Shown here piece after piece: positions 1 to 64,000 of a DNA stretch of 64,000 nt. This stretch comes from Nocardia anaemiae NBRC 100462 (GTDB lineage: Bacteria > Actinomycetota > Actinomycetes > Mycobacteriales > Mycobacteriaceae): positions 1 through 64,000 of the forward strand of contig NZ_BDAZ01000062.1 of assembly GCF_001612725.1 (NCBI RefSeq), written 5' to 3'. Under the pieces are notes generated by a model. That model ran no database searches. It had not been told where the DNA came from and worked only from the letters and a program-made list of their open reading frames with translations. Made by a program: the position numbers and the translations under genes. The stretch's first letter is position 1. Every line of letters begins with the position of its first letter.

Positions 1-293
1 ACCAGCGTCACACTGATCGACAGTTCGCCGCTGTTCCCAACACCCCAGGGTGGCCGTCGGCGGCCCGGAGGGTTCCGGCATGTCATCGCCAACTCTCTGG
101 CCGAACGGCCTTGTCACGCTGGCCATTCAGTATGGGCATCTTCGCCAACCATATCGGGCAACCCGCAACTTCGCGATGGACGCCCTCGGCCAGATGAAGG
201 CATCCGGTGTCCGGAACCTCATCGAGCCGTACTATGGCGAGCCCGCGGTTCGGCCGTTGTCTCGTCAGGACCATCACGGCGATCCGCCCCACG
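1..293. other. No supported gene
   Basis: Short open frames exist on both strands, but none matches a family I know and none has a convincing ribosome binding site. The plus-strand frame at about 80-250 reads somewhat protein-like and could be the end of a gene that starts before the window. I cannot support a call. Confidence 0.4.
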
Positions 294-680
294 CTATCGG
301 ACGATGAGGGTTTGCCGAATCTCGTCCGAGCCGAACCAGTCCGCGCTGAACCGCAGCGCAAGTTCGGCGTCGAAGCGTCGGCACGAGAAGATGTTCAGAT
401 AGGCCCGACCCAGCTTCTCGCTGAAATGCCCTACGACGCTGGAGGTCTCGATCAACTGCACCAGGGTATAGCCGGAGGTGGCCGGATCGTTGTGGCCGAA
501 GTGCTCGACTATCGGCTCACCGTAGGGGTTCATCTCGATCAGCCTGACCAGTTCACGGGCATAACCCCGAATGGTCTCGGCGTCGCTGATCGCCTCGGGG
601 GCGCAGCCGCCAAGGTCCAGGATCAATTCCATCCCGAAGCTCATCGCGCCCACGCTGTCGTGCCGCCACCGGTGCACCAT
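294..680 (-). CDS. SpeD-family (S-adenosylmethionine decarboxylase-like) protein
   Basis: A 128-residue protein with the layout of bacterial SpeD proenzymes: an N-terminal strand ending in LILDLGG, a central GYTLVQLIETSSVVGHF segment, then AYLNIFSCRRFD. Canonical SpeD has an Glu-Ser-His cleavage site whose Ser becomes the pyruvoyl group; here the site reads Glu-Thr-Ser, as in a divergent SpeD-like branch. Whether it self-cleaves or decarboxylates AdoMet cannot be told from sequence. The ATG at 680 overlaps the stop of the upstream gene (TGATG), implying coupled translation; an internal ATG at 644 is another possible start. The residues before MSFGMEL look non-homologous, which slightly favours the later start. 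No spermidine synthase gene is nearby. Confidence 0.75.
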   Translation of the reverse strand: MVHRWRHDSVGAMSFGMELILDLGGCAPEAISDAETIRGYARELVRLIEMNPYGEPIVEHFGHNDPATSGYTLVQLIETSSVVGHFSEKLGRAYLNIFSCRRFDAELALRFSADWFGSDEIRQTLIVR

Positions 681-1219
681 CAACGCTCCCCGAATTCGTA
701 GGCGACGAATGTCTGGGTATCGAGTGTGCGCAATCGCGGATCGCTGTAGCGCCCCAGAATTCGCAGCGAGGACGCGAGCACGGCCTTCTCGTCGACGTTG
801 AACGAGCAGTAGTCCATGAGCGCGACGCCACCGGCGTGGCGCTGCGGGGCGGACATGGCCTCCAGCATGGCCGCGAAGCCGCCGAACCGGTCTGGCCGGA
901 CACCGATGAAACCGATGTACCACAACGTGCGGGCCGCATAGTGCTCCGGATAGATGCGCCGGAAATAGGCGGACGAGATGAGCGGCCACGCGTCCAGGTC
1001 GTTCGTCGACACACCAAGCCCGACAAGGGAGTTGTCGTCGTCGAACAGCAGGTACTTGGCGATCCGCTCGTCACCCATAACATCGACGAACTCGTCGCGG
1101 TGCATGAGATGGCGCTGCGCGGCCATTGCGTTGATCTCGGTGAACGTTTCACGGTAGAAGGTCCACGCCTCGTCGCGGTCGAGCGTCGGACCCATTTCTG
1201 GCGTCTCGATGATTTTCAC
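680..1219 (-). CDS. GNAT-like acyltransferase of unknown substrate
   Basis: A 179-residue protein with a mixed alpha/beta pattern: an N-terminal helix around WTFYRETFTEINAMA, a strand pair holding LLFDDDNSLVGLGVSTN, then WYIGFIGVRPDRFGGFAAML, which resembles the acyl-CoA-loop part of GNAT-type N-acyltransferases. I do not recognise a characterised orthologue. A GTG start at 1219 is chosen because a GGAAG sequence lies about 7 bases upstream and the predicted fold begins there; a longer frame reaches 1402 but its extra residues look non-coding. It overlaps the SpeD-like gene by three bases, so the two are probably made together and may act on the same polyamine-type substrate (inference). Confidence 0.55.
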   Translation of the reverse strand: MKIIETPEMGPTLDRDEAWTFYRETFTEINAMAAQRHLMHRDEFVDVMGDERIAKYLLFDDDNSLVGLGVSTNDLDAWPLISSAYFRRIYPEHYAARTLWYIGFIGVRPDRFGGFAAMLEAMSAPQRHAGGVALMDYCSFNVDEKAVLASSLRILGRYSDPRLRTLDTQTFVAYEFGER

Positions 1220-2724
1220 AGTCTTGCTTCCGCCGAGATTTCGGACCGAAGTGCCCTTCCGCCCGTTCAGGTCGGGGTTGAACGCTATCGGCGGCAGACT
1301 GGGCGGAAAAGAGCCAATATCGTCGAACTGCGCTGGGCCGGACATGCGGCGCGCGAACACCCGGCGCTGTTCGTGGCAGGGGTCCGCGCAATCGCAGCCC
1401 ACCCGAAATCGCCACTAGGCGTGGTCACCGATTTCGGCGGCAGGCACTTCCAGCACGCGCGCCAACAATTGCCGCAGGTCCTCCGGGTCCACCCGCTCGG
1501 GAATGCTCCTTGTCAGCGTTCCTCCAGGTCGAGTTCACGGTTTCCGACGCTGCTTCCGACCGTGGCGGATGCCGCAGCGTGCGGTGCGCACAGCTGGAGG
1601 GGCACGGCCTCGCCGCCGTGCGGATCGCGGCGACCACCTGGTCGACACGGTCGCTGTGGCAACCACCACCGATCAGCGCCCGGACGATTGCTCGTGGTCA
1701 CCACCAAATCCGGAGTCGAGCTCGGCCGCCTAGTCCTCGCCACCGCCGAATCCTACAATTTTGCAACGGATTTCAGGCGCGGAACACTATGTGGGTGGGC
1801 GTGGGCGGTCCTCGGCGGCCGATGCGCTGATGGCGGGAGGCTCCGGTGTCGCAGGCATGTTGGATTTCGATTCGGCAGAACCGGTTTCCGTTTCGTTCGT
1901 ATCCTGATCCGATTCCGATTTGCGGTCGGTCCGCACCCATGGCGTGGGGCGTGTGGTGAACGTTGCCGTCCCCCTGGGTGGGCGGGTGGTCGACCACGGT
2001 GAGGTGACCGACTTGCGGTCGGTCGGCTCGAGTTCGGTCGGACGGTCGGCAGCCGGACGAGATGTCTTGCACAGCCGGTTTACCTGATGTCGGGCGGGGA
2101 GCCGACGCCCCGGGGGCGGCCGTCCATGGAGTCGCTGGTGCCGACTGGTCCGTCGGTCCGACCGCTTGTGGCACGAAGGGAGCTGACTCGCTGGCGGTTG
2201 TTGCGCCGAAATCGCTGTCTGCTCGGTTGCCGAGGGTGATCGGGCCGGATTCGCGGATATCGATCCGGCTTTCGGGTTGGTCGGCCGACTGGGATGCGGC
2301 CGCCGAGGACTCGGTCGCCGGAGAGTTAGTCGTATCGCCGCGAGGCGATACCTGCTCATTCGGTGCCGAACCCTCGGCTCCGCTCGGTGCGGTTGCGCCC
2401 GCCAACTCACTGGTTGACGCACTCATTGGGTTCGAGAGATCTGCTCGGGAAGCCGATGCGGTGGTCTGGGCCGTGCTCGACTGTCGGCCATCCGCAACTT
2501 TGGCGGAGTTCTCGACACCGGGGGCGGGTTTGTCAGTGATCTCGTGACCAGCATCGGGCGCCCAGACGTCTGCTGGGGTCGGATGGTGGGCGGTCGACCC
2601 TTCGGCCGACCGGTGCGGCGAGTCGACACCACTCGTAGTCGGCGGTTGGTCGAAATCGGTTCGGGTCGGTGGTAGATCGCTTGCGCCGCGCTCAGGAACA
2701 TCCGAGTCGTAGGGAGCGTAGGGG
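1220..2724. other. Long region without a convincing gene
   Basis: Frames are open on both strands because of GC content. The longest, on the minus strand over about 1780-2720, encodes only Ser/Thr/Pro/Ala-rich disordered sequence with unusually low third-position GC (about half G or C in the stretch I sampled). It could be a disordered tail or decayed DNA. Near 1425-1505 a minus frame (IPERVDPEDLRQLLARVLE) looks protein-like but is isolated. No promoter, RNA or repeat is supported. Confidence 0.4.
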
Positions 2725-3012
2725 CCGTACCAGCTTCTGATCGAGCGTGGTGTCAGCGAGGAACTCGCCCGGTTCGCGCGAACCCATGCGTCGTGGACCG
2801 AATCCGACGTGGGCCTCGGCGATCTGCTGGTCGGCCTTGCCGACAAGATCTGGAAGGGCAAACGCGTGCCCGAACTCGAACAGCTGGTCGTGCAACGACT
2901 CGCCACTGCCGAGGGTGAGGAGCCGTGGCAAGTTTTCATGGCCATCGACGACGAGCTCACCCGCATCACCGCCGATGCCGATCAGCGGCTCGCCTTCCAA
3001 GCCAACTACCCG
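2725..3012 (+). pseudogene. HD-domain protein, C-terminal half (displaced)
   Basis: The plus frame from 2725 reads as the second half of an actinobacterial HD-domain phosphohydrolase-like protein, with VGLGDLLVGLADKIWKGKR, VPELEQLVVQRLA and a final DELTRITADADQRLAFQA helix. There is no start codon: two in-frame stops lie at 2710 and 2719, just before it. The missing N-terminal half, with the HD metal-binding motif, is on the opposite strand at 3531-3829. The frame stays open past 3012 with unrelated sequence, so the original stop is also gone. See the finding on the inferred inversion. Confidence 0.75.
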
Positions 3013-3530
3013 ATTACCGCTCGAGTTGCCCCGATTACGGTCAGGGGGTGGATCGTCCTCGGCGAGCGCGGCGAGATCGCCTTGACACGCCGGACCCACG
3101 ATGAACGATCAGCGTCGGCGCGTCTGCGGCATGCAAGTCACCCGCGGCTGGGATGCGCAAATTCGGCGAACAGGACACGGCCGAGCGGGAACTCAACGTC
3201 GACGAGCAGAAAACCGTTGTCTGCCAGACATTTCTGCCCACCAGCAGCGAAATTCTCCTCGCCCCACGCCAACCCCGAAAGCCCGTGTTTCCGCCGTGCG
3301 CGCCGCGGCAAAGAGCAGGTCGATGGCAGCGAGGCGACCGTCGTAGCGGACAGCCCGGTCGCCGTGCGAAGGCCACGTACGAGCCCCGCACTGCGGCATC
3401 CCAGCGGTCGACCTCGGTGGTGCGATGTGCGTCGGCATCGCGACGCTTAGACCGGGTACATGTCCGCGATGACCCCGCCGTTTTCCAGTTGCCCATGTTT
3501 TGCGTGCCCCGCCGACCAGCACGAACCTAC
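3013..3530. other. Interior of inferred inverted segment, no gene recognised
   Basis: This stretch lies between the two halves of the broken HD-domain gene. Several frames are open on both strands, but none matches a family I know. If the inversion model is right this DNA once lay downstream of the HD gene on the minus strand, and the plus frame ending near 3530 would have continued into the Pro/Ser-rich minus frame left of 2725. Confidence 0.4.
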
Positions 3531-3829
3531 GGTCCGTCCTGCTCGTGGGCAGAACCCGGCCCGGACAATTCTTCGGGGTGAACGACCTTGCCGATGTCGT
3601 GGGTCGCCGCCCCGAACAACACCGCCACACGGTCGACCTCCACCCCCCCGTAGTTCGTTGCGACCCAGTCGACCAACTCGCAGGCCACATCATGCACTGC
3701 CCGCAAGTGCGCTCCGAGCCGGGGCGGAGCGTCCAGACTCTCCAGCAAGACCTCGACGCGCTCCGGCAGCCTCCGAAGATCCAGCCCGCCGCGATCAGTC
3801 AGGGCTCGTCGAAGTACTACCGAGGACAC
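3531..3829 (-). pseudogene. HD-domain protein, N-terminal half
   Basis: From a possible GTG at 3829 the minus frame encodes about 99 residues typical of a small actinobacterial HD-domain protein: a leader LTDRGGLDLRRLPERVEVLL, the metal-ligand helix HLRAVHDVACELVDW, and the signature THDIGKVVHPEELSGPGSA. The His-Asp pair of HD phosphohydrolases is intact. Similarity stops at about 3533, where the reading frame meets a stop, and resumes at 2725 on the other strand. Separately the halves would be non-functional. The family's substrate is unknown. Confidence 0.75.
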
Positions 3830-4197
3830 GGCGACAACGGTAATGCCAGAACCGATGGGACCAACCGTCCACACAACCCCAAGCAATGAAAGGCATTGTC
3901 CCCGTGCGCCAGGCTCGGTGTCTCGTCCCGTGCCGAACTTGCCGTGGTCGTCCCCAGCGTCCGGCACCGGCCATACCTCGACCAGGAGAGAACCCTTCCC
4001 GCACCCCGCGTCGTGATACCTCGGGGCGGGCTTCGGTCAGCCGTTATCGGTCGACAAGCGTGACGAATGTAGGGGTTTCCCGACTGCCTCGATCCACGCA
4101 CAAGCGACAGACTTTGGGTGACCGACTCGCCGCAAAGGGGCATCGCCGGCCGAAATTCCTCGTGGGCAGACAACCGGAATTTCCGGTAGGAGCATCG
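3830..4197. other. Spacer upstream of the five-gene operon
   Basis: No gene is supported here. The end of the stretch carries a good ribosome binding site (GGTAGGAGC, 4184-4192) just before the ATG at 4198. The promoter of the downstream operon should lie here, but no clear -35/-10 pair was identified. Confidence 0.5.
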
Positions 4198-4482
4198 ATG
4201 ACGACCAGTGGGAGACCCATTCGAGAGGCGCACGGGGGGGTCACCGAGACGTTGTCATCGCTGCAGAACTGGGTGGAGGCCGTGTGCGAGATGGAATTGC
4301 GGCGCTTGGGCTCCCGCGCACCCGGGCTCGACGCCGATGCCCGAGCGGAGGTGGCCCGTGCGATCCAGAGGGTAGTGGACGGCCTGCTCGGCGACCTCGG
4401 ATCCCGGGTGGCCCGCGACGCCGCCCTTGTCGACGCGCTTCGGGTGTTCTTCGAATTCGACCGTGTAGGAGGCAAGCAGTGA
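4198..4482 (+). CDS. Free-standing glutamyl-tRNA reductase dimerisation-domain protein
   Basis: A 94-residue protein whose residues ~15-88 follow the pattern of the C-terminal helical dimerisation domain of glutamyl-tRNA reductase (HemA): an ELRRLGSRAPGLDADARAEV run, then VARAIQRVVDGLLG, and a final ALRVFFEFDR helix. The catalytic and NADPH-binding domains of HemA are absent, so it cannot make glutamate semialdehyde itself. It may pair with the cell's HemA or act as a scaffold (inference). Its stop overlaps the GTG of the next gene (GTGA). It is the first gene of a five-gene unit that ends in a hemB paralogue, which fits a link to 5-aminolevulinate supply. The conserved Lys/His-rich loop before the last helices of HemA is altered. 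Confidence 0.75.
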   Translation: MTTSGRPIREAHGGVTETLSSLQNWVEAVCEMELRRLGSRAPGLDADARAEVARAIQRVVDGLLGDLGSRVARDAALVDALRVFFEFDRVGGKQ

Positions 4483-5180
4483 TCAGAGTGGGTGTGGCAG
4501 TGCCACCAGCAAACCCAGCGGTGGAGCCGGAGTTTTCCCGTCTCCTCGGCGCGCGGGCGGACCTCCATGTCACCCGCTTCCCGGTACGGCCCGGCTGCTC
4601 GCTGGCCGAGCGCCTGGATGCCTATAACGATGCGCTGCCCGAGATGATCCGTTCGTTCGGCGGCTTGCGGCTCGACGCGCTGGTCATGGCCTGCAGCGGC
4701 TCCCGCTACTTGCTGGGCCCGGCCGAGGACCGCCGCAATTGTGCCGAACTGAGCGCAGAGTTCGGTCTGCCGGTCGCCTCTGCCACCGAGGCCATCAGGC
4801 GGGCGCTGGAACACCTTGGTGCCGACGAGGTCACGTTGGTCTCGCCGTACCAGCCATGGTTGACAGCAAGCGCCGAACGGTTCTGGACCACGGCGGGCAT
4901 CCGGATCGCGCAGGTGGTCGCGGTGCAGGCCGGGACGCATTTCGCGCCCTACGAGGTGACCACGGACCAACTTGTCGCTCAGATCGAGCAGGCCGCGGTG
5001 TCGCGGGACGCGGTGCTGCTGCTGACCGGCACCGGTATGCGAACGCTGCGCGCGATCGATCTGCTGACGGAGGGGAATGAATGGGTCGTTCTTACCTCCA
5101 ACCTGTGTGGTGTCTGGTGGGCGCTGACCAGCGCGGGCCTGCGTGCAGGACTGGGGCGCGTCGAGCAGGTCGCGATATGA
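4479..5180 (+). CDS. Asp/Glu racemase superfamily enzyme (maleate isomerase/arylmalonate decarboxylase type)
   Basis: A 233-residue protein starting at GTG 4479 behind a strong AGGAGG site (4467-4472). The N-terminus GVAVPPANPAVEPEF matches the substrate-carboxylate loop of maleate cis-trans isomerases and arylmalonate decarboxylases. Two candidate catalytic cysteines are in the expected places: Cys72 in VMACSGSRY and Cys210 in SNLCGVWW. Family members act on small dicarboxylates without cofactors, by racemisation, isomerisation or decarboxylation. It overlaps its neighbours by four bases on both sides (GTGA, ATGA). The substrate is unknown; in this setting a carboxylated intermediate derived from aminolevulinate or porphobilinogen is conceivable (inference). 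Confidence 0.85.
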   Translation: MIRVGVAVPPANPAVEPEFSRLLGARADLHVTRFPVRPGCSLAERLDAYNDALPEMIRSFGGLRLDALVMACSGSRYLLGPAEDRRNCAELSAEFGLPVASATEAIRRALEHLGADEVTLVSPYQPWLTASAERFWTTAGIRIAQVVAVQAGTHFAPYEVTTDQLVAQIEQAAVSRDAVLLLTGTGMRTLRAIDLLTEGNEWVVLTSNLCGVWWALTSAGLRAGLGRVEQVAI

Positions 5181-6325
5181 GCGTCGACGTGATCGTCGTG
5201 GGGGCGGGGCCGGTCGGGCTGGTCGCGGCGCTCACCTTGGCCAGGGCCGGGGTGTCGGCGCTGGTGCTGGAGCGCGAGCCGGAGCGGGCAACGCGCTCGC
5301 GCGCGGCCACCTTTCACCCGGCCACGCTCGACCTTCTCGACGAGCTTGCGGTGGCAACGGATCTGGTTGCGCGCGGCCTGCTCGTGGACCGCTTGCAGTG
5401 GCGCGACCTGTCCGGGGTTGTGTTCGCGGAGATGACGATGGGCGTTTTGGCAGGCATGACCGGCTACCCCTTCCGACTGCATGTGGAGCAGTCGGTGCTG
5501 ACCACACTGTTGCTCGGCGCCCTGGAGGCGCACCCGGAGGCTGAGGTCCGGTTCGGTACTCCAGTCGAAACCGTTACCGACACAGGCACATCCGTGCGGA
5601 TACGCACCGCATGCGGTTGGGAACGGGCCCGGTACCTTATCGCGGCCGACGGTGCGCACAGCACCGTCAGGATCTCGCTCGGTCTGCCGCTGCCTCAGTT
5701 CTTCTACCCGACGCAGGCGCTACGGATCTTCACCCGCTCACCGTTGGACGAACTGCTTCCGGGCCTGGCGCCGGTGACCTACATCCGCGACCCGGGTCAG
5801 TCGTGCAGTCTGCTGCAGTTGCCCGACCACTGGCGGCTCATCCTCCGGCTGCCCCGCGACGGGCCGACGCCGCAGTACGTGGCTGGACTGGAGCTGAGCG
5901 AGCTGAATGTCATCGACATGCATCGCTACAGCCTGGCCAGTGGCGTACTCGGCGCATTCCATCACGGCCGGGTGTTGTTCGCGGGCGACGCCGCCCACAT
6001 CACCTCCACCGCAGGCGGTCTCAACATGAACGCCGGCATCCACGACGCGGTCGATCTCGGCAGGACCCTGGCCGATGTGCTCGCCGGGCACGCGTCATCG
6101 GGCGCGTTGGTGGATTGGTCACGGCGCCGCCGCACGGTACTGGTCGACCATGTCGTCCCGACCAGTGAGGCCAGGGTCGTGGGCGTGCAGGACGGTGACA
6201 GCGCCCAGTTGTCCGCGGCTGTCGCCGCGCTCAGTGCCATTGCCGCCGATCCTCAGGCCACCAGGGCTTATCTGGTCAAGGCCGCCATGCTCGACACTGT
6301 CCCTCTTCCGGTAAGGCACATCTGA
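5177..6325 (+). CDS. FAD-dependent aromatic-hydroxylase-type monooxygenase
   Basis: A 382-residue flavoprotein monooxygenase of the p-hydroxybenzoate hydroxylase/PheA-TfdB class. It has the N-terminal GAGPVG dinucleotide fold (residues 9-14) followed by EREPE, the DG motif in LIAADGAHSTVR, and the second FAD motif GRVLFAGDAAH with the ribityl-binding GGLNMNAGIHDA segment. It lacks the extra C-terminal thioredoxin-like domain of longer relatives. The ATG at 5177 overlaps the previous stop (ATGA) and fixes the start; a longer upstream frame is not needed. It should use NAD(P)H and O2 to hydroxylate or epoxidise an electron-rich ring, possibly a pyrrole from the hemB paralogue in the same operon (inference). 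Confidence 0.9.
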   Translation: MSVDVIVVGAGPVGLVAALTLARAGVSALVLEREPERATRSRAATFHPATLDLLDELAVATDLVARGLLVDRLQWRDLSGVVFAEMTMGVLAGMTGYPFRLHVEQSVLTTLLLGALEAHPEAEVRFGTPVETVTDTGTSVRIRTACGWERARYLIAADGAHSTVRISLGLPLPQFFYPTQALRIFTRSPLDELLPGLAPVTYIRDPGQSCSLLQLPDHWRLILRLPRDGPTPQYVAGLELSELNVIDMHRYSLASGVLGAFHHGRVLFAGDAAHITSTAGGLNMNAGIHDAVDLGRTLADVLAGHASSGALVDWSRRRRTVLVDHVVPTSEARVVGVQDGDSAQLSAAVAALSAIAADPQATRAYLVKAAMLDTVPLPVRHI

Positions 6326-6326
6326 T

Positions 6327-7115
6327 ATGCGAATTCGGTTCCAGAAGCATGCCGTCGAGGGGCGCTCACCGCTGCTCGACAAGCTCTATGTCGACCATCT
6401 GGCGAAAGTCTCCGATCCCGACACCACAGTCGAGATCCGCACCCTGCCATCGCAGCTCTATGCGGCAGAGCTGCCCGAGGAGTTGGTCGGGTTCGGGGCG
6501 CTCGGACTGCTGTTCGGCGACTATTTCGCGCGCGTGGCCGTCTCGGCCGAACGCGACGGCTGTGCGGCGTGGATCAGCGGCGCAGGCCAAGACCCGGGGC
6601 TGGCAGCCGCGCGGGTGCGCGCCACCATCCCCGTTGTCGGGTATGGCGATGCCACCTGGCAGGCCGCTCGGCACGAGCGTCATCGGCTTGGCGTGCTCGG
6701 CTTCATCCCGCATCTGGTCGAGCCGGTCACCGCCAATATCGCTTCCGCAGGCGCCACCCTGGCCTCCTACCAGGTGATCGATGACGGCGCCGTCGTCGCC
6801 CGTGCGCTGGCCGAGGACTTCGAGCCGTTCGTGCGGGAGTACACCGCTGCCGCCGAGCGGGCCGCCAAGTCCGGTGCGCAGTGGCTGGTGCCCGCGGAGG
6901 GCATACCCAACGAGATCCTCGTCCACCTGGAGATCCGGGAGCTTTGCGGGCTGCCGGTCATCGACCCCGGCGGGTTGGCGATCAAGACCGCTGAGCACCT
7001 GGTGAGACTCCGTGATCTCGGTATAACGGCCAGGGCTGCAACCGGATATTGGTGCAGGCGGCCGTCCCCAGACATCGTCGCACACGTCGAGCAGATCTTG
7101 GAGGTCAGGTCATGA
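6327..7115 (+). CDS. Hydantoin-racemase-like (Asp/Glu racemase superfamily) protein lacking both catalytic cysteines
   Basis: A 262-residue protein with the HyuE/Asp-Glu racemase layout: a DPGLAAAR turn in the first half followed by IPVVGYGDAT, and VIDPGGLAIKTAEHL in the second. The two Cys of active racemases, in the LACFGDPGL-type and LGCAG-type loops, align with Ala86 (SGAGQDPGL) and Ala190 (LVPAEGI). It is therefore unlikely to work by the two-base Cys/Cys mechanism. It may bind a substrate, decarboxylate by another route, or serve as a partner of the Cys-containing homologue upstream. It starts one base after the monooxygenase stop and its own stop overlaps the ATG of the hemB paralogue. 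Confidence 0.8.
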   Translation: MRIRFQKHAVEGRSPLLDKLYVDHLAKVSDPDTTVEIRTLPSQLYAAELPEELVGFGALGLLFGDYFARVAVSAERDGCAAWISGAGQDPGLAAARVRATIPVVGYGDATWQAARHERHRLGVLGFIPHLVEPVTANIASAGATLASYQVIDDGAVVARALAEDFEPFVREYTAAAERAAKSGAQWLVPAEGIPNEILVHLEIRELCGLPVIDPGGLAIKTAEHLVRLRDLGITARAATGYWCRRPSPDIVAHVEQILEVRS

Positions 7116-8089
7116 GCTTCCCCGCCGACCGGCCCCGGCGACTCCGCCGTACCGCCGCACTGCGAGCGCTTGTCGCCGAGAACCGGCTGCACCCGTCGGA
7201 GCTCGTTCAGCCCATGTTCGTGCGCGAGGGCATCGAGGAGCCGAGGCCCATCCCCGCTATGCCCGGTCAGGTCCAGCACACGCGCGAGAGCCTGCGCAAG
7301 GCGGCCGCGGCCGCGGCGCAGGCGGGCGTGGGCGGCATCATGATCTTCGGTGTGCCCGAACTCAAGTACCCCGACGGTCGCGGTGCGTGGGACGAGCACG
7401 GCATCGCACAGCTCGCGATCGCCGACGTCGCGGCGGAGGTGGGCGACGCGACCGTGGTGATCGGCGATGTCAATCTCGACGAATACACCGATCACGGCCA
7501 GGTCGGACTCCTCGGCGCCGACGGCGACGTGGACAACGACGCCACGCTGCTTGCCTACGTTCGAGTTGCGTTGGCACAGGCCAGAGCTGGCGCCGACCTG
7601 GTAGCGCCGAGTGGGATGATGGACGGCCAGGTCGCCGCAATCCGTGCCGGACTGGACGGCGCCGGATATGAGCGCGTCGCCATACTGGCTTACGCCGCCA
7701 AATATGATTCCGCGTTCTACGGTCCCTTCCGCACGGCTGTCGAATCCTCGTTCATTGGCGCCAGATCCACACATCAACAGGATCCGGCCAACCTCCGCGA
7801 GGCGATCCGCGAGGTGATGCTCGACGTCGAAGAAGGCGCCGACCTGGTCATGGTCAAACCGGCAGGCCTCTACCTCGATGTGGTGCGCAGAGTGGCCGAC
7901 GCGGTGGACGTGCCGGTCGCTGCCTACCAGGTTTCGGGGGAGTATTCCGCGATCGAGGCTGCGGCGTCGCACGGGATGTTGCAGCGGGACAGAGCCATCG
8001 AGGAGAGCCTCACCGCCATCCGCCGGGCCGGGGCGCGGATCATCCTCACCTATTGGGCCACCGAGTTCGCGCAGCGACTGCATGGGTAG
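7112..8089 (+). CDS. Porphobilinogen synthase (HemB) paralogue without zinc cysteines
   Basis: A 325-residue ALA-dehydratase-fold protein. Both Schiff-base lysines are present: Lys197 (YAAKYDSAFYGPF) and Lys249 (MVKPAG), as is the VAAYQVSGEY motif. The three cysteines that bind active-site zinc in zinc-type enzymes are replaced: GDVNLDEYTDHGQVG places Asn121, Asp123 and Val131 there, as in metal-independent or Mg-dependent forms. The usual GDRKxYQ substrate loop reads GARSTHQ, with Asp, Lys and Tyr lost. It should still condense aminolevulinate or a relative, but specificity may be changed. It is unlikely to be the housekeeping gene because its neighbours are not haem genes and it closes an operon with a monooxygenase and racemase-like proteins. 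Confidence 0.85.
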   Translation: MSFPADRPRRLRRTAALRALVAENRLHPSELVQPMFVREGIEEPRPIPAMPGQVQHTRESLRKAAAAAAQAGVGGIMIFGVPELKYPDGRGAWDEHGIAQLAIADVAAEVGDATVVIGDVNLDEYTDHGQVGLLGADGDVDNDATLLAYVRVALAQARAGADLVAPSGMMDGQVAAIRAGLDGAGYERVAILAYAAKYDSAFYGPFRTAVESSFIGARSTHQQDPANLREAIREVMLDVEEGADLVMVKPAGLYLDVVRRVADAVDVPVAAYQVSGEYSAIEAAASHGMLQRDRAIEESLTAIRRAGARIILTYWATEFAQRLHG

Positions 8090-8155
8090 CGATGATCGGC
8101 GGGTTTGGCCACTACCCGGCCAGGGTGAGTCGGCGCGCCTGTTGCTGCGTGGAGA

Positions 8156-8908
8156 TCAGCGCGAGCGGGCGTCGACGTGCACGGCATTGGCGACGCCGCG
8201 GCGCCGAGCGCGCTCTACGAGGCCGCTGCGATAGGACTCACCGTGGCGCGCAAGTACTCTCGGATGTGTCTGTCCCACCACCCGGTACTGTGCGGCCGGG
8301 CGCAAGTCGGCGATGTGGGCCATCGCGTCGATGCCCCATTCGATGCCTTTTCCCTTGCCGAGCAGGCCCCAGGTCAGGATTATCGGCGTCCGGGAGATCG
8401 GCTGGTGTTGGTCGCCGGGCTGTCCGGAGCGATTGTCGGTGCCACCGTGCGGAATCACCCGGACCTTGGCCGGGTCGAGGGCGTAGTGGTCGATGAGTCG
8501 TCGGCGAGCCGTGTTCGTCATGGTGACGACGGCCGCGCAATTGTCAGCGAGCTGGTCGAGGATCATCCGCTGCTGTGGTGTCGGGTTGACCGGCACCGTA
8601 TGCAGCACGACGATGGCCGGAACCCGAAGGGCGCGAATGACTTCGAGGACATCGACGCCGTCTCGCCCGCTATAGATGCCGTATTCGTGCTGGATGATCG
8701 CGATATCGAAGCGGTTGAGCGCGATAGCCGCGGCGGCGGCACCGCGGTGGTCGCTGCGCTCCCACTGGTGCGCCACCTCAGCGGGCGGTGTCGGATCCGG
8801 AGTGTCGACCACGGCAACGACACCGACGGTCGGGCGGCGCCCGATATCGACCGGCGCAGAACCGATTTCGCCGGGCGCGGTCAACGCATCGACGAGTGCG
8901 CAAACCAT
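8156..8908 (-). pseudogene. GT4 glycosyltransferase fragment
   Basis: About 250 residues of the family-4 glycosyltransferase type: FDIAIIQHEYGIYSG, PAIVVLHTVPVNPTP, VVTMTNTARRRL, KVRVIPHGG and LTWGLLGKGKGIEWGIDAM are all recognisable. The first ~30 residues of the family (with the CGLA-type loop) are missing at 8908, and the C-terminal donor-binding half stops abruptly at VANAVHVDARSR. It runs convergently towards the hemB paralogue. Its 5' edge at about 8908 abuts a second, oppositely oriented glycosyltransferase fragment, so a rearrangement joined them there. The coding frame itself has no internal stop. Confidence 0.75.
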
Positions 8909-8917
8909 TTCGACTTC

Positions 8918-9721
8918 ATGCCGCCGACCTACAGCAGGCTGGTGTCGACACCGATGGTGACGACGATTCACGGCTTCTCCTCACCGAAAATCCTTCCGAT
9001 TTACCGGGAATTCGGTGACATCGCCCACTATGTGGCAATCTCCGACGCCGATCGCGACCCGGATCTGCGCTATGCAGCGACGATTCATCACGGTATCGAT
9101 CTCACCCAGTTCACATTTCGGCCCGAGCACGGCGAATATCTGCTCTTTCTGGACAGAATTCATCCGGATAAAGGGACGCACCTGGCGATCGAGGTAGCGC
9201 GGCAGGCCGGACTGCCATTGATCATCGCGGGCGTGATCCAAGACGAGGAATACTTCCGCTCGGCGATCGAACCGCATCTCACCGGCACCGATGTGACCTA
9301 CCTCGGTCCGGTCGGTCCGGCAGAGCGGGACGCGCTACTCGGAAGTGCCCGTGCACTGCTGCATTTGATCGGTTTCGCCGAGCCGTTCGGCCTGTCGGTC
9401 GTCGAAGCCATGGCCACCGGGACACCGGTCATCGCAACACCATTGGGTTCGATGCCGGAGATCATCCGCCACGGTCGCACCGGATTCCTCGTCGCCGAGG
9501 TCGCGGGTGCCGTCGCGGCGGTATCGGATATCGAGCGAATCGACCGCTCCGCCTGCCGGGACGATGTCTTCGAACGCTTCACCGCTGACCGCATGATCGA
9601 TGCCTATCTGGCTCTGTTCACACGGACCGTACGAGATCGCGGACGTCGCGCCGAATCGGCCGAGCCGGCACCGCAACAGGCCATCGGCTCGCCCGGTCTG
9701 TTCTCACACGCCGGACTGTAA
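8918..9721 (+). pseudogene. GT4 glycosyltransferase, N-terminally truncated
   Basis: The frame from about 8903 (HFDFMPPTYSRL) to 9721 encodes the acceptor-side end and the whole donor-binding domain of a family-4 glycosyltransferase: TTIHGFSSPKILPIY, YVAISDADR, LLFLDRIHPDKGTHLAIE and the EPFGLSVVEAMATGTPVIA signature with its E-x7-E pair. Roughly the first 80-100 residues are absent. An ATG at 8918 could restart translation but lies inside the domain, so the product would lack the acceptor half. The C-terminus ends in a low-complexity tail. The NDP-sugar and acceptor are unknown. Confidence 0.75.
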
Positions 9722-10493
9722 TCGACAGTGCCCCAAGGCTACTGATTCTCAGACCGGATGCCGAGTTGGTTCGGCCTTTCGGTTCGTGATGCCCACCGCA
9801 TTCGCTTGTTCGGGACGCTGATCAGATCGTGCAGTTCAGCGGTGAGATTGGCGGTCCACGGCCACCACGCGCCACCGAACTGCCCCGAACTGGAGTCGCT
9901 TCGACGCAGCAGCAGGCGTGGCGTGCGGGTAGGTGTCCGGAACGGTTGCAGGTCGCGTGGAGGCGGGCCAATGTTCCCGACCATGTCGCGGTGATTGGTT
10001 ATCAGGCGCTGCGTGCGATGTGAGTCATGATCTGGTCTCGATTCCACCGACGGCCAGGGGCGCGGGTTCGGGCTCGACAGCGGCCAACAGGGCCGCGCGC
10101 GGTGGCCGACGGGATTAGCCGGAGCACGATCAAGCCGCTGTCACGGCCGGAGGCGAACATCGTGTTCCACCGCTCGAAGCGATAGGGATCGAGTCGGACC
10201 ACGAGGTTGTCGACGATTATTAGCCGTTGGCCGACAACGTATCCGGGCCCAGCCGAACGTCCGTAAATAGCCGACGAGCGCATCCTAGGTCGGGTATGTG
10301 CCGTCGTGAAGCGTGAGCGCGTCGACAGGGCGTTGCTCATCCTCTCGGCACCCGCAGCGCCGACGATGATCGCGCTCGTCGAGGAAACGCTCGAATGCCA
10401 GCGCGCCTCGCCCTGCTCCGGGCCGGAATCTCCCCGGGGGCGTACTGTCTTGGGAACGAGACCGCCGAGGTCTTGCAACCAAAGGATGCCCAG
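9722..10493. other. No intact gene; possible small relic
   Basis: No frame here has a convincing start and family match. On the minus strand about 10100-10240 reads IIVDNLVVRLDPYRFERW and FASGRDSGLIVLRLIP, which looks like a genuine but isolated piece of protein of unknown family. It has no clear beginning or end. Confidence 0.4.
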
Positions 10494-10637
10494 TTGTCCG
10501 ACAAATCTCCGCGTAGCACGATGTCCAAAAAGCAGGGGAAATCGATCAAGGAGAAACGAGCGGAGAAGAAGGCCAAGTCAGCCGCCGCTCAATCCGGCGT
10601 TGAAGCCTTGGAGAACAGGGACAAGAAGCGCAAGTAG
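10494..10637 (+). CDS. Small Lys-rich basic protein (47 aa)
   Basis: A 47-residue, highly charged protein that begins at TTG 10494 (SDKSPRSTMSKKQGKS...) or at ATG 10521, and ends EALENRDKKRK. About a third of its residues are Lys or Arg and the middle is a long predicted helix KEKRAEKKAKSAAA. I recall similar small conserved actinobacterial proteins with the start MSDKSPR and the MSKK-GKS motif, which supports the TTG start. A nucleic-acid-binding role is plausible but unproven. The codon use is less GC-extreme than its neighbours (many AAG/AAA). A strong hairpin follows 17 bases after the stop. Confidence 0.65.
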   Translation: MSDKSPRSTMSKKQGKSIKEKRAEKKAKSAAAQSGVEALENRDKKRK

Positions 10638-10654
10638 ACATACTCCTGTGCGGC

Positions 10655-10688
10655 ATCGGAGCTCAGCCCTCACGGGCTCAGCTCCGAT
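10655..10688 (+). terminator. Hairpin terminator after the small basic gene
   Basis: A 15-base stem with one mismatch (ATCGGAGCTCAGCCC against GGGCTCAGCTCCGAT) and a four-base loop TCAC. It sits 17 bases after the stop at 10637. There is no long T run, which is common for actinobacterial terminators. Confidence 0.7.
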
Positions 10689-11062
10689 ATGGGGAGATCG
10701 ACGTCCTGCCGAGTCGACCAACGAATCTCCCCGGACTCGTCGAGCCACTGGGGACGCGCTCGATCCTTGCTCGGCGACCCACGCGCACCGCGTACGGCAT
10801 GAGTCCGGCGGCGATCGCCCGAGACAGGCGATCTGACGGAGGTCCGAGGCTCCCTTCCTGAATGGTTTGGGACGTTCAGTCGAACGCCCAGGGCGGTGAG
10901 AGTGGGGCCGAACGTGGGCCTCGATCAACGGCAGCCCCACTATTCGTTGCCCTCGCCCAGGAATTGCGGTTCGACGGGGCAGGAGCGAAACTGTCCATCA
11001 CGCATCCGCTGGACGTGTGGCAGGTCACGAAGGTCCACTGGACCAGGTCAAAGGGGAACGGC
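10689..11062. other. Intergenic region upstream of the hydrolase pseudogene
   Basis: No gene supported. It probably holds the former promoter of the hydrolase gene; no clear promoter elements were identified. Confidence 0.4.
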
Positions 11063-11863
11063 ATGTCGAACACGCCGACACCAGTGGTATTCATTCACGG
11101 GCTGTGGCTGCACGCCACCAGCTGGGGGCCATGGCTCGAGCATTTCCGCGCGGCCGGCTATGCGCCCGTTGCCCCCGGCTGGCCCGGCGAGCCCGACACA
11201 GTCGCCGCGGCGAGGGCCCATCCGGAGGCGGTCGCCGACATCGGAATCGATGACGCCGCAGCACATTTCGCTGCCATCATCGAGGAGCTGCCCGCCTCGC
11301 CGATCATCATCGGTCACTCCTTCGGCGGACTGCTCACCGAGAAGCTGATGGGCCGGAACCTCGGAATCGCCGGTGTCGCAATCGATCCGGCCCAAATCAA
11401 AGGGGTGCTGCCGCTGCCGCTCGCGCAGCTGAGATCCGGACTGCCAGCCCTCGGCAACCCCACCAACCTGCACAAAGCGGTGTCGTTGACCGAGAAGCAG
11501 TTCCGATATGGCTTCGGTAACGCGGTCAGCGAGCAGGAGTCCGCCGAGTTGTTCGAGAAGTGAACGGTGCCCTCGCCCGCGCGGCCGTTGTTCCAGGCGG
11601 CCGCGGCGAATTTCGTCCTGCATTCCCAGGCCGAGGTTGACACCGCCAATTCGAATCGTGGTCCCCTGCTGCTCATCTCGGGTCTCGAGGATCACACCGT
11701 CCCCGATGTGGTGACCAGGTCGACGCTGAAGCAGTACCGCGATTCCGCTGCGGTCACCGAACTGCGGCAGTTCGAGGGCCGCGGCCATTCCCTGACCATC
11801 GACAGCGGCTGGAAGGATGTGGCGGACGCGATCCTGATGTGGCTGGCGGACAAGGGCTTCTGA
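11063..11863 (+). pseudogene. Alpha/beta hydrolase interrupted by one nonsense codon
   Basis: A 266-codon alpha/beta-hydrolase gene starting at ATG 11063 (MSNTPTPVVFIHGLW). The catalytic triad is visible: Ser in IIIGHSFGG, Asp in GLEDHTVP and His in GRGHSLT. The frame is intact except for TGA at 11561-11563, codon 167, between AELFEK and TVPSPARPLFQAAAANF. Relatives have Trp at this spot, so a TGG-to-TGA change is the simplest explanation. After the stop the same frame continues without interruption to 11863. It is either a recent pseudogene, a readthrough case, or a sequencing error. The in-frame ATG/GTG codons after the stop would not restore the nucleophile. Confidence 0.8.
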
Positions 11864-11882
11864 CACGAGGAAAGACGCAGTC

Positions 11883-12020
11883 ATGGATCTGGGTTTGACC
11901 GGCACTCTGGCGTGGTGACGCGCAGCGAGCCGCGGTATTGGGCCGGCCGTCACTCGAACCTTGGTCGACGAGGGCGCGGTCGTGGTTGCCGCGGCTCGGC
12001 ACGCCGGAGACGACCTGAGG
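11883..12020 (+). pseudogene. Short-chain dehydrogenase N-terminal scrap
   Basis: Starting at ATG 11883, twenty bases after the hydrolase, the frame reads MDLGLTGTLAW, a TGA stop, then RAASRGIGPAVTRTLVDEG. The spacing matches the SDR nucleotide-binding start (GKVALVTGASRGIG...). The stop falls where Val of the family should be. Similarity fades after about 45 codons and the catalytic Ser-Tyr-Lys part is absent. Confidence 0.6.
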
Positions 12021-12216
12021 ACCCCTCGCCGGCACCGGGCGTGTCGACCGCCTGAATACTCGCGGCGTCGATCACCGCTCGCGACCAGTCGATCTACCCC
12101 GGCTGCCCATCTCGTCGAATACCGTCCGGCGCAGCCGGGTCCATACGATCAAACACCATGCGGCACAACAGCTTCCTGCTCATACCAAGCGGATTACATC
12201 TATGTAGGGCAATATC

Positions 12217-12852
12217 TCAGTGTTCGAGGGCCAGCCGCATTCCCAGGCCGATGAAGATGCCACCCGTGGCGGTGTCTATGCGCCTACGGGCGTTGCGCCG
12301 AGCAGTGAGCCAGCGTCCGATCCGTCCAGCCAGCAGACCGATAGTGCCGTCGACGAGGAATTCCAGGGCGATCAGGATGATGCCGAGGATCACGAATTGC
12401 GTCCCGACCTGGCCCAGTTGGGGGTTGATGAACTGAGGCAAAAAGGCGATGGTGAACGTGACCATCTTCGGATTGAGCAAATTGGTCGTCAGGCCAGCGA
12501 GGTAGGCGCGCCGGCCTGACATCCGGCCACCGTCGGCAGGTGCCTGGTCATGGTTGTCGTTGCGGTGGCGCACCATCTGGATGCCCAGGTAGATCAGGTA
12601 GGCCGCGCCAGTGATCCGAATGGCCGTGAAGGCGGTCGGGACAGAGGCGAACAAGGCGGCCAGGCCAGCCGCCGCTACGGTGACGTGGACGGCCTCGCTG
12701 GTGGCCACGCCAGCGGTGGCCAAAAGGCCCGCTCGCCGACCTCCGCGGATACCGCACCCGAGGACGAACAGCATGTCGGGACCGGGAGTAATCATGGCAA
12801 CGACCGTGGTCAAGGTGAACGCCACGAGTAGGTGATCATCGATAGGCACCAT
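12217..12852 (-). CDS. LysE/RhtB-family amino-acid exporter
   Basis: A 211-residue membrane protein of the LysE/RhtB translocator family, usual length about 205-215. The signature start TPGPDMLFVLGCGIRGGRRAG is followed by hydrophobic segments near residues 8-28, 40-65, 70-88, 115-145, 150-175 and 185-205, and the NPKMVTFTIAFLPQF motif. The family exports amino acids or homoserine-lactone-like molecules; the substrate here cannot be told. The start at 12852 gives a natural N-terminus. It stands alone, downstream of IS remnants. Confidence 0.9.
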   Translation of the reverse strand: MVPIDDHLLVAFTLTTVVAMITPGPDMLFVLGCGIRGGRRAGLLATAGVATSEAVHVTVAAAGLAALFASVPTAFTAIRITGAAYLIYLGIQMVRHRNDNHDQAPADGGRMSGRRAYLAGLTTNLLNPKMVTFTIAFLPQFINPQLGQVGTQFVILGIILIALEFLVDGTIGLLAGRIGRWLTARRNARRRIDTATGGIFIGLGMRLALEH

Positions 12853-12984
12853 CCGAGTGTCGCAAACCAGTGTCCGGTAGGAAACCGATGTCCAGCAGGC
12901 CCAATCGAATTACGCCCATGTGAGACACCGTCTTGTGACTCGTTTCGGTTGGATTGTGTTGTTGTATAGGACAATTGCGGTGGT

Positions 12985-13245
12985 GTCGGAGCGGGTGCTG
13001 TCGTCGGTGGTAGGTGCGTTCGATCCAGCCGACGATCGCCAAGCGCAGATCCTCACGTGTGGGCCAGCGACGGCGGTCGAGCACATTGCGTTGCAGCAGC
13101 GCGAAAACGATTCCATCGCCGCGTTTGTCACCGCAGGCGCCGACGCGGCCCATGGATCCACATAATCCGTTGCGCGCCAACACCGATACGAACTTTCTGG
13201 ATCGAAACTGGGCTGCCTCGATCCGAATGCACCAGGGTGCCTTTC
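12985..13245 (-). mobile_element. IS3-family transposase remnant (orfB 3' part)
   Basis: The minus strand holds the end of an IS3-type DDE transposase: GTLVHSDRGS, then FRSRKFVSVLARNGLCGSMG, then FALLQRNVLDRRRWPTRE and LRLAIVGWIERTYHRR. The first block is in a different frame because one C is inserted after the AGC of DRGS. The region that should read DNAAMESFFALLQ contains one inserted and one deleted base that cancel out. The N-terminal integrase core and the terminal repeats are missing. It is non-functional. Confidence 0.8.
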
Positions 13246-13262
13246 GGCCCGACCGGGCGCGG

Positions 13263-13928
13263 CGCCGGTCCGAACGCCGTATCCGCGCCGCCGGGCTTGC
13301 TCGCGAAAAGTCGTTGAGGGCGTTCGACTTCGACGCCAACCCGAACATCGACCCGGCCGTGGTCAACACCCTCGCGGCTTGCGACTGGGTCACGAAAGGC
13401 ACCCCGCTCTGCCTGATCGGTGACTCCGGCACCGGCAAGAGCCACTCGCTGATCGCTCTGGGTACCGAAGCTGCGATGCACGGCTACCGCGTGAAATTCA
13501 CTCTGGCAACGAAACTGGTGAACGAACTCGTCGAAGCCGCCGAGGAGAAAGTCCTCGCGAAGACGATCGCGCGCTACGGGCGGGTCGATCTCCTGTGCAT
13601 TGACGAACTCGGATATATGGAACTCGATAAGCGCGGAGCGGAGTTGTTGTTCCAGGTTTTGACCGAGTGCGAGGAAAAGAATTCTGTCGCCATCGCATCG
13701 AATGAGGCGTTCTCCGGCTGGTCGAACACGTTCCCCGAACCGCGTCTCTGCGCCGCGATCGTCGACCGGCCGACCTTCGGCGGACGGATCATCGAGACCG
13801 GCACCCAGGCCTACCGACTCACTCGCACTGCCCTGGGCAACACTGGCGGCACCTCTGCTACACCCGCACCGCAACAGTCGGTATTCATCGACACCCCACC
13901 GCAGCAGCGACTGGAAACGGCACCCTGA
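13263..13928 (+). mobile_element. IS21-family IstB ATPase, N-terminally truncated
   Basis: The frame encodes most of an IstB-like helper ATPase: a RRSERRIRAAGLAREKSL lead-in, Walker A GDSGTGKSH, a helix carrying LATKLVNELVEAAEE, Walker B LLCIDELGYM, and the end RLCAAIVDRPTFGG. The first ~50-60 residues are missing; the frame runs back without its own start into antisense of the IS3 remnant, so the two elements are joined head to head near 13250. No istA lies next to it. The last ~40 residues (from about 13810) are not typical of IstB. Confidence 0.8.
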
Positions 13929-14122
13929 CCACCTGCCTGTCCGCGAATTACGAGACCACCTCCGACGCTCCGAGCCCGACCCCGCACTCCGAAGGCGCGA
14001 CCCGTGACCACACCCGACAGCTTGGTGGGACGCGGAAGGAGCCGCGCACAATGTCGGGTTGGCGCTGGCAGTGGCGCGGGAACAGGCCGAATTCGCGCGC
14101 GAGGTCATCGCGCGAGCGGCGT

Positions 14123-15238
14123 CTACCCCGCGGTGGCCGGGCCGTTGGGTGGGGGTGCGAGTCGGGCGGCGGCCTCGAGCTGATCGCGGAGGGTCGAGAT
14201 CACCGCGTCTCGGGACGTATTTTCGAGGTCGGCGACGCGGGCGGTGAGTACATTGATCAGAAACATGGCAGGCGTGAGAACCGGTGAAACATCAACTCCG
14301 ACGATGACATCTTGGGGCTTTGTCACGATTACCGGTTCCAGATCGGTGAGACCGGCAAGTACGTGATCGAGCGCCTGCCCTGGATTGTCGGGGTCATCGA
14401 GCGCTGTTGCCGTTTCCAGGAGGAAATTGCCGACGCGGCTCGCGTGTTCGGTGAGACCGACTTGGGCGGTGGTCCCGGTAGCGAGTCGGGTGTCGTTCGC
14501 GAGCACGCGGTCAGCTCGAACTTGAAGCGCCCCAGCGTGGCCGGAGCGGGTGGTTATCGAGACGTTGATTCCCACTGGCCTACCCGCTTCGTCCCACAGG
14601 GGTACGTCGTCATCGTCGGATTGCGGGTCGGCGGCGAGGTCTTGGACTGCGGATCGGTCGACGATGCCGCCGACGAGTGGCATCCAGATGGACGACACGT
14701 CGTGCGGTGCACCCCCGTGCAGCACGACGGTCCATTTGCCCGCCGTGACAGCTATCCGGCCGAAGATGTCGTAGTCGTCGGAGACCTCTGACCTATCGAC
14801 GGAAGCCAGGGGCGCGATAGCCCGAATGGCGTCGGCGAGGCCATTGGGACCGAATGTGTCGACGATGTCGACCGCGAACGCGCCGCCCTGGTCCGGGTTG
14901 GTCCAGTCGATGTCCCGGTCGAGGCGAATCCAGCGGTCTGCGAGCTGGCTGATCTGGCGGGACGCTCGTCGCGCCCACCAGTCGACGTCGCCGCGCACAG
15001 CGCTGATGGTCGGCGACGCAAGAAATTCCGCTTGGTCGAAGCCATAGTTGTCTTTGATCGTGCCGGTCGCGTACCCACTCGCGGTGAGGACGAAATCGCC
15101 GGTGACAGTGCCGAATGTGGTGGAGTATGCCGCCGAGACTCCGACGACCCCGCTCTCCGTGAGCCGGTCCGCAGCCTTGAGGAGTGCCTCTGAAGGTGAG
15201 TCGACGATGGATTGCCACTCCGGAACATCCGTGGACAC
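14123..15238 (-). CDS. LppX/LolA-like protein without signal peptide
   Basis: A 371-residue protein starting at GTG 15238 behind GAGGAGA. The N-terminal ~190 residues follow the pattern of actinobacterial LppX/LprG-type lipid-binding lipoproteins: a helix SEALLKAADRLTES, strands with VTGDFVLTASGYATGTIKD, then AVRGDVDWWARR and ADRWIRLD. A second, similar half follows (ISITTRSGHAGALQ-type strands). There is no signal peptide or lipobox Cys, so it appears cytosolic or is exported another way. The C-terminal helix is rich in Ala and acidic residues and ends in a Pro-rich tail. The function is unknown. Codon use is consistent throughout, so it is probably expressed. Confidence 0.6.
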   Translation of the reverse strand: MSTDVPEWQSIVDSPSEALLKAADRLTESGVVGVSAAYSTTFGTVTGDFVLTASGYATGTIKDNYGFDQAEFLASPTISAVRGDVDWWARRASRQISQLADRWIRLDRDIDWTNPDQGGAFAVDIVDTFGPNGLADAIRAIAPLASVDRSEVSDDYDIFGRIAVTAGKWTVVLHGGAPHDVSSIWMPLVGGIVDRSAVQDLAADPQSDDDDVPLWDEAGRPVGINVSITTRSGHAGALQVRADRVLANDTRLATGTTAQVGLTEHASRVGNFLLETATALDDPDNPGQALDHVLAGLTDLEPVIVTKPQDVIVGVDVSPVLTPAMFLINVLTARVADLENTSRDAVISTLRDQLEAAARLAPPPNGPATAG

Positions 15239-15916
15239 GCAGTCTCCTCATCGGTCTTCGTTGCACTGTGCCTGAGCCTAAAACCGATACACAGGCACCT
15301 GTTCCATGTGATGGGAAGGGACGGCTTACCGACCTACGGGCCGACCTGAACCGGTTCGTCACCGTTGTTCAGAACATCACGATCCCGCGGAATACCTTCA
15401 CACCCCACCGTTCTGACACACCCGACGACCGGACACGCCGACCGGCGTGACGTCGAAATTCATGGATACGCCTGCCCTGGATCGGCCCCGAGTGACGCCA
15501 GGATTCGTGGATAGGCGGTCTTGGAATTCGTACTTACGGCCACCAGATCAAACTGATCAGCAGCGGACGCTGGGGCAAGCGCCAAATCGTCCATCTCGCC
15601 GCGTTCGCCGCTATCGCAGCCTCGGCCGTCGCGATACTACTCGCGGTCCATGCACTCGCAGGCCCTGTATACGCGCGCAACGGGTCTCGGTCACCGGTGG
15701 CGGCCAAGGCGATGGCCGAAGACCGTACGCGCAGCCGGCCGGGCACATCGGCATGCGAGACCGAGTGCAGGGCGCGTGTCAGTTCGCTGGCCAACCCCGT
15801 CGGCGGAGTCGCCGTGGTCGTCGAATCCGAGCAGATTGCTGGCCTGGCGGCACAGCAACGCATTTTCGGGCGACCGGCACCGGTCTGCGATCAAGAGCAG
15901 GTGGTCGAAACCTGCT
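15239..15916. other. Relic-rich spacer
   Basis: A plus frame at about 15540-15680 encodes a basic stretch followed by a clear transmembrane segment (HLAAFAAIAASAVAILLAVH), but it has no start codon and its continuation looks non-coding. It may be the end of a lost secreted or membrane protein. Nothing else is supported. Confidence 0.4.
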
Positions 15917-16150
15917 CACGATCGGCGGCGGAAACGCGAGGAGATCCGCGGTCTCATCAAGGAACTCGGAGATATTCGGCACGTGTTGTCCGGGGCGGAT
16001 CCGCTGGACAAAGCCGAGGTCTACCGGCACCTCAACCTGCAGATGACCTACCATCCCGCAAAACGACTCGTGCGGGTCGAGACATCTCTCGACCCGGACG
16101 GTTGGGGTTATGGCAAGTGTCCGGAGGGGGTATCGACCACTACGCCAACC
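15917..16150 (+). pseudogene. Serine-integrase C-terminal remnant
   Basis: The frame reads REEIRGLIKELGDIRHVL, SGADPLDKAEVYRHLNLQ and MTYHPAKRLVRVETS, then GYGKCPEG. This is the coiled-coil and terminal strand region typical of the end of large serine recombinases of actinobacterial phages and integrative elements. The catalytic N-terminal domain and the zinc-ribbon part are missing. It suggests that a prophage or integrative element once sat here; no att repeats were identified. Confidence 0.55.
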
Positions 16151-16639
16151 TCCTGCGACATCGAAAACTGCTGGTCATCGGGAAATAGCGGTGGCGTGAC
16201 GATTCTGGTGCGTTTGTGCCGTAGATGGCTGTGGGTGTGGTGGGGCCGGACGGGGTGCTGGATTTCCTGAGCCAGCCCCGTGTGAGCGTTCGGCGGCGAA
16301 TAATCGATGACAGGACCGAGATCCTGGATTGCATCGCCCGTCACGGCGAGCAGGTGCGAGGAGATGCCCGGTCGACGTAGTTCGCGACTCGGTGTCGATT
16401 GCGATCTTGCAGGTTAGCGAGGATGACTTGTTCGTCGCCGACCGAAACTTTCAAACCCGAGCCATCGCCGCGGCCGTTATCGCTCGATTCAGCCCCTAGT
16501 CACCGAGCGGCTCGGTTTACCCGGAGCAACTCGATGCTGCAGAACATGATCTGACGACCGGAAATGGCTCGCACCAGCTCACCCGTCTCATACGGGTGAA
16601 TGCGAACCTCGGATCGCAGAAGCTCTCGCGCAGGAAGAC
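16151..16639. other. No intact gene
   Basis: A plus frame near 16303-16365 (DRTEILDCIARHGEQ) resembles the start of a SnoaL/NTF2-like protein but ends at a stop after about 22 codons. The rest shows no recognisable coding sequence. Confidence 0.35.
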
Positions 16640-16789
16640 CCCGGAGACGGCATCGACGAGACTGTAGTGTGCCCGCACAATCAACGACCAGCGGTCGTTG
16701 GCGCGTTGCTCGACCACCGTGCACTGCCATAGCTGGTGGTCCCGGTCGAGTCGCTCTGCGAGTTCGGTCGCGATCAGTTCGAGCAACGT
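16640..16789 (-). pseudogene. Wax ester synthase/DGAT-family scrap
   Basis: About 50 residues read AERLDRDHQLWQCTVVE, then NDRWSLIVRAHYSLVDAVSG. This is the segment around the HHxxxDG acyltransferase motif of WS/DGAT (Tgs) enzymes, but the motif is degenerate (AHYSLVDAV). The rest of the ~450-residue enzyme is absent. An intact Tgs-type gene is present at 58979. Confidence 0.6.
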
Positions 16790-16904
16790 CTGCTTATCAC
16801 CCGGCTCGGGCCGCGCGGCCGTCATGGACTGGCCCACCGCGACCGTCATCGGGTGTGGCCAGAACACCGGTGATCTTTGCGGCGACGGAAGGCACCGACG
16901 AGGA

Positions 16905-16919
16905 GGGTCTTTCGGCTCT
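16905..16919. promoter_or_regulatory. Weak DevR-box-like site
   Basis: GGGTCTTTCGGCTCT matches AGGACTTTCGGCCCT upstream of hypF at most positions. It lies 29-43 bases before the possible start at 16948 and would serve the otsB1-type gene. Confidence 0.35.
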
Positions 16920-16947
16920 GCCGCACGGTTCGCGCGAGCGGCATGCT

Positions 16948-17199
16948 GTGCTCGTGCTCACCCCACCACCACGGCGACATCCGATCCGGACGGTCGGCTG
17001 GAGGCCGTTCGATCAGACGGTCGACCGACTGTGCCTGGAGTTCGACGGCCAGTTCTCCCGAATCCGGGTAGCTGCGATGGTTCGGCGGTGTGCAGAGGAT
17101 CTGGCGGGCACGCCACCCGGCGCACTGCCCGAACTCTGTGAGCGGTTGGCCCGCCAACGCCTCCTCGACACGATGCCCATACCCGCTGCGTGCGGGTAG
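16948..17199 (+). CDS. Small three-helix protein upstream of the OtsB1-type fusion
   Basis: About 83 residues from a possible GTG at 16948. After a Pro/Arg-rich lead the residues form three predicted helices: FDQTVDRLCLEFDGQF, RVAAMVRRCAEDLAG and GALPELCERLARQRL. The arrangement resembles the small three-helix-bundle family of actinobacteria (PF12029-like, DUF3562-type), whose function is unknown. The start is uncertain because no good ribosome binding site was found. It ends 16 bases before the chosen start of the giant fusion gene, so the two are probably co-transcribed. Confidence 0.5.
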   Translation: MLVLTPPPRRHPIRTVGWRPFDQTVDRLCLEFDGQFSRIRVAAMVRRCAEDLAGTPPGALPELCERLARQRLLDTMPIPAACG

Positions 17200-17215
17200 A
17201 CCTGCGGAGTTCGAT

Positions 17216-20200
17216 GTGGACGTCAGTGCCGCCGCGGCCACGCCGGGAGTTCCGGCCCTTGATCAGAGGGACGGATCGCCCGACTCTGAACAGGTGAGAG
17301 CAAGCGGACGGCCTGCACCGGTGATCGATGTACGCCGCCATGACGCGGTGATCTTCGATATGGACGGGGTGGTCACCGACAGCGCGTCGATACATGCCGC
17401 GGCGTGGACTGAACTGTTCGACGCATTTCTCGCCGAATGCCCCGCCGAGCCGGGCCAGGACCGCGCACCATTCACCGACGCGGATTACCAGCGTTTCGTG
17501 GACGGTAAACCGCGGTACAGCGGTGTGGCAGATTTCCTTGCGGCGCGCGGAATTTCGCTGCCCTGGGGTGATCCGTCCGATCCGGAGCACGCTGCTACCG
17601 TCTGTGGTCTGGGCAATCGTAAGGATCATCTGTTCTGGGATCGGCTGGCTCGCGACGGAGTCCGGGTTTTCGAGTCCACGGTCGCGCTGGTGCGTGAGTT
17701 GCGTGACGCGGGCATCGGCACAGCGATCTTCTCGGCGAGCCGTCATTGTGCCCAAGTGCTCGAGGCCGCGGGTGTCGGCGATCTGTTCGCGGTGCGCGTC
17801 GACGGGACGGTTGCCGAAGAGCTGGGGCTGGCCGGCAAGCCCGACCCGGCGATGCTGGTGGAGGCCGCGCGTCGGCTGGGTGCGGATCCGAGCCGGACCG
17901 TCGTCGTCGAGGATGCCGAAGCGGGCGTCACCGCCGGTCGGCGGGGCGGGTTCGCTTTGGTGATCGGTATCGACCGGACCGGGCACGCCGACCAGTTGCG
18001 TTCCCACGGCGCCGATGTGGTGGTCACCGATCTGGCGGAGGTCCGCGTGCGTGCCGGATTCCGGCGCATGTCCGAGGTTTCGGGGGCGCTGGAGTCCTGG
18101 CCCCGTATCTCCGCCCTGTTCGATACCGAGAACGTGGCCGTACTGATGGATTTCGACGGTACGGTCGCTGAGATCGTCCCGGACCCGGATACGGCCACCC
18201 TGGTTGAGGGAGCCGCTGCGGCGATCACTGCGCTCGCCGAGGTGTGCCCGGTCGCGATCATCAGCGGCCGCGATCTGACCGATCTGCGAAAGCGGGTGCG
18301 GCTGGCGGGAATCTGGTATGCGGGAAGCCATGGCTTCGAACTGGTCGCTCCCGACGGCGGCTATCACGTACACGATGCGGCGCCCGCCGCCGAACAGGCG
18401 ATCGCCAGCGCAGCCGCAGATCTGGGCCGCCGGGTCGGCGATATTCCCGGAGTTCGGGTGGAGCACAAGCGATTCGCCGTCGCGATGCACTATCGCAACG
18501 CAGCGCCCGATGTCGTCGCCCGGGCAATCGGTGCGGTGCACGCGGTCGCGCAGCAGGGCGGGTTGCGAGTGACGAACGGCCGCAAGGTGACCGAGTTGCG
18601 TCCGGATGTGGACTGGGACAAGGGCCGGGCCCTGGACTGGATCCTGGATCATCTGCCGGGTCCGGAATTGCCGATTTATCTCGGCGACGATCTCACCGAC
18701 GAGGACGGCTTCGATGCCGTCGCATCGCACGGCATCGGAATCGTGGTGCGTCACAGCGAGGACGGAGACCGGCGCACGGCAGCGCGATTCGCGGTGGACA
18801 GTCCCGCCCGCGCCCGCGACCTCCTCGACCGGATGGCGGGGACCCTGGCTCGCGCATCCGACTCGGCGGCCGATGCCTGGACACTTGTCTTCGACGGGTA
18901 CGACCCGCATACCGAGAAATTGCGCGAAGCACTGTGCACGGTGGGCAACGGTTACTTCGCCACGCGCGGTGCCGCACCCGAATCGCGGGCCGGCGAGCAC
19001 CACTATCCCGGCACCTACGCGGCCGGAATCTACGACCGTCGCAGCGACAAGCTCGCAGGGCGGACGGTGGACAACGAGAGCCTGGTGAACCTGCCGAACT
19101 GGCTGCCGGTGTCGTTCCGGATCGATGACGGCGAATGGTTCGACATCGACACCACCGAATTGCTGTCCTACCGACAGGAACTCGATCTGCGCCGAGCGGT
19201 GCTCACCCGCAGTTTCCGATTCCGCGACACCGCGGACCGGATCACGCAGGTCACGCAGCGACGGTTCGCCACCATGCACCGGCCGCACGTATGTGCCATG
19301 GAGACGGTGATCGTCGCCGAAAACTGGTCGGGACGGCTGGTGATCCGCTCGACACTCGACGGCGCCGTCCAGAACTCGTTGGTGCAACGCTATCGAGCCC
19401 TGTCCGGTGACCACCTCACCCCTGTTCGGGCTACGAAGCTGTCCACCGATTCGGTACTGCTGGTCGTGCAGACCAGCCGTTCTCGGATCCCAGTGGCGAT
19501 GGCGGCCCGCAACAGAATTCAGCGGGACGGGGAAACGATCACCGACACTGGGCAACTCGTCGAGCAGAACGGCATGATCGGACACGACATCGATATTCAG
19601 ATGACCGCCGGGGCGGCGGCGACCTTGGAGAAGGTCGTCACCGTCTTCACCGGGCGCGACCACGCGAGCTCAACTCCGGAGGAGGAGGCCGCCCGCTGGA
19701 TGAGCTGCCAACCCGGGTTCGCGGATCTGCTGGACGGACATACCGCGGCGTGGGAACACCTGTGGGACAGGTTGCGTATCGATCTCCAAGACCGCGAGAA
19801 CGCGGTGCGCATACTGCGTCTGCACCTGCTTCATCTGGTGCAGACACTCTCACCCAACACCGCCGACCTCGACGTGGGTGTTCCAGCGCGAGGCCTGCAC
19901 GGGGAGGCCTATCGCGGACATGTGTTCTGGGACGAGCTGTTCGTATTCCCGGTGTTGAACCTGCGCTTTCCCGCCCTGACGCGCTCGCTGTTGCGCTACC
20001 GCTACCGGCGATTGGCCGAAGCACGCCGCGCCGCAGCTGAAAGCGGTTGGGCAGGTGCGATGTTCCCCTGGCAGTCCGGCAGCGACGGCCGCGAGGAAAG
20101 CCAGCAGATGCATCTCAACCCCCGGTCCGGGCGTTGGAACCCCGACCCCAGTCATCGGGCCAGGCACATCGGCATCGCCATCGCCTACAACGTCTGGCAC

Positions 20201-21295
20201 TACTATCAGGCGACCGACGACCGCGAATTCCTCACCGAATACGGCACCGAAATGCTAGTGGAGATCGCCCGGTTCTGGGCGAGCATCGCCACCTACGACG
20301 CCGAGCGCGACCGTTACCGCATTCATGGCGTAATCGGCCCGGACGAATTCCACTCCGGCTATCCGGCAGCACCGCACGACGGCATCGATGACAACGCCTA
20401 CACCAACGTCATGGCGGTCTGGGTGATTCTGCGGGCGCTCGACGCGCTGGAACTGCTGACCCCGCGCGATCGCGCCGAACTGATGGAAACCCTCGGCGTC
20501 GCAGCCTCAGAGCCGGCGCACTGGGCCGAGGTCAGCCGCCGCATGCATGTGCCGTTCCACGACGGTGTTATCAGCCAATTCGAAGGCTACGACCAACTGG
20601 CCGAACTGGATTGGGACCGCTACCGGCAGCGCTACGGTGACATCCGAAGGCTGGACCGAATCCTCGAGGCCGAGGGCGACGACGTCAACCGGTACCAGGC
20701 GGGCAAGCAGGCCGACGTGCTGATGCTGTTCTATCTGCTGTCCTCGGACGAACTCCGAGAACTGCTGCAACGGCTGGGATACGACCTGCCCGGGGAGATG
20801 ATCCCACGCACCATCGACTACTACCTCGCTCGCACCTCACACGGATCGACCCTGAGCAGCGTCGTACACACCTGGGTGCTGGCTCGTGCCAACCGTGACC
20901 GCGCCATCGAGTTCTTCAACAGTGTCCTGGAATCCGATATCGGGGACATCCAGGGCGGAACGACCGCCGAAGGTATCCACCTGGGCGCGATCGCGGGCAG
21001 CATCGATCTGGTGCAACGGTGTTTGACCGGGCTGGAAACTCGTAACGGGCGTTTGATATTCACACCCCACTGGCCGGAATCCTTGGGTTGGCTGGAGTTC
21101 CCGATCAGCTACCGCGGTCACCGGCTGACCATCCGGATCAGCGGCGACGGCGTGCAAGTGCGGTCGGAGCCGGGTGAGCTGGCGCCGATCGAAATCGAAT
21201 GCCGAGGCCATGTCGAGCAGCTACCGCCCGGCTGGACCTTTCGGGTGGAGCGGAGATCGGCGCGGCCCCGCATCTACGGCAACGACAGCCAATAA
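17216..21295 (+). CDS. otsB1: OtsB1-type fusion: HAD phosphatase + trehalose-phosphatase + GH65 phosphorylase
   Basis: A three-domain protein of about 1359 residues, like M. tuberculosis OtsB1 (Rv2006, 1327 residues, a DosR target). Domain 1 (about 40-290) is a beta-phosphoglucomutase-like HAD with VIFDMDGVVTDSAS. Domain 2 (about 310-540) is a trehalose-6-phosphate-phosphatase-like HAD with MDFDGTVAEIVPDPDTA and YLGDDLTDEDGFDAV. Domain 3 (about 555-1350) is a GH65 maltose/trehalose phosphorylase, with GPDEFHSGYP carrying the general-acid Glu. Together they suggest breakdown or interconversion of trehalose and glucose phosphates. The start is GTG 17216; GTG 17294 and 17321 are alternatives. 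No frameshift or missing core motif is seen. A truncated copy of domain 1 lies at 47391-47948. Confidence 0.9.
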   Translation: MDVSAAAATPGVPALDQRDGSPDSEQVRASGRPAPVIDVRRHDAVIFDMDGVVTDSASIHAAAWTELFDAFLAECPAEPGQDRAPFTDADYQRFVDGKPRYSGVADFLAARGISLPWGDPSDPEHAATVCGLGNRKDHLFWDRLARDGVRVFESTVALVRELRDAGIGTAIFSASRHCAQVLEAAGVGDLFAVRVDGTVAEELGLAGKPDPAMLVEAARRLGADPSRTVVVEDAEAGVTAGRRGGFALVIGIDRTGHADQLRSHGADVVVTDLAEVRVRAGFRRMSEVSGALESWPRISALFDTENVAVLMDFDGTVAEIVPDPDTATLVEGAAAAITALAEVCPVAIISGRDLTDLRKRVRLAGIWYAGSHGFELVAPDGGYHVHDAAPAAEQAIASAAADLGRRVGDIPGVRVEHKRFAVAMHYRNAAPDVVARAIGAVHAVAQQGGLRVTNGRKVTELRPDVDWDKGRALDWILDHLPGPELPIYLGDDLTDEDGFDAVASHGIGIVVRHSEDGDRRTAARFAVDSPARARDLLDRMAGTLARASDSAADAWTLVFDGYDPHTEKLREALCTVGNGYFATRGAAPESRAGEHHYPGTYAAGIYDRRSDKLAGRTVDNESLVNLPNWLPVSFRIDDGEWFDIDTTELLSYRQELDLRRAVLTRSFRFRDTADRITQVTQRRFATMHRPHVCAMETVIVAENWSGRLVIRSTLDGAVQNSLVQRYRALSGDHLTPVRATKLSTDSVLLVVQTSRSRIPVAMAARNRIQRDGETITDTGQLVEQNGMIGHDIDIQMTAGAAATLEKVVTVFTGRDHASSTPEEEAARWMSCQPGFADLLDGHTAAWEHLWDRLRIDLQDRENAVRILRLHLLHLVQTLSPNTADLDVGVPARGLHGEAYRGHVFWDELFVFPVLNLRFPALTRSLLRYRYRRLAEARRAAAESGWAGAMFPWQSGSDGREESQQMHLNPRSGRWNPDPSHRARHIGIAIAYNVWHYYQATDDREFLTEYGTEMLVEIARFWASIATYDAERDRYRIHGVIGPDEFHSGYPAAPHDGIDDNAYTNVMAVWVILRALDALELLTPRDRAELMETLGVAASEPAHWAEVSRRMHVPFHDGVISQFEGYDQLAELDWDRYRQRYGDIRRLDRILEAEGDDVNRYQAGKQADVLMLFYLLSSDELRELLQRLGYDLPGEMIPRTIDYYLARTSHGSTLSSVVHTWVLARANRDRAIEFFNSVLESDIGDIQGGTTAEGIHLGAIAGSIDLVQRCLTGLETRNGRLIFTPHWPESLGWLEFPISYRGHRLTIRISGDGVQVRSEPGELAPIEIECRGHVEQLPPGWTFRVERRSARPRIYGNDSQ

Positions 21296-21831
21296 TCCTG
21301 GAAGCGCACGAAACAGTCGTTTTCGCGCGCGGAACTGGGAGCAGCAGCCGGAGTCGGCGCACCTGCTTCCTCGCGGGCGTTTTCAACCGAGTCGGCTTGG
21401 GCACATTGCTTCCTGATCGGGTCCGCGGGAATGGTGAGCCTGCCAGTAAACTCCACCTGGCCCATGCGGTTTTCTAAGTGGCGATGCGACTGCTGGTGTT
21501 CCCATCGGCCCCTACCACCACCCCGGCCGAGGCCAGCTGACGTTGATCCACATCATGTTCGGCGCGCCCACCTGTCGCCGGGCCATCACCCCTCATCGAC
21601 TCGCTCTGCGATGCTTTGTTCATTTCGCTACCCCTTGTGTTGTTCCTGCTCGCGGGTATCTGGTTGTCGGACAAAGCATCTCGTCCGACCGACTCGGCTG
21701 TGTGGGGACGAACTCGTCGGCCGCGATAATCGACAAGCACGAGACGGCCGCAAGAAATGGGGGAGGGTTCGATCGATCGAGGTTTCGAACCGGCGGTCCG
21801 GGTCGAATTCCCAGCCGCAGTACTGATGCAC
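21296..21831. other. No intact gene upstream of the ATPase remnant
   Basis: Open frames are present on both strands but none resembles a family. Because the ATPase remnant at 21832 lacks its N-terminal ~600 residues, this DNA may be what replaced them. Confidence 0.4.
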
Positions 21832-22669
21832 CGAGGACAACGACAAGATTGCGGCCATCCGAGCCGAGCGCCGCGATGGCGTGACGATCATGGTTGGTGA
21901 TGGTGTGAACGACGCTCCCGCCTTGGCCGCCGCTGATGTCGGCATCGCCCTGGGTTCACGCGGATCGACCGCGGCGGTGTGGCCGCCGACGCGGTAATCG
22001 TCGACGACCGAATCGATCGGCTGGCCGACGCCGTGAAGATCGCGCAGCGCTCGCATCGGCTGGCCGTCCAGAGCGCTGTCGCGGGGATGACTCTGTCGTT
22101 GCTCGCCATGGTTGCGGCGGCATTCGGTCTGCTCGTGCCGGGCGCTGGGCGCTCTGGTGCAGGAAGCAATCGACGTGTCGGTCATCCTGAACGCGTTGCG
22201 CGCGTCGCGCGCTGGCCAGCGACGCAACACCGCCGCGATCGATCCGCTGGTGGCGCGATTCGCGCGCGAGCACGAACACCTGATGACCGCGCGGCTTCAG
22301 TTCGGCAGTCCGCCGACGCCCTCGCAAACGGGACTGGACCGGTCACGAATGTCGCGGTCCGGCACTGCCTGGACCAGCTCACCGAGCATGTCCTACCGCA
22401 TAAGCGCGCCGAGGAATCCCAGCTGTATCCCGCACTGGCGCAATATCTTCAGGACCCGGAGGCCATGGTCACGATGAGCCGTGAACACACCGAGATCGAG
22501 CGCTTGGTCGACCGGTTCCGCCGCCACCTCGACGAATCCCCGAACGGGCTACGCAAGGATCAGGTCGATGCTCTTCGCGCCACACTCTATGGACTGGATG
22601 CCGTCCTGAACGTGCATTTTCGCTCAGGAGGACGAAGCCCTGTTCACCCTGGCGCGCACCGAAACGTGA
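21832..22669 (+). pseudogene. P-type metal ATPase-hemerythrin fusion, 3' remnant with frameshifts
   Basis: The first part reads [20 protein letters not shown] and [18 protein letters not shown], the hinge motif of heavy-metal P-type ATPases. It continues as the last two membrane segments (AVAGMTLSLLAMVAAAFGLL) and EAIDVSVILNALRA. A hemerythrin-like cation-binding domain follows (LDQLTEHVLPHKRAEESQLY, MSREHTEIERLVDRF). Four frame changes are needed, near 21960, 22140, 22290 and 22623; the last is one extra T before the terminal AQEDEALFTLARTET. The phosphorylation and transport-metal domains are absent. Hemerythrin tails on such ATPases occur in other actinobacteria. Confidence 0.75.
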
Positions 22670-22836
22670 AGCCGGTGTGGCCGCGATAGCGAGGGGATCG
22701 AGGGACGATGATCAGGCCGAGTTCGGTGTCGTAGCGGCGATAGAGCAGGTGCGCGAGTGATCTCCAAGGGTCGATGGTGAGTTGCTAAGATTAGAAAGTA
22801 TTCTCAGTGCCGGGTATTCGAGGAGTGGAGGAGTTC

Positions 22837-23196
22837 ATGGCGGATGCGCGCCAGCCGCTCTATCGAATGAAGGCGGAGTTCTTCAAGACGTTGGGCCATC
22901 CAGCGCGGATCCGGGTATTGGAGTTGCTCAGTGAGCGCGACTACGCGGTCTCGGAGATGTTGCCGGAGGTGGGTATCGAACCTGCCAATTTGTCGCAGCA
23001 ACTGGCGATTTTGCGACGGACCGGGCTGGTTACCGCGCATCGGGAGGGGTTGTCGGTGTCATATGCGTTGACTTCGCCTCGGGTTGCGGAGTTGTTGTCG
23101 GTGGCTCGCGCCATCCTGACCGGCGTTGTCGCTGGTCAGGCGGAGTTGCTCGAGGAGCTGTCCGAGCCAGGGTTGGTCGGCGAGGCCACGGGCTGA
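22837..23196 (+). CDS. ArsR/SmtB-family transcriptional regulator
   Basis: A 119-residue winged-helix repressor: the start MADARQPLYRMKAEFFKTLG, helix HPARIRVLELLSERDYAVSE, recognition helix region EPANLSQQLAILRRTGLV and wing AHREGLSVSYALTS. The ATG at 22837 follows GGAGTGGAGGAG and fits the family; an in-frame GTG at 22807 is less likely. I see no Cys-rich metal site, so the signal may not be a metal. It points towards the SulP-type transporter gene, which faces it. Relatives are often next to sulfate/bicarbonate transporter genes and probably control them. The AT-rich stretch 22785-22802 before the gene could contain its own operator. Confidence 0.85.
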   Translation: MADARQPLYRMKAEFFKTLGHPARIRVLELLSERDYAVSEMLPEVGIEPANLSQQLAILRRTGLVTAHREGLSVSYALTSPRVAELLSVARAILTGVVAGQAELLEELSEPGLVGEATG

Positions 23197-23423
23197 GGCG
23201 GATCCTCATGATCCGGTTGTCTCTCGACATGCCAACTGCTAACGGATTGCCGAGCGACCGCGGGAGGCCGAGTGCCGGACGGTGCTGGTCCGCCGTCTTG
23301 CGTGCGGCTCCTTCGAGCGTCCCGGAACGCAGCATGACAGTGTCACGTCCGCAGTGACCTGTCGCCAGGTAGACCGCACCTGACGACGGGCGATCGACCA
23401 GCCCAGCCTTGCGGATCGGGTTC

Positions 23424-25073
23424 TTACCGGGCGACCGGAACGTCGCTGGCGGGGAGGTAGCGTCGAGCGTGGTCGATCGCCGCGCCGGTGTCGGTGAAGA
23501 TGGCCTCATCACCTCCGGCGGGAAGGGCGCCGATCGCGGACAGGCGCTGGTGGTGATCGGTGCGTAGTCCCGACATGAGCACAGTGATGTGGCGGTGCTC
23601 GAGTTTGGTGATGGCGTCTTTGAGTACGAGTGCGCCGGTGGTGTCGAGAGCGGTGATCTTGGACATGCGCAGGATGACGACTTCGACGTCGGCGACCTCG
23701 GCCAACTCCAGCAGGAACCGGTGTGCGGCGGCGAAGAACAGCGGGCCCTCGATGCGGTAGGCGACGATGTGATCGCGCAGCAGTTCATGCTCCTCGGCAA
23801 GGTGGTCGCTTTCGTCGAGCGGCACCTGTTCCAGGCGGGCCTCCCTGGCCACCGACCGCAGGGCGAGCACGATCGCGAATCCGACACCGACCGCCACCGC
23901 GGTGACCAGATCCAGTGCGACGGTGACGAAGAACGTGACCGCCATGATGATCGTGTCGCCGCGTGAGGCCCGCGCGATCGCGGTGAGTGAGGCGGTTTCC
24001 ACCATGCGCACGGTCGTTGCGAGCAGGACACCGGCGAGTGCGGCGACCGGGATGTCGGCGACCAGCGGCGCGGCCAAGTAGATGATCGCGGCCAGGATGA
24101 TCGCGTGCGTGAGCGCGGCCAGCCGGGTGCTGGCACCGGAGCGCACATTCACCGCGGTGCGGGCGATCGCCCCGGTGGCGGGCACACCGCCGAACAGCGG
24201 TGCGGCGATATTGGCCAGGCCCTGTCCGAACAGTTCGCGATCCGGGTTGTGCCGGGTGCCGACCGCCATGGAGTCGGCCGCGGTCGCCGATAGCAACGAC
24301 TCCAAGGCCGCCAGCGCGGCCACCGCAAGCGCAGGCGCCACCAGCGACCCCAGCTGATCGGGATGCACGAAACCCAACGATGGCGCGGGCAGGCCCGCCG
24401 GAATGGTGCCGATCCGAGTCAGATTCAGATCGAACAACTTGGCGACGACCGTGGCGACGGCGACCGCTACCAACGCGAAGGGCAGCTTGGGCAGATAGCG
24501 GCCGCCGATCAGGATGACCACCGCCACAACCAGCGCCATCACAGGTGGTGCGATGCTCGGCTGTTCGACGTAGCGACGCATCGCGTCGAACGCCGACTGC
24601 CAGACCTTGTCACCCTCGGCGTGCACGATGCCGAGCGCGGCCGGAAACTGTTGCAGCGCAATGACCACGGCGATACCGGCGGTGAACCCCTCGATCACCG
24701 GGGCGGGCATGTAGCGCACCGCGCGGCCGACCCCGGCGACCGCAAGGACCACCAGCACCAGTCCCGCCATCAGCCCGACCGTGAGGACTCCGCTCGCGCC
24801 GTGCGCGTGCACGATCGGCACCAGCACCACCGTCATCGCACCGGTCGGGCCCGACACCTGGAACCGCGATCCGCCGAACACCGCGGCCAGCGCGCCCGCG
24901 AGCACCGCCGTGGCCAGACCCGCGGCCGCACCCAGACCGGAGCTGATGCCGAATCCGAGCGCGAGCGGCAGCGCCACCAGCGCGACGATCAACCCGGCCA
25001 TCAGGTCCGCACTGGGCGCACGAACCGCGGGGCGCCATTCCGACCAGGTGGGTAGTAGAGCCCGCACGGTCAC
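23424..25073 (-). CDS. SulP-family anion transporter with STAS domain
   Basis: A 549-residue SLC26/SulP membrane transporter for sulfate or bicarbonate. The signature [20 protein letters not shown] opens a 10-12-segment membrane domain, with [17 protein letters not shown] and [18 protein letters not shown] typical of the family. The C-terminal ~110 residues form a STAS regulatory domain ([20 protein letters not shown]). The GTG start at 25073 overlaps the PEP carboxykinase stop by four bases (GTGA), so the pair is translationally coupled. Coupling to a CO2-releasing gluconeogenic enzyme makes bicarbonate a reasonable guess (inference). It is convergent with the ArsR gene. Confidence 0.9.
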
Positions 25074-26902
25074 CGATTGCCGAGCAGGCGCAGTTTCAGC
25101 GCGGCCAGCTGCTCGCGCAGTTCCTCGGGCAGCCGGTTGCCGCCGATGGTGGCGAACCATTCATCGATCGAGCGTGTCTCGGCCACCCATTCCTCGATAT
25201 CGACGACCAGCGCCGACTTGACCAGGGCGCGGTCGGCCTCGGCTACTCCGGACAGATCGAGCCCATCGGTGGCCGGGACATTCCCGATCGGTGTCCACTG
25301 TGCGGCCGCGGTGCCGTCGATCCGTTCCAGCGCCCACTTCAGCACGCGCACGTTATCGCCGAAGCCGGGCCACAGGAATTTGCCGTCCGCATCGCGGCGG
25401 AACCAGTTGACCTGGAAGATCTTCGGCAGCTTCGCGGCGTCCGCGCCCGCACCGAGCGAGAGCCAGTGTGAGAAGTAGTCTCCGACGTGGTAGCCGAGGA
25501 ACGGCAGCATCGCCATCGGATCGCGGCGCACCACCCCGACCCGGCCCGCGGCCGCGGCGGTGGTCTCCGAGGACAGTGTCGAGGCCATGAATACCCCGTG
25601 CGCCCAGTCGAAGGATTCGGCGATCAACGGGATGGTGGTGGCGCGGCGGCCGCCGAAGAAGATGGCCGAAATCGGCACGCCCGTCGGGTCGTTCCATTCC
25701 GGGGCTACCGACGGGCACTGCTGGATCGGTGTGCAGTAGCGCGAATTCGGATGTGCGGCAGGTGTTTCGGAGGCGGGTGTCCAATCGTTGCCGCGCCAGT
25801 CGGTCAGGTGGGCCGGTGGCTGGTCGGTCATGCCCTCCCACCAGACATCACCGTCGGCGGTGCGCGCGGTGTTGGTGAAGATCGAATTGCCGAGTTCGAT
25901 GGTCGTGATCACGTTCGGGTTGGTCGATGCCCCGGTCCCGGGTGCAACACCGAAGAATCCGGCCTCTGGATTGACCGCGTACAGCCGCCCATCGGCGCCG
26001 AAGCGCATCCAGGCGATATCGTCACCGATGGTCTCGGCCTTCCACCCGGCCAGCGCCGGTTCCAACATGGCGAGGTTGGTCTTACCGCACGAGGACGGGA
26101 ACGCCGCGGCGACGTAGTGCACTTTGTCCTGCGGGGAGGTCAGTTTCAGGATCAGCATGTGCTCGGCCAGCCACCCCTCGTCGCGACCGAGTACCGAGGC
26201 GATCCGCAATGCGAAGCACTTCTTGCCGAGGAGCGCGTTGCCGCCATACCCGGACCCGTAGCTCCAGATCGTGCGTGCCTCTGGGAAGTGCGCAATGTAC
26301 TTGGTCTTGTCGCACGGCCATGGCACATCCGCCTCCCCGGTCGCCAGTGGCGCGCCGACCGAATGCAGGCACCGCACGAAATCGACACCGCCGGTCAGCT
26401 TTTCCCATACCGGCGCACCCGAGCGGGTCATGATCTGCATCGATACCGCGACGTATTCCGAATCAGTGATCTGCACACCATATTTCGGCTCCGCTGCGTC
26501 CAACGGTCCCATGCAGAAGGCGATCACATACATCGTGCGGCCCGCCATCGAACCGCGGTAGTGCTCGGTCATCACCGTGCGCATATCCACTGGGTCGACC
26601 CAATTGTTCGTGGGTCCCGCGTCCGACTCGTCTTCCGAACAGATGAACGTGCGATCCTCCACCCGGGCCACATCGTCGGGATCAGACGCGCACCAGAACG
26701 AATTCGGCTTGGTGCGCAGCGGCACAAAGGCGCCCTTGGCCACCAGCTGTGCGGTCAGCCGGTCCCACTCCTGTCGGGAACCATCGCACCAGACGATGTG
26801 ATTGGGCGCGGTCAGCTCGGCGATCTCACGAGCCCAGGCGGTGATCTCCTGATGCGGCGTGGGGGCTTGGGGATTCAGGGTGGGCGCAGAGCTAACGGTC
26901 AC
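25070..26902 (-). CDS. pckG: Phosphoenolpyruvate carboxykinase (GTP)
   Basis: A 610-residue GTP-dependent PEP carboxykinase (EC 4.1.1.32), full length for the family. It has the substrate loop [20 protein letters not shown], the P-loop-like [14 protein letters not shown] with the hyper-reactive Cys, the metal site [10 protein letters not shown], and [13 protein letters not shown]. It converts oxaloacetate to PEP in gluconeogenesis, or the reverse in anaplerosis. GTG 26902 follows GAAGGAAGG at a good distance. The AT-rich sequence around 26925-26950 is a likely promoter region. It is followed by, and overlaps, the SulP transporter gene, and is divergent from the DUF5313 gene. Confidence 0.97.
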
Positions 26903-27026
26903 GAGTGTGCCTTCCTTCGAAAAACGCTACGTGTTTAATTTAGAAATCATGCAATCAGTTGAGCAGGCGTAACCCACCTCGTCCAGACTAATCTCTTGAT
27001 TGCGCACTTTAGCAAACAGGAGAACG

Positions 27027-27398
27027 ATGCCGAACACCGCCGTACTGCCGCGCCCGCAGCGGATCGGCTACATCCTCGGCCGCACTTTGCCTCCATCGAT
27101 GTCGGAATGGGTGCTCAACGACCTGACCGGAGCGGGCGCTGCGCGCCGCTATCTGATGCGGTTCCTGCTCCCGATCACCCCGGTGCTCATGTTGTTTCTG
27201 CTGGTGCCCGGCCCGAAATGGATGGGTCTGGCGATGATGGCGCTGCTGTACCTGCCGCTCATCTACTTCACCGCCGCCCTGATGTACGTCTACCGGCGCA
27301 GCCGCCTGATCAAGCACGGCCTCGACCCCGCGCTGGCCGACGCCGAGTCGGGGCGCTGCGCCGAAGCCGACTACGAACGCCGCCACGGCCGCGACTGA
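27027..27398 (+). CDS. DUF5313 membrane protein
   Basis: A 123-residue protein of the actinobacterial DUF5313 type. It has an N-terminal soluble part with IGYILGRTLPPSMSEWVLND, two adjacent transmembrane segments (residues ~45-65 and ~70-90), and a C-terminal ERRHGRD tail. The ATG at 27027 is preceded by AGGAGA. The function is unknown. It is divergent from pckG and appears monocistronic. Confidence 0.8.
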   Translation: MPNTAVLPRPQRIGYILGRTLPPSMSEWVLNDLTGAGAARRYLMRFLLPITPVLMLFLLVPGPKWMGLAMMALLYLPLIYFTAALMYVYRRSRLIKHGLDPALADAESGRCAEADYERRHGRD

Positions 27399-27498
27399 CG
27401 GGGGCCGCGCCGGGCAGACCAATCATGGCCATCCCCGGCGATGCCGGTCGGCGTCCGGCGGCATCGCGGCTGCGGGTAATCAAGAGCCGGTTCGGGTA

Positions 27499-27645
27499 TC
27501 AGGGGCGGGCGACGATGAGTGGGCAGCCGGTGGCGTATAGGACGGTTTGGCTGACCGAGCCGAGGGTCATGTCGGCGAAGCCACCGCGGCCCGCGGCTGC
27601 CGACGACGACGAGCTGGGCGTTTTTCGGACTCGGCGATCACGAAC
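27499..27645 (-). pseudogene. Universal stress protein C-terminal fragment
   Basis: The last ~45 residues of a UspA domain: PKNAQLVVVGSRG, then GGFADMTLGSVSQTV and CPLIVARP before the stop at 27499. One extra G inside the ATP-loop motif GSRGRGGF shifts the frame. No upstream part is present. It resembles the end of the intact stress protein at 48251. Confidence 0.7.
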
Positions 27646-27650
27646 TGCAG

Positions 27651-27663
27651 GGCCCAAAGGCCG
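27651..27663. promoter_or_regulatory. DevR-box-like palindrome
   Basis: GGGCCCAAAGGCC, close to the GGGCCCAAAGGGGC box upstream of the stress-protein gene at 48251. Here it sits beside the broken stress-protein fragment and probably no longer serves a gene. Confidence 0.35.
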
Positions 27664-27795
27664 CTTGTACCAAGGGATATGCCATAAGATCGAGCCCTTG
27701 GCTCACAGAGCACTCGAGCCGGGCAGCATCGCGCTCGGGCCACTCGGGTCAGGGAAGTGGTGTCGTCGGGATTCGCGGCTGGGCGGTGGCGATCA

Positions 27796-28557
27796 TTACC
27801 ATGTTCCGTGCGCCTGAGCAGGCGCGACGAGTGTCATGCCGGCCGTGGCACCGCCATCGATGACGAATTCGGATCCGGTCGAGAAGGTGGCGTCAGTGAC
27901 GATGAAGCCGACCATCGCCGCGACCTCTTCCGGTTCACCGAACCGCGGAAGTGGTTGTCCCGAGGCAATACTCGCGTCGAAGCCAGCGGTCATCGGGGTG
28001 TGTATCGGACCGGGGTGTACCGAGCAGACCCGGATCCCGGCGTCGCCGAGTTCGAGAGCAGCGGCCTTGGTCAATCCGCGCAGGCCCCACTTGCTCGCCA
28101 CGTATCCGGCGATCCCCGAGTAACCGACCAGGCCGGCGGTCGAGGAGATATTGACGATGACGCCGTCGCCGTTGGCGCGTAATCGCCGTGCCGCCAGATG
28201 CATGCCGAGCCAGGCACCGAACAGGTTGACGTCCACGACATGACGGAACATCGCTGGGGATTCGGACTCGATGCGGCCGAAGTCGACGATGCCCGCGTTG
28301 TTCACCAGGACGGCGAGCGGTCCGAAGTTCGCTTCGGCATCGTCGAGCACCTGACGCCAGCCGGATTCGTCGGTGACGTCGAGATGTCGGAATAGCGCTG
28401 TCGGGCCGATGGATTCGGCTGTCGCAGTGCCCTCGGCATCAAGGAGATCGGCTACGACGACGCGGAGGCCGGATTTGACGAGGGTTTGCGCGATTGCCGC
28501 GCCGATGCCGTGCGCGCCGCCGGTGACCACGGCACTGCGGCCGTGAAATTCGGGCAT
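27796..28557 (-). CDS. Short-chain dehydrogenase/reductase (classical SDR)
   Basis: A 253-residue classical SDR with the NAD(P) motif TGGAHGIG (residues 12-19), the acidic residue in VVVADLLDAE that suggests NAD(H) preference, the NNAG structural motif, and the catalytic Asn-Ser-Tyr-Lys set in VDVNLFGAW, VNISSTAG and YSGIAGYVASKWG. The sequence around VCSVHPGPIHTPM resembles 3-alpha/20-beta-hydroxysteroid dehydrogenases of actinobacteria. The substrate is unknown. It is divergent from the membrane-protein/stress-protein pair at 28801 and may share the regulatory region between them. Confidence 0.9.
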   Translation of the reverse strand: MPEFHGRSAVVTGGAHGIGAAIAQTLVKSGLRVVVADLLDAEGTATAESIGPTALFRHLDVTDESGWRQVLDDAEANFGPLAVLVNNAGIVDFGRIESESPAMFRHVVDVNLFGAWLGMHLAARRLRANGDGVIVNISSTAGLVGYSGIAGYVASKWGLRGLTKAAALELGDAGIRVCSVHPGPIHTPMTAGFDASIASGQPLPRFGEPEEVAAMVGFIVTDATFSTGSEFVIDGGATAGMTLVAPAQAHGTW

Positions 28558-28674
28558 GGTGTCAACCTCCGTTCGATGATGGCCGAAGGTCTCGGTCTTC
28601 TGATGGAAACTTTGTCGATCTCGACGCTACGGCCCCGCAGCGTCCTCGCCCAGTGCCGAACTGACGCTGGCCGA

Positions 28675-28687
28675 GGGACCTTGGGCC
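28675..28687. promoter_or_regulatory. DevR-box-like palindrome
   Basis: GGGACCTTGGGCC, 113 bases before the ATG at 28801 and 118 bases before the SDR start. It has one strong half (GGGACC) and a weaker second half. Confidence 0.5.
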
Positions 28688-28800
28688 ATCGGTGAAATAG
28701 CGAGGCCGGTGGACTCCGGACAGCGATGACCTTTGTCTCTGCCGGTACACGCGCCGATGCGCGATGCTCGGTTCAGTGCAATCGCCTCCGGAAGAAGGTG

Positions 28801-29427
28801 ATGGCGATGTCGGAGTACTCGGCGTTCCCGATTCGGGACGCGTGGGCACCGCGGCGACGGTTGCGGCTGCTGCGCCCGTGGAGCCCGAATCCCTTGCTGC
28901 GCCCCTCGGATCGACTCGAGGCCGTGCTGGGACCATTGATCGCAGTCGCTGTACTGGTCGCGATCCCGATTGCCGGTGTGCTGGGGACATCGGCATATAC
29001 CGAGGCCGCGGCCCGGATCCGTGCCGAGGACGCGGCGAAATCCGCGGTCAGCGCGGTGATCACGGCGGAACCCGAGCGGACGCCGTCGCGTCTGTTCGAG
29101 GCGCGGGTGCAGTGGACACACGATGGCCGCCCCGGCGCCGCGACGGTGCGGGTGCCGAGTCATGCGGCGGTAGGCGATCACGTGACCGTGTGGCTGGGAC
29201 CGGACCGGATTCCGACGGCTGCGCCACGGCGCCCCGGTGCCGCCGCGCTGAGCGGTATCGGCGTCGGCGTCGTGGTGCTGAACGGCACCTGGTTCGTCGT
29301 ATGGCTGCTGGGGCAGGGCGCTGTGTGGCTGTTCGAACATCGTCATAGGGCGGTCTGGGATCGGCAGTGGCGTCAATTCGAAGGTCCGACCAAAAGGACC
29401 GGTAATGAGGTTGCCTCAGCACGGTGA
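28801..29427 (+). CDS. Rv1733c-like two-TM membrane protein (copy 1)
   Basis: A 208-residue protein of the family of M. tuberculosis Rv1733c, a DosR-regulated membrane antigen of unknown function. It has a basic N-terminus with NPLLRPSDRLEAVLG, a first transmembrane helix (PLIAVAVLVAIPIAGVLG), an extracellular domain of ~90 residues with RVQWTHDGRPG and VWLGPDRIPT, a second helix (GIGVGVVVLNGTWFVVWLL) and an RAVWDRQW tail. ATG 28801 is chosen; ATG 28807 is equally possible. It lies 44 bases upstream of a stress-protein gene, the same order as the pair at 57399. Confidence 0.8.
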   Translation: MAMSEYSAFPIRDAWAPRRRLRLLRPWSPNPLLRPSDRLEAVLGPLIAVAVLVAIPIAGVLGTSAYTEAAARIRAEDAAKSAVSAVITAEPERTPSRLFEARVQWTHDGRPGAATVRVPSHAAVGDHVTVWLGPDRIPTAAPRRPGAAALSGIGVGVVVLNGTWFVVWLLGQGAVWLFEHRHRAVWDRQWRQFEGPTKRTGNEVASAR

Positions 29428-29471
29428 CCCGGGCATCGACCGGCGCTCGGTCATATCGAAAGGAAGCGACG

Positions 29472-30350
29472 ATGGGCAATTCCACAGGGCCACAGATCAT
29501 CGCGGCTGTCGACGGCTCGGCGAGTTCCTATCACGCGGTTGTGTGGGCGGCGGTCGATGCCGTGCTGCACCACTGTCCGATGCGCATCCTCACCTCGGTA
29601 GCGATGCCGGACTTCGGCCCCGACAAGGCCTTGAGCGAAGCGGATGTGGAGTGGTTGCGCCGCGACGGCGAGCGGATCGTCGCCGAAGCGGCCCGGGTGG
29701 CTCGTCAGGCCACACCGGGCCAAGAGCTGGATCTGGCGACTGAGGTGATATTCGCATCGATCACGCCGACCTTGATCCTGCGCTCGGCGCAGGCCAGGAT
29801 GCTGGTCGTTGGCAGCCGGGGCATCGGCGCGTTTCAGCGCGGACTGCTCGGCTCGGTCAGCACCGCGCTCACCCACCACGCGCACTGCCCGGTCGCGGTG
29901 ATTCACGGGAATTCGGCGCTCGATCCGGTATCGGTGAGTAAGCCCGTCCTGGTCGGTATCGACGGATCGGAGAATAGTGTGCCGGCGATCGAGCTGGCGT
30001 TCGAGGAGGCGTCGCGGCGCAAGGTCGGGCTGACAGCGCTGCATACCTGGAGTGATGCCAGCGGGATGGATCTGCCGCATTCGGGTTGGGAGGCCGCGCG
30101 TGAGTCCGAGCAGACGCTGCTGGCCGAGAATATGGCCGGTTACCGCGATCAGTATCCCGACGTGCCCGTGACACGAATACTGAAACTGGACCGACCCGTT
30201 CGGGCTCTGCTCGAGGAGTCGGCGAATGCGCAACTCCTCGTGGTCGGCAGCCACGGCCGCGGCGGATTCGCGAGCATGCTGCTCGGATCGACCAGCAATG
30301 CGCTGCTGCACACGGTGGAGTGCCCGATGATCGTGGTGCGCAAGAGCTGA
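29472..30350 (+). CDS. Tandem universal stress protein (copy 1)
   Basis: A 292-residue protein with two UspA domains (about 8-145 and 155-290). Each has an N-terminal strand with the Asp of ATP-binding Usp proteins (IIAAVDGSASS, VLVGIDGSENS) and a G-2x-G-9x-G(S/T) loop (VVGSRGIGAFQRGLLGSVS, VVGSHGRGGFASMLLGSTS). This is the architecture of mycobacterial Rv1996/Rv2005c/Rv2623, which bind ATP and affect dormancy. ATG 29472 follows AAAGGAAG. It is downstream of the Rv1733c-like gene and very like the protein at 57992. Confidence 0.9.
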   Translation: MGNSTGPQIIAAVDGSASSYHAVVWAAVDAVLHHCPMRILTSVAMPDFGPDKALSEADVEWLRRDGERIVAEAARVARQATPGQELDLATEVIFASITPTLILRSAQARMLVVGSRGIGAFQRGLLGSVSTALTHHAHCPVAVIHGNSALDPVSVSKPVLVGIDGSENSVPAIELAFEEASRRKVGLTALHTWSDASGMDLPHSGWEAARESEQTLLAENMAGYRDQYPDVPVTRILKLDRPVRALLEESANAQLLVVGSHGRGGFASMLLGSTSNALLHTVECPMIVVRKS

Positions 30351-30526
30351 GTTGCGGCCGTCGACGCCCTGCCTACACCGAGGCCCGGCGGGGGCGGGCT
30401 GGTCGCGCCCAGTGCCGATCCGCCGAGGAAGACCGCGGCTAGCAGGGCGGCGGACCGTGAGCAGTACCAAGGCGGCGGCGAGCCGAAATCGCCTGGCCCC
30501 CAACACGAGTCGCCACTGCCAGCGGA

Positions 30527-30653
30527 CGCCGAGCACCAGGACATCCGGATCGCCGCGATAGTGTTCGAGCAGACTGGCCAGCACTCGCCCCGCCTCGTGC
30601 CGGTCCCGGAAGATCGGTCGCGGTGGTTCCTGCTGTACTCGTGTGTGGCTCAT
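30527..30653 (-). pseudogene. Phosphoribosyltransferase N-terminal fragment
   Basis: The first ~42 residues read PIFRDRHEAGRVLASLLEHY then DPDVLVLGV, the beginning of actinobacterial phosphoribosyltransferases that occur in DosR regulons (the Rv2030c/Rv0571c type). The following PRGGVPVA motif and the PRPP loop are gone. It lies just downstream of the protease gene on the same strand, probably once in its operon. Bases 30351-30526 hold no recognisable gene. Confidence 0.55.
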
Positions 30654-30698
30654 CGCAAGCCTCCCGTCAACTGGCCACTAGCAGGCCGAATTGTCTTC

Positions 30699-31865
30699 TC
30701 AGAGTTCGCTGTCCGGTGGCCGATACCGTTCGGGTCGGCGGGCGGGCAGTCCCAGCGCGCTGCGTTGGACGGCTAGGGTGAGATCTGTCGCGGTGACCAC
30801 GCCGATAAGTCGGCCGTGCGGATCGATCGCCGTGATGACGTCGAAGTCGGGGCGCAGCACCACCTGGGATGCCACCGTGGAGAGCAATTCGTCGCCGGAT
30901 ACCCGGGCCGTCGGCGGCAGCGGGCGGGCAACCTCGCCCACCGCGGTGGTCTCGCGGGCCGCCACGGATAGTCCGGTGAGATCGGACCAGCCGAGCTCGC
31001 CGATCGGCCGTCCTACCGTGTCGACCACCGGGAACACGCGGTGCTCGGTGTGCACGATCTGCGAGCGCAGCAGATCGGCCACCGACCAGGTCGCGGGAAC
31101 CGAGAGCGGATGTTCGGTCATGACATCGCGAATCCGGATGTCGCCCAGTCGGTGTCGCAACCCGGCGGCGGTCAATTCGACACTGGCCGACGAGTACAGG
31201 AACCAGCCGAGCAACATCAGCCACAGCCCACCGCCCGCGCCGACCAGCAGCAGTTCGACGCCACCGAGGATCAGCAGAGCCAGTCCGACGATTCGGCCGC
31301 TACGCGCGGCAATGGTGCTGGCGCGTAACCGATCCCCGGTGCGCTGCCAGATCAGTGCACGCAGTACGCGGCCACCGTCCAGCGGTGCGCCCGGGATCAA
31401 ATTGAAAATGGCCAGCACGAGATTCATCGCGGCCAACCAGCCGAACATCTCCGGTACCGGCCCGCTGACCGTCGCCGCGACCACACCGGTCATGCCGAAC
31501 AACGCGACGCCGAGCACGAGGCTGGTGAGCGGTCCGGCCACTGCGATGCGCAGATCCGAGCGCGGGTCCTTCGGTTCGTCGCCGAGTTCGGATACGCCGC
31601 CGAGTAGCCATAACACGACCACTTCGACGCGAGTGCCGCTGCGGCGGGCGATGATCGAATGCGCCAGCTCATGGCTCAGCAGGGAGGCGAAAAGTCCGAC
31701 CGCGCCCGCCGCGGCGACCAGCCAGACCGCCACCGAATTCCCGTGCGCATCGGAGAGCGAGCGGCCGAGCAGATAGGTGAACAGGCCGAGGGTGACCAGC
31801 GCCGACCAGTGCGCGCCGATGCGAATACCCGCGACTCGACCCAGCGGGATCGTCGCCCGCAACAT
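30699..31865 (-). CDS. Site-2 protease (M50) with CBS pair, Rv2625c-like
   Basis: A 388-residue membrane metalloprotease. Residues 1-215 are the M50B core with zinc ligands in LLSHELAHSIIARR and NLIPGAPLDGGRVLRAL, and about six hydrophobic segments. The last ~130 residues are a CBS pair (IRDVMTEHPLSVPA, and HGRLIGVVTATDL) that may bind adenine nucleotides. M. tuberculosis Rv2625c, a DosR-regulon gene, has this plan. ATG 31865 starts one base after the stop of the DUF2267 gene. Its target, possibly an anti-sigma factor or other membrane protein, is unknown. Confidence 0.9.
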   Translation of the reverse strand: MLRATIPLGRVAGIRIGAHWSALVTLGLFTYLLGRSLSDAHGNSVAVWLVAAAGAVGLFASLLSHELAHSIIARRSGTRVEVVVLWLLGGVSELGDEPKDPRSDLRIAVAGPLTSLVLGVALFGMTGVVAATVSGPVPEMFGWLAAMNLVLAIFNLIPGAPLDGGRVLRALIWQRTGDRLRASTIAARSGRIVGLALLILGGVELLLVGAGGGLWLMLLGWFLYSSASVELTAAGLRHRLGDIRIRDVMTEHPLSVPATWSVADLLRSQIVHTEHRVFPVVDTVGRPIGELGWSDLTGLSVAARETTAVGEVARPLPPTARVSGDELLSTVASQVVLRPDFDVITAIDPHGRLIGVVTATDLTLAVQRSALGLPARRPERYRPPDSEL

Positions 31866-31866
31866 C

Positions 31867-32532
31867 TCAGCGCTCCCGTGCCTCGGCGCTGGCCAGACCT
31901 TCGGCGAGCAGGATGCGATGTGCCTGCTGGGCCGCTCGCGTCGACCGGTCGCTATCGGGTCTGTCGGAGGGCAGTCGCTCCAGTCCGCGTGCCAGCATTG
32001 CGACGGCGTCCCCGAGCGCCTGGATGCGATTTTCGAGCTGGGCGGTGGGATCGAGCGCAGGCGCCATGGCACCCGGTTCCCACTCGATCAGCGACTCGTC
32101 CACCGCGGGCCGCGCCCCGCACAACACGCCGTACAGATGCATCGGCAGGACGGCGAAGATCCGGTTCAACTGCCCAGGAGAAAACAATTCCGAGAGCGCG
32201 GCCGTGACCGCGGCCGTGATCGGACCGACCTCGTCCTCGTCGATACCGGCCTCGCGAGCAAACTGCCTGGTGAATTCGGCGATGCCGTGCCGGACCGGAA
32301 CATGGCTGGGCACCCAGCCTTCGTAATAGGCCCCGCGCAGGACCTCGGGCAGTTGCGCGCTCAGATGTGCCGAGCTGCTGACATTGATGCGGTCGCGCAC
32401 GGTGTGCAGCCAAGCGCGTAGCGCTCGGTAGGCGAAGGCCGGGTCGTCGGTATCGAGATTGTCGGCGACGGCGCGCAGCCAGTCGTGTGCGGTCTGCACG
32501 GCGGGCGCGAGGGGATCGTCGTGGTGGGGCAT
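31867..32532 (-). CDS. DUF2267 protein
   Basis: A 221-residue protein whose first ~140 residues form a DUF2267 domain: AHDWLRAVADNLDTDD, AYRALRAWLHTVRDRI, VLRGAYYEGWVP and a second helical repeat. The remainder is a helix ending in Arg/Glu/Ala-rich sequence. DUF2267 proteins are small helical proteins often induced by low oxygen or stress in actinobacteria; the biochemical function is unknown. It is the first gene of a two-gene operon with the CBS-tailed protease. A DevR-box-like palindrome lies about 60 bases upstream. Confidence 0.9.
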   Translation of the reverse strand: MPHHDDPLAPAVQTAHDWLRAVADNLDTDDPAFAYRALRAWLHTVRDRINVSSSAHLSAQLPEVLRGAYYEGWVPSHVPVRHGIAEFTRQFAREAGIDEDEVGPITAAVTAALSELFSPGQLNRIFAVLPMHLYGVLCGARPAVDESLIEWEPGAMAPALDPTAQLENRIQALGDAVAMLARGLERLPSDRPDSDRSTRAAQQAHRILLAEGLASAEARER

Positions 32533-32593
32533 CGTTTGCCTCCTGGAAGCGTAGCGGTGTTATGGGGCCCAAGCCTGCGCTGCGGGCGGCCAC

Positions 32594-32610
32594 TGACCTA
32601 GGGCCGAAGG
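32594..32610. promoter_or_regulatory. DevR-box-like palindrome
   Basis: TGACCTAGGGCCGAAGG; its core TGACCTAGGGCC is a diverged GGACCTWNGGYCC palindrome. It lies 62 bases before the DUF2267 start at 32532. Confidence 0.5.
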
Positions 32611-32645
32611 ATGCCCTCGGACAAGCCGATGGTCCGCGATCGGAT

Positions 32646-33644
32646 TCAGGGACGAGGCGAGCGCACCTCGAGTACCTCGTCGAGTGGTCGCCGTGGTGTC
32701 GCAGCCGGTTCGTTGTCCTCGGGCGCGATGCCGACGCGGATCACGACTTGGGGCACGTCCGGATCGGGAATCAGATCGGCGATTACCGAACGGCTGGTGA
32801 CAAGTTCGGTGATATGGGTGAGCGAGCAGGTGGCCAGGCCACGGGCCGTGCATTCAAGCAGCACCTCCGACAGTGCCTCGCCGGTACACAGCCATTGTGC
32901 GGGCGTCTCACCGAGGGTGCTGAGCACTATCAGTCGGGACTGGTCCTCGAGCTGGCTGCGGCGCAGCGAATACGGTGCTGGTGGAAAACCGCGGCCGACA
33001 TCTACCCTCGCCGCCTCGGCATCCGATGCCAGCGCGGCCGCGGGGACACCTTCCTTGACGTCTGAATGTCCACTCCACCAATGTAATTCGGTTTGATAGA
33101 GCATATCGTAACGGCGCAGTGCGGTGGCATGCTCAGTGGCAGCGGCGACCCGGGGCCGATCACTGTCGGCGATCTCGTCGACGGCCACATGATGTGGTCT
33201 CGCCAGTTCGCGAATGGTGTCTAATGCCTCGTTCCAGCCAGGCGGTGCCAGCATCGGTAACCGGTCGGTGCGGCGTTGGCGGATGGCGCGGATCCGAGCG
33301 GCGGTCGTATTCAATGAGCCCGGCCACGACCGGAATTCGAGCGTGGCCAAATAGTTCGGCAGATTCGGATCAGGGGTTCGGATTGTATGGGCGAACCAGC
33401 CCATCGACAGGAAGGCCAGGCGGGCATGGTCGAGCACGGTGCCGCAGCTGATCACCAATTGCCTGCCGAACGGATCGGCTGACCGCAACAGTCGGTCGTT
33501 ATCGCTGAACAGATGCAATCGTTCGCCATCGAACACCCAACGCCACGGCTGAGTGTTGTGCACCGATGGGGCCCGGCAGGCGAGCATCAGCGCCATTCGC
33601 ACAGTCCGCAGCTCCGGAGTACCGGTACGATCGCTTGCGTTCAT
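32646..33644 (-). CDS. Acg-family nitroreductase-like protein (copy 1)
   Basis: A 332-residue protein of the Acg/Rv2032 family, a single chain holding two nitroreductase-fold halves. The FMN-site motif CRAPSVHNTQPWRWVFDG is near the N-terminus; then RQRRTDRLPML, and the second half has GEALSEVLLECTARGLATC and RVGIAP. In mycobacteria Acg binds FMN in a closed, NAD(P)H-inaccessible pocket and is strongly DosR-induced. ATG 33644 begins MNASDRTGTPEL; a longer upstream frame has no homology. A box lies 58 bases upstream. It is one of five paralogues in this window. Confidence 0.9.
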   Translation of the reverse strand: MNASDRTGTPELRTVRMALMLACRAPSVHNTQPWRWVFDGERLHLFSDNDRLLRSADPFGRQLVISCGTVLDHARLAFLSMGWFAHTIRTPDPNLPNYLATLEFRSWPGSLNTTAARIRAIRQRRTDRLPMLAPPGWNEALDTIRELARPHHVAVDEIADSDRPRVAAATEHATALRRYDMLYQTELHWWSGHSDVKEGVPAAALASDAEAARVDVGRGFPPAPYSLRRSQLEDQSRLIVLSTLGETPAQWLCTGEALSEVLLECTARGLATCSLTHITELVTSRSVIADLIPDPDVPQVVIRVGIAPEDNEPAATPRRPLDEVLEVRSPRP

Positions 33645-33701
33645 GCCTCGAGTCTTGCCGCTGACCCCGTCTACCACTACGGCCACTGCGCACTCGTTCG
33701 A

Positions 33702-33716
33702 GGGCCGATGGTCCCC
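33702..33716. promoter_or_regulatory. DevR-box-like palindrome
   Basis: GGGCCGATGGTCCCC (reverse strand GGGGACCATCGGCCC), 58 bases before the Acg start at 33644. It is one of the best-conserved boxes, with GGGAC and GGCCC halves separated by CAT. Confidence 0.6.
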
Positions 33717-33846
33717 CCACGTCATCAAGGGAATCGCCGAACGGCTCGCGGCATTTTCCACGATATCGAGGTGCCGCGTTTCGAAGCACAGCGCGAGCGT
33801 ACATCGGCCCGCGAACATGCTCGTGCCTGATCGTCTGGAAGACGGA

Positions 33847-34851
33847 CTATTCGTGCCTCATCGTCAGGATGTCGGACAGGGGGCGGCGGGGAGTTGGTGG
33901 TGGGGCGGGTTCGTCATCGGGAGCGGTGCCGACACGGACGATCACCTGAGGGATCCCGGGGTGGGGGAGCATGTTCGCGATGATCTTTCGGGCCGAGGGG
34001 ATTTCGGTGATGTGGGTCATCGGGCAACTCGCCAGCCCGGTGATGGTGACCTCGAGCAGCACGGCGGAAAGTGCTTCGCCGGTGTGCAACCATGTAGTGA
34101 CGGATTCGCGTGGTGAGCTCAGGACCAGCAGGTGGGCGTGGTCTTGGAGGGGCTCCCGGCGCGTCGAATGTGGTGCGGCCGGGAAGGCACGGCCGACGCG
34201 GACGCGGACGAATTCGGCATCGGAAACCAAGGATTCGCGCGGGACGCCTTCCGGGTCACCGGAATGTCCGGCCCACCAATGTAATTCGGCCTGGTACTCC
34301 ATGTCGTAACGGCGCATCGCGGTGGTCTGAGCAGAGGCCGCGCCGAGTTTCGCGTTAGCGGTTTCGTCGAGGAGATCGAGTTCGAGGTCATGGGGCGTGA
34401 CCAGCATGCGAGCGGTGTGCAGGAGTTGCGGTAGGCCGGTGGGCGCGGACAGGGGCAGTCGGTCGGTGCGCCGCTGATCGATCGCGCGGGCGCGGGCCAG
34501 CACGCCGGTCGGTGGTTCGGGCCACCGCCGGAATTCAATCACCGCCAGATACTCGGAGCGGGTGGTGTCGGGCAGACGGGTGGTGTCGGTGTGCCAGCCT
34601 TGGGCGGCGAATGCGGTGCGTACGTGGTGCAGCATCGCGCCGCAGCTGATCACCAGTTGCCTGCCCAGCGGGTCCGCCGAGGCCAGCAGCCGGTCGTCGT
34701 CGCGGTACAGGTGCAGTCTGAGGCCGTCGAACACCCAACGCCACGGCTGGGAGTTGTGCAGTGACGGCGCTCGACTGGCCATGCGCATGGCTGCCAGCAC
34801 CGTCGGATGGTCCGGCACGGAACGTACGGAGGATGGGCTGGTTTCGGTCAT
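33847..34851 (-). CDS. Acg-family nitroreductase-like protein (copy 2)
   Basis: A 334-residue Acg-type protein, closely related to copy 1 and copy 5. It has SRAPSLHNSQPWRWVFDG, QRRTDRLPLSAP, the conserved MEYQAELHWWAGHSGD stretch and HTGEALSAVLLEVTITGLAS. Ser replaces the Val usually seen before the HN pair in other copies (PSLHNS against PSVHNT). Its own box at 34904 suggests an independent promoter. Both copies face the same way, and 202 bases separate the stop of this gene from the start of copy 1. Confidence 0.9.
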   Translation of the reverse strand: MTETSPSSVRSVPDHPTVLAAMRMASRAPSLHNSQPWRWVFDGLRLHLYRDDDRLLASADPLGRQLVISCGAMLHHVRTAFAAQGWHTDTTRLPDTTRSEYLAVIEFRRWPEPPTGVLARARAIDQRRTDRLPLSAPTGLPQLLHTARMLVTPHDLELDLLDETANAKLGAASAQTTAMRRYDMEYQAELHWWAGHSGDPEGVPRESLVSDAEFVRVRVGRAFPAAPHSTRREPLQDHAHLLVLSSPRESVTTWLHTGEALSAVLLEVTITGLASCPMTHITEIPSARKIIANMLPHPGIPQVIVRVGTAPDDEPAPPPTPRRPLSDILTMRHE

Positions 34852-34903
34852 ACCCTCGAGTGTCGATGCCTACAGTGCCTGTCGATATGGGCCTTGCGCC
34901 TGT

Positions 34904-34919
34904 TGTCCAAGGTCCATGG
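34904..34919. promoter_or_regulatory. DevR-box-like palindrome
   Basis: TGTCCAAGGTCCATGG; reverse strand has GGACCTTGGACA. It lies 53 bases before the Acg start at 34851. Confidence 0.55.
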
Positions 34920-34944
34920 TCACCCGCCAGTTCGGGCGATGCGG

Positions 34945-35520
34945 GTGTGGACACAGCGATGAGTGCCTGCACAATCCTCGGCACCTCGAGTGCAGCAGCG
35001 ATCTCGAAGGCGTACGCGACTGGGGTACTGAGTTCGGTTCCGTCCACGCCGACCGCCACCGGCATGCCGTGCGGAATCGGTCGGCCGTTCGCGCCGTGCC
35101 CCACTCCGACCGGGCAATGTGCATGCCGGGTGACCCGCACGGTGGTCGGCCCGACCAGGCGCTATCCGAAGGCGTTCCGTGCACCGACCACAACGATGCG
35201 GGCGTGTGCGCTCAATGCCACCAGCGCTGCGCTGGTGGCCCCTCGGGGCGTACCGCTCTGACGGTCAGCTCCGGATCGCAAGTTGGCACGAGTCACCGGA
35301 TGTGGTCGATGGTTGCGCGGGCGGCATCCGACGAGCGTGGCGTATGGATATGCGCCGCTAACTGCTGGGCGGGCGTAACTTTATGGGGCAGCGCATAAGT
35401 GAGGAGCAGCGAGGTGCGTAGGGCGGAGGCCGGATAGGCCGCCCAGCGTGCTGGGTTCATCGCCGTCGGTGTTTGGTCCACGCCGACAACGATCATGTTG
35501 CGGTCGGCTTTGGTACTCAT
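34945..35520 (-). pseudogene. Broken universal stress protein
   Basis: The start is intact at ATG 35520 (MSTKADRNMIVVGVDQTPTA) and reads through one N-terminal UspA strand, but the frame stops at 35293. Pieces of the first domain's end (VRVTRHAHCPVGV) and the second domain's beginning (MPVAVGVDGTELSTPVAYAF) follow in other frames down to about 34945. The ATP-binding glycine loop is lost. At least two frameshifts are needed, and the C-terminal domain is truncated. Confidence 0.75.
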
Positions 35521-35671
35521 TGTTGCGCACCCCTTGCCGCGAGTTGTGTCGCCATGGCTGATGCCGCGCGGTCCGCTTTCGCTGTCGTGCGGGCGGTGCG
35601 GTAGGGGGATTGGTGTTCGGTAATGAGGTCCTCGGTCAAGCGTTCCGGGCGCTTTGGGCACCGGGCTCGTG

Positions 35672-36124
35672 TTATTGCGCACCTTTGTCGGTTGATGCTG
35701 GAAGATGTTGTACGCATATGGCTTCCACGAATTCACCGACAGTAGCGTCGGGTAGGTGGCGGGACAGGTCCGCCTCGGTGATGATGCCGACCAGCTTGCC
35801 CGCCTCGGTCACTGGGAGTCGTCGGATCCGATGCCGCTCCATCAGTGCCAGCGCGGCATCGATGTCGGTGCCGATATCGATGGTATGCAGGTCCTCACCC
35901 TGGGCCATTTCGCCCGCGGTGGTCGCGTGCGGATTCGCCCCGGTGGCAATGCATTTGACGACGATGTCGCGATCGGTGACGATCCCGACCGGATGTCCCT
36001 CGCCGTCGCAGATCGGCAATGCGCCGATATCGAGCTGACGCATCCGCTGCGCCGCGGTTTCCATGGTGTCGCGAACTGTGATGCTGGCGACGTCGGGCTG
36101 CATGATGGCCTGTGCGGTGGTCAT
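35672..36124 (-). CDS. hrp1: Hypoxic response protein 1-like CBS-pair protein
   Basis: A 150-residue protein consisting of two CBS motifs, like M. tuberculosis Hrp1 (Rv2626c, 143 residues), one of the strongest DosR targets. The first motif spans AQAIMQPDVASITVRDT to GIVTDRDIVVKCIA and the second IGTDIDAALALMERHRIRRL to GIITEADLSRHL. No other domain is attached, and Hrp1 appears not to bind AMP despite its fold. ATG 36124 follows AAGGGAG. The box at 36187 lies 63 bases upstream. It is divergent from the split-barrel protein at 36352. Confidence 0.92.
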   Translation of the reverse strand: MTTAQAIMQPDVASITVRDTMETAAQRMRQLDIGALPICDGEGHPVGIVTDRDIVVKCIATGANPHATTAGEMAQGEDLHTIDIGTDIDAALALMERHRIRRLPVTEAGKLVGIITEADLSRHLPDATVGEFVEAICVQHLPASTDKGAQ

Positions 36125-36186
36125 AACTGGCTCCCTTCTCAATAGACCGTTGGCGCTCATCATCGACATGTCCAAGTGGATTGGCG

Positions 36187-36205
36187 AGGGTCGAAAGTCA
36201 CCCCT
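36187..36205. promoter_or_regulatory. DevR-box-like palindrome upstream of hrp1
   Basis: AGGGTCGAAAGTCACCCCT (reverse AGGGGTGACTTTCGACCCT). The core GTGACTTTCGACC is identical to the site at 56462 before the flavodoxin gene. Confidence 0.6.
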
Positions 36206-36272
36206 GGCGGGGAAACGGGATAGCGGCGGCTTCCGCAGCGCGGCTGTGATGGAGCCTGAGTCCTCGATTCAT

Positions 36273-36287
36273 GGGACCTTTTACCCT
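36273..36287. promoter_or_regulatory. DevR-box-like palindrome upstream of the split-barrel gene
   Basis: GGGACCTTTTACCCT, 65 bases before the GTG at 36352. The left half GGGACC is perfect. Together with the site at 36187 it gives two boxes in a 227-base divergent promoter region. Confidence 0.55.
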
Positions 36288-36351
36288 GTTCAGCGCCGTT
36301 GCGGCACGGTGAGATTGCTGAGTTGTCTGCCGAGGAGAAGGGGGTTGTCTG

Positions 36352-36831
36352 GTGAGTACGTCCGAGCTATCGGCTGCCGAAGAGCGCTCGAGCGAGTTCG
36401 CTGCGACCAGCTACCCCGCGCACGCGGTCGTCGAACTTGATCGTGCGACGGCGTTGGACCTGCTCGCGAGCGTCCCGATCGGTCGAGTGGTATTCAGCCG
36501 GAACGCATTACCGGCGATTCATCCGGTCAACCATCTGGTCGAGGCAGACGGCCGCATCGTCGTGCGCACCCGCCTCACAGCCATGCTCACCTCGAGCGTG
36601 CGTGCCAATTCCGACGTGGTGGTCGCCTACCAGGCCGACGAGATCGACCCGCACCGGCGCACCGGCTGGTCGGTCGTGGTGACCGGACTGGCCCGCCCGG
36701 TCACCGATCCCGAGCGCATCGCCCGCTACGAGCAGCTGCTGCATCCCTGGGCAGACCGCATGATGGATACCGTCGTCGAGATCGAGGCCTCGATCGTTTC
36801 CGGTATCCGGCTCGTCGACAAGACAGGGTAG
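36352..36831 (+). CDS. Pyridoxamine-5'-phosphate-oxidase-like flavin-binding split-barrel protein
   Basis: A 159-residue split-barrel protein. After a ~25-residue lead it has the typical [20 protein letters not shown] start, an [19 protein letters not shown] strand pair, a [17 protein letters not shown] segment and a final [13 protein letters not shown] strand. Relatives bind FMN or F420 and reduce small molecules; DosR-controlled members include Rv3129-like proteins. The GTG start at 36352 follows GGAGAAGGGGG. It is divergent from hrp1 with a box 65 bases upstream. It has no partner downstream. Confidence 0.85.
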
Positions 36832-37029
36832 AGCAGTCGGTGAACGAGCATCGGCCCGACATCAGGACCTTTCGTCGGGCGCTTCGGGTGGTGATTCTGG
36901 TCTGCGCGGAGGTAGCGATTTGATCAGGCCTCCGACCAGGAGGTCAGCGACCTGCCACGCCACGCCGCCGAGCGGGGGCCGCGCCGTTGATGGTTTCGGC
37001 GGGTGACCCGCCGCTGCGTGACTGCGCGC

Positions 37030-37165
37030 GGCCTCATGGGCGCTGCACGGCCACTGGGTCGCGTTGCCGTCGCTGATGGACGAATTTCGGCACTGCGGTG
37101 CGCATCTCGTCGCAATGGCACGACAGGTCGCGCACGATATCGCGCCGGAGCTGAATCGGTGGTGA
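37030..37165 (+). pseudogene. Unidentified small-protein remnant
   Basis: The frame ending at the stop 37163-37165 reads HWVALPSLMDEFRHCGAHLV and AMARQVAHDIAPELNRW, a convincing helical protein end of unknown family. The preceding part appears in another frame, so the gene is probably frameshifted near 37020. The rest of the stretch 36832-37232 holds no recognised gene. Confidence 0.35.
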
Positions 37166-37232
37166 CAATGTCCGAGTCCGCTGACCCCTTCGCCCATGCC
37201 GTGCAGACCTCGCCCGCGGGGGTCTTCTGGCG

Positions 37233-39932
37233 CTACGCCCGGGACGCCGTAGTCAGTGTTGAACGCCCGGAACCGGCGTCGCTTTCGATCCCGAGGGAGC
37301 GTCCGCGCGAAAAGTGTTTGTAGGCCGTGTCGGCCGACAAGAGGGTAGGGATCGCGATGAGAGCAGCGAGTGCGCCGGTGCCGGTCGGACCGGCTTGGCC
37401 GAGCAGGTGGGCGATCGGCGGTAGGTAGAGGAAGGCGGCGAGCATGCCGAATTCCGCGAGGACGGCTCCCAGCAGCAACCGGTTGGTGCGCAGGGGCACC
37501 CGCCAGAACGGCCGGATCGTGCTGCGGCAGGCGAAAGCGTTTGCCGCCTGGCCGAATACGATCGCGGTGAATGTCGCGCCGGAAGCGGCCGCCAGTGCGG
37601 GTCCGGTGGGGAATGCCTCGCCGGGCCGCCAGCTCATCGCGAGGAACGACAGCACGAACACCGTGAGGCTCGTCGTTGCCTCGACCGGGCCGAGGACCCC
37701 GAAGGATCTGACGAACAGCTTGCGGTCGAGCAGGTGACCGCGGATCGGCGGTCGGTCGAGTACGTGCGGTGCCGGTGGTTCCGCGCCGAGGGCGAGTGCG
37801 GGCAGGACATCGGTTCCGATATCGAGGGCCAGCACCTGCAGGACGCCGATGGCGAGCGGAAAAACGCCGCCGGAGAGCGCCCAAACGACGAATGGCGCAA
37901 GCTCGGCGACATTGTCGGTGAGGTGATAGGTCAGGAAGCGGCGGATATTGGCGAAGGTCGCTCGTCCCTGTTCGACTGCGGCGACAATGGTGCCGAAATC
38001 GTCGTCGAGCAGCACTAGATCGGCCGCCTCGCGGGCCACGTCGGTGCCCGACTTGCCCATGGCCACCCCAATCGCGGCCTCCCGCAGGGCGGGTGCGTCA
38101 TTGACTCCGTCGCCGGTCATCGCCACGACGTGGCCGCGGGCCTGTAAGGCCTGCGCGATGCGGAGTTTGTCCTCCGGGGTCACGCGGGCCACGACGACCG
38201 CGTCCTGATCCAGCAACTCGCCCAATTCCGTTTGTCTGCTGGGCAATTCGTGTCCGATCAGGACCGGTGTGTCCGAATCGCCCAAACCGACCTCGCGGGC
38301 GATGGCTCTGGCGGTCTCCGGATGATCCCCGGTGATCATGGCGACCTGGATGCCCGCGCGACGGCATGCGGCCAGTGCGTCCGCCGCGCCATGGCGGGGT
38401 GGATCCTCGAGTGCGACAAGGCCCAACAGCGTCAGGTCACGCTCGGCCTCGTCGGCGGAGGCGGGCAGGGCGGTGACGATCCGACGCGCAACTGCGATGA
38501 CCCGGAGTCCGCGCCCGGCCAACCGGTGCAGCGCCGCTTGCGCCTCCAGTGGCGCGGTACAGCGCGCAAAGATCGCGTCCGGCGCGCCTTTCACGAGCAC
38601 TCGATCCGCGACGACCACCGACATGCGCCGTCGCCGCGCGTCGAACGGGAATCGGGTGCTTTCGGGGAGTGTGTCGGTGTCGTCCGGGACTGCCAGCCGA
38701 TGCGCGAAGGTATCCAGCGCCGCCTCCATCGGGTCGCCCTGTGCGACCCACTCGTCGTCGCGGTGGACCGCGCGGCCCGTGGAGCAACGCCGCGCCGCCC
38801 ACGCCAGTTCCCGCACGGCATCCGAACAACCGGGCGGGTATTGCACCTCGCCCGTCGGCTCGTACCCGTCACCGCTGACCGTCACCGTGCCGCCGGGCAG
38901 CCACACCTCCACTACCGACATCTCGTTCTTGGTGAGTGTCCCGGTTTTATCGGTGCAGATGAATGTCGTCGATCCCAGTGTTTCCACGGCCTCGAGGTGC
39001 CGGACCAGCGCGCGACGCCCGGCCATCCGCTGTGCGCCGATGGCCAGCGACAGCGTGACGGTCGGCAGCAGCCCGCAGGGCACCACCGCCACGGTGACAC
39101 CGACCGCGAACAGGAAACCGTCGGAAGCCGGGGTGCCGAGCAACAGCGCCACCGCGAAGAAGGCGACACCGACCACGACTGCGACGGCGGCGATGATTCG
39201 AGAGATCCGATCCAGTTCGCGCCGCAGCGGAGTGGCCGCCGGGCGCTGTGCCTGAGTGAGTTTCGCGATCGAGGCCAGCCGGGTCTGCTGCCCAATCGCT
39301 ACCACGGTCGCCTGGGCCTCGCCCTCGACGATGAAACATCCGGCGTATACCGCCTCGCCCACCCCTGGGTGGTCGGGCACGCTTTCACCGGTGAGCGCCG
39401 AAGTGTCGACCGCAACCGCGTGCACCCGGTCCAGGCGCAAATCCGCCGACACGCGATCGCCCTCTGCCAGCAGCACGACGTCATCGGTCACGAGCTGTTC
39501 GGCCGGTACTTCCGATACGGTCGCGTCCCGCAGGACGGTGACCTGCCGCGGCAGCAGCTCACGCAACCGTTCGGCGGCGTGCTCGGCCCGCTGCTCCTGC
39601 GCGAACGCGAACGCGCCGTTCAGCAGGACGACTACGAATACCGCGATTCCCAGTTGCGGCATACCCGCTACGAATGCCAGCGCTCCGGCGATCCAGAACA
39701 GCAGCGCGAAAAAGTGCACCAGCTCGGCCATGAGGCGACGCCAGGCTGGGACCCGACGCCGCACCGGCAATGCGTTGGGACCGTTGTGCGCCAGCCGCCG
39801 AGCCACTTCGTCCGCGGTCAGCCCACGCTGCCCGGACACAAGCTCGGCCGCGCTCCCGAGGCTGCGGGCCGCGGTATCGCGCGCGGCGAGCTGGGCTCGC
39901 TCGTTCGGTTGGGCTCGGATTCGCTCGGTCAT
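37233..39932 (-). CDS. ctpF: CtpF-like P2-type cation ATPase
   Basis: An 899-residue P-type ATPase of the P2 (Ca/Na/K) type, related to DosR-regulated CtpF (Rv1997). It has an N-terminal cation-ATPase domain, LTGESVPDHP, the phosphorylation motif DKTGTLTKNE, MITGDHPETARAI, the hinge [20 protein letters not shown] and a six-segment C-terminal transporter domain. The M4 motif that is normally PEGL reads VPCGLLP, replacing the Glu that ligands cation in relatives. ATG 39932 follows GGAGG. It is the last gene of a five-gene operon starting at 42167. The C-terminal ~25 residues are low-complexity. Confidence 0.92.
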   Translation of the reverse strand: MTERIRAQPNERAQLAARDTAARSLGSAAELVSGQRGLTADEVARRLAHNGPNALPVRRRVPAWRRLMAELVHFFALLFWIAGALAFVAGMPQLGIAVFVVVLLNGAFAFAQEQRAEHAAERLRELLPRQVTVLRDATVSEVPAEQLVTDDVVLLAEGDRVSADLRLDRVHAVAVDTSALTGESVPDHPGVGEAVYAGCFIVEGEAQATVVAIGQQTRLASIAKLTQAQRPAATPLRRELDRISRIIAAVAVVVGVAFFAVALLLGTPASDGFLFAVGVTVAVVPCGLLPTVTLSLAIGAQRMAGRRALVRHLEAVETLGSTTFICTDKTGTLTKNEMSVVEVWLPGGTVTVSGDGYEPTGEVQYPPGCSDAVRELAWAARRCSTGRAVHRDDEWVAQGDPMEAALDTFAHRLAVPDDTDTLPESTRFPFDARRRRMSVVVADRVLVKGAPDAIFARCTAPLEAQAALHRLAGRGLRVIAVARRIVTALPASADEAERDLTLLGLVALEDPPRHGAADALAACRRAGIQVAMITGDHPETARAIAREVGLGDSDTPVLIGHELPSRQTELGELLDQDAVVVARVTPEDKLRIAQALQARGHVVAMTGDGVNDAPALREAAIGVAMGKSGTDVAREAADLVLLDDDFGTIVAAVEQGRATFANIRRFLTYHLTDNVAELAPFVVWALSGGVFPLAIGVLQVLALDIGTDVLPALALGAEPPAPHVLDRPPIRGHLLDRKLFVRSFGVLGPVEATTSLTVFVLSFLAMSWRPGEAFPTGPALAAASGATFTAIVFGQAANAFACRSTIRPFWRVPLRTNRLLLGAVLAEFGMLAAFLYLPPIAHLLGQAGPTGTGALAALIAIPTLLSADTAYKHFSRGRSLGIESDAGSGRSTLTTASRA

Positions 39933-39959
39933 GGGCACCTCCACCGCGGTCGTGCTCGC

Positions 39960-40115
39960 CTAGATCCCGTCTCGCGGATGTGGTTTGCGTGGATGACGAT
40001 CGGGATGGCGGCGGGTCCACCGCGCCGCGAACAACAGCGCGAATAGGCACAACAGCGTTGCCAGCCAGACTCCGGTCGCCACATAGGCGATGACGGCACC
40101 GGCACTCATATCCAT
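39960..40115 (-). CDS. Single-TM small membrane protein (51 aa)
   Basis: Fifty-one residues: a short lead MDMSAGAVIAYVATG, one transmembrane helix (VWLATLLCLFALLFAARW) and a basic His/Arg/Pro-rich tail (RHPDRHPRKPHP). ATG 40115 follows GGAGG. It ends 27 bases before the ATPase gene. It could be a small regulatory subunit of the pump, in the manner of other small ATPase partners, but there is no direct evidence. Confidence 0.65.
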   Translation of the reverse strand: MDMSAGAVIAYVATGVWLATLLCLFALLFAARWTRRHPDRHPRKPHPRDGI

Positions 40116-40259
40116 GGTCCTCCGGTCTCGGTCGGTCGCCGCATCGGTGTGCGGCGACCGACGGGGCGCGACGACGGTGTCACCTGCTCGATCCCGCACA
40201 GAAGTCGAAGGTCATCGGCAGGCATCGATCGGCAACGGGCGGGTGCGTCTCGGTCGTCG

Positions 40260-40859
40260 TCATGAGTCCTGTCCGACCGGCGGGCTCATTCCGCGCCATT
40301 CCCGGTCCAGCGCCGCAGAGCAGTGGGCGCGTAGTAACCGGCCGGTGCCGCAGCCCAAAAGAATCGCACCGCTCCAGATTGCTGCGAGTACCGTCGCGCC
40401 GATGCCGATGCCACTGTTGGCCGCGTTGATAGGGCGTACCGGCGGGGCGGTCACTGTGCCATTGCCATCGAGCCACACTCGTACCTCATCGCCCGGCGCG
40501 GATTTGTCGGGTACATCGGTGGTCGTCGTACCGGAGCGGCCGCTCTGATCCCAACGCACGGTGGCGTCGAATCTTTCGGTGCTCGACCCGTAGGCGTCGA
40601 CTGTCACGATCCGTTCCGGCTTCGTCGTGATCGTCGCTGGCACAGCGACTTTCGTCGAGTTCTCGACTCGGATCCGGTTCGCGGCGGCGGTGTAACCCGC
40701 GGTACCCGCCGCGCCCGCGACCGGAACCGCGACGAGCATGACGATGATCGCGAACAGCCACACCAGTGCCTCGACGCGATCCGATACTCGCATCAGCGAA
40801 CTGGTGCGCCATGGTCGTCGGCGCCACAAGCGGATCGGTATGGACGGGTATTCCGACAT
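40260..40859 (-). CDS. Rv1733c-like two-TM membrane protein (copy 2)
   Basis: A 199-residue protein with the Rv1733c plan: RVSDRVEALV before the first helix (WLFAIIVMLVAVPVAGAAG), an outer domain with ATVRWDQSGRSG and VRVWLDGNGTVT, and a second helix (IGATVLAAIWSGAILLG) followed by LDREWRG. It is more diverged than copies 1 and 3. ATG 40859 follows GAGGTGACC, five bases after the DUF1918 stop. Function unknown. Confidence 0.8.
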   Translation of the reverse strand: MSEYPSIPIRLWRRRPWRTSSLMRVSDRVEALVWLFAIIVMLVAVPVAGAAGTAGYTAAANRIRVENSTKVAVPATITTKPERIVTVDAYGSSTERFDATVRWDQSGRSGTTTTDVPDKSAPGDEVRVWLDGNGTVTAPPVRPINAANSGIGIGATVLAAIWSGAILLGCGTGRLLRAHCSAALDREWRGMSPPVGQDS

Positions 40860-40864
40860 TCAGG

Positions 40865-41176
40865 TCACCTCGTACCCTGTGCGGTGACGTCCGGTTCGGA
40901 TATCGCTGCCGCTGCCGGGGATGGATGCGACAACTCATCTCGCAGTGCCGCGAAACGGGCCGCAGCGCGCTGCTCACGCTCGTACAGCTGCACACTGCTC
41001 AGCACATAGGAATCCGGGCCGGGGAAGGTCAGCGCGCGATGCCCGGTATCGGACCAATGCACCAGGTAAGGCGGCGAACCATCGGGTGAATGCACCTCCT
41101 CGATGAGGCCGCGCCGAGTCGGGCCACGGTTGGCGCTACCCTCGACGATCAGCCAGTCTCCTGGTTGTGCGTGCAT
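40865..41176 (-). CDS. DUF1918 protein
   Basis: A 103-residue protein with the DUF1918 SH3-like barrel at its start: MHAQPGDWLIVEGSANRGPT, RRGLIEEVHSPDGSPPYLVH and TGHRALTFPGPDSYVL. A helical tail rich in Arg, Ala and Glu follows. DUF1918 proteins are common in actinobacteria and occur in DosR-type clusters; their role is unknown. ATG 41176 follows GGAGGTC. It is the second gene of the operon beginning at 42167. Confidence 0.85.
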   Translation of the reverse strand: MHAQPGDWLIVEGSANRGPTRRGLIEEVHSPDGSPPYLVHWSDTGHRALTFPGPDSYVLSSVQLYEREQRAAARFAALRDELSHPSPAAAAISEPDVTAQGTR

Positions 41177-41195
41177 GAGGGGACCTCCGAGTAGT

Positions 41196-42167
41196 TCAGG
41201 CTGCCGTGCGCAGGATGCGGACGAGGAAGTAGCCGGTGATCGCGGCCATCGTCGCGGCCATCAACAAGCCGCCGACGATGCCGATCAGCACCACGAGGGC
41301 TGTGGACTGTCCGGGCTGCCACAACGGGCTGGTGAACGTCGCGAAGACGAACAGCCCGGCCAACCAGGCCAGGGCCGTCGCCCCGATCCAGCGCCCCGCA
41401 TCGATGACGAAGTGGCGCAACACAAACCACTGTGCGACGCCGAGTGACAAGACCAAGACGATCCCGCCGGATACCGCGGCGGGCACCAGCACCCAGGGCG
41501 ACCATGTATCGAGTCCGTCACCGGCCAGCACCGAGACTGCACCTATCGACCAGGCAACCAAAGCCCCGAGCCCGGTCGCGGGAATCCAGTCGCCCGGAAA
41601 CATTCCCCGCACTGCCGCTCGCAACACCCTGGCCTGAAACCAGCCGAGCACCCAGCCCTCGATCGTGCCCGCGACGAGCAATCCCACGGCGGCGGTGACC
41701 GGTGCGGCGTCCCGCACCAGGGCACCAGTCACCACGGGTCCGGCGAAGCCGAGCAACTCACCGGCTGTGACTGTGGTGGACCAGCGTCGCCACATTCCGC
41801 GCTGTTCGGTACCTGCGGTGAGGGCGCCCGTCATGGGTTCGCGCGTGGCGGATAGCGAATCAGATTGTGCCACATGACCCATACCGCGGTACCACCGGCC
41901 ATCGAGCCACACCGAAAGTGGCCGGGGATTATGGAAGTTGCGCCACCACGTCTTTGTCTCGGCGCGACCGACTCGGACGACGACGTTGTCGCCCGTTCGG
42001 GCATAGGACACGGGTAATGCGATATGACGACCCGAACGCCGTGCCTGATATCGCAGCTCGCACAGGTTGTGCCGCAGTCCGTGGGCAAGTGCGGAATGCA
42101 ATGCCGACAACATCACGGACGCGCCGAATCCCTGTGCCCGATATCGAGTCGCGCTGGCCGTTGTCAT
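41196..42167 (-). CDS. Deazaflavin-nitroreductase-like domain fused to a membrane domain
   Basis: A 323-residue fusion. Residues ~20-100 resemble the Ddn/FGD-type F420-binding split-barrel family (LRYQARRSGRHIALPVSYAR, VVVRVGRAETKTWWRNFHNP), which also covers lipid or quinone reductases. Residues ~135-320 hold about five or six transmembrane segments (ELLGFAGPVVTGALV, GLGALVAWSIGAVSVL, VSGGIVLVLSLGVAQWFVL, ALAWLAGLFVFATF, IGIVGGLLMAATMAAITGY). It is the first gene of the five-gene unit ending in the ATPase; a box lies 136 bases upstream. F420 use is inferred only. Confidence 0.75.
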   Translation of the reverse strand: MTTASATRYRAQGFGASVMLSALHSALAHGLRHNLCELRYQARRSGRHIALPVSYARTGDNVVVRVGRAETKTWWRNFHNPRPLSVWLDGRWYRGMGHVAQSDSLSATREPMTGALTAGTEQRGMWRRWSTTVTAGELLGFAGPVVTGALVRDAAPVTAAVGLLVAGTIEGWVLGWFQARVLRAAVRGMFPGDWIPATGLGALVAWSIGAVSVLAGDGLDTWSPWVLVPAAVSGGIVLVLSLGVAQWFVLRHFVIDAGRWIGATALAWLAGLFVFATFTSPLWQPGQSTALVVLIGIVGGLLMAATMAAITGYFLVRILRTAA

Positions 42168-42302
42168 GTATCAATCGTCACGCCGCCGCTGGTGCAGCGA
42201 CAGGACCGAATGACATCGACCCCGCAGACGTTGGCCCCTGAGAATTGCACCGCCTGTCCCGGGACTCCGCCACGCTAATTCTGGCCTGCGCGTGAGAAAC
42301 CA

Positions 42303-42316
42303 GGGCCTTTGGTCCC
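42303..42316. promoter_or_regulatory. DevR-box-like palindrome
   Basis: GGGCCTTTGGTCCC is almost perfectly palindromic. It lies 136 bases before the ATG at 42167 and probably drives the five-gene operon to 37233. The rest of 42168-42578 holds no gene apart from the inverted repeat listed next. Confidence 0.6.
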
Positions 42317-42403
42317 GCTGGATTGGCCAGCACACGCCGTAGCGTGCTTCCCCGCCTCCGACGTTGCGGAGATCCGCCGTCGACAATCGATCGGCAAACA
42401 CGC

Positions 42404-42452
42404 GATCGGTAGTATCCGGCCTGGTCGGCGAGCGGGTCGGATACTACCGATC
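42404..42452. repeat. Perfect 15-bp inverted repeat
   Basis: GATCGGTAGTATCCG (42404-42418) and its exact complement CGGATACTACCGATC (42438-42452), with a 19-base spacer. It is too long for a DevR box and has no T run, so it may be a terminator for the Acg gene convergent side, a binding site of another regulator, or the footprint of a small mobile element. Confidence 0.7.
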
Positions 42453-42578
42453 AACGCTACTACGCACACGTGCGAGATGCTCCGATGGTGCTCGGCGACA
42501 GGATCCGCCCACGTGGCGAATTCGCCTGGGGGATAGCCAATCCAGCGTTCTGTAGCAGCAGCTGATCGAAAGGTCCGG

Positions 42579-43550
42579 CTACAGCGGGCGCACTACCTCA
42601 TCCAGCGGGCGCCGCGGCGTGCGTGGCACCTGCGCGGCACTCGTCGCGGCCCAGCCCATTCGAACGATCAGCTGTGGGAAACCGCTATCGGACAGCACAT
42701 CCGCGCGCACCAAGTTACGTGTGCCCGGCAGCTCCAGCGGTTCGGTCAGCGGGCAGGTGGCCAAGCCGAAGGTGGTGGCGGCCAGGAGCACCGCGCTGGT
42801 GGCCTCTCCCGCCCGCAACCGGGACAGCGGATCGTCGGCGGCGGTGTGCACCATCAGTAGCACGCCGCGCTCTTCGAGGTCGTGGATCACCGCCTCGGTC
42901 AGGGTGGGACTATGGAATTCTCGGGTCAGCGGATCCACGGCGGTGACAGCACTGCGAGCAGGCACGCCCTCCGACGCGATATGCCGCCCGCTCCACAGTG
43001 CCAATTCGGTCTGGTAGGCGGCATCGTCGTGGTGCAGTCGCGCGGCTTCCTGAAATGCCTGCACCAGCCTGGTCCGGGTCGCACCGCCGACGACCTCGTG
43101 TACCAGTGCCCCCTCGGCGGCACCAGCTTCGGCGACATGCCGGGTATGCGTCGGCGGAACCTCCCAGGAGGTGACGCGCCGCCGATCGGTGCGTCGCCGG
43201 GAAATGGCTCTGGCCACCGTGATGACATCGGCGGTGGGTATGACCTCGGTGAATTCGATGGACGCGAGGTGTTGCGGCTTGGCCGGATTGGGGAACCGAT
43301 GCACCACCGTGTGCCAGCCGAACGACCGTGCCGCCACTCGGAAATGATGCAACGCCGCCCCACAGCTGAGCAGCAGATCTCGCCCATCCGGGTCAGCCAG
43401 CGGCAACTGCCGGGTCTCATCGCTGTAGAGGTGCACCGTACGGTCGCCGACGCGCCATTGCCAGGGCTGGGTGTTGTGCACCGACGGTGCGCGCACGGCC
43501 AGCGCCAGCGCGGAACGCACGGTATCGGGATCGGGATGCGCTTGGACCAT
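42579..43550 (-). CDS. Acg-family nitroreductase-like protein (copy 3)
   Basis: A 323-residue Acg-type protein with VRAPSVHNTQPWQWRVGD, RRRTDRRRVTSWEVPP and GEATSAVLLAATTFGLATC. It is closest to copy 4 (53772), including the shared PLTEPLEL stretch, and differs from copies 1, 2 and 5 in the middle region. ATG 43550 follows AGGAAAAGG. The SHOCT protein is 31 bases upstream on the same strand, so the two are probably co-transcribed. Confidence 0.9.
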   Translation of the reverse strand: MVQAHPDPDTVRSALALAVRAPSVHNTQPWQWRVGDRTVHLYSDETRQLPLADPDGRDLLLSCGAALHHFRVAARSFGWHTVVHRFPNPAKPQHLASIEFTEVIPTADVITVARAISRRRTDRRRVTSWEVPPTHTRHVAEAGAAEGALVHEVVGGATRTRLVQAFQEAARLHHDDAAYQTELALWSGRHIASEGVPARSAVTAVDPLTREFHSPTLTEAVIHDLEERGVLLMVHTAADDPLSRLRAGEATSAVLLAATTFGLATCPLTEPLELPGTRNLVRADVLSDSGFPQLIVRMGWAATSAAQVPRTPRRPLDEVVRPL

Positions 43551-43581
43551 TGCCTTTTCCTTTCCTCCTCGAACCGAGAGG

Positions 43582-43854
43582 TCAACCGTTCGCCCTGCGG
43601 CTGGTGTGTCCACGCAGGGTTTCCAGTCGGCTCACGTACTCGTCGCGGTCGATCTCCCCGCGGGCGAATCGTTCGGCCAGCAACTGTTCGGCGGTCGGGG
43701 CATGGTGGATGGATGGTCGGCCGTCGTAGGGCTGTACGGCGGATCGGACCAGCAGCACGAAGCCCGCGATCAGCAGTCCCCAGAACACCACCATCCCGAG
43801 GCCCATCCAGGCGTATCCCCACCCGCTCATATCGTGGTCGTACCAGAACATCAT
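43582..43854 (-). CDS. SHOCT-domain small membrane protein
   Basis: A 90-residue protein: a Trp/Tyr/Met-rich lead, one transmembrane helix (GLGMVVFWGLLIAGFVLLV), then a C-terminal SHOCT motif (AEQLLAERFARGEIDRDEY). SHOCT domains of this sort are oligomerisation or docking motifs. It is upstream of the Acg copy 3 gene and downstream of the GNAT gene in the same direction. Confidence 0.85.
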   Translation of the reverse strand: MMFWYDHDMSGWGYAWMGLGMVVFWGLLIAGFVLLVRSAVQPYDGRPSIHHAPTAEQLLAERFARGEIDRDEYVSRLETLRGHTSRRANG

Positions 43855-43993
43855 CGTGCGCCATCTCCTCGAAGCGGGTCGGACGCTATGCCCGGCCCGA
43901 TGCGTATTGTCGAATCCAGCATGTGCTGCGGCCCTGCTACGGGGCAGGGGAGAAACGCTCTGCTTGCAGGGACGATGGTCAATCGGTCGATGA

Positions 43994-44464
43994 TCACAGG
44001 TGCACGCTGACTCGGGCGATACCGTCCTCGCGGTGCGCGGTCACAGGGAAATCGGCGTCGATGATGAGGCGCATCATCTTCGAATTGCTCGGCATGACAT
44101 CGGCGACGAACCGCTCGATCCGCCGCTCCCGAGCCAGTGCCGCCAATTGGTGCAACAGTGCCGTGCCGATGCCGTGCTCCTGCACATCGTGGGCGACCAC
44201 CAGCGCGACCTCCGCCGCCCTGGTGCCCGACAATGTCACGAAGTTCGCCACGCCGACGAGCCGAGCGTCGAGAAATGCGCCGACCGCGCCATGGGTGGAA
44301 TCATCGCGAGCGATCGCGTCCGCGACCTTGTCCAGGTGCTTCGGTGCGGGTGTGAAGAACCGAAAGATACTGTCCCGCTGGTCCATCTCGGCGTGAAGCT
44401 CCCGAATTGCCGCGGCGTCTTCGGCGGCGAGGCGACGGATGGTTATCGTCGGGGTGGCGGTCAT
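43994..44464 (-). CDS. GNAT-family N-acetyltransferase
   Basis: A 156-residue GNAT domain: ITIRRLAAEDAAAIRELHAE, VANFVTLSGTRAAEVALVVA, the acetyl-CoA loop HDVQEHGIGTALLHQLA, and RFVADVMPSNSKMMRLIIDA. The last motif and the RRDSIFRFF-like segment resemble the catalytic part of mycobacterial protein acetyltransferase Pat (Rv0998), but the cAMP-binding domain of Pat is missing. It may acetylate protein lysines (inference). It starts at ATG 44464, with two box-like sites 120-150 bases upstream at the end of mgtA. Confidence 0.85.
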   Translation of the reverse strand: MTATPTITIRRLAAEDAAAIRELHAEMDQRDSIFRFFTPAPKHLDKVADAIARDDSTHGAVGAFLDARLVGVANFVTLSGTRAAEVALVVAHDVQEHGIGTALLHQLAALARERRIERFVADVMPSNSKMMRLIIDADFPVTAHREDGIARVSVHL

Positions 44465-44580
44465 GGCTGATCCTCTCGGGCGAATTGCTGACCGGTCCGG
44501 CGGGTGTGTCGAGTCCGGCTGGCAGGGGCATCGACGGTCGTCGTCTCCAGGGTCGCTGTTGTGGGGTGGGTCACCACAGT

Positions 44581-44611
44581 GCCGAAAGACCTATCCGGCG
44601 GGCCTTTGGTC
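44581..44611. promoter_or_regulatory. Two adjacent DevR-box-like sites overlapping the mgtA 3' end
   Basis: GCCGAAAGACCTATCC (44581-44596) and GGGCCTTTGGTC (44600-44611). Most likely they serve the GNAT gene that starts at 44464. The second site is nearly the same as the box at 42303. Confidence 0.5.
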
Positions 44612-47290
44612 GAATGCGCGTCCGGCTCGACGTCGGTGTCTGCGCGCGGTATGCCCCTGTCGGACAAGAGAGTTGGTTGTGCTGAAGCGTGCGGCGCGGC
44701 GCTCGATCCGGTGCCCGCTCGCGCGTGGCCGCTGTTCGCTCACCGGCGGCGGGGTGCGGAAGAACCGGCGCTTACCCAGTTCCGCGAGACCGAGATAGGC
44801 CACCACCATGATGGTCAAGGCCAAGAAGAAGCCGTCCGGTAGTGAACGGAAGCCCAGACTGTGTGCCAGTGGTGTAGCGGGTAGGACAGCGCCGATCCCG
44901 ACCGCGGCGAGCGCAGCCGTCATGAGTGCCACGCTGGGGCGGCTGCGGAAGAATGGACTGCGCCGAGTGCGGATGACGAACAAAACCAGCGTCTGAGTCG
45001 CCAGGGATTCGACGAACCATCCCGTGTGGAACAACGTTTCATCGGCGTCGAACACCAATAGCATCACCGCGAAAGTCGCGAAATCGAACAGCGAGCTGAT
45101 CGGACCGAACACCAGCATGAACCGGCGGATCAGGCCGATATCCCAGCGGGCGGGGCGGGCCAGCTGTTCCGGATCGACGGTATCGGTGGGGATCGCCAGT
45201 TGGCTGGTGTCGTAGAGCAGATTGTTGAGCAGGATCTGCGAGGGCAGCATCGGCAGGAAGGGCAGGAACGCGGAAGCTCCTGCGGCACTGACCATATTGC
45301 CGAAGTTGCTGGAGGTGCCCATCAGGACGTATTTCATGGTGTTGGCGAAGATGCGGCGGCCCTGCACGACACCGTCGGCGAGTACCTGTAGATCCTTCTC
45401 CAGCAGCACTACGTCGGCGGCGTCCTTGGCAACGTCGGTGGCCGAATCCACCGAGATGCCGACGTCGGCGGCATGCAGGGCGAGGGCGTCGTTGACGCCG
45501 TCGCCGAGAAAGGCGACATCGAGTCCCGCGCGGCGCTGCACGCGCACGATCCGCGCTTTCTGTTCAGGGTCGACGCGTGCGAAAATGGCTGTCGTCGTGA
45601 TCTTTTCGGCGAGTTGGTGATCGTCGAAGCGGTCGATATCGGTGCCCGTCAGGACATCTCCCGGCGGTAGGCCGAGCTCGTCGCAGACCCGGGCGGCGAC
45701 GGTCGGGTGGTCACCGGTGATGACCTTGACGGTCACACCGAGTTCGGCCAGCCGGGCCAGTGCCACGCACGCGGAAGTCTTGGGTGGATCGAGGAATACC
45801 AGGAACCCGCGCAGGCGCAGCGCATTCTCATCGTCCGGTCGCAGTGAATTCCACCCTGGCGCCGGACGGTTGGCGACCGCCACGATGCGGTGCCCGGCGG
45901 CGAGTTCGGTGTCGAGGACAGCGTGGACGGTATTCGGTACGCCGGTGCAGCGTGACAGCACCGACTCCGGTGCGCCCTTCGTGATGATCGATCGACGGCC
46001 ATCGGGATCTTCGGCGAGCACCGAGACCAGGCGCCGTTGATGATCGAAGGGCAGGACCGCGAGTCGGTCGTACTTCGCGGCCGAATCACGTGGTGCCGCA
46101 GTCGAATCCCACAGCGCGGTGTCCAGCGGCTCACCGCGGGTGAGTCGGCCCTCGCGCGCGAGCGCGTCCGTGCAGACCAGACCGAGCAGCATCGCTTCGT
46201 CGGAGGCCGAACCATCCGGACCGACCGACCGCATGAACTCGAGGCGTCCCTCGGTCAGTGTTCCGGTCTTATCGGTGAAGAGTATCTCGATGTCGCCGAG
46301 GTCCTCGATGCACACCAGCCGCTTGACGAGCACTTTGCCCCGGGCAAGCTGCCGGGATCCGGCGGCGAGACTGGTGGACACGACGGCGGGCAGCAACTGC
46401 GGTGAGATGCCCACCGCGATCGCCAGTGAGAACAGCAACGCGTCCAGCAGTGGTCGCTGCAAGACCACGTTCACCGCGAAGATCCCGATCGTGAGCACGG
46501 CGGCGGTATACACCAGCAGCATGGAGAACTTGCGTAGGCCGATCTGGAATTCGGTATCCGGATGAGTTTCGCCCAGTCCCAGGGCAATTCGGCCGAATTC
46601 GGTGGCTGCGCCGGTCGCGACGACAACCCCGCGGCCGGATCCCGAACTCACCACCGTGCCCATCAGCGCACACGAATCCCATTCGGCCAGTGCGCTGTTC
46701 GCGGTTACCGGAGTGGTCGATTTCGCTGCGGCCGTCGACTCGCCCGTCAGCACCGATTCATCACAATGCAGCGCGGTGACCGAGATCAGCCGCAGGTCGG
46801 CCGGAACCAGTTCACCGGCCCGCAAATCGACGATATCGCCCGGTGCCAACTCGACGATATCGACCGATCGCGGCCGCCCCGCACGCACGACGACTGCACG
46901 ATGCCGGATCCGATCGTGCAGACCTTCCGCGGCCTTCTCCGCACGATATTCGTTGCCCACCCCCAGGCCGACGGAGGCGGCGAGAATCAGCCCGATGATA
47001 ACCGCGTTGGTGCGCTCACCGACGAAGAACGACACGACCGCGGTGAACGCAAGCAACAGCAGCAGCGGTGAACGCAACTGGCGCAACAACACCGGCGCCA
47101 GCCTGGCCTGATGGGTCCGCACCGCATTGGGTCCCCATCGGCGTAGACGGCCTGAACTCTCGTCCTCCGTCAGCCCGGCATCGGTGACCGCCAGTGCGGT
47201 AAGGACATCGGACGTCGGTAGCGCGGCGGCCGTGGCGGTCGACAGTGGTCGCACCGCCGCCGGCGGCAGTGTGCCGATGCCGGATTCCAT
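44591..47290 (-). CDS. mgtA: Magnesium-translocating P-type ATPase
   Basis: An 899-residue P3B-type Mg2+ ATPase. It has SVLTGESTAAAKS, the DKTGTLTEGRLEF phosphorylation site, VITGDHPTVAARVCDELG, GDGVNDALALHAADVGISVD, SATDVAKDAADVVLLEKDL, the TMKYVLMGTSSNFGNM motif typical of MgtA/MgtB and NNLLYDTSQLAIPTD. Two departures: the M4 motif usually written PEMLP reads PQLLP, and the NDAPAL hinge reads NDALAL. ATG 47290 is preferred to a GTG at 47320. It follows a broken HAD gene by about 100 bases. The last ~40 residues are basic and partly overlap box-like DNA. Confidence 0.92.
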   Translation of the reverse strand: MESGIGTLPPAAVRPLSTATAAALPTSDVLTALAVTDAGLTEDESSGRLRRWGPNAVRTHQARLAPVLLRQLRSPLLLLLAFTAVVSFFVGERTNAVIIGLILAASVGLGVGNEYRAEKAAEGLHDRIRHRAVVVRAGRPRSVDIVELAPGDIVDLRAGELVPADLRLISVTALHCDESVLTGESTAAAKSTTPVTANSALAEWDSCALMGTVVSSGSGRGVVVATGAATEFGRIALGLGETHPDTEFQIGLRKFSMLLVYTAAVLTIGIFAVNVVLQRPLLDALLFSLAIAVGISPQLLPAVVSTSLAAGSRQLARGKVLVKRLVCIEDLGDIEILFTDKTGTLTEGRLEFMRSVGPDGSASDEAMLLGLVCTDALAREGRLTRGEPLDTALWDSTAAPRDSAAKYDRLAVLPFDHQRRLVSVLAEDPDGRRSIITKGAPESVLSRCTGVPNTVHAVLDTELAAGHRIVAVANRPAPGWNSLRPDDENALRLRGFLVFLDPPKTSACVALARLAELGVTVKVITGDHPTVAARVCDELGLPPGDVLTGTDIDRFDDHQLAEKITTTAIFARVDPEQKARIVRVQRRAGLDVAFLGDGVNDALALHAADVGISVDSATDVAKDAADVVLLEKDLQVLADGVVQGRRIFANTMKYVLMGTSSNFGNMVSAAGASAFLPFLPMLPSQILLNNLLYDTSQLAIPTDTVDPEQLARPARWDIGLIRRFMLVFGPISSLFDFATFAVMLLVFDADETLFHTGWFVESLATQTLVLFVIRTRRSPFFRSRPSVALMTAALAAVGIGAVLPATPLAHSLGFRSLPDGFFLALTIMVVAYLGLAELGKRRFFRTPPPVSEQRPRASGHRIERRAARFSTTNSLVRQGHTARRHRRRAGRAFDQRPAG

Positions 47291-47390
47291 AACTCGATCG
47301 TCGTCGCGTCGGACATCCACGAGCCAGGGGCCAATGGCCCTGCACTCGCGGTCTTACGACGGCACCTTCTGGGCACCTGTTCGATTCGGC

Positions 47391-47948
47391 ACGGCGGGCC
47401 GCCTCGATGAACATCGCGGGATCAGATTTGCCGGGCAATGACATCCGCGCTGCATCGGTGCCATCGACGCGGACGGTGAACAGATCGGTGAGACCTGCGG
47501 CATCCACGATCGCGGCGCTGTTGCGGCTGGCGGTGACCAGCGCGGTTGGAATCTGGGCCGAGCGGAGCCGGGTGAGCAGGTCCTTGGCATCGGGGAATAC
47601 CTGCGCCCCGGCGCGGCCCACCTCGGCGGCGAAAAGCAACTGCTTGCGGGCCGCAAGCCCCGCGACGGTCATCCGTTCAGGCGGGTCTTCCGGGGCGCCC
47701 TCTGACAGGGTGATGCCGCGCGATCTGAGGAAGGAGCGGACGCCGTCTGTACGGACCCGCCCGTCGAGCCACTTGCGATAGTCCTGATCGGGGTCGAACG
47801 GCGGCTCGTCGGGGCCTGCTATCGCGGGCAAAATCTGATCGAACAGTGCCCGCCACGCGGCTGCGTGCACTGCTGCGGTGTCGGTGACCACGCCGTCCAT
47901 ATCGAAGATGACCGCACCGAACCCATTGGCGATGCGCCCGGTCGGCAC
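47391..47948 (-). pseudogene. Truncated HAD (beta-phosphoglucomutase-like) gene
   Basis: From GTG 47948 about 186 residues follow domain 1 of OtsB1-type proteins: AVIFDMDGVVTDTAAVHAAA, KWLDGRVRTDGVRSFLRSRG, LVTASRNSAAIVDAAGL and DPAMFIEAARR. The remaining part, including the ED(A/D)xAG motif near the end of the HAD fold, is missing at 47391, after which the reading frame encodes unrelated sequence and mgtA begins. It lacks the trehalose-phosphatase and GH65 domains of the 17216 gene. It keeps a box 58 bases upstream. Confidence 0.75.
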
Positions 47949-48005
47949 CGGGAAATTTCGAGCCACACAGCAGCTATGGTTCGCTTGACCAGTTGTGTCA
48001 GCTAG

Positions 48006-48020
48006 TGCCTTAGGTCCCGG
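48006..48020. promoter_or_regulatory. DevR-box-like palindrome
   Basis: TGCCTTAGGTCCCGG (reverse CCGGGACCTAAGGCA), 58 bases upstream of the truncated HAD gene at 47948. It could still drive mgtA. Bases 48021-48250 have a short TM-containing frame on the plus strand that I do not accept as a gene. Confidence 0.55.
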
Positions 48021-48250
48021 TTGCGGCGGCGCTGGGCCTGGAACAAATGCCCACGGTGTGGCGGCGCCCATGGCGGCTTCCCCGCGCGGGTGAACGGGCG
48101 CCACCACAACTGCTTGAGTGTTCTGGTTGTCGTCGTGGTGGCTGTGTCCGTGGGCCTGGTGGTGCAGGGCTACCGGACGGGTGTCAGCGGTGCGAAGGCC
48201 GCCTGGCACGACCGGCTCGGATCGTAGGCAGCCGGGGCAGGATCGGGCTG

Positions 48251-49123
48251 TCAGTCCTGGGGGCGGGCGATGATCACGGGGCAGTCGGCCGCATGCAGGA
48301 CGGCCTGGCTGGTGGAACCGAGGGTCATACCGGCGAAGCCGCCGTCGCCGTGGCTGCCGACCACGATCAGTTGTGCGCGTTCGGCGGCGGCGAGGATGCG
48401 TTTGGCGGGGCGGTCCTCGGTGACCACTCGCTGGACGCGGACATCGGGGTACTTCTCGGTGTAGCCCGCCAGGCTTTCGGCGAGCAGTTCTTCGGCCTCG
48501 TTCGCCATATCAGTGCGGGGGATATAGCGATTGAATTCGGACCAGGTGTGCACTGCTACGAGGGCCGCGCGCCGCCGCGACGCCTCATCGAAGGCGACGT
48601 CGAGGGCACGGATGCCGCCCGGGGAGCCGTCGACACCGATCACGACCGGGCCGAGCGCCCGCTCGGGGGCCACCGTCTCCGGGATCACCGCGACCGGGCA
48701 ATGTGCGTGCCGGGCCAGTGAGGTGCTTACGGACCCAAGTAGTCCACGCCGGAACGCGCCGAGGCCGCGGGTGCCGACCACCACCAGCCTGGCCTCCTTG
48801 GATCGGTCGCACAGCACAGGGACCGGTGGTGCCTCGACAACGAATGTCTCGATATCGAGCGGGTGAATCGAATCCGATACGGCGACAGCGGTTTTGCGTG
48901 CGAGCCCGACCGCGGCGGCGCCGGCTTGGCGATAGACGTCGTAGTCGATCTGATTGAAGGCGATATTTGGTCCGTAGTCGACCGGTGCGCCGATCGCGTA
49001 GATGATGTGCAGAGGCGCGCCGTGTCGGGCTGCGTCGACGGCAGCCCACCGCACGGCTTCGACGGAGTCGGCGGATCCGTCGGCGCCGACGAGGACGGGC
49101 GGATTGACGGTATTGGTGGACAT
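48251..49123 (-). CDS. Tandem universal stress protein (copy 2)
   Basis: A 290-residue protein with two UspA domains. The ATP-site motifs are VLVGADGSADS, VVGTRGLGAFRRGLLGSVS, VVIGVDGSPGG and VVGSHGDGGFAGMTLGSTS. It differs from copies 1 and 3 in the linker and is the type to which the fragment at 27499 belonged. ATG 49123 is chosen because the Usp fold begins there. The two box-like sites at 49304-49338 imply a leader of ~150-190 bases, unless a longer N-terminus is translated. Confidence 0.9.
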   Translation of the reverse strand: MSTNTVNPPVLVGADGSADSVEAVRWAAVDAARHGAPLHIIYAIGAPVDYGPNIAFNQIDYDVYRQAGAAAVGLARKTAVAVSDSIHPLDIETFVVEAPPVPVLCDRSKEARLVVVGTRGLGAFRRGLLGSVSTSLARHAHCPVAVIPETVAPERALGPVVIGVDGSPGGIRALDVAFDEASRRRAALVAVHTWSEFNRYIPRTDMANEAEELLAESLAGYTEKYPDVRVQRVVTEDRPAKRILAAAERAQLIVVGSHGDGGFAGMTLGSTSQAVLHAADCPVIIARPQD

Positions 49124-49303
49124 GTGATTTCTCGGCTTTCTGGAGCGGATCGGCGCGGGCGCTTGATCACGTCGGCACCGACAACCACTGCGCCCGAGGC
49201 AATTCGATGCGGGATCGCTACGATGCGACATGTGGTCATGGGCTGCTGTCGGTCCAACGATCGGGTACACGTAGGTTAGGAACTCTGCGGGATCCCGCAC
49301 GCC

Positions 49304-49338
49304 TGTCCAAGGTCCCGAACCCGAGGGCCCAAAGGGGC
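49304..49338. promoter_or_regulatory. Two DevR-box-like palindromes upstream of the stress-protein gene
   Basis: TGTCCAAGGTCCCG (49304-49317) and GGGCCCAAAGGGGC (49325-49338), centred 21 bases apart, i.e. two helical turns. This matches the paired-box arrangement that gives cooperative DosR binding in mycobacteria. The sites lie 181-215 bases before the ATG at 49123. Confidence 0.6.
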
Positions 49339-49402
49339 ACGAAACTGAGGGCCAACGGCGGTGACTGCTCGCCTACCGCGCATATGGCCGCTGCACAGTA
49401 TG

Positions 49403-51855
<2,453 letters not shown>

Positions 51856-51886
51856 GTCTTATGCCTCTCCCTCACACCGAATTCAC

Positions 51887-53443
51887 TCAGCGTACGGAGC
51901 GGTCCGGTTCGTTGGATCGGCGTTGGACCTCTCTCTCGTGACCAAAGTCCCTTGATCTGTCCGATTCGGCCGCCGCTGCCCATTCTCCGCCGATTCGCCA
52001 GGCTCGGCATGCCGTCTCCAGGGTGTCGGCGAGTATCCGGCCGGTGTCCAAGGCGATGGCCTCCGGCCAGGGCGCATCGGCGGTGGACATGGCGGCGGCG
52101 ATGGCAGGGGTCGCGTCGGAATCCCCGGCCGGGCGTTGCCGAATGCGTTCGTTCGCCAGCGATTCCGGGCAGTGGCATCGCAGTTGCACCAGTTCTGCGC
52201 TCGCTTCGTCGGCGAGCACGGCGGCGCGTCGTCGTTCGTCCGGATCGATCCAGCTCGCGTCGAGGATCACCGAGACGCCGGATTCGAGCAGCGCTCGAGC
52301 GCGGATGCGCAATTCGGCATAGACACGAGCCTTGTCGACCGGGGAGTACATTCCGACGCCGTATTCGCCGACCGGGTCGGTCACCTCTTCGGATGCGGCC
52401 AATTCCCTGCGCACCCTGTCGGTGCCGAGTACTACCGCACCGGTCGGCAGTGAAAGGTGTTCGGCGACTGTGGTTTTCCCGGTGCCGGGCAGTCCGCCGA
52501 CAAGGGTGAGGCGGACCGCGGCCCGATCCAGACGGCGTGCCGCGATCCGCAGGTGGCGCCAAGTACGGTCGCGAGCTGTCACATCGCCCTGTTCGAAGCG
52601 GATCACATTCACCTTGGCACGGACGAGCGCGCGGTAGGCAACGTAGTGGTCCCGCAGGGACGACGGCGCCGAATCCTCGGTCACGCGTTGATAATCGTCG
52701 AGCAGGCGAGTGCTCAGATCATCGTGGCCGAGGTATTCGAGATCCATCGCCAGGAAGGCGATATCGTCCAGGCAATCGACGTAGCGCAGCTGATCGTCGA
52801 AGTCGAGGCAGTCGAGCACCCGGAAGCCATCGGGTAGCTCGAAGATGTCCTGGGCTTGCAGGTCGCCATGTCCATCGACGATGCGGCCCTGGGCGATCCT
52901 GCGGGTCAGCAAGGGTTTTCGGCCCTCGAGGTAGCGCATCGCACGCGCTTCTATCCGCGCGAGCAAGTCCGGAGCCACGAGATCGGCGGGTTGCGCCCGT
53001 AGGGTGCGCAGAAGCGCCTGCCATCGATCGCGCAGCGCCTCCGGGGTTCCGGCCAGGTCGATGTCCGGGCCGCGGCGAGCCGCGTGGTGGAACTGTGCCA
53101 GTACTCGGACCAGCGCTGAGATTTCCGAGCTACCGGCCGCCGCGTCGGTCAGGATATGGGTGAGCCTGCGGTGCTCCGGCATTCGGCGCATAACGAGTAC
53201 CGGTTCGCTCGGGCCACCGGTGGTGTCGCTCAGGTGCGCGACACCGAGATACACGTCCGGGGCCATCCGGCGATTGAGTTCGAGTTCACGTACGCAGGCC
53301 CGCTCGCGCAGGTCCGGCGTGCTGAAGTCCAGGAAGTCGGTAGCAATCGGTTTCTTCACCTTGTACGCACGGTCGCCGCACAGCACAACGACGCCGGTAT
53401 GGGTTTCGCGTAGATCGGCGGGCGACCCGTTCGACACGATCAC
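51887..53443 (-). CDS. Rv2004c-like kinase: aminoglycoside-phosphotransferase-like plus P-loop domain
   Basis: A 518-residue two-domain protein like DosR-regulated Rv2004c. Residues 1-320 are an APH/CHK-type kinase-like domain (VVLCGDRAYKVKKPIATDFL, RIVDGHGDLQAQDIFELP with the catalytic HGD, VLDCLDFDDQLRYVD). Residues ~330-500 are a P-loop kinase (TLVGGLPGTGKTTVAEHL, VILDASWIDPDERR). Substrates are unknown. The GTG 53443 start is at the edge of the fold; an ATG-led frame just upstream ends at a TGA overlapping it (GTGA), so a few extra N-terminal residues may once have been present. Its 3' end, at about 51940, carries the devR box. Confidence 0.88.
   Translation of the reverse strand: MIVSNGSPADLRETHTGVVVLCGDRAYKVKKPIATDFLDFSTPDLRERACVRELELNRRMAPDVYLGVAHLSDTTGGPSEPVLVMRRMPEHRRLTHILTDAAAGSSEISALVRVLAQFHHAARRGPDIDLAGTPEALRDRWQALLRTLRAQPADLVAPDLLARIEARAMRYLEGRKPLLTRRIAQGRIVDGHGDLQAQDIFELPDGFRVLDCLDFDDQLRYVDCLDDIAFLAMDLEYLGHDDLSTRLLDDYQRVTEDSAPSSLRDHYVAYRALVRAKVNVIRFEQGDVTARDRTWRHLRIAARRLDRAAVRLTLVGGLPGTGKTTVAEHLSLPTGAVVLGTDRVRRELAASEEVTDPVGEYGVGMYSPVDKARVYAELRIRARALLESGVSVILDASWIDPDERRRAAVLADEASAELVQLRCHCPESLANERIRQRPAGDSDATPAIAAAMSTADAPWPEAIALDTGRILADTLETACRAWRIGGEWAAAAESDRSRDFGHEREVQRRSNEPDRSVR
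51940..51954. promoter_or_regulatory. DevR-box-like palindrome upstream of devR
   Basis: GACCAAAGTCCCTTG (reverse CAAGGGACTTTGGTC), 85 bases before the devR start at 51855 and inside the last codons of the kinase gene. Confidence 0.6.
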
Positions 53444-53610
53444 GAGGCGAGCCGTTCAGCAAGCGCGGTCAAGGCCATGCCCGCCGCGGCGCCGCCGTCG
53501 ACGACGGCGCGGTGACCGTGCAGGTCTGGTCTATGGACCGCGGACATGGCGATCGGATCCTTCCGGTTGTGGTGGTCCCAGACTTGCGCACCGACCCGGT
53601 GCGCGGTGAT

Positions 53611-53694
53611 GGCCGAAGGTCCTTGATCCGCAGGGTCTTCGGGTCCGATCTCGGTGTCAGGACAGGGTTCGGCGAGAGTCGGCCGAAGTCCTGC
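53611..53694. promoter_or_regulatory. Two DevR-box-like sites in a divergent promoter
   Basis: GGCCGAAGGTCCTTG (53611-53625) and GGCCGAAGTCCTGC (53681-53694). They lie between the kinase gene (minus, start 53443) and Acg copy 4 (plus, start 53772): the first 168 bases from the former, the second 78 bases from the latter. Confidence 0.55.
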
Positions 53695-53771
53695 GAGTAG
53701 GGGTCGTCGTGCCCTTACCCGGGACCGCGCGCCGATGGGACCGTGGGGCGAAATCGATGAAGGAAGGCGAA

Positions 53772-54767
53772 ATGGAGCACGGATTGCCCGACGACAACAC
53801 CGTGAAGACAGCGCTGGCGCTCGCGGTGCGGGCGCCGTCGGTGCACAATGTCCAGCCGTGGCGGTGGCGGATCAATAGCTGTTCCATCCACCTCTACCTG
53901 GACCCGGAGCGCGCAATGCCCTCGTCCGATCCGGATCAGCGCGAGCTGGTGCTGAGTTGTGGAGCGGCCCTGCATCACCTGTGCGTCGCGTTGGCAGCGC
54001 TCGGCTGGTCGGCGGTGGTGCATCGGCTGCCGAATCCGGCGGATCCGAACTACTTGGCCGCGGTCGAGTTGCTGCGGCATCGGCCTACACCGCTGGATAC
54101 CGCGCTGAGCGCGGCGATCTCGAGACGCCAGACCGACCGCAGGCATTACTCTTCATGGCCGATCCCGCACGGATATCTGGGCTTGGTGACCGAACGCGCC
54201 GCCGCGCTGGGGGCAACCGTGACCCACGCCGGTAACCGTCACCGCGAGGTGTTGATCGAGGCAATGCGGACCGCCGCCGCCTTGCACGCCGGAGATGTGG
54301 AATCCCGCTTCGAATTGGCGAATTGGTCTGGCAGGCACAGTTCGGACGACGGGGTACCCGCCAGGAACACCCCTCGCGTGGAGTCGCATGACGAACTGCC
54401 TGCTCGCGAGTTCGCAGCACCAGCGTTGGCCGACGGTGCGCTCGAACCCGATTACGCCGAACTACTGGTGATCAGCACTTCGGCCGACGATCGGCTGTCG
54501 CGGTTGCGCGCGGGCGAGGCGATGAGTGCGGTGCTGCTGACCGCCACCAATATCGGACTGGCCACCTGCCTGCTCACCGAACCGCTCGAGCTCGCGGACC
54601 TACGCAACAGAATGCGCCTCGAGGTGCTCGACGGCGTCGCCCAACCGCAGGCGGTTCTACGGATCGGTTGTCTTCCGACCAATGCACCGTCGTTGCCGGT
54701 GACACCGCGACGGTCGGTGGAAGATGTGCTCAGTCCGTTCGAGCCGACTGCTCCCACCTGCTCATGA
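53772..54767 (+). CDS. Acg-family nitroreductase-like protein (copy 4)
   Basis: A 331-residue Acg-type protein with VRAPSVHNVQPWRWRINS, SRRQTDRRHYSSWPIP and GEAMSAVLLTATNIGLATC followed by LLTEPLELADL. Its middle and end group it with copy 3. Asn-Val replaces the more usual Asn-Thr after His in the flavin-site motif. ATG 53772 follows GGAAGGCG. It is divergent from the Rv2004c-like kinase and has a box 78 bases upstream. The following ~180 bases before the convergent DUF302 gene hold nothing recognisable. Confidence 0.9.
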   Translation: MEHGLPDDNTVKTALALAVRAPSVHNVQPWRWRINSCSIHLYLDPERAMPSSDPDQRELVLSCGAALHHLCVALAALGWSAVVHRLPNPADPNYLAAVELLRHRPTPLDTALSAAISRRQTDRRHYSSWPIPHGYLGLVTERAAALGATVTHAGNRHREVLIEAMRTAAALHAGDVESRFELANWSGRHSSDDGVPARNTPRVESHDELPAREFAAPALADGALEPDYAELLVISTSADDRLSRLRAGEAMSAVLLTATNIGLATCLLTEPLELADLRNRMRLEVLDGVAQPQAVLRIGCLPTNAPSLPVTPRRSVEDVLSPFEPTAPTCS

Positions 54768-54945
54768 GTGACAGCGGGGACCGCTGAAACCACCTGTCCT
54801 CGGTGGTCCCGTGTCCTCGGTCGCCGACCGTCCCCGATATGGTCGGCAACCCGGTCGAGATCAGCGAGCCGGACTAGGCACCGAGTAAGCGCGAATAGGG
54901 TGACCGACCGTATATGGTCGGCCACGCTGAGTGTGGGAGACGCCG

Positions 54946-55821
54946 CTAAGCCGGTGCGGCGCAACGCTTTACCACCGCATCCAAGGCTGCCGCCAAACCG
55001 GCGCGGGCTTCCTGCGCGATCGGCTGCAGCGCGGGCTGTTGCGTATTGGCGACGAGGATGTCCGGGTCGATGGCTTCGACAATGGTGGCGCCGTTGTCGG
55101 TGCGCACCACCACATTGCAGGGCAGCAGCAGGCCGATGTGCCGGTGAATGCCGATCGCCCGGTGCGCGAGCATCGGGTTGCAGGCGCCGAGGATCAGGTA
55201 GTCCTCCATCTCGATGTCGAGTTTCGCCCGCAAGGTCGCGCGCACATCGATTTCGGTCAGCACGCCGAAACCTTGTTCGGCCAAGGCCTCGCGTACGGCG
55301 GCGACGGTCTCGGCGAACGGGGTCGGCACCCGCACGAGGAGTTCGGCGGATGCCACGGGAATGCGGATCTCGGTGAGCAGGTCGCGTGCGTCGACGACCT
55401 CGTCGGGAGCGACCAGATACACCTCGGTCGGCGGTCCCACCGGATGGAACGACGATGTGCGCAACCAATTCTCCAACGCTCGGTACGCGTCGCCGATGTG
55501 TTGATAGTCGCCGCGATGGGCGGTACGGGCGTAGAGGCACGGCTCAGCTCGGCGCACCGTCACTTGGTCGCGGTTGTCGCCGATGGGCCCGAGCGTGACT
55601 GGTAGCGCGAAGTCGACCTCGGTCGATGTGGTCGCGCGGAAGTCACCGAGGTAGGTGGTCGACGGCGGCCCGGCCGGTGCCAGACCGGTGCTGGCCGCCA
55701 GCTCGTACAGTGCCTGCATCCCGGCGCCGATATCGTCGCCCGCGTGGTCGGCGCGGATGGCGCGCCGCAGTTCGAGAACGGTCTGCGGGCGCGCTTCATC
55801 GATCAGGACGCGGTAGTGCAC
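54946..55821 (-). CDS. GyrI-like ligand-binding domain fused to DUF302
   Basis: A 291-residue protein starting at GTG 55821. Residues ~1-160 form a GyrI/AraC-effector-binding-type fold (VTVRRAEPCLYARTAHRGDY, HPVGPPTEVYLVAPDE), known to bind small hydrophobic ligands. Residues ~170-290 are a DUF302 domain (FAETVAAVREALAEQGFGVL, ILGACNPMLAHRAIGIHRHI, GLLLPCNVVVR), which in other proteins accompanies redox or metal functions. No DNA-binding domain is present. It follows the flavodoxin gene by 19 bases in the same direction and is probably co-transcribed. Confidence 0.8.
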   Translation of the reverse strand: MHYRVLIDEARPQTVLELRRAIRADHAGDDIGAGMQALYELAASTGLAPAGPPSTTYLGDFRATTSTEVDFALPVTLGPIGDNRDQVTVRRAEPCLYARTAHRGDYQHIGDAYRALENWLRTSSFHPVGPPTEVYLVAPDEVVDARDLLTEIRIPVASAELLVRVPTPFAETVAAVREALAEQGFGVLTEIDVRATLRAKLDIEMEDYLILGACNPMLAHRAIGIHRHIGLLLPCNVVVRTDNGATIVEAIDPDILVANTQQPALQPIAQEARAGLAAALDAVVKRCAAPA

Positions 55822-55840
55822 TGTCGTAATCCTTCGGGTC

Positions 55841-56368
55841 TCAGACCCGATGCGTGAAGCGATCGAGTTCGGAATGTGCCAAGCGCTCGGCCCAAAGTCG
55901 AGCGCGTTCGAGCTCACCATGGGCAAGGGGGCCCTGCATGCCCTCGACGAAGAAGTCCACTGGATCGTCGGCGAGCTCATAACCCAAGCGCCGCAATCGT
56001 TTCCCGGCGCCACGTGCGGCCGAGCCCGGCAGCCACCGCGGTTTGGCGGCTTTCGTGCAGAAGGCCGCGGCCCGAGACCCCTCGGACACCGGCAGCGCCG
56101 CGTCGAGCCATTCGCGGATGCCGATATCGACCGCGACCGGCGCATCGGTGTTCCCGGCGGCATCGCGGCGGGTTCGCGTGCGACTCAGGCCGAAGGTGTG
56201 AGTAGGTCCGCCGACCACCAGTAGATCGATTGTCGGCTCCGGCATCTGCGCGGCGGCGGCGACGCTGAGCACCTCCACCTCGGCGTGTGAGCGTAATCCG
56301 TCCGCGATCGCCCGGGCGATCGCGGCGGTATTGCCGAACATCGATTCATAAACGACCCGAGCCCGCAT
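55841..56368 (-). CDS. Flavodoxin-domain protein
   Basis: A 175-residue flavodoxin/protoporphyrinogen-oxidase-like protein. The FMN phosphate loop is VVYESMFGNTAAIARAIADG, and the second strand-loop VVGGPTHTFGLSRTRTRRD completes the flavin site. The C-terminal helices (YELADDPVDFFVEGMQGPL) match actinobacterial flavodoxin-domain proteins of DosR-type clusters. It could serve electron transfer to reductases under low oxygen. A box with the core GTGACTTTCGACC lies 94 bases upstream. The GyrI-DUF302 gene follows at once. Confidence 0.9.
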   Translation of the reverse strand: MRARVVYESMFGNTAAIARAIADGLRSHAEVEVLSVAAAAQMPEPTIDLLVVGGPTHTFGLSRTRTRRDAAGNTDAPVAVDIGIREWLDAALPVSEGSRAAAFCTKAAKPRWLPGSAARGAGKRLRRLGYELADDPVDFFVEGMQGPLAHGELERARLWAERLAHSELDRFTHRV

Positions 56369-56461
56369 CTCAGTCTCCTAATTTCGCTATGACCGGCGGA
56401 AGTGATTTCGACGCTACGTCCGGGCTACGGTGGCGCACAGAGCCGAACCGACGCTTCCCGA

Positions 56462-56477
56462 GTGACTTTCGACCGTC
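56462..56477. promoter_or_regulatory. DevR-box-like site upstream of the flavodoxin gene
   Basis: GTGACTTTCGACCGTC, 94 bases before the ATG at 56368. Its first 13 bases are identical to the site before hrp1 (reverse strand of 36187-36205). Confidence 0.5.
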
Positions 56478-56482
56478 GGTGA

Positions 56483-56896
56483 TCAGGTGCGGGCGCCGTC
56501 GCGTCGTAGCAATGCGCCGCCGAGGAGCAACACCGCGAGGCCGAACCCGACACAGATCGGCTGTAACCAGCTGAATTCGCGGATGACCACGAGCTGCACC
56601 ATGATCCAGCCGACCAGGGCCAGACCCGAGATCATTGCAGCAGGCGGTGTCCGCTCGTCATCGCGTGCCGCGAACAGCGCGGTCACCGTCATCGGGAATC
56701 CGACGACGAGCGCGAGCATGAGACCGGCGAAAGCGGGGCTGTGGAACGGAATTCGGTCCTCGATGGTAGCGCCGAGGTCGAGCACTCCGGTCATCAAGCC
56801 GAGCACGCCGACGACTGCCCAGGTGGCGACGAGGCCGGACAACAGGCACAGTAGAGCCTCGCTGGCACCGAGTCTGCGGACATGCATGGTGATCAT
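56483..56896 (-). CDS. Four-TM membrane protein of unknown function
   Basis: A 137-residue protein with four predicted transmembrane segments (about 12-35, 52-75, 85-105 and 112-132) and short loops, the first outer loop holding GATIEDRIPFHSPAF. The ending LLRRDGART is basic. No family was recognised. ATG 56896 or the in-frame ATG at 56884 could start it. It is upstream of the flavodoxin gene on the same strand with a 114-base gap. Confidence 0.7.
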   Translation of the reverse strand: MITMHVRRLGASEALLCLLSGLVATWAVVGVLGLMTGVLDLGATIEDRIPFHSPAFAGLMLALVVGFPMTVTALFAARDDERTPPAAMISGLALVGWIMVQLVVIREFSWLQPICVGFGLAVLLLGGALLRRDGART

Positions 56897-57026
56897 GAGT
56901 CGACTGTGCGCGGCAGCGGACCGCCCTGGACAGGGTCCGACGACCCCATGATGTGGGCTGGAAGTCGTGTTCGGTGTCTCTCGTTGGCTACGTCGCGGCA
57001 GCTGCCCCTTCGCGCCACACCTGGAC

Positions 57027-57320
57027 CAATGGGAGTGGCAGACCAGTGTGCTCGGTGTCGGTATCGCGGTCGTCGGATTCTGCGATAACGCGCTGACCGT
57101 GAGGGCATTCGCGGCCAGGCACGGTCAACAGGTCGTGGTGAACACCGAGCTCGCCGCACTCGGCCCGACGAACCTGGCTTCCGGTCTGCTGCAAGGCTTT
57201 CCGGTGAGCTGCAGCGGCAGTCGAACCAGCATCGCCGACGCGATGGATCCGACGTTGCCGACAGCCGTTGCCGCATTCCAGCAGGACCAGCAGCCGGGGC
57301 CACTCGGCCCACCCGGGAGA
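57027..57320 (+). pseudogene. SulP transporter fragment
   Basis: About 85 residues match the middle of a SulP anion transporter: GVGIAVVGFCDNALTVRAFA, ARHGQQVVVNTELAALGPTN and LASGLLQGFPVSCSGSRTSI. Both the N-terminal and C-terminal parts, including the STAS domain, are missing. It differs from the intact SulP gene at 23424 and represents another subfamily. Confidence 0.75.
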
Positions 57321-57398
57321 TGACCTTCTTCTCTGCCCGCGCCGCTGTCGAGTCGCGATGCTCGTTGATATCGAGCCGTCGGACGAGGTGAGGTGGCG

Positions 57399-57995
57399 AT
57401 GTCGGACAGTGTGACGATCCCGCTGCAGGGGTGGCGGACCCGCCTTTTCGGCGTGTGGTGGCTGCGGCCGTGGAATTCGAATCCGCTGATGCGCAGCTCC
57501 GATCGGGTCGAGGCCGCAGTGCGGATCATCGCAGTGGTCGCGGTACTGGTCGCGGTGCCGGTCGCAGGTGCCCTCGGCACCGAGGCATACACCGCCGACG
57601 TCGCCAGGATACATACCGAGCAAGCGACGAAATCGGTGGTGAACGCGGTGATTACCGACGAGCCGCAACGTACCTCGGAACACGGCGTGGAAGCACGGGT
57701 GCAGTGGCAGCAGAACGAGCGCATCGACACCGCGACCGTACCGGTGCCGCGCCAGGCGCAGCCCGGTGACCGGGTCGCGGTCTGGCTCGGACCCGACGGT
57801 GCGCCGACCACCAGGCCGCGACAGGCGGACGCGGCCCCGATTACCGGGATCGGTGTCGGCGTGATCGTACTCGTTGGCACCGGGTTCGTCGGCTTGTGCC
57901 TCGTGCGGGGCACGCAATGGCTGTTGGACCGCCGCCGGGGCACCAGATGGGACCGGGAATGGGTCTCGCGGACGATCAAAGAGGACCGACAATGA
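57399..57995 (+). CDS. Rv1733c-like two-TM membrane protein (copy 3)
   Basis: A 198-residue protein with the same plan as copy 1: WNSNPLMRSSDRVEAAVRII, a first helix (AVVAVLVAVPVAGALGTEAY), an outer domain with ARVQWQQNERIDTA and VAVWLGPDGAP, a second helix (GVGVIVLVGTGFVGLCLV) and RRGTRWDREW. ATG 57399 follows GAGGTGAGG. Its stop overlaps the ATG of the stress-protein gene (ATGA), which implies coupled translation. The copy 1 pair at 28801 has the same gene order with a wider gap. Confidence 0.82.
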   Translation: MSDSVTIPLQGWRTRLFGVWWLRPWNSNPLMRSSDRVEAAVRIIAVVAVLVAVPVAGALGTEAYTADVARIHTEQATKSVVNAVITDEPQRTSEHGVEARVQWQQNERIDTATVPVPRQAQPGDRVAVWLGPDGAPTTRPRQADAAPITGIGVGVIVLVGTGFVGLCLVRGTQWLLDRRRGTRWDREWVSRTIKEDRQ

Positions 57996-58915
57996 CCTCG
58001 AAGGGACAGCACGTGGCAGACGAAAATGCTTCGCTCGCGGAACAACCCGATGCACCGATCCTCGCGGCCGTCGACGGCTCGGCGAATTCATATCAGGCGG
58101 TCGCGTGGGCGGCGGCCGAGGCCGCGTTGCATCATCGCAGGCTGCACCTTCTCACCTCGGTGGGGATTCAGATGGGCTACGGTCCCGGTGTACTGCTGAC
58201 GGAAACCGACACCGAATGGCTGCGCAGCGAAGGCGAGCGGATCCTGACCGAGGCAACTCGCCTCGCACGGACGGCCGCACCTGGTGACGATCTCGCCATC
58301 ACCACCGAGGTGACCTTCAACCTGATCATTCCAACGCTGATCGAGCGCTCCGCGCACGCGCACCTGCTGGTGGTCGGCAGCCGGGGCAGCGGCGCGCTCC
58401 AGCGCGGATTGCTCGGCTCGGTGAGCACCGCCGCTACCCATCACGCGCACTGCCCGGTCGCGGTGATCCACGGGATCGCCGCGCTCGATCCGGTCTCGGC
58501 GACCCAACCGGTTCTGGTCGGCGTCGACGGCACCGAGAACAGTGCCCCCGCCATCGAACTCGCTTTCGAGGAGGCCTCGCACCGCAAGGTGGACCTGATC
58601 GCCTTGCACGCGTGGAGCGACACCAGCGCGGTAGACCTGCCGATGGTCAACTGGGAGACCGCCCGCGGCTCGGCGGAGGCGGTGCTCGCCGAAAGCCTTG
58701 CGGGCTGGGCCGAACGCTATCCAGATGTGAAGGTGCATCGAATCGTGGTGGTCGACCGGCCCGTTCGCGCGTTGCTCGACGAGTCGGCAAACGCCCAGCT
58801 GGTAGTCGTCGGCTGCCGCGGCCGCGGCGGATTCACCAGCATGGTCCTCGGTTCCACCAGCAACGGGTTATTGCATTCGGTGGAGGTGCCGATGATCGTG
58901 GTGCGTTCGAACTGA
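57992..58915 (+). CDS. Tandem universal stress protein (copy 3)
   Basis: A 307-residue two-domain Usp with ILAAVDGSANSYQAV, VVGSRGSGALQRGLLGSVS, VLVGVDGTENSAPAIELAFE and VVGCRGRGGFTSMVLGSTS. It is the closest relative of copy 1 at 29472 (many stretches identical, such as HHAHCPVAVIHG and ALDPVS), so the two pairs arose by duplication. The second glycine loop has Cys instead of Ser/His (GCRGRGG). Its start overlaps the membrane-protein gene. A ~20-residue hydrophilic lead precedes the fold. It is followed by the Tgs-type gene. Confidence 0.92.
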   Translation: MTSKGQHVADENASLAEQPDAPILAAVDGSANSYQAVAWAAAEAALHHRRLHLLTSVGIQMGYGPGVLLTETDTEWLRSEGERILTEATRLARTAAPGDDLAITTEVTFNLIIPTLIERSAHAHLLVVGSRGSGALQRGLLGSVSTAATHHAHCPVAVIHGIAALDPVSATQPVLVGVDGTENSAPAIELAFEEASHRKVDLIALHAWSDTSAVDLPMVNWETARGSAEAVLAESLAGWAERYPDVKVHRIVVVDRPVRALLDESANAQLVVVGCRGRGGFTSMVLGSTSNGLLHSVEVPMIVVRSN

Positions 58916-58978
58916 TCTCGAACACTCGGCGCGACAGTCGATCTCGACCGCCGCCCCGGCTGTCTTCGGAGGAGGAGC

Positions 58979-60304
58979 ATGGTGATGCCGGAACCCGCTC
59001 CGATCGAGCGTGCCACGGCCACGGATATCACCGTATTGGTTGCCGATCGGACATCGGTGCCGATGAATATCGGCGCGATCCTGGTATTCGGTGATGCAAC
59101 CGCGCCGAATCCGGCCGCCATCCGCGCTCTGCTCGCCGACCGCGTTACGCGCATACCTCGGCTGCGACAAACATTGCGTCGCGCACCTTTCGGCTGTGGA
59201 CGACCGATCTGGGTCGATGCGCCCGATTTCCAGGTGGACCGACAACTGGAGGAGGTACGACGGCCAGAATCGGGCGGCGATCGTGCATTGCTCGATATCG
59301 CGGCCGAATTGCTGTGTACGCCGCTACCCGACGACGGTCCCCGGTGGCGAGCGCATCTGGTGACAGTGCCCGGATGCGTTGGCTTGGTGGTGATCATGCA
59401 TCACGTGCTCGCGGACGGCGTCGGAGGTTTGGCGGTATTGAGCGCGTTGGCCGACGAAAGCCCCGCGCTACCCATTCGGGATTTTCCGCGGCCGCCGCCG
59501 CGGCGGTTGGCGTTGGCCGCGGACGCGACTCGGGAAAAGATACGGGCATTCCGCTCGCTGCCCGCCGATATCCGACGCGGGTTCATCGGTTTGCGCGAAC
59601 TCGGCCTCAGTTGGGCGAGTATGCGTCCGATCGAGCGGACCTCGCTGAACCGGCGGACTTCCCGGCGACGTCGCCTGGCGTGGGTCACGGTGCCGTTGGA
59701 CGATATCGTCACCACCGCGCACCGGCACGGCGGCACGGTCAACGATGTCGTGCTAGCGGCCGTCACCGGCGCGCTGCTGCACGTCCTGCACACCCGCGGT
59801 GAGTGGCCGGATCGGCTGGTGGTGTCGGTACCGGTCTCGGGCCGCCGCGGCACCGCCGCGAACGAACTGGGCAATGACACCGGGGTCCGGCCGATCTCGG
59901 TTCCGGCCACCGGCGATGACTCGACTCGGCTCACCGAAATCATCACCGCGACAAAGGCTTCGAGCCGCACGAGATGGCGAGCATCCTCTGCGGCGCCGCT
60001 GGGAGCGCTATTCCGGATGCTGCATCGGACGGGGCTGTTCCGACTGTTCGTCGAACATCAGCGCATGGTGCACACCTTCGAAACGAACCTGCGTGGCCCG
60101 ACCGTCGCGCTACACCTCGCAGGCAGCCGAGTGGAGACGATGGTGCCCTTGGTGGCGACGCCCGGAAATACCGGTGTGACCTTCGCGGTCCTGTCCTACG
60201 CGGGCACCCTCGGAGTCGCCGTGATCGCGGATCCGGTGATCGTTCCCGACCAGGACGCCCTCGCCGAGTCACTGAGTACGGCTTTCGAACGCCTCGTTCG
60301 GTGA
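58979..60304 (+). CDS. Wax ester synthase/diacylglycerol acyltransferase (Tgs type)
   Basis: A 441-residue bifunctional WS/DGAT enzyme. The N-terminal half carries the catalytic HHxxxDG motif as IMHHVLADGVGG; the C-terminal half has VNDVVLAAVTGALL, VSVPVSGRRGTA, and NLRGP in a TFETNLRGPTVALH segment typical of the family. It should make triacylglycerol or wax esters from acyl-CoA, like DosR-regulated Tgs1 (Rv3130c), for carbon storage in dormancy. ATG 58979 follows GGAGGAGG. It sits 63 bases after the stress-protein gene and 62 before Acg copy 5, all probably in one operon starting at 57399. Confidence 0.93.
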   Translation: MVMPEPAPIERATATDITVLVADRTSVPMNIGAILVFGDATAPNPAAIRALLADRVTRIPRLRQTLRRAPFGCGRPIWVDAPDFQVDRQLEEVRRPESGGDRALLDIAAELLCTPLPDDGPRWRAHLVTVPGCVGLVVIMHHVLADGVGGLAVLSALADESPALPIRDFPRPPPRRLALAADATREKIRAFRSLPADIRRGFIGLRELGLSWASMRPIERTSLNRRTSRRRRLAWVTVPLDDIVTTAHRHGGTVNDVVLAAVTGALLHVLHTRGEWPDRLVVSVPVSGRRGTAANELGNDTGVRPISVPATGDDSTRLTEIITATKASSRTRWRASSAAPLGALFRMLHRTGLFRLFVEHQRMVHTFETNLRGPTVALHLAGSRVETMVPLVATPGNTGVTFAVLSYAGTLGVAVIADPVIVPDQDALAESLSTAFERLVR

Positions 60305-60366
60305 TCTGCGCTGGGGCAGCCGCCAGGGGTGTGGCGGATTGCCAGGGTGACGCCCAGACTGGAGCC

Positions 60367-61371
60367 ATGACCGAAGGAGACGTAGCTCACACTGCCGTGG
60401 TGCCCGACCACGACACTCTGGTGGCGGTTTTGCGGTTGGCGCAACGTGCGCCGTCGGTACACAACACCCAGCCCTGGCGGTGGGTCTTCGATGGCAGCCG
60501 GTTGCACCTGCACACCGATCCCGACCGATTGCTATCGGCCGCGGATCCACACGGCCGTCAGCGGATCATCAGCTGCGGCGCCAACCTGCACCATCTTCGC
60601 ACCGGCTTTGCCGCTCACGGCTGGCATACCGACATCACCCGGCTCCCGGACCCCGACAGCCCCGACTATCTGGCGATGATCGCCTTCCGACCGTGGCCCG
60701 ACCCGCCAGCCGGGATCCCGGCGCGGGCACGCGCGATGGAACAACGCCGCACCGATCGGCTGCCGATGCTGCCACCGCACGGCTGGGCCGAGGTCCTCGC
60801 CTCTGTGCGCAGACTCGTATCACCCCACGACGTCGCCCTTGACGTGCTCGACGACAGCGCACGGGCACGGTTGGCCGCGGTGTCGGAACATACCGCGGCC
60901 GCCCGCAAGGACGACCCGATGTATCAGACCGAATTGTATTGGTGGGCTGGACATCCCGACACCACGGAGGGAATTCCGCCGACCGGGTTGGTGTCGGACG
61001 CGGAGTTCGCACGGGTGGATGTCGGGCGAGTGTACCCATCCGCGCCGCATTCGATGCGCCGCGGCGAACTCACCGATCACTCCACGCTGGTGGCGTTGAG
61101 CACCAAAGGTGATTCGGTGTCACAGTGGCTGCACACCGGTGAGGCATTGTCGGTGGTGCTGCTCGAATGCACCGCCGCCGGTTTGACGACGTGCGCACTG
61201 ACCCATGTCACCGAGCTACCCGCGGCTCGTCGAACTATCGCGGAGCTGGTCGACACCCGGACCACACCCCAGGTCCTGATCCGCATCGGTGCCGCGCCTG
61301 CCGAGGAGACGCCGCTGCCGCCGACGCCGAGGCGCCCGGTCGAGGAGATCTTCACGATCGACTCGCAGTGA
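60367..61371 (+). CDS. Acg-family nitroreductase-like protein (copy 5)
   Basis: A 334-residue Acg-type protein with QRAPSVHNTQPWRWVFDG, EQRRTDRLPMLPPHGW, MYQTELYWWAGHPDTTEGIP and GEALSVVLLECTAAGLTTC. It groups with copies 1 and 2. ATG 60367 is used; longer upstream frames overlap the Tgs gene. In M. tuberculosis the equivalent neighbour of tgs1 is the nitroreductase-like Rv3131, so this pairing is conserved. Confidence 0.92.
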   Translation: MTEGDVAHTAVVPDHDTLVAVLRLAQRAPSVHNTQPWRWVFDGSRLHLHTDPDRLLSAADPHGRQRIISCGANLHHLRTGFAAHGWHTDITRLPDPDSPDYLAMIAFRPWPDPPAGIPARARAMEQRRTDRLPMLPPHGWAEVLASVRRLVSPHDVALDVLDDSARARLAAVSEHTAAARKDDPMYQTELYWWAGHPDTTEGIPPTGLVSDAEFARVDVGRVYPSAPHSMRRGELTDHSTLVALSTKGDSVSQWLHTGEALSVVLLECTAAGLTTCALTHVTELPAARRTIAELVDTRTTPQVLIRIGAAPAEETPLPPTPRRPVEEIFTIDSQ

Positions 61372-61449
61372 CCGCCTTTGCCGAGAGTTCGCGCTTCCTA
61401 GGCTGGTGCGGTGGGCGTCGCACGCTCTCCTGATCCTCGTCGCGATGCT

Positions 61450-61462
61450 GACCGAAGTCCCT
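61450..61462. promoter_or_regulatory. DevR-box-like palindrome upstream of hypF (distal)
   Basis: GACCGAAGTCCCT (reverse AGGGACTTCGGTC), 171-183 bases before the hypF start. It follows the Acg copy 5 stop at 61371. Confidence 0.6.
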
Positions 61463-61547
61463 ACCGTTCGGGCATGCTGCATTGGATCGACACACTGATC
61501 CGGTGTGCGCATCACCGGATCACGCGTGCCAGTTGGTCGCACGGTGC

Positions 61548-61562
61548 AGGACTTTCGGCCCT
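61548..61562. promoter_or_regulatory. DevR-box-like palindrome upstream of hypF (proximal)
   Basis: AGGACTTTCGGCCCT, 71-85 bases before the ATG at 61633. With the distal site it forms a two-box promoter for the hydrogenase maturation genes. Confidence 0.6.
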
Positions 61563-61632
61563 TGAGGTGCGCTGTGGGCACCCACCATCGTGGGGTCATG
61601 CGCATGGATGATCAACCGGCTACCGATTGGCC

Positions 61633-63960
61633 ATGGCGATGACGCGGTCGGCCACGGTCGACGTGCGTCGATGCATCCGGATCCGGGTTCATGGCGTCGT
61701 GCAGGGCGTCGGATTCCGTCCGTTCGTCTATCGGCTTGCCCACGGTCTCGGTTTGACCGGTGATGTGCGCAATGCGGGCGGCCACGTTGTCATCCGGGTA
61801 GCCGGACCGACCGTATCGGTGGCCGATTTCCTTGCCCACCTCGCGGAAACTGCCCCGACATCGGCCCGTGTCGATCGCATAGAGGCCGAGTCGATGGCGG
61901 TCGAAACCGTGCTGGGGCCTGGCTTTTCGGTGGTCGGCAGTATCGCCGACGCCCGGGTTACCCCGCAGGTGCCGCCGGATCTGGCGATCTGTGCGGCGTG
62001 CCTGCGTGAGCTGTTCGACCCGACCGATCGCCGCTACCGGTACCCATTTCTCAACTGCACTGACTGTGGGCCGCGCGCGACCGTCATCGACGGGCTGCCC
62101 TACGACCGGGAGCGCACCGCGATGCGCGCCTTCGAGCTATGCCCGGCCTGTTCGCGCGAGTACCACGACCCCGCCGATCGACGATTCCACGCCGAGCCGA
62201 CCAGTTGCCCGGACTGCGGACCGCGGCTGGCATGGCATGCCGACAACGAAATATTCAGCGCGGCAGGAGAAGACGCGCTGCAAGCGGCCAGTGCGGTGGT
62301 CGCCGGGGGCGGCATCGTCGCAATGAAGGGTATCGGCGGATATCAGCTGGTGTGCGACGCCGGAGACGACGCGGTCGTGGCCCGGCTCCGCGAAACCAAG
62401 CCGCGCCCGACCAAACCGCTCGCGGTCATGGTGGCCGATATCGCCGCCGCGCGGGAACTGGGCAGTGTGGACGCCATAGCGGCCGAGCTGCTCGGCTCCG
62501 CGGCCGCGCCGATCGTGCTGCTGCCCCGCCGTGCCGATGCGCAGGTGTCGGCGGCGGTCGCCCCGGGATCGGCCGAGATCGGTGTCTTTCTGCCGTACAG
62601 CCCACTACACCAGCTGCTGCTGTCGGAACTGAAGCGGCCGCTGGTCGTCACCAGCGGCAACCGCGGTGGGGCGCCGATCATCATCGATGACGCCGCAGCG
62701 CTAACCACGTTGCGGCCGATCGTCGACGGGATTCTCACCCACGACCGACCCATTCGGACCCGTTACGACGACTCCGTGGTTCGCGTCGTCGCATGCCGGA
62801 TCAGCAGCGTGCGGCGAGGCCGCGGCTATGCGCCGACCCGGATTCCTTTGCCCACATATGCCGCGGCGCCGATTCTCGCGGTGGGCGCGCAGTTGAAACA
62901 CACCAGTACCCTCGCCGTCGGCGAGATGGCGATCGTCGGACCGCATACCGGCGATCTGGAGAACCCGGATGCTTACACGGCGTTCGAGCAGGCCGCGGAC
63001 ACGCTGTGCCTACTGCACAACGCGCGGCCGAAAGTCGTTGCGCACGATCTGCATCCGGGATATCTGTCCACCCGGTACGCACGCCGCTGGCCCACAGAGT
63101 CTCGCATCGCGGTGCAACATCATCACGCACACGTTGCCGCCACGGCTGCGGAGCACGGCGTCACCGGTCCGTTCGTCGGTATCGCACTGGACGGATTGGG
63201 GCTCGGTGAGGATGGCACGTTCTGGGGTGGCGAAATTCTGGTGGCGGATCTGTGCGGCTACCGCAGGTTCGGCCGTTTCGGCACCGCACCGATGCCTGGC
63301 GGAGCGGCCGCGGTGCGCAGGCCCGCACGGATGGCGCTGGGATACCTTTTCGGGGCAGAGCGATTCGATGATCACACCGAACCGGTGGCGGCCGGTGGCC
63401 TGCTGGACCGTATGGATGCCCGGGAGGTCGCGGTCATCCGCGGCATGATCGAGCAGGAGTTGAATTGTCCACGCGCGTCGAGTGCGGGACGGTTGTTCGA
63501 CGCGGTCGCGGCCCTGTTGGGCATATGCGACGACAACAACTACGAAGGCGAGGCAGCGGTCCGGCTGCAGGCTGCGGCGGTCGGACGGACCGGAGCGGCG
63601 CCACTGCGGTGGGCGTTACACCAGCGCGACGGCCTGCTGGTGTACGACCCCACCCCGACTCTGCGCGACGTCGTGGCACTGGCCGCCGACGAGCCGGTCG
63701 GGGAGGTGGCGGCTCGATTCCATCGAACCGTGGCGACCGTGATGGTCACCATGGCCGCCGCGGCCGCCGCGGTATCCGGCACCGATGTCGTCTGTCTGGG
63801 TGGCGGGGTCTTCCAGAACGCCCGGCTGACCACCGCGGTGCTGGACGGTCTCGCGGCTACGGGACTGAACGGCCTGGTCGGCGAACAGATCCCGATGAAC
63901 GACGGCGGTATCAGTTACGGCCAAGCGGCCATCGCGGCCGCGCGCATGAGTAGGAGCTGA
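61633..63960 (+). CDS. hypF: Carbamoyltransferase HypF
   Basis: A 775-residue HypF, which makes the cyanide ligand of [NiFe] hydrogenases from carbamoyl phosphate by charging HypE. The domains are in order: acylphosphatase-like (VHGVVQGVGFRPFVYRLA), two zinc fingers (CAACLRELFDP... NCTDCGPR and CPACSREYHDP... SCPDCGPR), a YrdC-like domain (MKGIGGYQLVCDA, KPRPTKPLAVM, VVTSGNRGGAPI), and a Kae1-like C-terminal domain with VQHHHAHVAA and GLGEDGTFWGGEIL. ATG 61633 or 61639 starts it; a TTG at 61627 is possible. Two DevR-like boxes lie upstream and hypC follows at once. No hydrogenase subunit genes are inside the window. Confidence 0.96.
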   Translation: MAMTRSATVDVRRCIRIRVHGVVQGVGFRPFVYRLAHGLGLTGDVRNAGGHVVIRVAGPTVSVADFLAHLAETAPTSARVDRIEAESMAVETVLGPGFSVVGSIADARVTPQVPPDLAICAACLRELFDPTDRRYRYPFLNCTDCGPRATVIDGLPYDRERTAMRAFELCPACSREYHDPADRRFHAEPTSCPDCGPRLAWHADNEIFSAAGEDALQAASAVVAGGGIVAMKGIGGYQLVCDAGDDAVVARLRETKPRPTKPLAVMVADIAAARELGSVDAIAAELLGSAAAPIVLLPRRADAQVSAAVAPGSAEIGVFLPYSPLHQLLLSELKRPLVVTSGNRGGAPIIIDDAAALTTLRPIVDGILTHDRPIRTRYDDSVVRVVACRISSVRRGRGYAPTRIPLPTYAAAPILAVGAQLKHTSTLAVGEMAIVGPHTGDLENPDAYTAFEQAADTLCLLHNARPKVVAHDLHPGYLSTRYARRWPTESRIAVQHHHAHVAATAAEHGVTGPFVGIALDGLGLGEDGTFWGGEILVADLCGYRRFGRFGTAPMPGGAAAVRRPARMALGYLFGAERFDDHTEPVAAGGLLDRMDAREVAVIRGMIEQELNCPRASSAGRLFDAVAALLGICDDNNYEGEAAVRLQAAAVGRTGAAPLRWALHQRDGLLVYDPTPTLRDVVALAADEPVGEVAARFHRTVATVMVTMAAAAAAVSGTDVVCLGGGVFQNARLTTAVLDGLAATGLNGLVGEQIPMNDGGISYGQAAIAAARMSRS

Positions 63961-63962
63961 TC

Positions 63963-64000
63963 ATGTGCCTGGGTGTGCCCGGCCAGATCGTCGCGGTGAG
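63963..64000 (+). CDS. hypC: HypC/HupF chaperone, start only
   Basis: The last 38 bases encode MCLGVPGQIVAV, the invariant N-terminus of HypC with Cys2, which carries the Fe(CN)2CO group with HypD. It begins two bases after the hypF stop. The gene continues past the window; hypD and hypE are expected next. Confidence 0.93.
   Translation, partial: MCLGVPGQIVAV

Follow-up and report, generated by a model that had tools for sequence, protein, structure and literature searches.

The first gene of a five-gene operon in Nocardia anaemiae NBRC 100462 encodes, as a protein of its own, the domain through which glutamyl-tRNA reductase (GluTR, HemA) dimerises. Profile searches and the comparison with three orthologues confirm, on sequence grounds, that this 94-residue protein (g1) is a real HemA dimerisation domain encoded alone, far from anything expected by chance. 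The gene is coding, conserved and under purifying selection. We analysed it within a window of 64 kb, by which we mean the whole stretch of DNA examined here (contig NZ_BDAZ01000062.1, positions 1-64,000). In this window g1 is followed, all on the forward strand, by genes for an arylmalonate-decarboxylase-like protein (g2), a FAD monooxygenase (g3), an Asp/Glu-racemase-like protein (g4) and a paralogue of HemB (g5) (Table 1).

Table 1. Features of the operon and of related loci (positions are those of the 64-kb window unless another record is named).
Feature	Position	Strand	Basis or remark
Shine-Dalgarno sequence of g1, AGGAG	4188..4192	+	read directly
g1, stand-alone glutamyl-tRNA reductase dimerisation domain, 94 aa	4198..4482	+	PF00745 above cut-off; three other Nocardia orthologues; dN/dS 0.30-0.50
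3' end of g1: GGAGG Shine-Dalgarno sequence of g2 (4468-4472) in the last g1 codons; GTGA stop/start overlap (4479-4482)	4468..4482	+	read directly
g2, arylmalonate decarboxylase / maleate isomerase-like	4479..5180	+	PF17645, E 7.7e-13; best solved relatives maleate isomerase 4fq5/4fq7
g3, FAD-dependent aromatic-ring monooxygenase-like, 382 aa	5177..6325	+	PF01494, E 3.7e-50; best solved relatives PnpA 6ain, HspB 7da9
g4, Asp/Glu/hydantoin-racemase-like, 262 aa	6327..7115	+	PF01177, E 7e-12; aligned with hydantoin racemase 2eq5
g5, porphobilinogen synthase (HemB) paralogue without two metal-site Cys	7112..8089	+	PF00490, E 4.8e-124
Cys-less HemB, 20 copies	window 7112-8089; L079, L080, L099-L107, L109-L112, L034, L036, L039, L040		
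Streptomyces sp. NBC_00704, linear-plasmid cluster	NZ_CP109002.1, 69094-86724 (L159 10831-28461)		example of the 14-gene cluster

A HemA domain outside its enzyme

The reading frame of g1 runs from an ATG start to a TGA stop. A sequence-only reading, made before any database search, had claimed that the encoded protein matches only the last helical domain of HemA, and the searches bear this out. The profile search with the dimerisation domain that it had suggested as a check (PF00745, GlutR_dimer) gives 25.8 bits for residues 14-74 of g1 (E 1.4e-5; gathering cut-off 22.9), and the three orthologues also score above the cut-off (24.7, 25.5 and 25.1 bits) and reach profile position 97-99. The NCBIfam model of full-length HemA matches g1 in its last domain alone (E 1.6e-9, profile positions 345-405 of 447), a confinement by which the NADPH-binding domain is absent from g1. 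The N-terminal catalytic domain (PF05201) was likewise absent from the 94 residues in the Pfam search. A match of g1 to PF25360 (TPR_ATM, E 0.0045) falls under the cut-off of that profile and was taken as chance.

Across the 8.6-Mb genome, PF00745 has three matches at E <=10, and the two above the cut-off are the housekeeping HemA (C12) and g1; the third (17.3 bits) is under the cut-off and contains an internal stop. The HemA of this genome has 489 aa. Identity of the window's g1 to it is 43-47%, with 47% over residues 14-75, and the four g1 proteins share 43-57% identity with it over 49-79 residues in BLAST alignments. GlutR_N has a single match in the genome, in the housekeeping HemA, and tblastn of the entire 64 kb with this HemA and with one HemA from the Streptomyces clusters described below found HemA sequence at g1 alone, save for a weak match (E 0.033) in the FAD gene. 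Therefore g1 is neither a broken longer HemA nor part of a split one, and both of these explanations were ruled out.

With a 29-row alignment as input, AF2 predicts a helical hairpin for g1 (mean pLDDT 81.6). The model aligns with residues 439-501 of 4yvq_A, which we take from its residue numbering to be the Arabidopsis GluTR chain, at a Z of 6.5 and with an rmsd of 2.2 for 62 residues. Higher Z scores, up to 8.9, belong to other hairpins; in VIA-align, 4yvq_A stands 25th by Z and has the lowest rmsd among the 50 matches listed. Foldseek returned no match at E <=0.001 with either the single-sequence or the alignment-based model (4yvq_A, E 6.8), and a single-sequence search of the solved structures with g1 returned none at E <=1. 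The two matches of a three-row g1 profile to solved structures (E 0.2 and 0.73) were taken as chance. An unrelated predicted fold had been named in advance as an outcome that would overturn the assignment to HemA. What was obtained is a predicted hairpin compatible with the dimerisation domain of Arabidopsis GluTR, although for helical hairpins such a match is not diagnostic and does not amount to proof.

A five-gene operon and its Streptomyces relatives

Intact operons that begin with g1 occur in four Nocardia, namely the species of the window, G087, N. niwae (G051) and N. brevicatena, and all four have g1 in first place. A protein search of 148 Nocardia genomes gave a match in 146, with the free-standing form in three (N. 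anaemiae, G087 and G051); the remaining matches sit in longer reading frames that were taken as HemA, 27 of which were aligned as such. When 397 genomes of the order were searched with a profile, 71 matched at E <=1e-12, and the only match in a short frame was that of the window, the other 70 being in frames of at least 441 aa. Searching with g4 retrieved 4 of 150 Nocardia genomes (the same three and N. exalbida, G007), and a contig scan with g4, which used two short peptide patterns and reaches close relatives only, retrieved N. niwae, N. exalbida and N. brevicatena. The operon of N. exalbida is decayed (L039 7600-9990): g1 and g2 are missing, g3 is truncated, and g4 and g5 remain. By eye, the decayed operon adjoins an apparent remnant of an IS30-type transposase.

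The GGAGG motif and the overlap of g1 with g2 are present in all four copies (the overlap is GTGA in three and ATGA in one), and the overlap suggests that translation of g2 is coupled to that of g1. Further along, g2 and g3 overlap in ATGA (5177-5180), one base separates g3 from g4, and g4 and g5 again overlap in ATGA (7112-7115). The genes flanking the operon vary between species, as judged from simple gene calls. In the window, a gene for an IstB-like ATPase of IS21-type elements (13152-13928; PF01695, E 4.2e-47) lies about 5 kb downstream of the operon. Elsewhere in the window, positions 29472-55821 hold universal-stress-like proteins (by eye), a nitroreductase-family gene (33847-34818), a GAF histidine kinase (49403-51100) and a LuxR-type response regulator (51214-51855), and by eye this region resembles an island of the DosR dormancy-type regulon.

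The motif cysteines of the families to which g2 and g4 belong have known catalytic roles. In g2 the first catalytic cysteine (Cys72) is present in 19 of 19 sequences, and the second motif reads TGTGM, with a cysteine in none of the 19. Neither of the two catalytic-cysteine motifs of g4 holds a cysteine in any of 20 sequences; going by these motifs, g4 is not a cysteine-pair racemase.

In the actinobacterial HemB enzyme two cysteines belong to the metal site, and the Schiff-base lysines are catalytic; HemB proteins without these cysteines exist in other bacteria. The HemB encoded in the Nocardia operons and in the Streptomyces clusters has Asn in place of one cysteine and Val or Thr in place of the other (20 of 20), and both cysteines are kept in 16 of 16 housekeeping HemB proteins. 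The lysines K197 and K249 are retained in both sets (20/20 and 16/16). From these residues, g5 is possibly a porphobilinogen synthase that is metal-free or has an altered substrate, and the Cys-less form of HemB is perhaps a more striking feature of the operon than g1. A Zur/zinc-sparing role of g5 was not favoured, as the other operon genes are not zinc genes. Self-resistance of the alaremycin type was also considered; alaremycin biosynthesis reportedly proceeds via an ALA-synthase-like enzyme. Identical rows were merged before trees were built (35 of 36 rows kept for HemB, 55 of 58 for the dimerisation domain). In the HemB tree the cluster proteins of both genera lie on one side of a branch that separates them from housekeeping HemB (support 99/95), so the Nocardia and Streptomyces operons share ancestry.

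The Streptomyces relatives were reached through g4. A class-wide profile search of 394 genomes gave five matches at E <=1e-20, with two strong ones outside Nocardia, in one genus. Within Streptomyces, 18 of 392 genomes match, and by tblastn 17 of the 18 hold all 14 markers of a cluster with the order GluRS-like, MFS, LLM oxidoreductase, LysR, DMT transporter, LuxR-annotated, g2, g3, g4, HemB, HemA, CoA ligase, HemL and CoA transferase. Two clusters with fragmentary or frame-broken genes (G1241, L114; G1096, L108) were counted as clusters and left out of the HemA and HemB sets, which thus draw on 15 of the 17. Three genomes in which a g4-like racemase stands in another context (G1107, L113; G796; G754) were not counted. 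The racemases of G754 and G796 (L082 and L081) are distant ones and lie between genes for FAD-dependent oxidoreductases, isochorismatase-like and PEP-mutase-like proteins, by eye a different, catabolic-looking cluster.

Both layouts contain the set g2-g3-g4-g5 in the same order, with the Cys-less form of HemB. They differ in that the Streptomyces clusters have full-length HemA, HemL, GluRS-like, CoA ligase, CoA transferase and transporter genes in place of the Nocardia g1. The one cluster HemA checked (L079) passes the NCBIfam model TIGR01035 over its whole length. Sequence resembling g1 was found in 12 of the 17 clusters (E <=0.01), at the 3' end of HemA only, and in the other five there was none. 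Around the five Nocardia loci, the 16-21 kb searched contained no GluRS-like, HemL or CoA-ligase gene and no HemA body. Four Nocardia genomes, of which three carry the operon, have a single HemA catalytic domain apiece, and the Streptomyces tested has two. HemL above the cut-off is likewise found once per Nocardia genome (four tested) and twice in the Streptomyces; G087 and G051 have further HemL-like aminotransferases, which fall under the HemL cut-off. With one HemA and one HemL in the tested Nocardia, and no supply genes near the loci, the most likely source of aminolevulinate, if the operon uses it, is the housekeeping supply. We also considered the conserved C-terminal tail of the Streptomyces cluster HemA (QEVMA, KIEAIA) as a docking peptide. 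This idea was dropped: judging from the coordinates, the reading frame of HemA reaches or overlaps the gene that follows, so the tail may simply encode the ribosome site of that gene.

Possible partners of g1

Homology between g1 and the PF00745 domain of GluTR covers helix 1 and the turn, continues through the first half of helix 2 and is found again in the last helix. Beyond lacking the catalytic and NADPH-binding domains, g1 differs from GluTR in two places: the second half of helix 2 is rewritten, with GDLGSRLARDA where HemA has a stretch of the type HAPTVRVKQLA, and six residues are deleted from the loop before the last helix (helix 3). With the helix 2 stretch replaced and these loop residues lost, the surface for a HemA partner may be gone. 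The four g1 proteins agree at 38 of 82 core positions, and 20 of the 38 are common to HemA (54 HemA rows, housekeeping and cluster). Thirteen invariant positions are nearly absent from HemA, eight of them between residues 62 and 83. In helix 1 the residues common to g1 and HemA lie on one face (50 of 5000 shuffles scored as high), and helix 2 shows no one-faced sharing of this kind (3455 of 5000).

The reading that we tentatively prefer is that g1 is a functional, operon-specific adaptor of the microProtein kind that would bind the single HemA of the cell and couple the output of this enzyme to the five genes. It would associate with the dimerisation domain of this HemA, and would keep the enzyme beside the HemB paralogue of the operon or redirect it there. 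Aminolevulinate, or its semialdehyde precursor, would then in part feed g5 and after it g2-g4, and the end product would be a small molecule derived from porphobilinogen or aminolevulinate. In Nocardia an adaptor to a housekeeping enzyme would stand in the place of the dedicated supply enzymes of the relatives. A link of the g1 operon to aminolevulinate supply is supported by the HemA, HemL and GluRS-like context in Streptomyces together with the single HemA of Nocardia.

The sequence-only reading had proposed in the same vein that g1 could control or recruit HemA and divert aminolevulinate, and our results go only part of the way with it. The conserved domain beside a HemB paralogue, the Streptomyces counterpart with a HemA, HemL and GluRS-like protein of its own, and the housekeeping enzyme as the sole HemA of the tested Nocardia speak for such a role. 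Contact with HemA itself fares less well: helix 2, in its second half, and the loop before helix 3 differ from HemA, and the HemA proteins of three g1 carriers (N. anaemiae, G051 and G087) have no change that is common to them and lacking in others, a D-to-G substitution being found in G087 alone. In its fullest form the proposal is that bacteria have here a microProtein whose origin is the dimerisation domain of a biosynthetic enzyme. It would capture the one glutamyl-tRNA reductase of the cell and link it to a distinct, cysteine-free HemB type of actinobacteria, and the five genes would then produce a metabolite from porphobilinogen or aminolevulinate with none of the dedicated HemA, HemL and GluRS-like genes of the Streptomyces relatives; in that form we consider it rather improbable.

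Ranking close behind the HemA adaptor is the possible alternative of a partner within the operon. Here g1 would be a self-dimerising hairpin that binds the HemB paralogue, the FAD monooxygenase or the racemase-like protein as a subunit or scaffold, HemA would play no part, and the HemA ancestry of the domain would be history only. The 13 invariant positions nearly absent from HemA, with their concentration between residues 62 and 83, look like a new conserved surface and fit this alternative at least as well as they fit the adaptor. It also agrees with the overlap of g1 and g2 in all four copies and with the situation in N. exalbida, where g1 is lacking together with g2 and part of g3. On the other hand, 20 of the 38 invariant positions are still common to HemA; the placement of an aminolevulinate-pathway domain beside a HemB paralogue is hard to call coincidence; and the Streptomyces homologues of g2-g5 manage without a separate g1.

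Selection, origin and significance

Over the last 80 codons, pairwise dN/dS of g1 is 0.30-0.50 in all six pairs, with bootstrap upper limits of 0.52-0.87. The GGK tail may merely encode a ribosome site and was left out of a second test; without the last eight codons, which contain the Shine-Dalgarno sequence of g2, dN/dS is 0.29-0.43 (upper limits 0.52-0.96). When g1 is divided into halves, the upper limit exceeds 1 in three of six pairs for residues 15-45 and in three of six for residues 46-86. Under simulated neutral evolution along an assumed star tree the median dN/dS was 1.0, with the lowest 5% at 0.62-0.65. Whole-gene values are 0.33-0.53 for g1, 0.20-0.39 for g2, 0.21-0.28 for g3, 0.13-0.17 for g4 and 0.06-0.10 for g5. 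Those of g1 are the highest of the five genes in five of the six pairs, the exception being G087 and N. niwae (g2 0.39 vs g1 0.38).

These values weigh on a third explanation, by which g1 is a translated relic, the remnant of a former operon HemA kept mainly as a leader that brings ribosomes to g2. Such an origin would suit the full HemA of the sister clusters, the rank of g1 as the least constrained gene in five of six pairs, the ribosome site and stop/start overlap that its last codons carry for g2, and its N-terminal lengths, which vary between copies (94-124 aa). None of the four copies has a stop or frameshift, a point against a relic; however, open frames alone are weak evidence, because all four frames also survived in 5-10% of the neutral runs (205 of 2000 at branch 0.2 and 100 of 2000 at branch 0.3). 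The relic explanation is less likely because of the dN/dS of g1, which is below 1 in every pair with or without the tail, and the 13 new positions are identical in all four proteins. In addition, the Streptomyces HemA sits behind HemB and not before g2, so a relic would require a rearrangement, and there is no HemA body in the window or at the four other Nocardia loci and no second GlutR_N in three carrier genomes. We therefore regard a relic as unlikely. Least probable is a brake, in which g1 pairs with HemA subunits to give one-armed, less active dimers that would cut back haem synthesis during expression of the operon or guard against aminolevulinate build-up: it can claim the same domain homology (PF00745; 47% identity to own HemA) and the frequent disruption by microProteins of the complexes of their targets (PMC5381583, PMC7534434), but the operon's HemB needs aminolevulinate if it is HemB-like, as its two retained lysines would have it, and starving the pathway would for that reason be odd.

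The best explanation of g1 is descent from the dimerisation domain of a glutamyl-tRNA reductase, with cluster HemA and Nocardia HemA as candidate sources. In the domain tree, which has 88 columns and a long g1 stem, neither placement is rejected (AU p 0.47 with cluster HemA, 0.32 with Nocardia HemA). By BLAST, g1 is 43-57% identical to the window genome's HemA vs 28-39% to two cluster HemAs, a comparison in which the cluster HemA domain itself is on a long branch.

LITTLE ZIPPER and Id are examples of microProteins. MicroProteins are defined as small single-domain proteins related to larger multidomain proteins (PMC5381583, PMC7534434). g1 resembles them as a single domain related to the larger HemA of the same genome, and differs from them in being bacterial, derived from a metabolic enzyme and borne in an operon, with a partly changed interaction surface. 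A second parallel is the Arabidopsis FLU-GluTR pair (PDB 4yvq), in which the regulator FLU docks on the dimerisation domain of GluTR (PMC4726326). There the domain is a docking platform, as it may be in Nocardia, and the g1 model aligns with the GluTR chain of that structure; however, in Arabidopsis the domain is bound by FLU, a TPR protein, whereas in Nocardia the domain itself is the free part. A different route is described for actinomycetes, where a C4 aminolevulinate synthase feeds C5N-unit metabolites (PMC4525017). Among the matches listed in our search of open-licence papers, titles and the beginnings of abstracts mentioned no stand-alone GluTR dimerisation domain and no cluster of this kind.

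If g1 binds HemA, it would be a free bacterial dimerisation domain that steers the enzyme controlling entry to tetrapyrrole synthesis, and would be a compact means of channelling a primary precursor to a second pathway. Irrespective of the role of g1, the Nocardia operon and its Streptomyces relatives appear to form a group of clusters that is built on the C5 aminolevulinate route with a Cys-less HemB and that was not found described in the open-licence literature searched. Since the two layouts compare closely, supply enzymes being present in one and only the domain in the other, the question is testable.
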